Source: Deltaproteobacteria bacterium
Lineage (GTDB): Bacteria; Desulfobacterota; DSM-4660; Desulfatiglandales; B25-G16
Length of the DNA: 35,775 nt
Assembly: GCA_020349945.1 (NCBI GenBank)
Contig: CP070704.1
Coordinates: forward strand, 1,950,744-1,986,518
Direction of reading: 5' to 3'
The position numbers were made by a program, and so were the translations under genes. Positions 1 through 35,775 of the stretch are shown one piece after another (positions within the stretch are counted from its first letter, which is position 1; each line of letters begins with the position of its first letter). A model generated the notes under the pieces. It made no database searches, was not told the DNA's origin, and saw nothing but the letters and a program-made list of their open reading frames with translations.

Positions 1-79
1 CAGGCTGCCTCTTTTCCACTGTCTTCAGGAAATAGGCGACGTAAGCTAAAAGCTCAATAAAACAGTCGACGATTCGCAC
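1..79 (-). CDS. tssL: TssL (DotU/ImpK) type VI secretion protein, N-terminal fragment
   Basis: Only the first 26 codons are inside the window; the gene runs off the left edge. A GTG start at 79-77 follows the tssK stop by 2 nt, and a GGAGGAG ribosome binding site overlaps the end of tssK. The readable peptide (VRIVDCFIELLAYVAYFLK) resembles the N-terminal helix of TssL/DotU proteins, the C-tail-anchored inner-membrane subunit that joins TssM and TssJ in the T6SS membrane complex. The order tssJ-tssK-tssL is the usual one in T6SS loci, which supports the call. The fragment is too short for a firm domain assignment, so the name rests mainly on context. Confidence 0.6.
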   Translation of the reverse strand, partial: MRIVDCFIELLAYVAYFLKTVEKRQP

Positions 80-81
80 CG

Positions 82-1467
82 CTAACTCCTCCCCACAACC
101 ATGAGCTCAACTTTCAGATCCTCCGGAGCCGTATCCCAGTATAGTGCAATATTGTGGCCCTGTTGAACCTGTGCCCATTGGTCACCGTGATGGTCAATCT
201 GGCAGTAAATTGCGCGGGCTCTGCGAGGCAGCTCCTCGGGCGGGGCGGAGAGATGCTCCATTTTTATCCCCGGAAGCGCCCGGGCGATCAGTATGGGCAG
301 TGATTCCCTTGAGCTTAACTTAGAAATGGTCGCCAAGGACTGCACCACGGATTGAGGATCTGTCTCTGTTTCAAAAACCAGATAAAACCGGTTTCCACCT
401 TCGAATATGGCCGGCGGTAGTTCCGCGGCATAATAGGTTCCGTCAAAGAGCAGCTGGAAGACATATTCCGGTCCCGCCGTTATCTCGTCAAGCAGTTGCG
501 TTATCATTGCACCGGCCCCTGCAAAACAACCCCAGAGGTTGCGGTGATCGTAATCCAAAACGCCTTGGCTTCCGTCTGCCAGTTCCCCCATGACGGTGAT
601 TTGCCCTGAAAAGGCGGAAAGCTCTCCAATCATCTGTCTTAAGAGTCCGTATACGTGCCAGGGATGTGTGTGGTCGGAAGCTAGCACGTGCTCAAGGAAG
701 GGGATGTATCGATTCAGTGATCTGAGCGCCAACAGATATACCGTATCCCTCGCCCCGAATTCGGCAGTATGAATCCCACGGTCGCGCTTGTAGGATTCCA
801 GCTGGCGGCCGCGGGATGCGGTCTGGTCTTTGATGTCCACAATCAGCCTCAAAAGGGACTCTGAACTCTTAATGGTAAGGGCCGGCGGAATGAATTTTTC
901 GGAAAGCACAACGTGCTCGCCCATTCTGTCGAGCTGCGCAACTGGTATGAGATGATACTCCCCAAGCTGATCTTTTTCAGTCTCCCAGAAGACCTTCAGG
1001 ACATGATGAAGGCGTTGCACCTTAGCGGGGGGACCGTTGTGATGCAAATCCTGAACCTCTTCCGGGTCAACCGATGTGACAAAACGCGTATTCACTTCAG
1101 TAAGATTTGAGAGCTGAGAAAGGACGGTTACATTTTCGCCGGTTTCGTTCCATTTCTTGAGCCCCAGGTATACACCAAGAGGCTGGCCGCCTTCCGCCCA
1201 AGCGTCCTCAAAGGAGCGGGCCTCGATGATTGCATTGCCCGGTAGGTCGACATAGGTCATATCCGGGAAAATGAAGTTGCCCCTCAACAGATTAAAGGTC
1301 CGGTTATCCAGTGCGGCTGTCTGAACTTCCAAGTCTCCGATGCCCCACGGATAGGGACCAAGATATCTGTATAGGGGTGTCAGAAGGGATTGAACGTGCA
1401 AATCCGCCAGCTGCAAGTGCTGGGGTTGCAAAAAAAGGCCCTGATGCCAAAACAGTGCTCGCTCCAT
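82..1467 (-). CDS. tssK: TssK, type VI secretion baseplate subunit (ImpJ/VasE)
   Basis: 461 aa, the usual length for TssK. The N-terminus (FWHQGLFLQPQHLQLAD) matches the family signature of a W-x-G-x-F-L-x-P-Q-H-x-Q type segment. TssK is the trimeric cytoplasmic connector that links the T6SS baseplate wedge to the TssJLM membrane complex. The start ATG at 1467 has an AAAGGT ribosome binding site about 8 nt upstream. It lies 18 nt downstream of tssJ and 2 nt upstream of the probable tssL, so the three genes are surely co-transcribed. No frameshift or missing segment is visible. Confidence in the family is high; nothing in the sequence tells which effectors the system delivers. Confidence 0.93.
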   Translation of the reverse strand: MERALFWHQGLFLQPQHLQLADLHVQSLLTPLYRYLGPYPWGIGDLEVQTAALDNRTFNLLRGNFIFPDMTYVDLPGNAIIEARSFEDAWAEGGQPLGVYLGLKKWNETGENVTVLSQLSNLTEVNTRFVTSVDPEEVQDLHHNGPPAKVQRLHHVLKVFWETEKDQLGEYHLIPVAQLDRMGEHVVLSEKFIPPALTIKSSESLLRLIVDIKDQTASRGRQLESYKRDRGIHTAEFGARDTVYLLALRSLNRYIPFLEHVLASDHTHPWHVYGLLRQMIGELSAFSGQITVMGELADGSQGVLDYDHRNLWGCFAGAGAMITQLLDEITAGPEYVFQLLFDGTYYAAELPPAIFEGGNRFYLVFETETDPQSVVQSLATISKLSSRESLPILIARALPGIKMEHLSAPPEELPRRARAIYCQIDHHGDQWAQVQQGHNIALYWDTAPEDLKVELMVVGRS

Positions 1468-1485
1468 AATAAGATACCTTTTAGC

Positions 1486-2007
1486 TTATAGGATTTGTTC
1501 AGGTCCCAGTTTAAGGTCAATCACCAGGATATCCAGTTTTTTCCTTTTGGTGCGTCTGATAATCCCCTTTTTCTCAGTAACGACCGGAATTTCATATAAC
1601 CGAACGATTCTATCTCTTTCAATGAGATAATAGCCGGCTGCGACTGCCACGTATTTAGCCCCTTGTGCCCGGTCCAGATTGAAGGTGGTATCTTGCCCGG
1701 GTTGCACAATCAATCTCTTTGCCCCGGCCACGGTGGCGTCGAAAAGGCCGCACTCCAGGAGTTGATACAGGCCGTCCTCATCACCGGCGAGTTGATTGAG
1801 CGTGTTGGGGTCTTTGAGCTGATAGACACACACCAAGAGGGTATGGGGTTTTCCTTCACTGAGGTTCAATTGAGGATCGGCTTTCACGTGGATTTTGATT
1901 GCTTCCTCCTCATAACCCAATTCAGGTGGTGGAAGCTGTTTGGGCGCGCACGACCAAACCAAAAAAACCGATAACAAAAAACTCAAAGTGACAATTAACC
2001 TTCTCAA
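1486..2007 (-). CDS. tssJ: TssJ, type VI secretion outer-membrane lipoprotein (VasD/SciN)
   Basis: 173 aa. A positively charged start, a hydrophobic stretch (residues 5-17) and a cysteine at residue 20 (FLVWSC) form a lipoprotein signal. The mature part has the TssJ pattern: a strand with HVKADPQLN, then PHTLLVCVYQL, then a C-terminal strand ending VIDLKLGP. TssJ is the outer-membrane lipoprotein that holds the periplasmic domain of TssM in the T6SS membrane complex. The start is a TTG at 2007; it is chosen because an AGGAGG site at 2015-2020 sits 7 nt upstream, overlapping the stop of the preceding gene. The 12-nt gap to that gene implies one transcript and probably translational coupling. 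Confidence 0.88.
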   Translation of the reverse strand: MRRLIVTLSFLLSVFLVWSCAPKQLPPPELGYEEEAIKIHVKADPQLNLSEGKPHTLLVCVYQLKDPNTLNQLAGDEDGLYQLLECGLFDATVAGAKRLIVQPGQDTTFNLDRAQGAKYVAVAAGYYLIERDRIVRLYEIPVVTEKKGIIRRTKRKKLDILVIDLKLGPEQIL

Positions 2008-2019
2008 TGGCCCACCTCC

Positions 2020-2751
2020 TTACTGTAGGAATAGTTTTTGGCAATTATTTTCGAACTCCCTCAAGAGCTCCTCCATGAAGCGTCCGGATTCGAACCAGTC
2101 TTTAAATGCCTTGAATCTATCGGCGTATAGGTCAAACGATTCGGCCTTGCGCAGGCGGCCAAGCTTGAAACCACTGCCCTGAGAGGCGGCAATCCGTTCG
2201 GGGTCTAGTTCGACCATGATTTCCTTTACTTTTTTCTCCGCTGCCACCTTGAATGCCTGTTGAGCCGTCAGAAACGCCTTGCTAATTTGGCCGAGGTAGC
2301 TTTCGAGGGATCTCGTGTGATCTTCTCCTTCAAGATGAAAACCGATCATTTGCCGTATGGTCTGCACCCCTTCGCCCTGGCCCAGAAATGTCGCATTAAT
2401 GACCCCCACTAGCTGATTCAGCATATCAAAAATTGTATTCAACGAATCGGCCAGTCGCTGCAAAAGCTCGGCAGAGGATAGATCGGCCTGGGTGACCTTT
2501 TTGCCCAGAAGGAACGAGAAAATCGGGATCAAGACCTCTTGATCAACATTAACCTCCTCAGCAGTACAGACGTCAGTTGCTTCAAATTTGCTCGTTAGTT
2601 CGTCTAACAATTTGATCTTTTCATCCTTCGAAACTCCGTTGAGCGAGCTTTCGAGGAATTCTTCGATGAGATTCTCGGCCCGCAGCTTGTCTGTGTGGTA
2701 TATTTGCCGAATTTGGTTTGCCAGCACATCCAGATTATGTTGCTCAGTCAT
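2020..2751 (-). CDS. TagH C-terminal-domain-like T6SS-associated protein without FHA domain
   Basis: About 243 aa, acidic and mostly helical. The last ~90 residues (AFLTAQQAFKVAAEKKVKEI, LDPERIA, a basic stretch, then FMEELLREFENNCQKLF) resemble the C-terminal half of T6SS FHA proteins (TagH/ImpI type), where a helical region with an LDP-E motif precedes an aromatic C-terminus. The N-terminal FHA domain expected in TagH is absent; residues 1-100 are helical and of unknown fold. The start at 2751 is preferred because ATG overlaps the upstream TGA (ATGACTGA); an ATG 12 codons earlier at 2787 is also in frame but lies inside the upstream gene. It sits between the ETVI-repeat gene and tssJ, so a role in T6SS regulation or assembly is likely. 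The family call is an inference from weak similarity. Confidence 0.55.
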   Translation of the reverse strand: MTEQHNLDVLANQIRQIYHTDKLRAENLIEEFLESSLNGVSKDEKIKLLDELTSKFEATDVCTAEEVNVDQEVLIPIFSFLLGKKVTQADLSSAELLQRLADSLNTIFDMLNQLVGVINATFLGQGEGVQTIRQMIGFHLEGEDHTRSLESYLGQISKAFLTAQQAFKVAAEKKVKEIMVELDPERIAASQGSGFKLGRLRKAESFDLYADRFKAFKDWFESGRFMEELLREFENNCQKLFLQ

Positions 2752-4978
2752 TGTCTTGTTGCTCGTTTCTTTTTTTTGTTGGGTCAAAGATCACCGTCTC
2801 AGGTATATCATCGTCTTTTTCTTTGCCGCTTGCCGGCTTCTCCTCAACTGGCGTCTCGCCGGGTACATTAGAAATGCTTTGCTTTGTCAGTTTTGAATTG
2901 TCTGCTTCAGCCGGTCGCTTTTGTTCAGAACTGATGCGCGGAGCCGAAGGCTCTTTCGATGAGATGATAACAGTTTCCGGAATATCGCTGTCCCTGGATT
3001 CTGCAGGAGATGACGTTTCTCCCTTGGGAGTACCGTGGGCAAAAATAACGGTTTCCGGTATATCCTCATCAGGTTCTGGAGCGGCGGTTGGCGTCTCAGG
3101 CGGTTGAGACGTTCCCGGTTTTACCACAATGGCTTCAGGCACACGATCCTCTTCGACCTCAGAAGGAGGGAGTTTTTCCCTGAAATCATCGGCCGAGAGT
3201 ATAACCGTCTCCTTGACTACGATATCTTCCGGAAGATCAGCTCCCACTTGAAGGATTTTTTGCTCTTCCATCGGCAGGTCGGCTGAAATCTCCTCTGCTC
3301 CCGAGGGAACCGATTGAATAGTGCTTTGCCATTTTTTGGCGATATTTAAGAGAATCTCGTGAATGGCCTGATTGTCACCAATTGGGTATGTGCTGACTCC
3401 AGCACTTGTAGGCATGAATAGGGCATTTTTCACATCAGTTTTAAGTTGCTCGTATTCTTGCCAGAATTCGGTCTGTGAAAAGACGGATAGCTCGCTTATG
3501 CCGCCCTGGATTAGCAGAAGTCCCAAATCGAGAGACCTTCTCCAGAGAGTCGCCCAACTGGCATCAAGCGTCTTTTGATCTGGGTTCCAGAATATGTTTT
3601 CGGGAGAGGAAATAGCTAAATCGTGTATCCTTGAGGCTAATTCCGAGTCACAATCGTTCTCAGCTGCGAGACCTTCAAGAACTTTCGCGATTTCCGCATA
3701 AATTTTGGCGAAATCCTGTCTGGAGTTTGCGAGCAGCCCGCAGAACCAAGTGGATCCGAGGAATTGGAGGCCATACGATGGAGGCGACTTACGCGGAAAA
3801 AGCGCTTGAGCGGAATCACCCCCGATGCCCATAAGATTCAATTTAAAGTTCCACAGAGCTGGCAGCATGCCGCTACGTTTAGCCGTTGTGACCCAGATCT
3901 TATCCATCGATAAACTCAAATCCGGGTATTTGAATATATCGAGCCCAGAAAACACAATTTGAGCCATCTCTCCCAGCAGAGATAGCTTCAAATACAGCAC
4001 TTCAAGGAAAAACTGCTCCTGTTTATCAAATAGAAATAGAGGCTTCTGTGAATTCATTTGTTCGAAATCTCGCAAGAGTTTTACTCTCTCCTGCTGGCTT
4101 TTACCCTGAAGCTGAGCAGCTGCCTCATTCACACTAGCCCCTGACAGCAGGGGCAGAAAATCAAGAACGTGCATCGATGGAGCGTCAAGGACCACCATAA
4201 AAAAGGGGTAGAAGGAAATGGGCACGATCCGTGTAGTTGATAGATGCTGTGTTTCATAGCATTCCTGAAAGTCAGCACATCCAATACAAGGAATGCTTGC
4301 ATGGTGAGTTCCTTCGCCAGTCAGTTGGCCGAATCCACTTATCAGATCCTTCTGGTCCTTCAAAATGGCCGGATCAGAGTCATCTAGAGAATACACATAA
4401 AAATCGGATTCGCCCAGAGTATCGAGACAATTAGGACAAAATAGGTAGCGTTTGAGAGAGGTGGAATAGGGCTGGAGGCCCACACCAAGCAGTAGATCTT
4501 CGTCCTGGCAAATTTGAAGTGAAAACCCGCACTTAGGGCATGATGGCTCAAAAAACACTTGTCGATGTGCACAATAGAATAAGGATTGCCAGGGCAGAAG
4601 TTTGCCGTTAACGTCGACTTGATCCTTTAGAATAACAATCGAATCATCTTGATACGAGGTGGTCAAAAATGAAAATAAAGTCTGCCACGCTTGATCAACG
4701 TCCCGGTTGTTGGTCGGCCATATCCCATCCCTTGTTAAATGATAGTCATCTTTTTGGATCAAAAGGAATACACTTTTGATTCGCGAACCTGCATCGCTTA
4801 GAATGGATGCCTCAAGGATTAACACAAGCGGGTCCGCTTCCCTCATTACCAAAAACGGAAAACGAGTCTTTTCGTGAACAGAGTCGTCCCCCTTGCTCAT
4901 CGCGAGTTTCAAACCGAATCTGGCATCGGCGGACTCCAAATAAGGAATCAAAGCGGGTTTTTCAGCAGGAGAATTCAC
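2744..4978 (-). CDS. T6SS-operon zinc-ribbon protein with C-terminal DIPETVI repeat tail
   Basis: 744 aa, first gene of the T6SS operon, with a clear GGAGG site before the ATG at 4978. I do not recognise a named family. Visible parts: residues 1-130 form a mixed domain; residues 136-240 carry clustered cysteines (C136, CPKC at 147-150, C157, CPNC at 181-184, CIGC at 231-234, C240) that look like zinc-ribbon knuckles; residues 250-560 are helical; residues 575-744 are a disordered, Pro/Glu/Asp-rich tail. The tail holds three near-identical DIPETVI motifs (639-645, 665-671, 724-730), a KETVIL (589-594) and degenerate copies (DLPEDIVV at 581-588, VPEAIVV at 613-619). Each ETVI threonine has a hydrophobic residue at +3, a pattern many FHA domains bind when phosphorylated. 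It overlaps the next gene by 8 nt. A scaffold or phospho-regulatory role is inference. Confidence 0.6.
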   Translation of the reverse strand: MNSPAEKPALIPYLESADARFGLKLAMSKGDDSVHEKTRFPFLVMREADPLVLILEASILSDAGSRIKSVFLLIQKDDYHLTRDGIWPTNNRDVDQAWQTLFSFLTTSYQDDSIVILKDQVDVNGKLLPWQSLFYCAHRQVFFEPSCPKCGFSLQICQDEDLLLGVGLQPYSTSLKRYLFCPNCLDTLGESDFYVYSLDDSDPAILKDQKDLISGFGQLTGEGTHHASIPCIGCADFQECYETQHLSTTRIVPISFYPFFMVVLDAPSMHVLDFLPLLSGASVNEAAAQLQGKSQQERVKLLRDFEQMNSQKPLFLFDKQEQFFLEVLYLKLSLLGEMAQIVFSGLDIFKYPDLSLSMDKIWVTTAKRSGMLPALWNFKLNLMGIGGDSAQALFPRKSPPSYGLQFLGSTWFCGLLANSRQDFAKIYAEIAKVLEGLAAENDCDSELASRIHDLAISSPENIFWNPDQKTLDASWATLWRRSLDLGLLLIQGGISELSVFSQTEFWQEYEQLKTDVKNALFMPTSAGVSTYPIGDNQAIHEILLNIAKKWQSTIQSVPSGAEEISADLPMEEQKILQVGADLPEDIVVKETVILSADDFREKLPPSEVEEDRVPEAIVVKPGTSQPPETPTAAPEPDEDIPETVIFAHGTPKGETSSPAESRDSDIPETVIISSKEPSAPRISSEQKRPAEADNSKLTKQSISNVPGETPVEEKPASGKEKDDDIPETVIFDPTKKRNEQQDND

Positions 4979-5149
4979 ATTAGAACCTCCGTTTCAATTG
5001 CGAAGTTGCTCATGGTGGCAAATTTTCCGCTTAATATTTCTGGCAATCTTGACTGGCCTGCCTACGCCCTTTTTTAATGGCTTTTGCAAGATGATAACAA
5101 ATTTTTTGAGAAAAAGAATTCAACTTTTGAATTTTTAAGAACTAGCGGA

Positions 5150-5178
5150 AATTTATTAAACTATCACCTACTTGTCAA
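5150..5178 (-). promoter_or_regulatory. Candidate sigma70 promoter of the T6SS operon
   Basis: On the minus strand TTGACA (5178-5173) is followed after 17 nt by TAAATT (5155-5150, 4 of 6 consensus bases). It points toward the 744-aa gene starting at 4978, giving a leader of about 165 nt. The -35 is perfect and the spacing ideal, but the -10 is weak in an AT-rich region, so this is only a candidate. Confidence 0.35.
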
Positions 5179-5213
5179 GGCGCTTATTTCTGGTGTGTTA
5201 CCCTATTGGAAAT

Positions 5214-5261
5214 GTCCCTTCTGGTATAAGAGATCAAATATCTAAATTGATCTCATAGGAC
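5214..5261 (+). ncRNA. Structured leader of the IS110 element, candidate bridge-RNA segment
   Basis: GAGATCAA (5230-5237) and TTGATCTC (5247-5254) form a perfect 8-bp stem with a 9-nt loop. Outside it TA (5227-5228) pairs with TA (5256-5257), and GTCC (5214-5217) pairs with GGAC (5258-5261), leaving an internal loop of about 9 nt on one side. A stem with an asymmetric internal loop in the left non-coding end of an IS110-family element is what bridge RNAs look like. Only one such stem-loop was recognised by eye, and bridge RNAs are longer, so the call is tentative. Confidence 0.3.
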
Positions 5262-5317
5262 ACACCTCTGTAAGGTATTGGACGGTTATCAAACATCAAA
5301 AAAAGGAGGTGTATCCC

Positions 5318-6601
5318 ATGAGACTGAAAGATTATGCACGAAATCACAAAAGACGTAAAGAGTATGTTCAACAGCCTGGTTTATTGCTCGTTGGAGTCGA
5401 GGTGAGCAAATCCAAACACGGTGCCTGCATTGGCACACAAGCAGGCGTTATCTGCAGGAAGTTTTCGTTTATCCACTGCCGAGAGGGGTTCAGATTGTTT
5501 GAGAGCGCCCTCCGGAAGAAGATGTTCAGGCATAACCGCAAAAGGGTGCTCATCGCCATGGAACCATCGGGTATGTACTGGTACGCCCTCTTCGAGAGGC
5601 TCAAAGGCTGCGGCTATGGCTTGTGCCTGGTGAACTGCAAGGCTGTCAGAAATAACTGAAAGACAATGCATGATAACATCAGCAAAACAGATGAGAAAGA
5701 TGCCCACAGCATCTTTGATCTCTGCAGCAAGGAAAGTTCTTTCTCCCCGTAGAACGTGATCCCGAACTGAGGGCTGCCTACTGCATGATGCAACGACATA
5801 TGGCCATGAAGAAGCGGGTGAGCAGGATGAGAAACCAACTGCGCGCAGCCATCCACCTGGCGTTCCCCGAGCTCAATCCCCTGATCAAGGATCTCACCCA
5901 GCCAACCTCCCTGCGGTTCCTTCAGGCCAATCCAACCCCCAGATCCATCGCCCGAAACGGCCTCAGGCGCTTCCTGGAGAAGTGGCGACCCAGAAGGCGG
6001 TACGGACAATGGCGGCCCGAGAAGTTTCAACAGATCTACGAGCTGGCTAGGACAACTGTTGGCCTCAGAGAGCCGTATCGCATCGATGAGTTTGAGATCA
6101 AGGCCCTGGCCTATGATCTCCGATGCCTTGGAGAAAGAAGACATGTGGCTCACGAAGGCTATCGAACTACTCGAGCACCGTCCCGACTACCAGGTGCTCC
6201 GGAGGTTACCACGGATCGGCACGCCCACTGCCGCTGCGATCCTGACCGGCATCGAGGACATAACTAAATACAGAAATGGCAAGCAGCTCGTCAAACTCGC
6301 GGGATTAGATCTCAAAGTGTTCGAGAGCGGCGCAACTATGCGAAAGCGACCCAAAATCTCCCATGTCGGCAGCGCCTATCTCAGACACTGGCTCTACCAC
6401 TACGCCAAGAGGCTCGTGGCTCATGATCTCCATTTTAAAGACTGCCATCAACGGCGAAAGGAACGCTCCCCCGGCAAGGGGGCAGGGCAGCGAGCACTCG
6501 TTGCTGTATCAGATAAGATTATCCGCATCGTATATCGTGTATTGGCTGATAATGAGAGGTACAACCCAAAGAGGGATCAGGTGGTTCCTGCCGATACCTG
6601 A
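5318..6601 (+). pseudogene. IS110-family transposase, broken by one stop and two frameshifts
   Basis: Read across its lesions, this encodes about 427 aa of an IS110-type DEDD transposase. The N-terminal RuvC-like part has VGVEVSKSKHG and AMEPSGMYWYALFERL; the C-terminal Tnp_20 part has RLPRIGTPTAAAILTGI and LVKLAGLD with RPKISHVGSAYLR. The lesions are an in-frame TGA at 5657-5659 (where Arg is expected), a one-base loss near 5720-5722, and a one-base gain near 6118-6121 that restores the frame. The first acidic residue is Glu (VGVEVSK) where the family has Asp (IGIDV), so the first catalytic position is also altered. The start ATG at 5318 follows AGGAGG by 8 nt. The two shifts compensate each other, so the 5720-6120 part is otherwise well preserved and decay looks recent. 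Sequencing error could explain the shifts but hardly all three lesions. Confidence 0.85.
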
Positions 6602-6925
6602 AAAACGACAATTAGTGGCCTCGGAGACAGGGGATATGATGGGAATATCAAAACCTGATTCATGAGGTTATCTGTCTGGTTTTGATAGCTGTGGAAATGA
6701 ATGACGGAAAAGCTAGTGAGGGGTTACAATAATACTCCAGCCTATCAGTCTAGGGTAAATCTCGATGCAGACGAATATTAATATCTGGACTTATCGAGTC
6801 CTAACTGATATCTGAGGTTTGTGTGGGTCTCAACTCGTTGCACATTTCAGACGCAATTCATCACATGCTTCGATTATTGAAGTAAGTATTGTAAGGCCAG
6901 CTTGAGGCTATTTTAAGCGTCCCTA
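6602..6925. other. Intergenic region between the IS110 remnant and the sugar transferase
   Basis: 324 nt. Apart from the inverted repeat at 6646-6687, which sits in the first third, I see no coding sequence, RNA gene or convincing promoter. The last part is AT-rich and must hold the promoter for the sugar transferase gene. Confidence 0.6.
6646..6687. repeat. Perfect 10-bp inverted repeat with 22-nt loop, 3' side of the IS110 remnant
   Basis: TATCAAAACC (6646-6655) and GGTTTTGATA (6678-6687) are exact reverse complements. The repeat starts about 45 nt after the transposase stop. There is no T-run after it, so it is not a typical intrinsic terminator; a structural end of the insertion sequence is more likely. 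Confidence 0.6.
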
Positions 6926-7618
6926 ATGTCTAAAGGGGGTGTGAACACGGCTTTATCAAAACCCACCGCAGTTTCGGTTCCTGCCGCAACGGCGCATAAA
7001 GTCAGAGAACCCTTGCTCAAACGTCCCCTGGATATCATACTTTCCACCTTCATGCTCATTCTATCCCTGCCAGTTTCTCTACTCATTGCCTTGGCCATCA
7101 AGATGGAGGATGAAGGTCCTATCTTGTATCGTCAAGAGCGCTGGGGGCGAGGAGGCAAACACTTCAAGGCATATAAGTTTCGCACCATGGTGGCAGACTC
7201 GGACATGGAGTTTGGGATTATGCAGGCGAGAGAAGGCGACCCACGGATCACTAGGGTAGGCCGCATCCTCCGTGCCATGGGTCTGGATGAGCTTCCCCAG
7301 CTTCTCAATATCCTTCGGGGACATATGAGCTTTGTGGGACCAAGATCCCTTGCCATCGGTGAGATTGTTCATGACGAACGAGGCCGCGTGGTAAGGTATG
7401 AGGATATCCCCGGGTTTTGGGATCGGCTCTGTGTACGACCGGGTCTGACTGGCCTGGCCACTATCTATATCCCCAAGGATATCACCCCGCGCCGCAAGTT
7501 CCGCTATGATCTCCTCTATATCCGCAAACAATCCCTCTGGCTGGACCTCCGTCTGATTGTTCTCTCCTTCTGGGTCAGCTTCCGGGGCAGGTGGGAGACT
7601 CGGAGCAAGAAGGTGTGA
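6926..7618 (+). CDS. Bacterial sugar transferase (polyprenyl-phosphate hexose-1-phosphate transferase)
   Basis: 230 aa, the short PglC/WcaJ-core type. After a ~30-residue leader comes a hydrophobic membrane segment (37-58), then the family motifs KFRTM (84-88), a GLDELPQLLN block with the catalytic Asp-Glu pair (D121-E122), MSFVGPR and RPGLTGLA. Such enzymes transfer a sugar 1-phosphate from a nucleotide sugar to undecaprenyl phosphate at the inner face of the membrane and start synthesis of capsule, exopolysaccharide, O-antigen or glycoprotein glycans. No glycosyltransferase or export genes are beside it, so the pathway cannot be named. The ATG at 6926 has no good ribosome site; an internal GTG five codons later, after AAAGGGGGT, could also serve. 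Confidence 0.9.
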   Translation: MSKGGVNTALSKPTAVSVPAATAHKVREPLLKRPLDIILSTFMLILSLPVSLLIALAIKMEDEGPILYRQERWGRGGKHFKAYKFRTMVADSDMEFGIMQAREGDPRITRVGRILRAMGLDELPQLLNILRGHMSFVGPRSLAIGEIVHDERGRVVRYEDIPGFWDRLCVRPGLTGLATIYIPKDITPRRKFRYDLLYIRKQSLWLDLRLIVLSFWVSFRGRWETRSKKV

Positions 7619-7633
7619 GTTGGAAGCGAGGGT

Positions 7634-7662
7634 TTGACAATACAGAGGGTATTCTATATATA
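7634..7662 (+). promoter_or_regulatory. Candidate sigma70 promoter for the flavoprotein gene
   Basis: TTGACA (7634-7639), a 17-nt spacer and TATATA (7657-7662) precede the flavoprotein gene by about 80 nt. The -35 is perfect and the -10 matches 4 of 6 positions within a run of TA steps. The short inverted repeat AGGGTAT/ATACCCC (7646-7652 and 7676-7682) spans the -10 and the likely start point, and a hairpin follows in the leader. Confidence 0.5.
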
Positions 7663-7680
7663 CAAGGGCATATAAATACC

Positions 7681-7703
7681 CCTGAGAACCTGATATGCTC
7701 AGG
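7681..7703 (+). promoter_or_regulatory. Short leader hairpin before the flavoprotein gene
   Basis: CCTGAG (7681-7686) pairs with CTCAGG (7698-7703) around an 11-nt loop. It lies just downstream of the candidate promoter and about 40 nt before the start codon, so it would be in the 5' leader. No riboswitch family is recognised. Confidence 0.3.
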
Positions 7704-7744
7704 TATGGCAAAAGAGTGGGCTCAAGAGACTTGTGATTTTTGAT

Positions 7745-8875
7745 ATGACGAAGGATGTAGCTATCATTGGTGGATCGGCCGCTGGATTTTTCACAGCTTA
7801 CCTCCTGGCTCAAAAGGGTTTACGGGTCCGCTTATTTGAGGCATCGGACTCCGTGGCCCCTTGTCCCCGGACCCTCATTGTCACAAGCTCCCTATCCGAT
7901 CTCATAGGGCCCTTGTGCACTGGCACGGTGACCAATGAGATTCACCACTACGAGCTCTTTGCTGATGGAAGGGTTGCAAGAATTTCACTCGGGAGGCCTG
8001 ACCTGGTTATTGAACGGTCGAGGCTTATTCAGAAGCTGGCAACGCAGGCGGAAGTAAATGGGGCAAAGGTACTGACCTCCCACTGTTTCCAAGGTCTAAA
8101 ACCTAACGGGAAAGGCCTACGGTTTGCCGTATCACGCAATGGTGAAAGAGCCCCTATAGAGGAGTCTGCCAATATCCTTGTGGGAGCTGATGGGGCCTTC
8201 AGCAAGGTTGCCCAGAGCGCAGGTTGGCCGAGGCAATCTACTGTGCCCCTGTTTCAGGCCATCGTGGAATTACCGAAGGATATGGCCTCGGATACAACGA
8301 GGGTCTGGTTTGCCCCGGAGCATACATCTTATTTTTACTGGCTCATACCCCACTCGCCCACACACGGGGTGCTCGGCCTAATCAGCGGGGAAGAACGCGA
8401 GGGACGAAGATCCCTCAAACGGTTCGTTGAAAGAAAGGGGTTAGTGCCCACTCAATTACAGAGTGCCCGAATCCCCGTATATACCCGTTGGCTGCCCATT
8501 CACCGGAAGATCCAGGAGGGCCATGTCTACCTTGTAGGCGATGCTGCCGCCCATGTGAAGGCATCGACTTTAGGAGGCATTCTCACCGGATTTCGAGGCG
8601 CTCTAGGGGTTGCCGAGGCGATCCTCAACGGCGGATCGAGCCGTGAGTTCATGGGTTTACGTCGTGAACTGAATCGCCACCAGCTAATCCGGCGGGCGCT
8701 CGATCGCTTTACGCGGACTGACTATGCCACGCTCCTGGACCTGTTGAATCCGCCGACCCAGCGCCTATTGGGTATGTTCACCCGCGATGAAACCAAAAAG
8801 CTTCTCTTTCATGTCCTCTTCAGACAGCCTCGCCTCTTGTTCTTCTGCCTCCGATCCCTCAGCACTGGCAGATAA
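7745..8875 (+). CDS. FAD-dependent oxidoreductase, geranylgeranyl-reductase-like
   Basis: 376 aa. The N-terminus has an FAD/NAD-binding Rossmann motif (VAIIGGSAAGFFTAYLLA, then LFEA), a middle segment LVGADGAFSKVA (the DG motif) and VYLVGDAAAHVKASTLGGIL (the second FAD motif, GD), followed by a helix that lies over the flavin. This order is that of the geranylgeranyl reductase / FixC-like flavoprotein group, which hydrogenates isoprenoid double bonds or handles quinone-linked redox chemistry. The substrate cannot be told from sequence. The C-terminal 80 residues are basic and hydrophobic, suggesting membrane contact. The start is either the ATG at 7745 or a GTG at 7733; neither has a strong ribosome site. 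It is preceded by its own candidate promoter. Confidence 0.78.
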   Translation: MTKDVAIIGGSAAGFFTAYLLAQKGLRVRLFEASDSVAPCPRTLIVTSSLSDLIGPLCTGTVTNEIHHYELFADGRVARISLGRPDLVIERSRLIQKLATQAEVNGAKVLTSHCFQGLKPNGKGLRFAVSRNGERAPIEESANILVGADGAFSKVAQSAGWPRQSTVPLFQAIVELPKDMASDTTRVWFAPEHTSYFYWLIPHSPTHGVLGLISGEEREGRRSLKRFVERKGLVPTQLQSARIPVYTRWLPIHRKIQEGHVYLVGDAAAHVKASTLGGILTGFRGALGVAEAILNGGSSREFMGLRRELNRHQLIRRALDRFTRTDYATLLDLLNPPTQRLLGMFTRDETKKLLFHVLFRQPRLLFFCLRSLSTGR

Positions 8876-9117
8876 TTCTATTAGCTGAGCCGCCTTTGAT
8901 GCCCGCCATAAGTAAAGGAGGATGTGTGGCTGTCTTTCAATTTCCCGGTTTTTGTTTTTGATTGACTGCCATTACCATCTTCACTTATAATTCCCGTCGG
9001 CCTTAGAGAGGATATGGGAAAAGCAAGGGGACTGAATAGCACGGTGAAGGGAGATAAGTTCATATAAGCGGGGAGAGATCGCGGCCATGCTATCTGAAAA
9101 CAGAGACCAGGAAAGCC

Positions 9118-9909
9118 ATGTATAAAGAATGGTTGCGATCATTTCTCAGAGGACGTTTTTTTAAAGGAGAGGTGGAGGTGGACCTAAAAAGCAGCGGGGA
9201 AAAGGAGGCAAGGCGAAGCTCCAGGGAAAAAGGGCCTCTCACAATCATGATCTTTACGGATGTAGGCAAGGTCAGGAGGTTTATGATATCCCCCCGCCTG
9301 ATACTATTCGCCTCCCTGTTCTTGCTCTTCTACATCGTGGCCACCATCTATGTTACCAATAAATACTTTGATGCCCGGAGAATACATAACGTGCAGGCAG
9401 ATCAAATAACCAAGCTCAGCAGAAGGCTTATGAAGACAACTGAGAGCCTCCAGAGATCGAAACACCATATTGCGCTCCTGGAAGACTATATGAGCGATGC
9501 CGAAGCGCAGGATCAGGAGCCAGAGTCCGCAGGTAGCTATACTGAATTACCCTTACCCACAATCGTGGATATTGAGGACGTGAATATAAGAAGAGATGGG
9601 GCCACACTGTATGTCACCTTCAGGATTGTAAACAGGCAGGAAAATGAGGAACCTTTAGTTGGATATATCTTTGTGCTTGCCAGCCCAAAGGATTCAGATC
9701 CATCTGAAGTTTGGGTCTACCCCAGATCATCCCTCAAAGATGGACTCCCGGTAAACTACACAAGGGGGCATCGCTTTTTTATCGAGCGCTTCATGTCGAT
9801 CGAGAGCAAACTGAGAATAGGCGGATCAGTCGATATGCCGCTCATCTTGCAGATACTCGTATACAATAGAGATGGTACATTGATCCTCGAGAAGCTTGTT
9901 GAGGTATAG
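9118..9909 (+). CDS. Membrane-anchored coiled-coil protein, unknown function
   Basis: 263 aa, not recognised. A basic, charged cytoplasmic N-terminus (1-60) is followed by one membrane span (about 61-80, LILFASLFLLFYIVATIYV), a short coiled coil with heptad-like Leu/Ile spacing (about 86-125), an acidic linker, and a beta-rich C-terminal domain (about 145-263) that ends ILEKLVEV. The layout is that of a single-pass protein with a periplasmic sensor or scaffold domain. The ATG at 9118 follows AGGAAAG by a few bases. A 240-nt gap separates it from the flavoprotein gene, so it may have its own promoter. No catalytic motif is seen. Confidence 0.7.
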   Translation: MYKEWLRSFLRGRFFKGEVEVDLKSSGEKEARRSSREKGPLTIMIFTDVGKVRRFMISPRLILFASLFLLFYIVATIYVTNKYFDARRIHNVQADQITKLSRRLMKTTESLQRSKHHIALLEDYMSDAEAQDQEPESAGSYTELPLPTIVDIEDVNIRRDGATLYVTFRIVNRQENEEPLVGYIFVLASPKDSDPSEVWVYPRSSLKDGLPVNYTRGHRFFIERFMSIESKLRIGGSVDMPLILQILVYNRDGTLILEKLVEV

Positions 9910-10002
9910 AATGGAGCTTGGGGATCTGAGATCTACTGCCAGGGTCGATCTCTTCTTTGATGTCCCCTTTGTCCGGCAGTTCTAAAATCTTTTGAGAGGG
10001 TA

Positions 10003-10022
10003 GTGTTACCCTTGTGGAAATG
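10003..10022 (+). repeat. Second copy of the GTGTTACCC-GGAAATG motif
   Basis: This 20-nt segment matches 5195-5214, next to the IS110 remnant, at 17 of 20 positions: GTGTTACCCT, three differing bases, then GGAAATG. It lies in the 176-nt gap between two convergent genes and may be a trace of a lost insertion. Confidence 0.45.
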
Positions 10023-10085
10023 CAGGGGATCTTTACGGTGAAACGTGTGGTCTAGTGGATCTTCTGTGCTCCAGGCGCATAGATT

Positions 10086-11585
10086 TTAAGCCTCTTTTAC
10101 CTCACTCCTCTCAATAAAGTCCAGATTACCTCCCCACGGTGGAAGGTCAGGATTTCCTTGAATTTCTATGCTGAGCCTATAGCGGTTTTCAAGATCAGCT
10201 AATTCCGCCCTTTTTTTATTTAAGAGATAGTTGGCCACTGTGCTTGGTAGTACCCCGGTAACCCTGTCTATATTTCCTCTTGATGCACCCAGCCATATCT
10301 GGCGCAGGAAATAGACTGATGTAGCCTCAACAGACCTAACCATCCCCCTTCCCTGACAGGATTCGCAGATCTGGTAACTCTTTGATTCTATCGATGGCCT
10401 CAGTCTCTGTCTGGAAAGCTCCATTAAGCCAAATTTAGATATATAGGAGATGCTCATCTTTGCCCTATCCCTTTTGATCTCCTCCTTTACCCGTTTTACC
10501 AATTCTCGTTCATGCTTGGGGTCTTTCATGTCAATGAAGTCTATTACGACCAAGCCACCTATGTCCCTGAGCCTTAACTGCTTGGCTATCTCCTTGGCTG
10601 CCTCCAGATTGGTTTTATAGGATGTAGTCTCTAAACCTTTGGCCCTTGTGGATCTTCCGCTGTTTACATCAATTGCGATCAGGGCCTCAGTAGAGTCAAT
10701 AACAATTGAACCCCCACTTCTTAAAGGAACCCTATTACTGTAAATCTGTTCGATCTGTTTCTCAATTCCATATTCGGAAAATATCGGTTTTTTCTCCTTG
10801 TAAAGCCTTACCCTTCTTTGATGTCTGGGAGAGATAATTCGCATAAAGTCCTTTATCTCTGACCAGGTTTCCCTGTCATCAACCAGGACCTCGTCTACCT
10901 CGGCCGTAAAATAATCCCTCACAGCCCTCAGGCCAAGATCTTGCTCCGTAAATATAATGGATGGGGATGGTTGTTCCTTAGCCCTTCTTTTGATATCCTG
11001 CCACATTCTCAAGAGATGATTCAAATCCCGGGCTAGTACCCGCTTTTTCTGCCCCAGGGCTGCGGTCCTTACGATATAGCCCACACCTTCCGGAAGTTTT
11101 AGCTGATTCATATCAGATTTCAGCCTTTGCCGTTCCTCTTCATCCTCTATCTTCTGGGAGATACCATCCGTAGTTTTACCTGGGGTCAGGACAAGGTAGC
11201 GGCCTGCAAGTGATATGTAGGTGGTAAGAGCGGCCCCTTTTCTTCCCACCATCTCTTTGGTTACCTGAACGAGGAGTTCCCTGCCTTTTTTAAGCACATC
11301 TTCTACAAGAATGGGTTTTTTTGACCCGGGAATGATCCGCTGAGATTCATAATACTCAGGATGTGTTTCACCTATTGGCAAGAAACCATTTCTCTCTGCC
11401 CCATAATTTATAAAGCAGGCCTGCAAGCTGGGCTCAATCCTGGTTACGACACCTTTATAGATATTTCCCTTTGTCTCTTCTCTTGTTGACGTCTCAATGT
11501 AGAACTCATCCAGGTCACCGTCTTTCAGTATGGCAACCCGGTATTCTTCAGGTTCCACTGCATTTATAAGCATCTTGAGTGACAT
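10086..11585 (-). CDS. rng: Ribonuclease G (RNase E/G family)
   Basis: 499 aa, close to RNase G length and lacking the long C-terminal scaffold of RNase E. An S1 RNA-binding domain covers about 37-125 (NIYKGVVTRIEPSLQACFIN) with an insert near 72-98. Catalytic aspartates are in AIDVNSGR (D306) and VVIDFIDM (D349), and the Zn-link CESC (C407, C410) is present. The enzyme is a 5'-end-dependent endoribonuclease for rRNA maturation and mRNA decay. The ATG follows the stop of the upstream gene with no gap (TAAATG) and has no ribosome site of its own, so it is probably translated by coupling. It is the last gene of an operon with the activase and HgdB-like genes. Confidence 0.95.
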   Translation of the reverse strand: MSLKMLINAVEPEEYRVAILKDGDLDEFYIETSTREETKGNIYKGVVTRIEPSLQACFINYGAERNGFLPIGETHPEYYESQRIIPGSKKPILVEDVLKKGRELLVQVTKEMVGRKGAALTTYISLAGRYLVLTPGKTTDGISQKIEDEEERQRLKSDMNQLKLPEGVGYIVRTAALGQKKRVLARDLNHLLRMWQDIKRRAKEQPSPSIIFTEQDLGLRAVRDYFTAEVDEVLVDDRETWSEIKDFMRIISPRHQRRVRLYKEKKPIFSEYGIEKQIEQIYSNRVPLRSGGSIVIDSTEALIAIDVNSGRSTRAKGLETTSYKTNLEAAKEIAKQLRLRDIGGLVVIDFIDMKDPKHERELVKRVKEEIKRDRAKMSISYISKFGLMELSRQRLRPSIESKSYQICESCQGRGMVRSVEATSVYFLRQIWLGASRGNIDRVTGVLPSTVANYLLNKKRAELADLENRYRLSIEIQGNPDLPPWGGNLDFIERSEVKEA

Positions 11586-12938
11586 TTAGGGTCTACCGTG
11601 CGTCTTAAAGTGTTGATAGGCTTGGTACATAAATGTTCTTAGGGCAGCCTCCCTGCCAGGTTGAAGGGAGCCATCGCATGAGATATCAATGTAGGGAATA
11701 TTAAGCTTGGCCATTAAGGGCTTGGCAATGGAGGCGGTGAGATTGCTCGGCATGCAGGTAAAGGGAAATATGTTCACGATGCCGTTGTATCCTCGGTGGG
11801 CAAGTTCTATGGCTGATGAAATACTAAGACAGGCCTCGGTTCCAACCTCAAATGAGAAGGTATTGTTCCCTTTTAACACCTTTTCCAGGTGGCCTATCTT
11901 GTGATCTTCCTCAATATCGATATATTTCCGTACCCTCTGATACACCTTTCTCTGTTGCATGTATTGGTAGAAGAGGGTGATGCTGTATTTCAGATATCTA
12001 AAAAGGGATTCCTTTATCCCCTTGAACTGAAATCTCTTGAGGTTTAATCTGAGGGCACTCTTGGCCAGTCTTACCTGCTCATAGGTCGTGTAGTTTATCC
12101 ACTCCCCAATGGAGGCATTAATTGCCTCGGCACCGTATCTTTCAAGTGTTCTAATGGTATCCTGGTTAGATTTGACGTGTGTCCTCACATAGATTTCCCC
12201 AACCACACCTATGAGGGGCCTTTTGGGAATACGAGGGTCGATAATCTCCCTTGCCTCCTTCACAATTTCGATTAAATCTCCAAGAATAGGAGAGAGATCG
12301 TTTTCAGATGAATGTTGAGCGAAGGATTCGGTCAACCGCTCCGTTGCATCATTGATACAGGTATCTGCCATTCCTTCAGCTTTCTCATATGGTCTAATCC
12401 TCCAAAGCAACCTGTCAAGTATATCACCAACCACAATGGAGAGATAGCCTGCCTTCCTGAAGTCCCACATTTTTTCTCGAGGGATCAATCCATCGAGGGA
12501 ATAGGCATCATCTGAATTGAGTGCGGCGATCTTCACCTTGTCCAAACCAGGCATGGAATCGAGGATTATCCTGTGGTATTTGTTATACATACCAAACCTG
12601 CACGGACCATTCGCCTCAGGCATGAAATACATATAGTTTTCAGGATCAAATCTATCCCCGAGCCTCTCTCTTTCTTTTTTCATGAATAAGAGAATGTCAC
12701 CGAGGGTTACCACACAGGGGAAACACTCCTTACCAGAGGTGAATCTTTTCCCAAGATCGAGACCCTCATAGGTCTCCATGACTTCAGAATTGACTCCAAA
12801 GCTATGAAAGACCCCGGCCAAGAGATGACTGCTGAACCGGTTCATCTCCGGTATCAAGAATCTCTTTCCCTGAACGTTAAATCGCCCGACCCGCTCTGAC
12901 ATGACCCTGAAGGTGTCCAACTGGGTAACCTTTTCCAT
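11586..12938 (-). CDS. HgdB-like 2-hydroxyacyl-CoA dehydratase-related Fe-S protein
   Basis: 450 aa. It resembles the C-terminal part of the large fused activase-related proteins in which two ASKHA domains, a DUF2229 region and an HgdB-type module are joined. Conserved cysteines are in KECFPC, NGPCRFGMY, GTEACL and FPFTCMPS, as expected for iron-sulfur cluster ligands, and ISCDGS lies near the end. It starts 3 nt after the preceding gene stops and ends directly before rng. Together with its neighbour (about 1480 aa) it equals the fused protein in length, so this looks like a naturally split version. Classical HgdA/HgdB subunits are absent, so a role in 2-hydroxyacyl-CoA dehydration is not shown; an ATP-driven low-potential electron transfer role is inferred. 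Confidence 0.75.
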   Translation of the reverse strand: MEKVTQLDTFRVMSERVGRFNVQGKRFLIPEMNRFSSHLLAGVFHSFGVNSEVMETYEGLDLGKRFTSGKECFPCVVTLGDILLFMKKERERLGDRFDPENYMYFMPEANGPCRFGMYNKYHRIILDSMPGLDKVKIAALNSDDAYSLDGLIPREKMWDFRKAGYLSIVVGDILDRLLWRIRPYEKAEGMADTCINDATERLTESFAQHSSENDLSPILGDLIEIVKEAREIIDPRIPKRPLIGVVGEIYVRTHVKSNQDTIRTLERYGAEAINASIGEWINYTTYEQVRLAKSALRLNLKRFQFKGIKESLFRYLKYSITLFYQYMQQRKVYQRVRKYIDIEEDHKIGHLEKVLKGNNTFSFEVGTEACLSISSAIELAHRGYNGIVNIFPFTCMPSNLTASIAKPLMAKLNIPYIDISCDGSLQPGREAALRTFMYQAYQHFKTHGRP

Positions 12939-12941
12939 TTT

Positions 12942-15900
12942 TCAAGACCCCGTTGCAGTGACTTCTGTGATTTGCGGCTGTATAGATTCCATTTTTTGAA
13001 CAGATTGTATGACGTTCTTGAATGCCTGGAGCCTTGTCATGACCCCTGCCACAGCGGTGTGTTCGTCCAATTCCAGGATGAGATAGGGCTTGTGTCCCAT
13101 GATGTATTTGTAAAAGTGCTCGTTAAAGGAATCCGGGCCACAGCTGAAGTTGGTCAGATGCAGGCCAAAGAAGTTCGGTGTTAGCTTTATGAGCTTGGCA
13201 GCCTGTAATACCTGGTAGCCGTAAGCCCAATACATGTTCGGAAAGTCGGATAGGTCGATATCCCTGATATCAATAAAGTCCATGGGAAGGGCTGTCATGC
13301 CTATTTTGGACAGATTCTGCCCAAGCCTCAGATTGAGCTTTTCATCGAAGAGGTTGTAGGGTCTGCCGGTGACGAAAATCAAGGGCTGCTTACCTCCCAA
13401 GGAGGATGTGATCTCAGCGCCACGACTGTATAACTCATTTTCAAAGTCCTGCTGCCTGCCACGTGCGACATCTATTGCTTCCCTGATTTTACCCAGGCTT
13501 TGCCTCAATGCCTTGCCGATATGTTTATGCAGTTCTACGCTTAAGAGATCTGGGCTATATTTGAGGTGGACAGTGGGATTTAAGATCTCACTGTCCTTGA
13601 GTCCCAATGCCGTCTTGAGCATATATTGATTTCCCTGAACCATGGGGCAATAAAAATTATTCTTGTTTTCAACCTGAGAGGGTACGTCAATTATGTTGGG
13701 CAGAAACAGGTATTGTGTGTTCCCGAGGAGATCTATGACATGCCCATGTGAGACCTTGACCGGAAAGCAGGTCTCGGTGGTCATTGACTCTATCCCCAAC
13801 TTTGAGATCCGGTCATTGGTTTTTGGTGTGAGCACAACCCGATACCCGAGTGCATCAAAGAAACTTGCCCAGAAGAGGGCGAGCTGATGAGTGTATAATG
13901 CCCTCTGCATCCCAACAGTCGGCCTTCCATCAATCTCAAAGACCACTCTGGTGTCCTCTTCGGCGCCCCTCTTCAAGTCCCCCAGGTCGTAATAGAGGCC
14001 TTTGAGATGTCTTTCCCAGATAGTATCCCTGAGTTTAAAGTAATCCTCTTTTTTCTCGCCGTATTGGCCTCTTATTTCATACCTGCCACACTCTCCTCCC
14101 CATATGCTCTTTCTTCCACTGAAGTTATATATCTTCAGCTTACATTCATTATGGCACTGTGGATCCGCATGGCATATTGCCTCTTTGTACTCCAGGGTAT
14201 CATGAATTGATTCCTCTATACCCCTGAAGGAGGACACCTCCTTGTTTTCCTTTTTCATTTTTTCCTGTACACTGATTGCAGCCCCGAAGCCACCCAGCAC
14301 CTCTCTGTGTTTGGGTACCACAATACCTTTTCCCAGTACCGCCTCAAAGGCGGCCACTATCGCCTTGTTAAGAGAAGGGCCACCCAGAAACATAATTCTT
14401 TCGCCTACCTTCTTGTTTCCCACAACCCTGTTCAGGTAGTTATAGACAATAGCATAGCAAAGGCCGGCGATAAGATCTTTTTTGCCTCCACCTTTTTGCG
14501 CATAGGTTACCAGATCAGATTCCATAAATACAGTGCATCGTTCGGTCAATTTAATGGGGCTTTTCGAGGAGAGGGCTATCCTCTGGAATTCCTCAACAAT
14601 GTTTATGCTATTCTTATTTGCCAGCTCGTGTAGAAAGCTCCCTGTTCCAGCTGCGCATACCTTGTTCATGTCAAAGTCAAGGGGATGGGTATTGGAGATA
14701 GAGATGTACTTGCTGTCCTGTCCCCCTATTTCAAACACAGTGTCTATTAAAGGGTCGATTTCAATAGCGCCCCGCGCGTGAGCAGTGATCTCATCGATAA
14801 TCAGATCCGCATTCAGGAAATCACCTACCACCATTCTGCCTGAACCGGTGGTTGCCACGCCTTTGATGTCAATCAGGCCCCCGCATCTCTCCCTTAATAT
14901 CCTCAAAAGACTTTGTGTTACCTCTATGGGTTTGCCCATTGTCTGGCGGTATTCCTTGTCAATGATTCCCCTCTTTTCGCTGATAAGGGCGTATTTGGTA
15001 GTTGTTGAACCTACATCGATCCCCAGGAATACCGGGATCTTTTTTCTGCGTTTTGGCAGGAGTTTTAGCTCATTGTCTTCCGGAAAATCCGTCTTGATCA
15101 GCTCCAGTCTCGGAGCTGCCACAAATGAAAATGCGCCCTTTTCCGTCATGGATCTCAGTTCATCCAGGTCAGGCCTATTGGCAATATCTAATTCCCTGGC
15201 CTGAAGGGCAACGCCCAAGGCACCAACAGAGGCGGAGTGTCTGGGGACGATCAGTTCACGAAAGTGGTCTCTAAATGCCCTCACCTGCAGCTCGTTCATG
15301 GTTAACCCACCGATAAAGAGCATGGGTTTTGGCAGGGCCCGGTTAGAGACAATGGTGCTTAGGTAGTTGGATGCATTTCCTTCATGGAGGCCGGCAATGA
15401 TATCCTCGAGTTTTTCACCCTTATTCTGGAGATGTATCATATCTGACTTGGTAAACACGGTACATCGACAGGCCACCCTGGCGGGGTTTTTACTCTTCAG
15501 GCCTAAGGTAATAAAATCCTCCAGGATCCTGGAGATATGCGCCTCTGAGGTATCGAAGTCCTTACCATAGATAGAGGACGCCAATCTTTCTGCCTGTTGG
15601 TCAATAAAGGATCCTGTACCAGAGGCACAGGGGCCATTGGTGTTGAAGTCGGTAAGTTCCCACGTGCCCCCATTATGACTGAGGATATACAGGGCAGTAT
15701 CCTGTCCGCCCATGCTGATAACAGTCCTCACATCTGGTCGCAGGGATACAGCGCCAAGGATTTGGGCAATTGATTCAAACTCATAGAATCCGTGGATCCT
15801 GTCACTTATGATTCTTCCGTGATTTCCAGTAAAGGAAAGGGCCCTTATGTTCGCAAGACCGAAACGGCTGTAAAGCTCATGAACGACCTCAAACACAGTG

Positions 15901-16022
15901 GTCTCCACCCCACCAAAATGTCTCTTGTACGGGTACTCAAAGATCAACTCTCCCTTGTTGTTGATTACAACGGCGTTTACGCTTACCGAGCCAGCGTCGA
16001 TACCAATGTAATAACGTTCCAT
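12942..16022 (-). CDS. Double ASKHA-ATPase acyl-CoA dehydratase activase with DUF2229-like region
   Basis: About 1026 aa. Two BcrA/BadF-type ASKHA ATPase domains occur in tandem. The first begins YYIGIDAGSVSVN (residue ~4), with GPCASGTGSF (C132) and RCTVF (C187); the second begins VFLGIDVGSTTTKY (~331), with VCAAGTGSF (C456) and RCTVF (C496). In the HgdC homodimer the two equivalent cysteines of each subunit hold one [4Fe-4S] between subunits, so this fusion could hold it within one chain. Residues ~640-1026 are a DUF2229-like region with more cysteines. The start at 16022 is preferred (AAAAGGGATCGGGT before ATG); an in-frame ATG at 16064 lacks a ribosome site. It is the first gene of the three-gene operon with the HgdB-like gene and rng. 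Confidence 0.85.
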   Translation of the reverse strand: MERYYIGIDAGSVSVNAVVINNKGELIFEYPYKRHFGGVETTVFEVVHELYSRFGLANIRALSFTGNHGRIISDRIHGFYEFESIAQILGAVSLRPDVRTVISMGGQDTALYILSHNGGTWELTDFNTNGPCASGTGSFIDQQAERLASSIYGKDFDTSEAHISRILEDFITLGLKSKNPARVACRCTVFTKSDMIHLQNKGEKLEDIIAGLHEGNASNYLSTIVSNRALPKPMLFIGGLTMNELQVRAFRDHFRELIVPRHSASVGALGVALQARELDIANRPDLDELRSMTEKGAFSFVAAPRLELIKTDFPEDNELKLLPKRRKKIPVFLGIDVGSTTTKYALISEKRGIIDKEYRQTMGKPIEVTQSLLRILRERCGGLIDIKGVATTGSGRMVVGDFLNADLIIDEITAHARGAIEIDPLIDTVFEIGGQDSKYISISNTHPLDFDMNKVCAAGTGSFLHELANKNSINIVEEFQRIALSSKSPIKLTERCTVFMESDLVTYAQKGGGKKDLIAGLCYAIVYNYLNRVVGNKKVGERIMFLGGPSLNKAIVAAFEAVLGKGIVVPKHREVLGGFGAAISVQEKMKKENKEVSSFRGIEESIHDTLEYKEAICHADPQCHNECKLKIYNFSGRKSIWGGECGRYEIRGQYGEKKEDYFKLRDTIWERHLKGLYYDLGDLKRGAEEDTRVVFEIDGRPTVGMQRALYTHQLALFWASFFDALGYRVVLTPKTNDRISKLGIESMTTETCFPVKVSHGHVIDLLGNTQYLFLPNIIDVPSQVENKNNFYCPMVQGNQYMLKTALGLKDSEILNPTVHLKYSPDLLSVELHKHIGKALRQSLGKIREAIDVARGRQQDFENELYSRGAEITSSLGGKQPLIFVTGRPYNLFDEKLNLRLGQNLSKIGMTALPMDFIDIRDIDLSDFPNMYWAYGYQVLQAAKLIKLTPNFFGLHLTNFSCGPDSFNEHFYKYIMGHKPYLILELDEHTAVAGVMTRLQAFKNVIQSVQKMESIQPQITEVTATGS

Positions 16023-16098
16023 ACCCGATCCCTTTTCTGCCTTTAAAAGCTCCCTCTGTCTCATGCGATCATTCCCGGACTCTTACTCCGATGTGAAT

Positions 16099-16256
16099 AA
16101 ATCCGAAATCCGAAACAAATTCAAAAGTCTAATCACCAAAACGCCTTCTTGCTTTCTGATGCTTTAATTCTAAGATCTACATACGTTCTTATCATATTGT
16201 TTGTAATTTTGTGCTTTGGTCATTTGTACTTGTTTAGTGCTTCGGATTTCGAATTT
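16099..16256. repeat. MITE-like element with ~45-bp imperfect terminal inverted repeats
   Basis: The left arm (16099-16142) begins AAATCCGAAATCCGAA and continues through ACAAATTCAAAAG to ACCAAA. The right arm (16211-16256), read in reverse, begins AAATTCGAAATCCGAA and continues ACAAGTACAAATG then ACCAAA. The first 16 bases differ at one position, and the rest align with two short gaps. The 158-nt unit has an AT-rich core with no ORF and fills the gap between polA and the activase operon. This is the structure of a non-autonomous inverted-repeat element or intergenic repeat family. Confidence 0.65.
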
Positions 16257-16343
16257 AGGATTTTCCCGTTTGTCGATCCGAGCAACACGTCATGGCTCAG
16301 GTCAGCAAGAACTCAAGAGTAACTCCCTATTTACGTATCAAAT

Positions 16344-19022
16344 TCAATGCGCCTCCCCCCAATTCTTGCCCCAGTTTATATCCACATTCAAAGGGATATG
16401 CAAGGGATAAACGCCCTCCATCTCCTCCTTTACCAATCTGGCAGCACTATCCAGCTCCTCTTGAGGGACCTCAAAAACCAACTCGTCATGGACCTGGAGG
16501 AGCATCTTTGTCCGTAACCTTTCCTTCTTCAGTCTCTCGGCAATATGTATCATGGCTATCTTTATCAGGTCAGCGGCTGTTCCCTGTATGGGCGTATTGA
16601 TAGCGGCTCTTTCTGCCTCGTTCTTGAGGTTTCCATTATCGCTGTCTATATTCGGTAGATACCTCCTTCTCTTGAGAAGGGTGGTCACGTATCCATTGTG
16701 CCGTGCATGGGATAGTATCCTCTCTTTAAAATTCTTGACCCCCTTATATCGTTCATAATAGTTGTCAAGGTAAAGTTGTGCCACCTTCTTGGTTATCCCA
16801 AGCTCCTTGGCCAGCCTTATTGGCCCCATTCCATAGATGATCCCAAAATTGATCATCTTGGCCATCCGGCGCATCTCCGGGGTGACCATCCTTGAGTCCA
16901 CTCCGAATACCTCTGCTGCTGTCCTGGCATGGATATCCTCTCCGTTCTCAAAGGCTTGAACAAGCACGGGATCCTCCGAATAATGGGCGAACACCCGTAG
17001 CTCAATCTGTGAGTAATCAGCACAGAGGAGCACATGACCATCATCTGCTATAAAGCCCTTTCTGATCTCCCTTCCTTCATCGGTCCTGATAGGGATGTTC
17101 TGGAGATTCGGATTGCTGCTGCTTAAGCGGCCCGTTGCAGTCACTGTCTGATTGTAGGAGGTGTGGATCCTTCCGGTCTCGGGGTACACCATCTCCACCA
17201 GGGCATCCAGATAGGTGGATTTGAGCTTGCTGATGGTCCTGAACCTCAGAAGAAGATTCGGGACCTCATGCTGAACTGCAAGCTCGGTGAGTACCTCGAC
17301 GTCTGTCGAGTACCCGGTCTTCTTCCTCGTCTTTTTCTTCCAGGGAAGCTTTAACTTTTCAAAGAGGATGTAACCCAGTTGCTGAGGGGAGTTTATATTG
17401 AATTCTTCTCCTGCCAGATGGAAGATCCCCCGTTCGATGGAGGAAAGCTCATCGGCAAATGCCTCTGACATGGATTTAAAGAAGTCCACATCTACCTTTA
17501 TCCCGGTCATCTCCATATCCATTAAAACCGGGATGAGCCGCATCTCCAGATCCTGAAACAGGGTAAAATTATCGGTACTCTTCAGCTTTTCTTCCAGAAT
17601 GGATTTCAGCAGGAGCGTGATCTCTGCATCCTCGCAGGAATATTCCTTGGCCTTATTGAGATCAACAGAGGCAAAAGTCTTGTCCTTATCATGGCCGGTT
17701 ACCTCATCATAGCTGAGCATTTTGTAGCTTAGATAGTGCTGTGCCAGGTAGTCCAGATTGTGCTGGCGCAGGGTAGGATCAATCACATATGAGGCGACCA
17801 TGGTATCGAAAGATAATCCTTTTAGGTCGATATGGTATCTGGCCAGGACCTCTGCATCGTATTTGATATTCTGACCGACCTTTTTTACCCTATCATCGCA
17901 TAAGATATCCTTGAGAAGGCCTAAGGCATCATCAGTATCTATCTGGGGAACCACGCCCCCATAGGTATGCCCTAAGGGTAGATAGTATGCAATCCCTGGC
18001 TCGAGACAGAATGATATGCCTACCAGTTTTGCCACAAGATAGTCTTTGCTGGTGGTCTCCGTATCAAGGCAAACCATCCCTTTCTTTCTTATAGTTTCAA
18101 TAAGGGATTTCAGCTCTTCTCTGTTCAGGATTAATCGATAGTCTTTCTTGCTCAGTTCAGCATGCTCGGAGAACTTATCTATGAGCGACTTAAATTCAAG
18201 TTCCCGAAATATCTCGGCCAGTCTCTCTTTTCTGGGTGATTGGAGCCTCAGATCATCAAGGGTAATGTCCATTGGAACGGAGTTATTGATAGTGACCAGT
18301 TTTTTGCTCAAAAGGGTCTGTTCCTTTGACTGCTCAAGCTTTTCTTTGAGTGAGTCCTTGGCTATCCTATCCGTATTTTCAAAGAGGTTCTCTATTGAAT
18401 GAAACTGTTGGATCAGCTTAATGGCGGTCTTTTCTCCAACACCGGGAACACCCGAGATATTGTCTGTCGAGTCTCCTGAAAGGGCCATTACCTCAATTAT
18501 CTGCTCAGGCTCAATCCCATAATCCTGCCTTATCTTTTGATAATCAACCACCCTATCGTTCATCGGGTCCCACATAACCGTATGTTCCGATATGCATTGT
18601 CTAAAATCCTTGTCACTGCTCACAATAACCACATCAAGGCCCTGATTGCTGGCCAATCCTGCAATGGTTCCAATAATATCGTCTGCCTCATATCCTTCCT
18701 GTTCCAAGGTCTTGAGGTTTAGTCCAGCGACCACCTCCTTAATATGAGGAATCTGTACTGCCAGATCCTCTGGCATAGGGGGTCTGGTGGCCTTGTAATC
18801 TTGAGATATCTCATGCCTGAAGGTCGGCCCCTTCGCATCGAAGGCTACTGCCACGTAATCAGGCGATTTCTCATCCACCAGTTTCATAAGCATCTTGGTG
18901 AAGCCGAATATGGCATTGGTGGGAAGGCCTTTGGAGTTGGAGAGGTTTCTTATTGCATGGTAGGCCCTGTGGATGTATGAACTTCCGTCTACCAGGTAGA
19001 CCGTCTTATTGGGGACTTTCAT
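16344..19022 (-). CDS. polA: DNA polymerase I
   Basis: 892 aa with all three activities. The N-terminal 5'-3' flap nuclease (about 1-290) has YLVDGSSYIHRAYHA, YEADDIIGT and SSDKDFRQ. The 3'-5' proofreading domain (about 315-490) keeps CLDTETTS and CEDAEITLL, so it appears active. The family A polymerase domain has motif A (ADYSQIELRV), motif B (RRMAKMINFGIIYGM) and motif C (QVHDELVFE). It fills gaps in repair and removes Okazaki primers. There is no strong ribosome site before the ATG at 19022, only an A-rich leader. The stop lies about 320 nt before the activase start, with the inverted-repeat element between, so the two are probably separate transcripts. Confidence 0.97.
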   Translation of the reverse strand: MKVPNKTVYLVDGSSYIHRAYHAIRNLSNSKGLPTNAIFGFTKMLMKLVDEKSPDYVAVAFDAKGPTFRHEISQDYKATRPPMPEDLAVQIPHIKEVVAGLNLKTLEQEGYEADDIIGTIAGLASNQGLDVVIVSSDKDFRQCISEHTVMWDPMNDRVVDYQKIRQDYGIEPEQIIEVMALSGDSTDNISGVPGVGEKTAIKLIQQFHSIENLFENTDRIAKDSLKEKLEQSKEQTLLSKKLVTINNSVPMDITLDDLRLQSPRKERLAEIFRELEFKSLIDKFSEHAELSKKDYRLILNREELKSLIETIRKKGMVCLDTETTSKDYLVAKLVGISFCLEPGIAYYLPLGHTYGGVVPQIDTDDALGLLKDILCDDRVKKVGQNIKYDAEVLARYHIDLKGLSFDTMVASYVIDPTLRQHNLDYLAQHYLSYKMLSYDEVTGHDKDKTFASVDLNKAKEYSCEDAEITLLLKSILEEKLKSTDNFTLFQDLEMRLIPVLMDMEMTGIKVDVDFFKSMSEAFADELSSIERGIFHLAGEEFNINSPQQLGYILFEKLKLPWKKKTRKKTGYSTDVEVLTELAVQHEVPNLLLRFRTISKLKSTYLDALVEMVYPETGRIHTSYNQTVTATGRLSSSNPNLQNIPIRTDEGREIRKGFIADDGHVLLCADYSQIELRVFAHYSEDPVLVQAFENGEDIHARTAAEVFGVDSRMVTPEMRRMAKMINFGIIYGMGPIRLAKELGITKKVAQLYLDNYYERYKGVKNFKERILSHARHNGYVTTLLKRRRYLPNIDSDNGNLKNEAERAAINTPIQGTAADLIKIAMIHIAERLKKERLRTKMLLQVHDELVFEVPQEELDSAARLVKEEMEGVYPLHIPLNVDINWGKNWGEAH

Positions 19023-19722
19023 CTTTGTTTTTTATAAAAATATGGCCTTACCATTAATATCAGCTCAATTTTTGTAATTTAGTGAAGAAGGAATAAGAAA
19101 TCAACATACTTTTTGGTCGTGTCATTGGATAGTGGTGCGTTGAACATAACCAAAAACCAAGTATTACTGCAGCATGAGACAAATTTAGATCTCCCTATGC
19201 ACCTATTTGCAACAGATTGTTTTCTTCCCTTGCTAAAATATCTGATGCTTCCCCTGTAAGATAGTGGTATTAAAGAAAATCGGATAACGGCTCGCAAACC
19301 CCAGCGCTCTTAGATAAAGCAGGTTCCCGATTGACTGGCAGGTCCTAGAGAAGACCCCCCCTTGCCCTTAGTTAGGGGAGACTTCTTATTGTGGAAGTGG
19401 ACAAATCTCCTGATCCATGAGACATAAGCCCGTTCCGTTCAGATCCAAAAGTTTTGCTTGACCATTTTTCCCTTCGGATTGTATATTAACTAAGTAATTG
19501 AAAAGATTGCACATACCAAGACAAGGCAATGCCTTTGAGGATACCAAGATATATAGTGTGGAAACGCAAAGTCTAAGTTCTCAAATTCTAGTCTTTATGA
19601 TTTCCAATTTTCTTTCAGCAATGCCTACAGCGTTTGTTCGAAAACACAGGAAAATGATATGCCTATCCCCCTTTCCATAGTCTGTTCTGAGCTTGGACAA
19701 GGAATTCTTCAAGGAGGTGATG
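19023..19722. other. 700-nt intergenic region upstream of polA and yajD
   Basis: The two flanking genes diverge, so promoters for both must lie here. No convincing ORF, tRNA or repeat was found. A hairpin near 19349-19386 (AGAAG pairs with CTTCT, and CCCC with GGGG around a 14-nt loop) is visible but has no T-run. Small open frames in this stretch look like noise. Confidence 0.6.
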
Positions 19723-20133
19723 ATGGGCTTTAAAAGTTCAAGGCCTCGTAAGCCCCCAGCCGGCAAGTTAAACAAGGAAGAAATGGATCGGATTGTGGCA
19801 CAAGCCCGTAAGGCCCGGGAGGACCGCCTGAAAGGTTACCGCGAGCAGTCCTTGAGAATCCATCCCTGGGTATGTGCCCGCTGTGGCCGAGAGGTTACCC
19901 ATAAGAATCTGCGGATACTTACCGTCCACCACAAAGACCACAACCACGAAAACAATCCGCCGGACGGGAGTAACTGGGAGAACCTCTGCATCTATTGCCA
20001 TGATAATGAACATAGGCGATATCTGGATCATATGGAAGGAGAAGGTGATAGGATCGTTGACGAAGAAATCTCGCCTGCTACACATAAGCCCTTTGCTGGA
20101 CTTGCGGACATGATGAGGGATAAGGATAAATAA
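19723..20133 (+). CDS. yajD: HNH nuclease, YajD family
   Basis: 136 aa. The core matches E. coli YajD closely in motif order: HPWVCARCGRE (C51, C54), the LTVHHKDHNH block (H69, H70), NNPPDGSNWENLC (N84, C89) and CHDNEH (C92, H93, H97), then a C-terminal PFAGLADMM. This is a zinc-bound HNH (beta-beta-alpha metal) nuclease fold; the cell role of YajD is not established. The start at 19723 is chosen because AGGAGG (19712-19717) lies 5 nt upstream of the second of two adjacent ATG codons; a longer frame from a TTG at 19693 would put that site inside the gene. It has no obvious functional partner beside it. Confidence 0.88.
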   Translation: MGFKSSRPRKPPAGKLNKEEMDRIVAQARKAREDRLKGYREQSLRIHPWVCARCGREVTHKNLRILTVHHKDHNHENNPPDGSNWENLCIYCHDNEHRRYLDHMEGEGDRIVDEEISPATHKPFAGLADMMRDKDK

Positions 20134-20177
20134 CCGAATGGGAGCCATACAAGCGAAAACGAGCGCGTCAAAAAAAT

Positions 20178-20196
20178 ATAGATATCATCTATATCG
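20178..20196. repeat. Short AT palindrome in the gap after yajD
   Basis: ATATAGA and TCTATAT flank a 5-nt centre, forming a 7-bp stem. It is too short and AT-rich to be a strong terminator, and a role as operator or weak terminator cannot be distinguished. Confidence 0.3.
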
Positions 20197-20352
20197 AAAA
20201 CCTATGCTTTTATGGGCGGGCTACTTTCCATAATAAGTATTTGGGCTTTTGAGATTACTTGCATCAGGTTTTTGGCCTAACCTTAAATCAGATCTTACCG
20301 GTAATCCTCTGGTGAGATTTATTATTTCCCTAGATTTGTCTGACCAAAAGAG

Positions 20353-20739
20353 ATGATCCCGAGATACATCATTGCCTGGATAGGCCTAGCCATTATTGGG
20401 ATTATAAATGGAGTTATCCGAGAGGTTGGATATGGGAAATTCCTGGGCGAACTGCTTGCTCATCAGGTCTCATCGGTGACGGGAATTATCTTGTTTGGTC
20501 TTTTTACATGGTGCTTGAGTCTTCGATGGAGAATGCAATCATCTGGCCAGGCATTCACCATAGGAATCATATGGCTCGCCCTCACGATTGCATTTGAGTT
20601 CTTGTTCGGGCACTATGTGATGAAGCACCCGTGGCCCAGGCTCCTTCACGATTACAATATTCTGGAAGGCAGACTCTGGCTCTTGGTCTTAGTTTGGATC
20701 CCGATAGCGCCTTATGTTGTCTACAAATTGAGGTCATAA
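20353..20739 (+). CDS. Small membrane protein, unknown function
   Basis: 128 aa with about four hydrophobic spans (6-23, 43-58, 69-85, 108-125) and no signal for export. It is not a family I recognise. The segment GVIREVGYGKFLGE between spans 1 and 2 and the HYVMKHPWPRLLHDYNILEGR stretch between spans 3 and 4 are the most distinctive parts. The ATG at 20353 follows AAAAGAG. The stop codon lies at the left end of an imperfect palindrome (20737-20797). It stands among other small unrelated genes in the same orientation, which suggests acquisition of single genes rather than an operon. Confidence 0.6.
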   Translation: MIPRYIIAWIGLAIIGIINGVIREVGYGKFLGELLAHQVSSVTGIILFGLFTWCLSLRWRMQSSGQAFTIGIIWLALTIAFEFLFGHYVMKHPWPRLLHDYNILEGRLWLLVLVWIPIAPYVVYKLRS

Positions 20740-20797
20740 CAACGGCACGAGGCCTGGCCGGCAAGAGCCGCGGCTTTTGCTTGGCGCTGATGTTGCG
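20737..20797. repeat. Imperfect palindrome at a gene end, attC-like
   Basis: The centre (20761-20780) is a 20-nt palindrome with one G-T mismatch, GCAAGAGCCG against CGGCTTTTGC. Flanking arms start with TAACAAC, where TAA is the stop codon of the preceding gene, and end with GATGTTGCG, so AAC and GTT triplets lie at the two ends. This resembles an integron attC site in layout and length, but core-site matches are imperfect and no integrase is in the window. Confidence 0.3.
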
Positions 20798-20820
20798 TGG
20801 TAGATTTGCGACTCGTAAGT

Positions 20821-21357
20821 ATGATTAGAATACCAAAAGGCATTCTCTCGGTAGTTTTGCTTGTTTGTTTTTTCATGCCCCTTTCAAGGTGTCAGACGTA
20901 CGATCTCAAGGCGCCAGGGATAGTTGAAGAGCAGCGCGGGAGCATGCTGCCAGATGAACCCGATGAAAGGTATTTAAGGTCCTCTGAAAAACCCGCATAC
21001 CTTTATTTTATCCCTTCACAAAATTTTGATGTCAGGAGCTGGGGAAGTTGGCTAAGACTAGGTATGTTTACGTGGCCAATTCCGCTCTTAATCCTTAGCA
21101 TGGTAACTCGGGCTTTCTGGGCACGACGGGTTATCAATGCCGTTGAACTGGCAGCGGGCGGATTTTCACTTTATATGCTTTGGTTAGTGGTTTTCTTGGG
21201 GGAGACTCTGTTTTGGGGATACATTACTATTTCTGTTCTGATTATGTATCTTCTTGCAACCTCCTGGGAGCTGCTGGTTGCCATAATCGAGACATTTAGA
21301 CATTCAGAATCAGACACGCCGCTGAAAAGGGACGCTCGCCTTGCTCGCGCCCCTTAG
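20821..21357 (+). CDS. Putative lipoprotein/membrane protein, unknown function
   Basis: 178 aa from the ATG at 20821; a GTG at 20797 would add 8 residues. An N-terminal hydrophobic stretch ends in a cysteine (FFMPLSRC, C24) like a lipobox, although Arg before Cys is unusual, so it may be a plain signal peptide or anchor. Three further hydrophobic spans follow (about 80-97, 113-133, 136-155). The C-terminus (KRDARLARAP) is encoded by a GC-rich imperfect hairpin (21327-21355) that runs to the stop, so the tail may be shaped by that DNA structure rather than by selection on protein. No family recognised. Confidence 0.55.
   Translation: MIRIPKGILSVVLLVCFFMPLSRCQTYDLKAPGIVEEQRGSMLPDEPDERYLRSSEKPAYLYFIPSQNFDVRSWGSWLRLGMFTWPIPLLILSMVTRAFWARRVINAVELAAGGFSLYMLWLVVFLGETLFWGYITISVLIMYLLATSWELLVAIIETFRHSESDTPLKRDARLARAP
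21327..21355. repeat. GC-rich hairpin overlapping the end of the preceding gene
   Basis: AAGGG-A-CGC (21327-21335) pairs with GCG-C-CCCTT (21347-21355) around an 11-nt interior with a further GC/GC pairing. There is no T-run, so it is not a clear terminator. It is the second gene-end palindrome in a row, after 20737-20797. Confidence 0.4.
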
Positions 21358-21378
21358 GCGTAGTCATAATCAAGTATT

Positions 21379-21846
21379 ATGATAAAAATCGTCTCCGCTG
21401 ATAGGAAAGAACTGATTGAGAACGCAAGAGATCTTTTCCTAGAATATGCCGCTTCCTTACTATTTGATCTTAGTTTTCAGGATTTTGACAAAGAGATGGC
21501 TGGTTTCCCAGATGAGTATTCTCCCCCACATGGTCGTATACTGTTGGCTTTTTACAATGAGGACTTGGCGGGATGCGTAGGTTTAAGGGATCTTGGTAGC
21601 GGAATATGTGAGATGAAGAGGCTATATGTAAAACCAGCTTTCCGCGGATTGAAGATTGGTAGAGCCCTTGCTGAGGCTATTATCAAAGCGGGAAGGGACA
21701 TAGGATACTCTCGCATGAGATTGGATACAGTTCCCTCTATGAAGGAAGCTATTAATTTATACCTGTTATTGGGGTTTCAGCACATAAAGCCTTATCGATA
21801 TAATCCCGTCAAAGGTGCATCATATATGGAGCTTGCTCTTGATTAG
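21379..21846 (+). CDS. GNAT-family N-acetyltransferase
   Basis: 155 aa, full GNAT length. The acetyl-CoA binding motif A is clear: CEMKRLYVKPAFRGLKIG, followed by RALAEAIIKAGRDIGYSRMRLDT (motif B region) and AINLYLLLGFQHI near the end. The LAGCVGLRDL strand precedes motif A. GNAT enzymes move an acetyl group from acetyl-CoA to an amine; the substrate is not predictable here. The stop codon is 2 nt from the left terminal repeat of the RAYT unit, so insertion of that unit removed whatever lay directly downstream. No ribosome binding site is obvious before the ATG. Confidence 0.88.
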   Translation: MIKIVSADRKELIENARDLFLEYAASLLFDLSFQDFDKEMAGFPDEYSPPHGRILLAFYNEDLAGCVGLRDLGSGICEMKRLYVKPAFRGLKIGRALAEAIIKAGRDIGYSRMRLDTVPSMKEAINLYLLLGFQHIKPYRYNPVKGASYMELALD

Positions 21847-21847
21847 T

Positions 21848-21875
21848 AAAGGGGACGTTGTTTCTGAATGAACTT
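21848..21875 (+). repeat. Left terminal inverted repeat of the RAYT unit
   Basis: 28-bp arm that matches the reverse complement of 22900-22927 at 27 positions; the mismatch is A against G at arm position 21. It begins one base after the GNAT stop codon. Confidence 0.85.
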
Positions 21876-21908
21876 GACAATCACGGGCGGAGGGTTTAAT
21901 GATTGTGC

Positions 21909-22901
21909 ATGCCTAGACAGCCGCGACTCGATGCCCCTGGCACCCTGCACCATGTCATAGGCCGGGGGATTGAACGGGTCAAGATCTTCAGCAACAAGGC
22001 GGACCGGGAGGATTTCCTCAACCGTGTTGAACAGCTCTGTAGGGGAGGGGCCCTGATTGTATATGCCTGGGCGCTTATGCCCAATCATTTCCACGTGTTG
22101 GTGAGGACGGGCAGACAGCCCCTCTCTAAGAGCATGAGGCGCCTTCTGACAGGATATGTCATCAACTTCAATTTGAGACACAAGCGCCATGGGCATCTAT
22201 TTCAGAATAGATACAAATCGATTGTTTGTGAGGAGGACCCTTATCTGTTGGAGCTCACCCGGTACATCCACCTCAATCCGTTGCGGGCGGGCATGGTCAA
22301 GGACATGAGTGCCCTTGGCCGATATCCCTGGACGGGCCATTCGGTGCTTGTGGGCAAGGTCAAACGGGTTTGGCAGGATACCGTCACGGTGCTCTCCTAC
22401 TTTGGCACTCGGAGCAAAGAGGCCATGTTGCACTATGAGTCGTTTGTCCGAGATGGTATATCCCAGGGCAGGAGGCCGGATTTGGTAGGAGGGGGTCTGA
22501 TCCGGACTTTGGGCGGATGGGCTCAGGTCCTCTCCATGAGAAGGAAGGGCATCAGGGTCGCTTCGGATGATCGGATCCTGGGAAGCGGTGAGTTTGTAGG
22601 GAACCTCATATCCGAGGTCGATAAACGGGAAAAGGAGACCCTGAGGCTATCCAGTAAGCTTACTGATTTGGCAACGCTGGGAAGAAAAATCGCCAAAGAT
22701 CAAGGGCTCTTAGAATCGGATTTGAGGTCTGGAAGCAGAAACAGGAGGGTATCGAGGATACGGAGATTATACTGTCAGTTGGCGGTGAGGAAGATGGGGT
22801 ATCCGGCAGCGGAGGTGGCGCGGTATGTAGGCGTGAGCACTTCGGCAGTGGCTCGTGCTGCCAGTTCAGAGGATCTGCCTGAGATTGACACGTATCTGTA
22901 A
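21909..22901 (+). CDS. REP-associated tyrosine transposase (RAYT, Y1 transposase, IS200-like fold)
   Basis: 330 aa. The N-terminal HUH domain starts MPRQPRLDAPGTLHHVIGRG, with the metal-binding HUH motif in ALMPNHFHVLVR, and the catalytic tyrosine most likely in the helix before HGHLFQNRYKS; ELTRYIHLNPLRAGMV is also typical. RAYTs cut and join single-stranded DNA at palindromic repeats. A C-terminal extension (~190-330) ends in a helix-turn-helix-like segment (YPAAEVARYVGVSTSAVARA), seen in longer RAYT forms. The start at 21909 is preferred because family members begin with MPRQ; a TTG two codons earlier is also in frame. The gene ends inside the right terminal repeat. It appears intact. Confidence 0.9.
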   Translation: MPRQPRLDAPGTLHHVIGRGIERVKIFSNKADREDFLNRVEQLCRGGALIVYAWALMPNHFHVLVRTGRQPLSKSMRRLLTGYVINFNLRHKRHGHLFQNRYKSIVCEEDPYLLELTRYIHLNPLRAGMVKDMSALGRYPWTGHSVLVGKVKRVWQDTVTVLSYFGTRSKEAMLHYESFVRDGISQGRRPDLVGGGLIRTLGGWAQVLSMRRKGIRVASDDRILGSGEFVGNLISEVDKREKETLRLSSKLTDLATLGRKIAKDQGLLESDLRSGSRNRRVSRIRRLYCQLAVRKMGYPAAEVARYVGVSTSAVARAASSEDLPEIDTYL

Positions 22902-22927
22902 GTTCACTCAGAAACAACGTCCCCTTT
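22900..22927 (+). repeat. Right terminal inverted repeat of the RAYT unit
   Basis: 28-bp arm, inverted partner of 21848-21875. It overlaps the last two bases of the transposase stop codon. Confidence 0.85.
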
Positions 22928-22949
22928 CTCTTTCTCATGTAATTTGAGA

Positions 22950-22978
22950 TTGACACACATCCGCCCTTTTCCTATCAT
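22950..22978 (+). promoter_or_regulatory. Sigma70 promoter for the cupin gene
   Basis: TTGACA (22950-22955), 17 nt, then TATCAT (22973-22978, 5 of 6 consensus bases). It is 23 nt outside the RAYT right end and about 50 nt before the cupin start codon. It is the best promoter match seen in the window. Confidence 0.65.
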
Positions 22979-23029
22979 TCCCTCCACGAAAAGGGGTTTC
23001 CTATCACTTAAGATTCAGGAGGTATAGTC

Positions 23030-23353
23030 GTGTTCTATAATTTTCCACAGGACTTCAAGGAGATAGAGCCAGAAAGAGGATTCCTTGCTCGCGTGGTTTG
23101 CGGGGGAAACATAATGTTCTCACATGTTACGTTAGGACCCCATACCCTAGCTTCGCTTCACACTCACCCCCAAGAGCAGATGGGGATCATCTTGGAAGGG
23201 GAATTCGAGATGACTATCGGGGAAGAGACCAAGATGCTCAAAAAGGGGGATATGTACCAAGTTCCTCCCAACACTACCCATGGAGGCACAACCCACAAGA
23301 AACCAGCACTGATCCTGGACGTGTTCAGTCCTCCTCGAGAGCAGTATAAGTAA
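23030..23353 (+). CDS. Small single-domain cupin protein
   Basis: 107 aa forming one cupin barrel. Motif 1 is LGPHTLASLHTHPQEQMG with H44, H46 and E49 as likely metal ligands and the glycine of LEGEF; motif 2 is VPPNTTHGG with H84. Such proteins bind a metal and act as isomerases, dioxygenases or small-ligand sensors; the substrate is unknown. The GTG start at 23030 is supported by AGGAGG about 7 nt upstream and by a near-consensus promoter at 22950-22978. The metallo-beta-lactamase gene follows 57 nt later in the same direction and may be on the same transcript. Confidence 0.85.
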   Translation: MFYNFPQDFKEIEPERGFLARVVCGGNIMFSHVTLGPHTLASLHTHPQEQMGIILEGEFEMTIGEETKMLKKGDMYQVPPNTTHGGTTHKKPALILDVFSPPREQYK

Positions 23354-23410
23354 GGTGTCAAGGGAACCTCAAGAGCTATTTAACCCGGAATGGTGAAAGG
23401 GGATTTTACT

Positions 23411-24178
23411 ATGGCCCAATATGAGATCTACGCCCTCAAGTATGCCGGTCCATTTACAAGCTCCGGCGCGTTCCTGATGTGGCTTAAGGAATGGGAAAGG
23501 GTCGAGAAGAGAAATTATTATATCTGGTGCCTTAAAGGGAAGGGAGGACCGGTGGTTGTAGATGCAGGGGTTGCGCCTGAGCTTGCCAGAGAGAGAAACC
23601 TTCATGGATATGTAAACCCGGTGGAGGTCCTTTCCCGAATTGATGTAAAGGCCGATGAAGTTCAACACGTTGTAATCACCCACATCCATTGGGATCATGC
23701 AAGCGGTGTAAGCCTCTTCCCAAATGCCACCTTTTACATCCAAGATGAAGAGTATCGTTTCTGGTTGAAGGATGCGATCGCGACACGCCCTCCTTTCATG
23801 CATGTTTCAGATGAGACATCCAAGGCTTATCTGGCATCCCTCGAAGGTACGGATCGGCTTGTTTTACTCAACGGCGATCAGAAGGTCCTCCCGGGCATTG
23901 AATGTCTCCTTGCCCCAGGACATACCGTGGCCCTCCAGGCTGTGGCTGTGGATACAGCAAAGGGTGCGGCCATCCTCGGTTCTGACTGCGCCCATATTTT
24001 TCGCAACTACCGAGAGGATTGGCCGAGTGCCCTCATCGTTGATCTGGTGGGATGGATGAGAACCTATGAGAAGCTTCGGAGCAGGGCCTCTTCAATTGAT
24101 CTGATCTTCCCTGGCCATGACCCAATTATGTCGACACAGTATCGTAAGGTGGCAAAAGACATTACCAGGCTTGTGTAA
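23411..24178 (+). CDS. Metallo-beta-lactamase-fold hydrolase (lactonase-like)
   Basis: 255 aa. The zinc-binding signature THIHWDHASG gives H91, H93, D95 and H96; H171 (APGHT), D192 (GSDCAH) and H236 (FPGHDP) complete a two-metal site. The layout matches the N-acyl homoserine lactonase / glyoxalase II-like branch, which hydrolyses lactones or thioesters. Whether it acts on a signal molecule cannot be told. The start at 23411 is preferred (AAAGGGG 8 nt upstream); an ATG at 23390 lies before that site and has none of its own. It follows the cupin gene and runs toward a convergent minus-strand gene. Confidence 0.85.
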   Translation: MAQYEIYALKYAGPFTSSGAFLMWLKEWERVEKRNYYIWCLKGKGGPVVVDAGVAPELARERNLHGYVNPVEVLSRIDVKADEVQHVVITHIHWDHASGVSLFPNATFYIQDEEYRFWLKDAIATRPPFMHVSDETSKAYLASLEGTDRLVLLNGDQKVLPGIECLLAPGHTVALQAVAVDTAKGAAILGSDCAHIFRNYREDWPSALIVDLVGWMRTYEKLRSRASSIDLIFPGHDPIMSTQYRKVAKDITRLV

Positions 24179-24238
24179 AAGTCCTCCTATCAATCCATTC
24201 GGCATTAATCCCAGGCTTTGCCCTGCTGCAGTCTCTGC

Positions 24239-25117
24239 TTAGATACCCTTGAGCGTGGCAAGCTGAGCCAGGGCATCATAATTGTAATCGGCTGCCGTGC
24301 TGACATAGAATGTTTCAGGTAGGTCCACTGGAGGTTCTCCTTTGACGGACTTAGCCAGCTCGAAGGCCCTCTCCACACTCTCCTCATCTCCCGCAAGGGA
24401 GAGGTGCACAGAACCTTCAGAGCCCCCGACGCCGCCAGAGCCTATGGGATATGCCCTAACGCCTGCCAAGATGGCGAAGGCCTGAACTTCGGTTATAACC
24501 TTGGCTAGAGGCAGCGGGATGAGTTTGACCGGGAGCCCGGTGCTGTATTTGAAGTGGTAAAGGCCTGTGTGTTTGGAGGCCTCGATGACCGAGGGGATCA
24601 GCTTCTCTAGGCTTACGGGGATTATGAGATGGCAACCTCGTGGAGTAACTATGGGCCAAGCCACACCAATGCTCCCGGCCTTGACCGAAGAGACGTAGAT
24701 GCCGGCATTACCGTCGTTGTCTACCGCATTGGCCCCTTTAATGAAGACATCGTCAGAGGTGAAATTCAGTATCTCAACGTTCGAGTCAGCGCCTTCCACC
24801 ACTTTCCCCTGCCTTATGACGTGCCAGGTGCAGGGGGGTGGGCCCGAGTTGGCATTGGTAATGCCGTTGCAGACCATGCCTACGGTCTGGCCAGCCTTGG
24901 GCTTTACCGAGATGCCAAAGAGCTCCTCGGTAACAAAGGCATTGGTGATACCCCTACTGATAATGATCATCCCGTTTTTCCAGGCATTCTGCACCTCCGG
25001 CAGCTTTACTGTGGCCTTAGCCAGGAGCCTCCTAGACTCGGCTGGGTTCAGTACCACCAACGCTGAGACCTTTTTCTGGCCTGTGTTCTGCTGAGGAATC
25101 TCTACTTCGTAAAACAT
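24239..25117 (-). CDS. Conserved-looking protein of unknown function, 292 aa
   Basis: I do not recognise the family. The protein has no signal peptide or membrane span, and repeated glycine-rich turns and hydrophobic strands suggest a compact cytosolic enzyme or binding fold. Distinctive segments are LNPAESRRLLAKA near the start, GITNANSGPPPCTWH in the middle, GANAVDNDGNAGIYVSS, IVTPRGCHLIIPVSLEKL and a glycine-rich GSGGVGGSEGSVHLSLAG. A ribosome site (GAGGTAGCT) precedes the ATG at 25117. It is the only minus-strand gene between 19723 and 29645 and has its own upstream region shared with the divergent gene. The two neighbours do not suggest a pathway. Confidence 0.7.
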   Translation of the reverse strand: MFYEVEIPQQNTGQKKVSALVVLNPAESRRLLAKATVKLPEVQNAWKNGMIIISRGITNAFVTEELFGISVKPKAGQTVGMVCNGITNANSGPPPCTWHVIRQGKVVEGADSNVEILNFTSDDVFIKGANAVDNDGNAGIYVSSVKAGSIGVAWPIVTPRGCHLIIPVSLEKLIPSVIEASKHTGLYHFKYSTGLPVKLIPLPLAKVITEVQAFAILAGVRAYPIGSGGVGGSEGSVHLSLAGDEESVERAFELAKSVKGEPPVDLPETFYVSTAADYNYDALAQLATLKGI

Positions 25118-25329
25118 AGCTACCTCCTCAATATGATAGAATTTGATTGTTGAGGCAGGAGTATAGGGAAAAGATGGCTAGGTGTCAATTTTAAGTTACA
25201 CCGTAAATTACAACCAATTCGGTGGACGGCCGCACCTTTAATCTTGACATTTCGCAATGCAAAAGACAATTTGTCAGGAATAAGGCTTTGAGCCAAAGAC
25301 TTCACCATCAAGGCCTGTCCGAATTCCTT

Positions 25330-25884
25330 ATGAGGAAGGCATCTCAGATTACCCTCTCGTGGGCTGCGGAAGAGACCGCGTTTCGGCGGATTATCTCAGA
25401 TCAGGTCTTGCGCTATCCACGGCTCGAGATTCAAGATCTCTACAAACTCATCTATCAAGCGGCCATGGGAGGGGAGCACGCGAGGCAGGATATGGCTGGG
25501 GCTCGCAAGTGGCTTGAGCGTGAATTGAATAACCTCGGTGAGGGGCCGGAAGAACCAATAGTGGACAGAATATCCCCAGACGGTCGGATCGTTCGCGTTA
25601 ATCTGAGACCTTACATTGCTGCTGGAGGGGATCCGTCTGCGCTATCTGCCGCGTTCATTCGGACCGCCAGTGAGTACCAGGGCACATGGGCGCACCTGCG
25701 GCGGTATTGGTCGTATGCGGAGCGGATGGGTTCGGCGGAAGAACTGCCGTTCGCCCGGACCGCGCTGGAAGGCTTTTTTGCCAAGATGGAGGGAGAGCGA
25801 TTTCCCACAGTGCATCATTCTCTGGCATACAAAGCTGCTTATCACCCGGCTTACCGGGTGATCGTCCATGAGTTCCTGGTTTGA
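25330..25884 (+). CDS. Protein of unknown function, 184 aa
   Basis: Not recognised. It is soluble, mostly helical and charged, with segments such as YPRLEIQDLYKLIYQAAMGG near the N-terminus, RIVRVNLRPYIAAGG in the middle and PTVHHSLAYKAAYHPAYRV at the end. Several His and Tyr residues near the C-terminus could form a site, but no motif is known to me. The start is uncertain: the ATG at 25330 is used, while a GTG at 25222 would add 36 residues that look less protein-like; neither has a good ribosome site. The last codons lie in a perfect 9-bp hairpin (25841-25862). Confidence 0.6.
   Translation: MRKASQITLSWAAEETAFRRIISDQVLRYPRLEIQDLYKLIYQAAMGGEHARQDMAGARKWLERELNNLGEGPEEPIVDRISPDGRIVRVNLRPYIAAGGDPSALSAAFIRTASEYQGTWAHLRRYWSYAERMGSAEELPFARTALEGFFAKMEGERFPTVHHSLAYKAAYHPAYRVIVHEFLV
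25841..25862. repeat. Perfect 9-bp hairpin inside the end of a gene
   Basis: ATCACCCGG (25841-25849) and CCGGGTGAT (25854-25862) pair exactly around a CTTA tetraloop, about 20 nt before the stop codon. No T-run follows. Confidence 0.7.
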
Positions 25885-25901
25885 CAATGATGGACACTCC
25901 T

Positions 25902-25923
25902 CCCGCCTGCTAACCGAGGCGGG
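25902..25923 (+). terminator. Stable hairpin after the 184-aa gene, possible terminator without T-run
   Basis: CCCGCCT (25902-25908) and AGGCGGG (25917-25923) form a perfect GC-rich 7-bp stem with an 8-nt loop, 18 nt after the stop codon. The following bases are TGAGCTTGG, not a T-run, so classic intrinsic termination is doubtful; mRNA 3'-end protection is an alternative. Confidence 0.4.
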
Positions 25924-25972
25924 TGAGCTTGGTCATTAGCTGGCAAGATCGGAATTTCAGGGGGTTTGCTCT

Positions 25973-26386
25973 ATGGAAGTTTTTCTTCGGTGGTTTTTCG
26001 GGCTTGGGATTTTTGCATTAGGCATCGGTTGGCTATTCACATCTATTTTTCTGAAGGTCGTACGCAGGTTTGTTAGCTCCAAAGCCGCCGAGCGCAGGGA
26101 GACGAAGAGATATGACGAGATTATGACCCCACTAGACGTTCCTTCCTGGCTCGTTGGGCTTATCGAACGTACCTTTTTCACTATCCTCGTGGCGTTCAAC
26201 ATGTCCGCCACCTCAGTGGCAATGGTTGGGTGGGTGACAGTAAAGATGCTCTACAATTGGAATATCCTCTTGAGGGAAAGAGAAGATATCACGATTCGCT
26301 CCTTGGCATTCTCCGCCCTGCTTGGAAATGTCGTCTCTATGCTCTTTGCCTTGATTGGCGGATTGATCTGCCGAGGAAGCATCTGA
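25973..26386 (+). CDS. Small membrane protein, unknown function
   Basis: 137 aa with a strong hydrophobic N-terminal span (about 5-26), a basic loop (VRRFVSSKAAERRETKRYDE), then two or three further hydrophobic stretches (about 58-77, 81-96, 110-131). No family recognised. The ATG at 25973 follows GGGGG by about 8 nt, which is acceptable. It precedes the alpha/beta hydrolase gene by 82 nt in the same direction, and a functional link is possible but not shown. Confidence 0.6.
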   Translation: MEVFLRWFFGLGIFALGIGWLFTSIFLKVVRRFVSSKAAERRETKRYDEIMTPLDVPSWLVGLIERTFFTILVAFNMSATSVAMVGWVTVKMLYNWNILLREREDITIRSLAFSALLGNVVSMLFALIGGLICRGSI

Positions 26387-26468
26387 TATTGGCCCACTGG
26401 TGCAAGCTAATTAGACGCTGTGGGTTGTGCCGCCGCAGTACACCTGATGCGGTGAGAGGAGGCATACC

Positions 26469-27479
26469 ATGCTGAGATGGAGGAACCTTGTGGCAGTTTT
26501 GTGTATTGTACTGTCTCTGGTTGCCACAGGCGTTGAGGCTCAAAGGTTTGACCAGCAACCTGTGCCTTTGGGCATTGCGATGGAGACCTATGCATATGCG
26601 TATCCGGTGAAGTTTATGAAACTGAATATCCAGGGCAAGGACGTGCTCATGGCGTATATGGATGTCCTGCCCACTGGTAAGGCAAACGGAAAGGTTGTTG
26701 TGCTTATGCATGGGAAGAATTTTTTTGGAAATTACTGGAGGAAAACGGTCCGGTTCCTGAGCGAGAATGGATTCCGGGTAGTTGTCCCTGACCAGATTGG
26801 CTTCGGGAAGTCCACCAAGGCAGATATCCAGTATAGTTTTCATCTTCTGGCTCAGAATACCAAGAGATTACTGGATTTGCTCGATGTTGAAGAGGCGGCC
26901 ATTGTCGGACATTCAATGGGGGGCATGCTTGCCACCCGTTTTGCCCTGATGTATCCCTCGACCACGACACGGCTTGTGCTGGAAAATCCGATTGGGCTTG
27001 AGGACTGGCGGATAAAGGTGCCATTTGTTCCTATCGAAGGTGCCTATCAATCGATCCTGAAATATACACAAGAGGGCATTCGCAACTACCACAAGACGTA
27101 TTATGTGAAATGGAAAGACGAATATGACGAGTATGTGCAGGTTCACTATCGCTGGACCCTAAGTGGCGAGTACCCGAGACTGGCATGGGCTTCTGCTCTG
27201 ACCTTTGAGATGATATATACGCAGCCCGTGGTGTACGAGTTTCCCGCTGTCAGGACTCCTACCTTATTGGTGATTGGACAGGAAGACAGAACCACTCTCG
27301 GTCGCGGCAGTGTTACCCCGGAGGTACTGGCTACATTGGGGCAGTATCCTGAGCTGGGCAAAAAAGCCGCTGCTGCCATTCCCGATGCCAAACTGGTCGA
27401 AATGGAAAATGTGGGCCATATTCCCCACCTAGAGGCACCGGAACAATTCCATCGTGAACTATTGCTGTTCCTGAAATGA
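26469..27479 (+). CDS. Exported alpha/beta-hydrolase
   Basis: 336 aa. A signal peptide (basic start, hydrophobic 7-20, likely cleavage after GVEA) targets the protein to the periplasm. The alpha/beta-hydrolase fold is clear: oxyanion-hole region VVVLMHGKNFFG, PDQIGFGKS, nucleophile elbow VGHSMGG (S149), acid in VIGQEDRT and histidine in NVGHIPHLEAP. It is close to the haloperoxidase/esterase branch; the substrate is unknown. The ribosome site GAGGAGG lies 7 nt before the ATG. The signal peptide sets it apart from most cytoplasmic members of this branch. No transporter or pathway genes are beside it. Confidence 0.88.
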   Translation: MLRWRNLVAVLCIVLSLVATGVEAQRFDQQPVPLGIAMETYAYAYPVKFMKLNIQGKDVLMAYMDVLPTGKANGKVVVLMHGKNFFGNYWRKTVRFLSENGFRVVVPDQIGFGKSTKADIQYSFHLLAQNTKRLLDLLDVEEAAIVGHSMGGMLATRFALMYPSTTTRLVLENPIGLEDWRIKVPFVPIEGAYQSILKYTQEGIRNYHKTYYVKWKDEYDEYVQVHYRWTLSGEYPRLAWASALTFEMIYTQPVVYEFPAVRTPTLLVIGQEDRTTLGRGSVTPEVLATLGQYPELGKKAAAAIPDAKLVEMENVGHIPHLEAPEQFHRELLLFLK

Positions 27480-27542
27480 ATTACCTGGACAGAGGATCAG
27501 GTCTCAGCGTTAGACCGAAACCTCGATTTAGAGGAACTGTTG

Positions 27543-27956
27543 ATGGGTCAAGGTAAAACGAAGAGAAAGTCACGAAAAAAGGATCTCATCTATGTTCCAC
27601 TGTTAGCTGGCGAATGTCCTACCATGCATAAGGCTGCCCTTGGTACCATAGAGAATCTTGTGGACTTTAAACAGGCCAGCAGTTACCTTGAAACCATACA
27701 TGAAGGCTCGCCCAAGATCTTGGTGACAACCCAGATCGATTGGTCATGGACACGAATCTTGGAGCACTTTGTGGGAGTCATAACGAATCAGGGAACTCGC
27801 GTGTCGCGAGCAGCAGAGGTGCTTGGGATAATGGATAGACCGGGAGCGCTGGGCACCAAGAAGGCAACGGAAGTACTCCATTCAGGAACTCGAGCGCAAA
27901 TTGTATGCGATGGAAATGAGGCACTGGTATATCTTGTTCAAGAGAGGCCAAGGTAA
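27543..27956 (+). CDS. Stand-alone PEP-utiliser swivelling-domain protein with the active histidine replaced
   Basis: 137 aa. From residue ~58 it follows the mobile phosphohistidine domain of PEP synthase / PPDK (PEP-utilisers): KILVTTQIDWSWTRILEH, then GVITNQGTRVSRAAEVLGI, then a GTKKATEVL segment and a final beta strand. The family motif G-G-x-x-[SC]-H-A-A carries the phosphorylated His; here it reads GTRVSRAA, so Arg (R89) stands in the His place. The N-terminal 57 residues are basic and unfamiliar. Without the His the protein cannot be phosphorylated in the usual way, so it may be a non-catalytic binding domain or a decaying remnant. The ATG at 27543 follows GAGGAA; a TTG codon directly before it is in frame. 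Confidence 0.65.
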   Translation: MGQGKTKRKSRKKDLIYVPLLAGECPTMHKAALGTIENLVDFKQASSYLETIHEGSPKILVTTQIDWSWTRILEHFVGVITNQGTRVSRAAEVLGIMDRPGALGTKKATEVLHSGTRAQIVCDGNEALVYLVQERPR

Positions 27957-28068
27957 GGCAAAGTGATGCCGACTGCATACCTGCCACATCTCAATGCACT
28001 CGTTAAGAAAAATCTCGGCTGACGCAATGAACTGCGAGAGGGAATTAAACCATTTTTTGGAGACCATG

Positions 28069-28446
28069 ATGGATGAAATGAAGATTGGGAAAATCATTGT
28101 CATCTTAGTACATGCCTTTGGAGGGTGGGTGCTGTGCGGGGCGATTGTTGGGATCGGAAGGGGGGTTACGTCTTTAGAGAGCACCCTCATCATTCATGCA
28201 ATTGGCGCCCCTGTGATCTTTGCAATAATATCCCTCATTTACTTCAGGAAGTTCAATTATACTGCTCCGCTACAAACTGCACTTGTGTTTGTTTCTTTTG
28301 TAATCCTCATGGATTTCTTTGTTGTCGCTCTTCTGATTGAAAAGAGTTTCGAGATGTTTGGAAGTATTCTGGGAACATGGATTCCCTTTGCCCTGATTTT
28401 TCTATCAACCTATCTCGTGGGTTTATGTGCAAGGAGACGGAGTTGA
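28069..28446 (+). CDS. Small four-span membrane protein, unknown function
   Basis: 125 aa. Four hydrophobic spans (about 5-27, 37-53, 65-85, 94-115) are separated by short loops, ending CARRRS, so the C-terminus is probably cytoplasmic. The ATG at 28069 is chosen because GGAG lies 6 nt upstream and directly before a second ATG; an in-frame ATG at 27994 would add 25 charged residues. No family recognised. It is followed 71 nt later by tspO and another membrane protein in the same direction, so the three may form a membrane-protein group. Confidence 0.6.
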   Translation: MDEMKIGKIIVILVHAFGGWVLCGAIVGIGRGVTSLESTLIIHAIGAPVIFAIISLIYFRKFNYTAPLQTALVFVSFVILMDFFVVALLIEKSFEMFGSILGTWIPFALIFLSTYLVGLCARRRS

Positions 28447-28517
28447 AACGCAGCTTCGCCTGACATCTGAGCTCCGACTATGAAGCGCCACGCTCATACA
28501 GGCAGCCTAATTTGAGT

Positions 28518-28979
28518 ATGCCAAATTCACTCAAACTAGCCATCTTTCTGTTTATATGCTTTCTCCCCGGTATAATAGGCTCACAATTCAGCCCAGGACA
28601 ATGGTATACAGCCCTTAGCAAGCCCAGCTGGACTCCTCCTGGGTGGATATTTGCGCCCGTATGGACAATTCTCTATTTCATGATTGGAATATCAGGCTAT
28701 TGGGCGTGGAATAACAGCGATTCAAGGAATAGAAAAGCAGCCTTTTGTGTCTTTGCCCTTCAGTTGGCTCTTAATGCTACTTGGTCATGGGTATTCTTCG
28801 GTCTTCATAACATATCTGTTTCCGTTATCAATATTCTGGCCCTATGGGTCCTCATCTTAATGAACATGGTTTTCTTTTACCGCCTCAGCGCGGTTGCAGG
28901 ATATCTACTGATTCCATACCTTGTCTGGGTAGGCTATGCCGCAATTTTAAACTGGTCTATCTGGAGATTAAACGCCTAA
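28518..28979 (+). CDS. tspO: TspO/MBR family membrane protein
   Basis: 153 aa, five membrane spans. The family signatures are clear: WYTALSKPSWTPPGWIFAPVW before span 2, LNATWSWVFFGLH at span 3-4 and NWSIWRLN at the end. TspO binds porphyrins and cholesterol-like ligands and is linked to tetrapyrrole handling and stress. The start is the ATG at 28518; a TTG two codons earlier is in frame and no ribosome site is strong. The next gene begins 6 nt after its stop, so they are probably co-transcribed. Confidence 0.92.
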   Translation: MPNSLKLAIFLFICFLPGIIGSQFSPGQWYTALSKPSWTPPGWIFAPVWTILYFMIGISGYWAWNNSDSRNRKAAFCVFALQLALNATWSWVFFGLHNISVSVINILALWVLILMNMVFFYRLSAVAGYLLIPYLVWVGYAAILNWSIWRLNA

Positions 28980-28985
28980 CCAGAC

Positions 28986-29645
28986 ATGCATAGTTATAGC
29001 CATCTCATTTGGATCGTCTGTGGTGCCCTGGCAGGATTCGGTTCCTCTTTCATTTTCGGAGACATACGTATCTTGCCGTTGGATGTATATTACCTCATCT
29101 ACTTCGGGGTGATTATTGGTTTCTTCGCTCTCTATATAAAGGAGACCCGACTGGATCTGAAGAAATGGTTTTCCAGAAGACTGGCGTGGGGAATCCTGCT
29201 TGGATTAGTCTTTGGAGCTGTGATGGTAAAAAATGTCTTGGCAAGGCCGGAGACTGAAAGGTTGGCAGGCCCCTATCTGGTTTGGGTGATGTTCTGGAGG
29301 GGGCTGGTTTATGGAGGCATTGATGGCATGCTCCTGTCAGCCTTTCCATGGGTTGTTACCTGGCGAGCCTTTAATGTGGAGAAAAAACCGCTGGGCAAGA
29401 AAATAGGGTTCGGCCTTCTGGCATGGATTCTAATCATTGTGATGACCACAGCCTATCATGCGGGCTACTCGGATTTCAGGTCGGAGAAGGTGATCCAGGC
29501 CAATATCGGGAATACCATAATGTCCGTGCCGACCCTGGTGTCGGCAAATCCAATTGGTTCGCCAATAGCCCATGCGGCGCTGCATATTACAGCTGTTGTC
29601 CATTGCCCTAAAACCAAGCTCTTCTTGCCCCCTCACCGGGAATGA
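28986..29645 (+). CDS. Membrane protein, unknown function, downstream of tspO
   Basis: 219 aa. Spans are at about 7-24, 34-49, 67-82, 96-118 and 140-158, followed by a hydrophilic C-terminal part with HAGYSDFRSEK and ANPIGSPIAHAALHITAVVH. The C-terminal HAALHITAVVH stretch has several His residues. Not a family I recognise. It starts 6 nt after the tspO stop with no ribosome site of its own, so it probably depends on tspO translation. It converges on the TRAP operon, with only 31 nt between the two ends. Confidence 0.65.
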   Translation: MHSYSHLIWIVCGALAGFGSSFIFGDIRILPLDVYYLIYFGVIIGFFALYIKETRLDLKKWFSRRLAWGILLGLVFGAVMVKNVLARPETERLAGPYLVWVMFWRGLVYGGIDGMLLSAFPWVVTWRAFNVEKKPLGKKIGFGLLAWILIIVMTTAYHAGYSDFRSEKVIQANIGNTIMSVPTLVSANPIGSPIAHAALHITAVVHCPKTKLFLPPHRE

Positions 29646-29676
29646 AATAACTCAGGTCACAAGAGGCTGTTGAAAT

Positions 29677-30993
29677 CTATTTTAACATCTTCTCCGGCAG
29701 CCACAGAGAAAGCTCTGGGAAAAACATCGTCAATATCAATGCGACGATGGTCAGCCAGAGATAGGGCAGGATGGATTTGTAGATGTCCCCCATGGTGATA
29801 TCATCGGGAGCCACACTTTTCATATAGAAGCATGATGGACCAAAGGGTGGCGACAAATACGAGATATGCATGTTCATGCAAAAGACCACGCCAAACCAGA
29901 TATTGCTAAAACCCAGATCTAAAACAATGGGCACAAACAAGGGCCCGGTTAGTAACAGTATCCCGACCCAATCCAGAAACATGCCCAGGAAGATGAGGAT
30001 AAGCTGCATTACAATAATGACACCCCAGCGACCAAAGGGAAGGGCGGTCACGGCATTCTTTACGAATTGGTCGCCACCTGCCAGCGTATAAACGCCTATA
30101 ATCGCCTGGGCACCATAAAACAGCCAGACAAGCATGCACGTAACCTTGAGTGTGTCGAATGATGCAGTCTTTAGGCTTTTCCAGGTCAACTTACGGTTGA
30201 TGGCCGCGCTTATCAAAGCCCCCAAACAGCCGACCCCGGCTGCTTCTGAGGGGGTCGCCACACCCATATAGATAGAACCTAAAACCCCGAGGCCAAGAAC
30301 ACCCGGCATAATCAAGCCCTTGAGCATCACCAGCCTCTTCTTTAGCGAGATCTCCCTTTCCTCCGGCGGTGCCGCAGGAGCAAGCTCGGGGTTGATCCAT
30401 GTGATCACGACGATATAGCCGACAAACAGGGCAGCAAGGATTAAACCCGGGATGATCCCTGCAATGAACAGGTCACCAACCGAGCATCCGGCCGTCATTG
30501 CATAGATAATAAAGACAACGCTGGGCGGAATAAGGGTTGCCATGCCACCGCCAGCGCAAATGCTCCCCAATGCAATACGCTTATCGTATCCCCTCTCGAT
30601 CATAGCCGGAAGGGCGATCAGGCCAAAGGTGACGATCTCGGCCCCGACGATGCCCACCATGGCTGCCATAAGCACGCAGGAAATGATCGTCCCGATAGCC
30701 ATTCCCCCCCTTATGCTGCCTGACCAGATGTGGACCGCCTGAAACAATTGCTCTGCAACGCCGGCAGTTTGTAAAACAGCGGCCATAAAGACGAATAAGG
30801 GAACGGCAACGAACGCATAGTTCAACATCAGACTGTAGATCCTCGACACAACCATGAGCATGACCAGGGGCTTGAACAAGATAAAGGTGAAGATAACGGC
30901 AGTTGCCCCCATGGTCCACGCAAGGGGAAGCCCCGCCATTAACAGGATTATGAAGGTGACTATGATCAGCAGGGTTATGAGTTCAACGCTCAT
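29677..30993 (-). CDS. dctM: TRAP transporter large permease (DctM)
   Basis: 438 aa with about 12 hydrophobic spans, the usual DctM size and profile. GIVGAEIVTFGLIALPAM, SVVFIIYAMTAGCSVGDLFIAG and the GVATPSEAAGVGCLGAL segment match the family's conserved blocks. It is the sodium-driven importer subunit that works with DctQ and receives ligand from DctP. It follows dctQ with a 2-nt gap, so they are surely co-transcribed and translationally coupled. No frameshift. Confidence 0.95.
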   Translation of the reverse strand: MSVELITLLIIVTFIILLMAGLPLAWTMGATAVIFTFILFKPLVMLMVVSRIYSLMLNYAFVAVPLFVFMAAVLQTAGVAEQLFQAVHIWSGSIRGGMAIGTIISCVLMAAMVGIVGAEIVTFGLIALPAMIERGYDKRIALGSICAGGGMATLIPPSVVFIIYAMTAGCSVGDLFIAGIIPGLILAALFVGYIVVITWINPELAPAAPPEEREISLKKRLVMLKGLIMPGVLGLGVLGSIYMGVATPSEAAGVGCLGALISAAINRKLTWKSLKTASFDTLKVTCMLVWLFYGAQAIIGVYTLAGGDQFVKNAVTALPFGRWGVIIVMQLILIFLGMFLDWVGILLLTGPLFVPIVLDLGFSNIWFGVVFCMNMHISYLSPPFGPSCFYMKSVAPDDITMGDIYKSILPYLWLTIVALILTMFFPELSLWLPEKMLK

Positions 30994-30995
30994 GC

Positions 30996-31490
30996 TTACC
31001 TTCCCCTCATTGCGAGGTATAGGTCACGAATGAGGTTGGCGGTGCCTTGAACAAGGATCAGAAACACCCCAAGGGCCAGTGCGATCTTGATGGGATAGAC
31101 GGGTGGATTCCAAGGGGAACCGGATTTTTCTGCTAATTGGATTGACTCCCATGCATATTTGCTGGTGGCCCAGAGCATCATCACCATGTAGAGGGCGAAA
31201 AACAAAAATGTGAGGACATCGAGGATCGCCTGTTGCCTGGGCGTGAACTTTTCGTAAATAAAATCGATCTTCACATGTCTTTTTTCCAGAAGGGTCCAGG
31301 CCCCTCCCATGACGTAGAGGATGGCACAAAGGAAGATCATGGTCTCACTTGCCCATATGGTAGGGCGGTGGAAGACGTGTCTCATGATGATTTCGTAGAC
31401 TACAACAAAGATGACAACAATGGTGAGCCATGAGGTGGCCTTGCCAGACCAGGTGGAAATCCAGTCGATAACGGACAATAACCTCTTCAT
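30996..31490 (-). CDS. dctQ: TRAP transporter small permease (DctQ)
   Basis: 164 aa with four membrane spans (about 18-33, 48-63, 88-106, 130-147). The motifs SWLTIVVIFVVVYEIIMRHVFHRPTIWASE, including R-HVF near the end of span 1, and MGGAWTLLEKRHVKIDF are typical of DctQ. The subunit supports DctM stability and sits beside it in the inner membrane. It starts 21 nt after dctP stops and is followed by dctM after 2 nt. Its length is normal for the family. Confidence 0.93.
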   Translation of the reverse strand: MKRLLSVIDWISTWSGKATSWLTIVVIFVVVYEIIMRHVFHRPTIWASETMIFLCAILYVMGGAWTLLEKRHVKIDFIYEKFTPRQQAILDVLTFLFFALYMVMMLWATSKYAWESIQLAEKSGSPWNPPVYPIKIALALGVFLILVQGTANLIRDLYLAMRGR

Positions 31491-31511
31491 CGCCCTGCCT
31501 CCATTACCTGA

Positions 31512-32543
31512 CTACCTGATCCTTCCGAGCTCTTTCAACCATTCCAGATGGGAGTCGATGACCTTTCTGCACAGGGGGCTCTTTTGGGCCCACTCCTCCC
31601 AGACCGCATTACGAACGAATTCGCGCAGTCTTTCGACCTCCTTTTTTTCCCAGGCAATCGGGGTGGTGCCTGAGGCTATCATTTCTCGAATGGCACGACG
31701 ATCATCAATGGCGAGCCTTGCTACGGTATCCCAGTTCCATTCCCTGACAGCGGTTTTGAGGATTTCCTTGATGTCATCGGGAAGCCTTTCCCACTCCTTT
31801 GTGTTCACCGTGAAATCGCTGGCGGGCATGGAGCGATATTCTGGATAGATGAAATACTTGGCAGCCTGATCAAAGCCCAGTCTGTGGTTCATGGAAGGGG
31901 TTCCCCAGTCCGTACCGTCAATCACGCCCTTATCAAGGGCTGAAAAGACCTCGCCCCCTGGTAGGATCACCACACCTGCCCCCAATTTCCTCAGCATGTC
32001 GGCTGTCATGCCATGTGGTGATCTGAACTTGTGGCCCTTGTAATCATCCATACCCCTGATCGGGAATTTTGAGGGAAAGGATTCATGCCCCCACATGACA
32101 ATACCTATCGGCGTGACACCAAATGGCTTGTAAAGCTCAGTAAGAAGTTCCAGGCCGCCTCGATATATGAACCAGGCCTCAAGTTCCCAGGGATCTTGAT
32201 AGGCGTAGATTAGATCGCTAATGATCCCTAGGGCGGGTTCTTTTCCCATAAAATAGGAGGCACCGGTGTGCATGGCCTGAAGTATATTGTTCTTCACCGC
32301 GTCGAGACATTCGAAGGTGGGAACCACGGCCCCGGCAGGGTAGGGCGTGATCTCGAGTCGCCCATTTGTCAATACCTTGACCCTCCTGCAGAAGTGCTCG
32401 AAGGTCTTGTAGGTCAGCTCACCTGCACTAAAGAGTGTCTGGGCCTTCCACGTGATGGGTTTTTCTGCCGAGGCGGGAAAGACCCAAAATACGAAGGCAC
32501 CAATCAAGACAAACATAGTCATGGTCATGATTTTGCGTTTCAT
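31512..32543 (-). CDS. dctP: TRAP transporter substrate-binding protein (DctP family, 2-oxo-acid type)
   Basis: 343 aa. A signal peptide (1-26, ending FPASA) exports it. The segment GHKFRSPHGMTADMLRKLGA is the ligand-binding region with the conserved Arg, followed by LPGGEVFSALDKGVIDGTDW and then RLGFDQAAKYFIYPEYRSMP, an arrangement shared with TakP-type 2-oxo-acid (monocarboxylate) binders. The exact ligand is not certain. AGGAGG lies about 8 nt before the ATG at 32543. It is the first gene of a dctP-dctQ-dctM operon. A LacI-type remnant sits directly upstream on the same strand, which could once have controlled this operon. Confidence 0.88.
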   Translation of the reverse strand: MKRKIMTMTMFVLIGAFVFWVFPASAEKPITWKAQTLFSAGELTYKTFEHFCRRVKVLTNGRLEITPYPAGAVVPTFECLDAVKNNILQAMHTGASYFMGKEPALGIISDLIYAYQDPWELEAWFIYRGGLELLTELYKPFGVTPIGIVMWGHESFPSKFPIRGMDDYKGHKFRSPHGMTADMLRKLGAGVVILPGGEVFSALDKGVIDGTDWGTPSMNHRLGFDQAAKYFIYPEYRSMPASDFTVNTKEWERLPDDIKEILKTAVREWNWDTVARLAIDDRRAIREMIASGTTPIAWEKKEVERLREFVRNAVWEEWAQKSPLCRKVIDSHLEWLKELGRIR

Positions 32544-32583
32544 TGGGGGACCTCCTCGTTTGATTGTAGGTTGGAACGGTTAA

Positions 32584-32817
32584 TCATCCCACAGATGTGA
32601 GGGGTATCAAATATGGGCTCTTTCCACCAGCCGGCGACCTACGCATTTCTTCCTGATGGAATTGAATAAGGATCGTTTCAGGCTGATTGTCAAGCAGTTT
32701 CTCCATGGCCATCCCCATGTATTTGCCTTGCGTGCAGAGAAACGTTGGAACCTCGATGTCCTCAATCCATGCAATAGAGATCGGACCGAATGAGCGATGT
32801 ACTGAGGGACACGGTGC
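32584..32817 (-). pseudogene. C-terminal remnant of a LacI-type/periplasmic-binding-fold regulator
   Basis: About 77 codons, open from a TAA at 32818-32820 to a TGA at 32584-32586, with no start codon at its beginning. The readable peptide contains GPISIAWIEDIEVPTF, then KYMGMAMEKLLDN, then an EEMRRSPAGG tail. This matches the C-terminal end of LacI-family regulators, where a D-x-P-x-T strand, an MG-x-x-A-x-x-L-L helix and a final R-x-S-x-G segment follow in this order. The upstream DNA-binding part is missing; the sequence beyond 32820 is AT-rich and non-coding. It lies 40 nt upstream of dctP on the same strand, so a lost regulator of the TRAP genes is plausible. The family call is from short motifs only. 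Confidence 0.45.
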
Positions 32818-32820
32818 TTA

Positions 32821-33048
32821 CGGAGGCCTACAGTTTATATTTGATAATTGAGTAGGGCAATAATAAAATCATACACCCAAATAGGGTGAAAAAGTTCAGA
32901 GAGCAAACAAGACTGTGGCCCTTGACACCAAACCGACTTTTTCCTAACCTACATCAGGTCATTGGTTGCTTCAGGGGAGAAGGGAATGTAGTTCGATGTA
33001 ATTGAGCTAATCAGTTTGGGGCTAATGATGCGGCAGGGAGGCGGGGCA
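32821..33048. other. Intergenic region between the LacI remnant and the Nramp-like gene
   Basis: About 230 nt, with the remnant gene filling the rest of the divergent gap. It is AT-rich near 32830-32900 and contains GACACC (32920s) and GGGGAGAAGGG short runs. No promoter with a good -35 and -10 pair and no RNA gene was identified. Confidence 0.5.
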
Positions 33049-34512
33049 GTGACATTACAACGAGGAAATATACATAAGAAATTTACCTTTCCGGAGCCTG
33101 ACAAGTTATTCGCACAGCAGTTTTCGGTGAGGAAGCTTTTGAGATGTATGGCATTCTTCGGACCGGCGGCCATAGTAGCTTCCGTTTCCGTGGGAGCGGG
33201 GGAAACAGTGCTGGCAGTGCGTACAGGAGCATGGTCAGGCTATGGGCTCTTGTGGCTGGTGCTACTGGCCTGTTTGACCAAGAACCTATTCTTGGAGTAT
33301 GGCATTGGTCGGTACACCGTGATTACAGGTGAGTTCTTGGGCGATGCGTGGGCCCGCATGCCCGGGCCCAGAGGATGGTTTCTCTGGTTCATCCTGATTA
33401 TAGGTTGGATGATGGCTCCCTTCTTCGTGTCGGCCATTGCCGGGGCTTGTGGGGGCCTCATGGCTACGATTTTCTGTTTCGGCGACCCCAGATTATGGGG
33501 CACGCTCTTTGCGCTGGGTGCCATCGGCCTTGGCATCGGCGCCAGCTTCACCAGACTGGAGCAACAACAAGTCATCATCTGCGGGGTGTTAGTTCTGGGT
33601 ACGTTGATCGGTGGACTCATAAGCTCCCCCTCCCTCCTGGAGTTACTGAAGGGAGCCTTCTCCTTCGGCTTTGTTCCGCCTTACCCCGACTGGGTGCAGG
33701 CTGACCCCAACTTCGTGGCGCGCTCCAAGCCATTAGAGCTCGCCACCGTGTTCGGATACATTGGTGGGAGCATGAGCCTATACGTAGTCTATGCGCACTG
33801 GGCGGCACTCCATGGATGGGGGATGAGCAGCTCACCGCACATAGAGGAGATAAGGGATTTTGCACGATCTGAGGGTCCGATTTACCTTTCCGATGAAAAG
33901 GCGGAAGTGCACAAGGCCAATATACACCTCACGCCGATCCGCTGGGATATTGGACTGGGAGCCTTCGTCCTCTTCTTTGTCAGCTGCGCCTTTCTGATTG
34001 CGGGTGCGGCCGTACTTCATCCTCGCCAATTGCTCCCCGGGGGTTTCGTCTTGCTATCGCATCAGAAGGCAATATGGGAACAACTCAGCCCTTTTATGGT
34101 TCCAGTATATTACGTCACTGTCCTAGCTGCCCTGTGGGGCACTCTTTATGCTATCCCGGAACTCTACGCCAGGATCACTCACGAGTTCCTGGGCGCCCTC
34201 TTTGCTGCAGTCCGGCGAACGGCTTACCAAAGGGTCTTCCTGTGTGTAGGTAGTTACATCGGGGCCGTATCTGTATTCGTGATGTGGAGTGGGATGAAAC
34301 CGGTCACAATGATGGATATTGCTGCCATGATCTCCACCAATATAGGGATCATGCTGGTCTGTTATGGAGCTCTGTGGTTAAACGGATCACTGCCCAGAGC
34401 CTACCGCATGGGGAAATCGGCATTGGTGGGAGTAATCATTGCTGCCGCCATCCTGACTCTTGTTTCTGCGGTATCGGTAACTCAGATGTGGGCCAAGTAC
34501 ATCGGGCATTGA
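33049..34512 (+). CDS. Nramp-related membrane transporter lacking canonical metal-site motifs
   Basis: About 487 aa and 11-12 hydrophobic spans. The segment FFGPAAIVASVSVGAGETVLAVRTGAWSGYGLLW aligns with Nramp span 1, where canonical members have a DPGN metal-binding motif; here the segment reads GAGE. The span-6 equivalent has GGSMSLYVVYAHW rather than the MPH motif. So it belongs to a divergent Nramp-like group whose substrate is unknown and may not be a divalent metal. The start is the GTG at 33049, with GGGAGG 7 nt upstream; a TTG at 33016 and ATGs at 33025/33028 are also in frame. The URO-D gene follows 88 nt later in the same direction. Confidence 0.72.
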   Translation: MTLQRGNIHKKFTFPEPDKLFAQQFSVRKLLRCMAFFGPAAIVASVSVGAGETVLAVRTGAWSGYGLLWLVLLACLTKNLFLEYGIGRYTVITGEFLGDAWARMPGPRGWFLWFILIIGWMMAPFFVSAIAGACGGLMATIFCFGDPRLWGTLFALGAIGLGIGASFTRLEQQQVIICGVLVLGTLIGGLISSPSLLELLKGAFSFGFVPPYPDWVQADPNFVARSKPLELATVFGYIGGSMSLYVVYAHWAALHGWGMSSSPHIEEIRDFARSEGPIYLSDEKAEVHKANIHLTPIRWDIGLGAFVLFFVSCAFLIAGAAVLHPRQLLPGGFVLLSHQKAIWEQLSPFMVPVYYVTVLAALWGTLYAIPELYARITHEFLGALFAAVRRTAYQRVFLCVGSYIGAVSVFVMWSGMKPVTMMDIAAMISTNIGIMLVCYGALWLNGSLPRAYRMGKSALVGVIIAAAILTLVSAVSVTQMWAKYIGH

Positions 34513-34600
34513 CTGTCTACATAGTAAAGAATTGCGAGATGCGCGTGGAGGAACTATATTGTTGTGATGTGATTGATGGGACGAGGATGAGGAGGTCATG

Positions 34601-35775
34601 ATGACACACAGAGAGAGGATACTGATGGCCATGCGAGGTGAAATGCCCGATATACTGCCCTATGTTCCCCGTATTGACCTCTGGTACAATGCCAATTCAG
34701 CGGCTGGCACCCTACCGGAGAGACATACAGGCAGAACGCAGGATGAGATTTCCCGCGCAGAGGGATGGGCCTTGCACAAGATTGTGCCGGAATATCTGAA
34801 ATTGCGCAGGCCTGAGGATAGCCTGCACCGAGGCCTCGGAATCTTCTCTGTAAAGGAGCTTGTTTTTAGATGTCAGTTCCCTTCCGATATAGAGATCAAG
34901 GTCGAGCGCGAAGGGGACTCTACCCGTGTGGAATATCATACGCCCGTTGGCATGGTCAGTACGAATACCGTGTATACCGAGGAAATGAGAAGATCAGGGG
35001 CCTCCATTACGTGGGTCGATGAACACGCCATCAAAAGGCGCGAGGATTACGGAGTTGTCCGGTATATCTTTGAAAACCTGGAGCTGGTGCCGGGTTTTGA
35101 TGATTTCATCCAATGGAAGAAGGATATTGGCGAGGATGGGGTTGCTGTTACTGCTGGTTGCGGGTTAGGGACAGCTTCCCCTATGCATCACATTCAAAAA
35201 GACCTTCTCGATGCCACGCAATTTTATTACCACTATCATGACTACCAAAAAGAGATGCGAGCGCTGGCTGAGGTTATGGAAGATTACTACAAGAAGGCGC
35301 TCAAGATTTGTGCGGATTCCCCTGCAGAGGCAGTCTTGTGGGGCGGTAATTTTGATGAGATGATTACCTATCCTACCTACTTTGAAAAGGAGATATTGCC
35401 ATGGATCAGGAAGGCCTCTGATACGCTGAGCGCCAAGGGGAAGATTCTCACATGCCACTGTGACGGGGAGAATCGTGGACTGATGGATTTGCTCAGGGAC
35501 TCCGGCATGCATGTGGCAGAGGCTGTAACACCGTATCCCATGACCAAGGTAAAGATCGAGGAATATTACGAGAGATGGACCCACACACTGACGATTTTTG
35601 GGGGCATCCCTGAGAGTTTGCTGCTGGAAGAGAGCACAACAGATGAGGATTTTGAGGCATACTTGGATCACCTGTTCAAGGTGGTGGCACCTGGTAAAAG
35701 GCTGATTCTCGGTATTGGCGATACCACCCCAGCCCACGCGGTCTTTGACCGCCTGATTCGGGTCGGGGAGCGTGT
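34601..35775 (+). CDS. URO-D family (methyltransferase-like) protein, C-terminally truncated by the window
   Basis: 391 codons are readable before the right edge. Translation gives MTHRERILMAMRGEMPDILP at the start, typical of the uroporphyrinogen decarboxylase superfamily, and later a TCHCDGENRGLMDLL segment, then AEAVTPYP and FGGIPESLL, which follow the beta-barrel order. MtaA/CmuA-type members transfer methyl groups to or from corrinoid proteins and bind zinc through His/Cys; here H and C lie in TCHCDG, but the exact H-x-C pattern is not kept, so the activity is open. AGGAGG (34590-34595) lies 5 nt before the ATG at 34601; an ATG at 34598 is also in frame. It follows the Nramp-like gene by 88 nt. 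Confidence 0.8.
   Translation, partial: MTHRERILMAMRGEMPDILPYVPRIDLWYNANSAAGTLPERHTGRTQDEISRAEGWALHKIVPEYLKLRRPEDSLHRGLGIFSVKELVFRCQFPSDIEIKVEREGDSTRVEYHTPVGMVSTNTVYTEEMRRSGASITWVDEHAIKRREDYGVVRYIFENLELVPGFDDFIQWKKDIGEDGVAVTAGCGLGTASPMHHIQKDLLDATQFYYHYHDYQKEMRALAEVMEDYYKKALKICADSPAEAVLWGGNFDEMITYPTYFEKEILPWIRKASDTLSAKGKILTCHCDGENRGLMDLLRDSGMHVAEAVTPYPMTKVKIEEYYERWTHTLTIFGGIPESLLLEESTTDEDFEAYLDHLFKVVAPGKRLILGIGDTTPAHAVFDRLIRVGER

Follow-up and report, generated by a model that had tools for sequence, protein, structure and literature searches.

Gene content of the locus and architecture of protein X

The window, meaning the whole stretch of 35,775 nucleotides that was analysed, opens on part of a T6SS operon carried on the minus strand. 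The first gene of this operon is an open reading frame with a GTG start (2744..4978, minus strand) that encodes a protein of 744 aa, here called X. Next on that strand come genes for an FHA-less, TagH-like helical protein (2020..2751), the outer-membrane lipoprotein TssJ (1486..2007; PF12790, E=3.4e-20, and TIGR03352) and the baseplate protein TssK (82..1467; PF05936, E=1e-105, and TIGR03353), and then the start of TssL (1..78), of which the first ~26 codons (VRIVDCFIELLAYVAYFLKTVEKRQP...) are present. A 100-N scaffold gap, immediately outside the window, ends where the window starts and cuts tssL. Two scaffolded MAGs, independent of each other, have breaks at nearly identical places early in tssL (L034:931-1030 and L006:19645-19744), which hints at a repeat or at strain variation.

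X consists of a folded body (aa ~6-556) with AlphaFold pLDDT values mostly of 80-96, followed by a tail (aa 571-744; 2744..3268, minus strand) whose values of 30-41 agree with the disorder proposed for it in an earlier sequence-only reading of this DNA. Nine cysteines of the body are invariant or near-invariant in an alignment of 45 sequences (C136, C147, C150, C157, C181, C184, C231, C234 and C240); their pattern includes CxxC, and they are probably metal ligands. Neither a relative nor a family name for X was found in Pfam, NCBIfam or the PDB, and profile searches detected no FHA domain in X or in 45 homologues. Of the 50 top-ranking PDB Foldseek matches to X, about 40 have kinase-like folds, belonging to several families (best E=0.035, with low TM-scores), and the top viral Foldseek match is a Ser/Thr kinase (E=0.0085, probability 0.84). 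Profile-profile comparison returned nothing kinase-like, and none of the catalytic Lys, HRD or DFG-type residues is invariant in the 45-sequence alignment. Since the PDB is rich in kinases and no match is significant, a pseudokinase body is treated as a lead only, a suggestive Foldseek pattern without profile support.

The gene downstream of X encodes 243 aa from its likely ATG at 2751, the longest reading frame giving 255 aa from a TTG at 2787. Its product matches PF20232 at E=0.0012, below the cutoff, and 35 of 38 homologues match the same family at E<=0.01; a structure model is all-helical, and no solved structure was found to be similar to it. The sequence-only reading had called this neighbour TagH-like, which holds for the C-terminal domain of TagH (TagH_C) and not for the FHA domain, which is absent from the window protein and from the 38 homologues. 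It is thereby ruled out as a reader of phosphothreonine (pThr), and any such reader must be a separate protein. The likely ATG overlaps the stop codon of X by 8 bases, from which it is judged that the two genes are probably translationally coupled.

The threonine motif of the tail

The tail of X carries four copies of a short motif centred on threonine. The first is KETVIL (aa 589-594, Thr591; 3197..3214), followed by DIPETVIF (aa 639-646, Thr643; 3041..3064), DIPETVII (aa 665-672, Thr669; 2963..2986) and a terminal DIPETVIF (aa 724-731, Thr728; 2786..2809), all on the minus strand. Among 45 homologues the threonine is at least 90% conserved in the first three copies and invariant in the last. 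A degenerate copy, VPEAIVV (aa 613-619; 3122..3142, minus strand), has alanine in place of threonine and reads VPETVMV in the related genome G012. The three DIPETVI copies, the KETVIL and one degenerate copy listed in the sequence-only reading thus stand, and its second degenerate copy falls away, as PPETPTA and PGETPVE are not motifs in relatives. When the 194-aa tail was shuffled 20,000 times, a mean of 0.02 motifs was obtained and four or more were never reached, so the repeats are not attributable to chance. The copies differ in synonymous codons, which rules out a recent duplication of the DNA and indicates that the repeats are old. In the 2.53-Mb genome ATHCCNGARACNGTNATH is matched three times, each time within the tail of X, and no second protein with an IPETVI tail was found there. 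The X protein of G012 is 73% identical to that of the present genome; identity between them is 85% at motif positions and 69% in linkers.

Conservation of the motif, which can be written [LI]x[EK]T[VI][IV][LIM]xP, was scored in the tails of 63 X homologues. It is present in 61 of the 63 tails and in at least two copies in 60, with 220 matches against 0.9 expected from shuffles; in 32 kaa of folded sequence the motif was matched 5 times. The profile over the 63 tails reads [DE][DE][LI]x[EK]-T-[VI]-[IV]-[LIM]-[S]-P, with acidic residues at -4 to -7 from the threonine, hydrophobic residues at +1 to +3 and proline at +5. Lack of ETVI conservation among T6SS-encoded homologues, which the sequence-only reading had named as one of its refutations, is not what is seen. 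The motif as such is kept, and so is a terminal copy, placed in most homologues at 7-19 residues from the C-terminus; the spacing, whose conservation the sequence-only reading had proposed to test, is not kept, since copy number (2-10) and the gaps between copies (12-96 residues) both vary. In some homologues, of 424-546 aa, the second half of the body is missing and the cysteine part and the tail are retained, which places the tail among the best-kept features of X. A match in L048 to the MELT family PF19221 (E=0.0011, below the cutoff) was taken as a chance resemblance between repeated threonine motifs.

The identity of the central residue was assessed by searching the 63 tails for the flanks [EKDQ]x[VI][IVM][ILVMF] with the centre left free. 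Threonine occupied it 210 times, alanine twice, aspartate twice and serine once, and valine or isoleucine never, in tails whose overall composition is 7.3% threonine and 7.1% serine. At +3 the motif has leucine in 51%, isoleucine in 28%, methionine in 12%, valine in 5% and phenylalanine in 4% of cases, within a search pattern that itself limited this position to ILVMF. FHA domains are described as highly specific for pThr (PMC3146460), and the strict threonine centre is, at the level of sequence, what FHA readers would impose. The tail motifs thus combine the features expected of FHA ligands, namely threonine rather than serine, a constrained +3 position and a disordered setting. The most degenerate tails, in which the standard motif is lost, are those of the homologues L070 and L081. 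Next to X, L070 has a canonical FHA-TagH_C protein and L081 a tandem-FHA protein, so that degenerate tails are paired with a different neighbouring FHA protein; this is the expected direction, in only two cases.

Distribution of X and its association with FHA proteins and kinases

An alignment-based scan of GTDB genomes found 67 X loci, which are named here as in their records. Most belong to Desulfobacterota, and the others to Nitrospirota/Thermodesulfovibrio, Candidatus Brocadia, another Planctomycetia MAG and a 'Deferribacteres' MAG; a match in Zixibacteria is very weak. Where the flank is present, the gene order is X, FHA-less TagH, TssJ, TssK, TssL, TssM, TagF, TssA, TssB, TssC and onwards, and among homologues with intact downstream flanks none was found outside a T6SS locus, the other situation that the sequence-only reading had named as a refutation. 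Within the order, X occurs in 13 of 85 genomes and TssC likewise in 13, with 12 in common (Fisher p=1.3e-12). The exceptions are the present genome, which has X without TssC and a scaffold gap, and one genome with TssC and no X. By operon membership and by co-occurrence, X is a conserved accessory protein of T6SS operons in many, mostly uncultured, bacteria.

A separate dual-FHA protein is the likely reader of the tail. In L076 its gene directly precedes X, and in L056 it is found close to genes for PP2C, a kinase and X; the ortholog of both in the present genome is located at 1,325,096-1,325,641 (48-64% identity). Among the 85 genomes of the order, an ortholog was detected in 12 of the 13 with X and in one of the 72 others (Fisher p=1.3e-12), and of 50 further X-bearing genomes 46 gave matches, 44 of them at E<=1e-40. 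L058 (CP070652, a single-contig chromosome) and G065 have X without a clear ortholog, and G076 has the FHA protein without X. The first FHA domain retains an invariant signature (Gly-Arg, Ser-Arg..His and Asn-Gly-Thr; GR/SR..H/NGT..NG). In the second domain lysine replaces arginine, so this domain is probably not a pThr reader, and the valency of the protein as a reader may accordingly be one.

The surroundings of the FHA gene were also recorded. At 1.325-1.331 Mb of the present genome (L012:8979-14448) are found the FHA protein, a LysM/TPR lipoprotein, a polysaccharide deacetylase-like protein, a sensor gene and the N-terminal half of a kinase. The FHA gene and the kinase are each interrupted by a scaffold gap; the kinase half that remains is 38% identical to an X-adjacent kinase, and the catalytic half falls in a gap. 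In G076 (L148:4405-10486) a module of PP2C, sensor kinase, lipoprotein and FHA protein occurs without X or detected TssC, from which it follows that such a module is able to occur independently of this T6SS.

In 10 loci (L056, L058-L063, L070, L077 and L081) the gene that immediately precedes X, on the same strand and 44-831 bp away, encodes a Hanks kinase; upstream sequence of over 1.3 kb was available for 52 loci. Several of these kinases carry membrane or CHASE2 sensor parts. At most X loci the kinase is not adjacent. One cluster, in L081 (the record of G065), holds X and TagH_C together with a tandem-FHA protein, PP2C and two kinases. In the subset of genomes examined for phosphatases, PP2C genes are found close to X in L056 and L081, and G039 and G076 have one close to the FHA gene. 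A Hanks kinase and an FHA protein are thus both genetically tied to the T6SS that encodes X. In the window, a tblastn search for remnants of a kinase upstream of X gave none. The interval from X to the following gene contains, at 5309-6601, IS110-like transposase fragments with a broken frame, at a place where relatives have a kinase.

The present genome encodes five FHA proteins and three full Hanks kinases. They include a trio of CHASE2-Ser/Thr kinase, PP2C and dual-FHA protein at 2.502-2.507 Mb (L009:16062-19436 and L001:1432-2151), the kinase of which is 37% identical over ~800 aa to the kinase upstream of X in L058. The FHA protein of the trio carries VDRTMILD after its first FHA domain, and the tandem-FHA protein of L081 carries EDKTMFLS; both sequences are close to the tail motif of X.

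A putative phospho-scaffold and alternative accounts of the tail

Taken together, X is probably a cytoplasmic scaffold for T6SS assembly, the tail threonines of which would be phosphorylated by a kinase and read by the separate dual-FHA protein. Genomic context favours FHA-read phosphorylation of the tail, and this reading, with phosphorylation and binding both putative, is the best supported by the sequences. The tail would be phosphorylated by a membrane sensor kinase, whose gene directly precedes X in some operons, a PP2C phosphatase would strip the phosphates, and the first FHA domain of the dual-FHA protein would bind pT-V-I-[L/I/F]. The number of occupied sites would set how strongly the FHA protein and its cargo are gathered at the nascent membrane complex or baseplate, and control of assembly by that number could be graded or switch-like. 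Docking of X there would probably involve both its body and the FHA-less TagH, whose translation would be coupled to that of X, the docking of TagH being a guess from gene order. The canonical Fha/TagH protein would in effect be divided three ways, between an FHA reader, a TagH_C piece and a multivalent phospho-tail. The TssL proteins of X operons are ~225 aa long, and in the one that was scanned the DotU domain starts at residue 3, leaving no extension for a threonine equivalent to Thr14 of Agrobacterium TssL; for this reason the phospho-switch may have moved from TssL to X.

Three described systems come closest to the proposed one. In Agrobacterium tumefaciens, PpkA phosphorylates TssL on Thr14 within DLPpTVVEI, and Fha binds this site only when it is phosphorylated, with a Kd of only ~0.5-1.6 mM (PMC3953482), a weak affinity that counts against the model. 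The PpkA-PppA-Fha pathway combines a kinase, a PP2C phosphatase and an FHA protein tied to the T6SS and acts on threonine only; the X system matches it in its kinase and FHA genes and its threonine-only motif, and at some loci in a PP2C gene nearby. The Agrobacterium site resembles DIPETVIF over D-[LI]-P-(E)-T-V-[VI], a likeness that was not chosen in advance. The acceptor is TssL in Agrobacterium, whereas here it would be a dedicated protein with 2-10 sites, and the FHA domain is on a protein separate from TagH_C. Fha/TagH carries FHA and T6SS_FHA_C domains (PF00498 and PF20232) in one chain, whereas TagH_C stands alone here and X has no sequence similarity to Fha; an assembly scaffold role and kinase control are likely to be shared, as is a TagH_C-like component, in the neighbour of X. 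Phosphorylated Fha multimerises in Serratia (PMC6082577), and PpkA/Fha condensates are reported in Acidovorax (PMC12607579). Outside the T6SS, the C-terminal tail of mycobacterial CwlM (pT382/pT386) and the pseudokinase region of MurJ are phosphorylated by PknB and bound by FhaA (PMC6180346). That system shares with the proposal for X its C-terminal pThr sites, a non-kinase protein and an FHA reader, and differs in serving cell-wall synthesis, in having one or two sites and in lacking a T6SS; no sequence relation to X was found.

Several other accounts of the tail were weighed. The repeats might be short linear motifs that dock constitutively on TssK, TagH_C or TssL by beta-strand augmentation, without phosphorylation and with copy number serving as avidity. 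ETVIL is strongly beta-prone, the terminal copy is placed like a capture peptide near the C-terminus, and TagH_C, TssJ and TssK follow X at every locus with an intact flank. A plain beta motif would, however, tolerate serine, valine or isoleucine at its centre, where 210 of 215 residues are threonine, and constitutive docking leaves the adjacent kinases and the co-occurring FHA protein unexplained, so that this account is unlikely. Alternatively, the tail could be phosphorylated and read by another FHA protein or by an intramolecular contact, phosphorylation mainly altering charge or solubility. The supply of FHA proteins and kinases in the present genome, including the trio whose kinase resembles that upstream of X in L058, would allow this; co-occurrence of the FHA ortholog with X across families, and its position next to X in L076, make a different reader distinctly improbable. 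It should be added that X and the FHA protein may co-occur because parts of the T6SS are inherited together, and not because the two proteins touch.

It is very improbable that X in this genome is merely a relic of a broken operon with an unconstrained tail. A broken operon was considered because no TssC was found in this MAG, which is 90.7% complete, and because the window begins within tssL. The break, however, is a scaffold gap and not a mutation, so the missing TssC is best explained as an assembly effect and a relic operon was dropped as the main reading. All four genes are intact, the related genome G012 has TssC elsewhere in its scaffold, and motifs have been kept better than linkers between the two genomes. 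An extension of the phospho-scaffold model would make X a dead, metal-binding kinase-like protein with a multivalent pThr tail that, with the separate FHA protein and stand-alone TagH_C, forms a phosphorylation-tuned and possibly condensate-like scaffold replacing canonical Fha in the T6SSs of several phyla; this fuller version is conceivable though doubtful.

The T6SS threonine-phosphorylation pathway has been described in a few Proteobacteria, in which one or two acceptor sites are mapped. The evidence points to the X system as an unrecognised version of the kinase/phosphatase/FHA switch that controls the T6SS. Neither X, nor the pairing of an FHA-less TagH with a multi-site tail, nor the separation of an FHA reader from TagH was described in the literature searched, which covered few subscription journals and gave no papers on Desulfobacterota T6SS with FHA. 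If the phospho-scaffold model is correct, a dedicated and widely conserved multi-site acceptor means that both the substrate and the FHA reader of the pathway can be rewired, and tails with 2-10 copies provide a natural test of switch-like versus graded T6SS assembly. A multivalent tail with an FHA reader is a textbook route to a condensate, and the tail of X thus bears on the recent PpkA/Fha condensate reports. X would also mark the T6SSs of sulfate reducers, Nitrospirota and anammox bacteria, groups that have been little studied.

Some X-related loci have unusual arrangements. In Desulfobacterales HSG16 (L070:821-7442), X and a stand-alone TagH_C lie beside a canonical FHA-TagH and divergent TssK, TssL and TssM; this locus, one of the two with a degenerate tail, is apparently a hybrid. 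In many X-bearing genomes, as at L142:10373-11950, the gene next after the X-associated FHA gene encodes a protein of ~525 aa that joins a TssB-like and a TssC-like stretch in a single chain (VipA, E=2e-9; VipB, E=3e-30; both far below NCBI cut-offs), which raises the question of whether it is a sheath-like regulator. Such a protein is also encoded at L141:10372-11943 and in L146, L147, L149 and L150, in some cases followed by a kinase-TPR protein.
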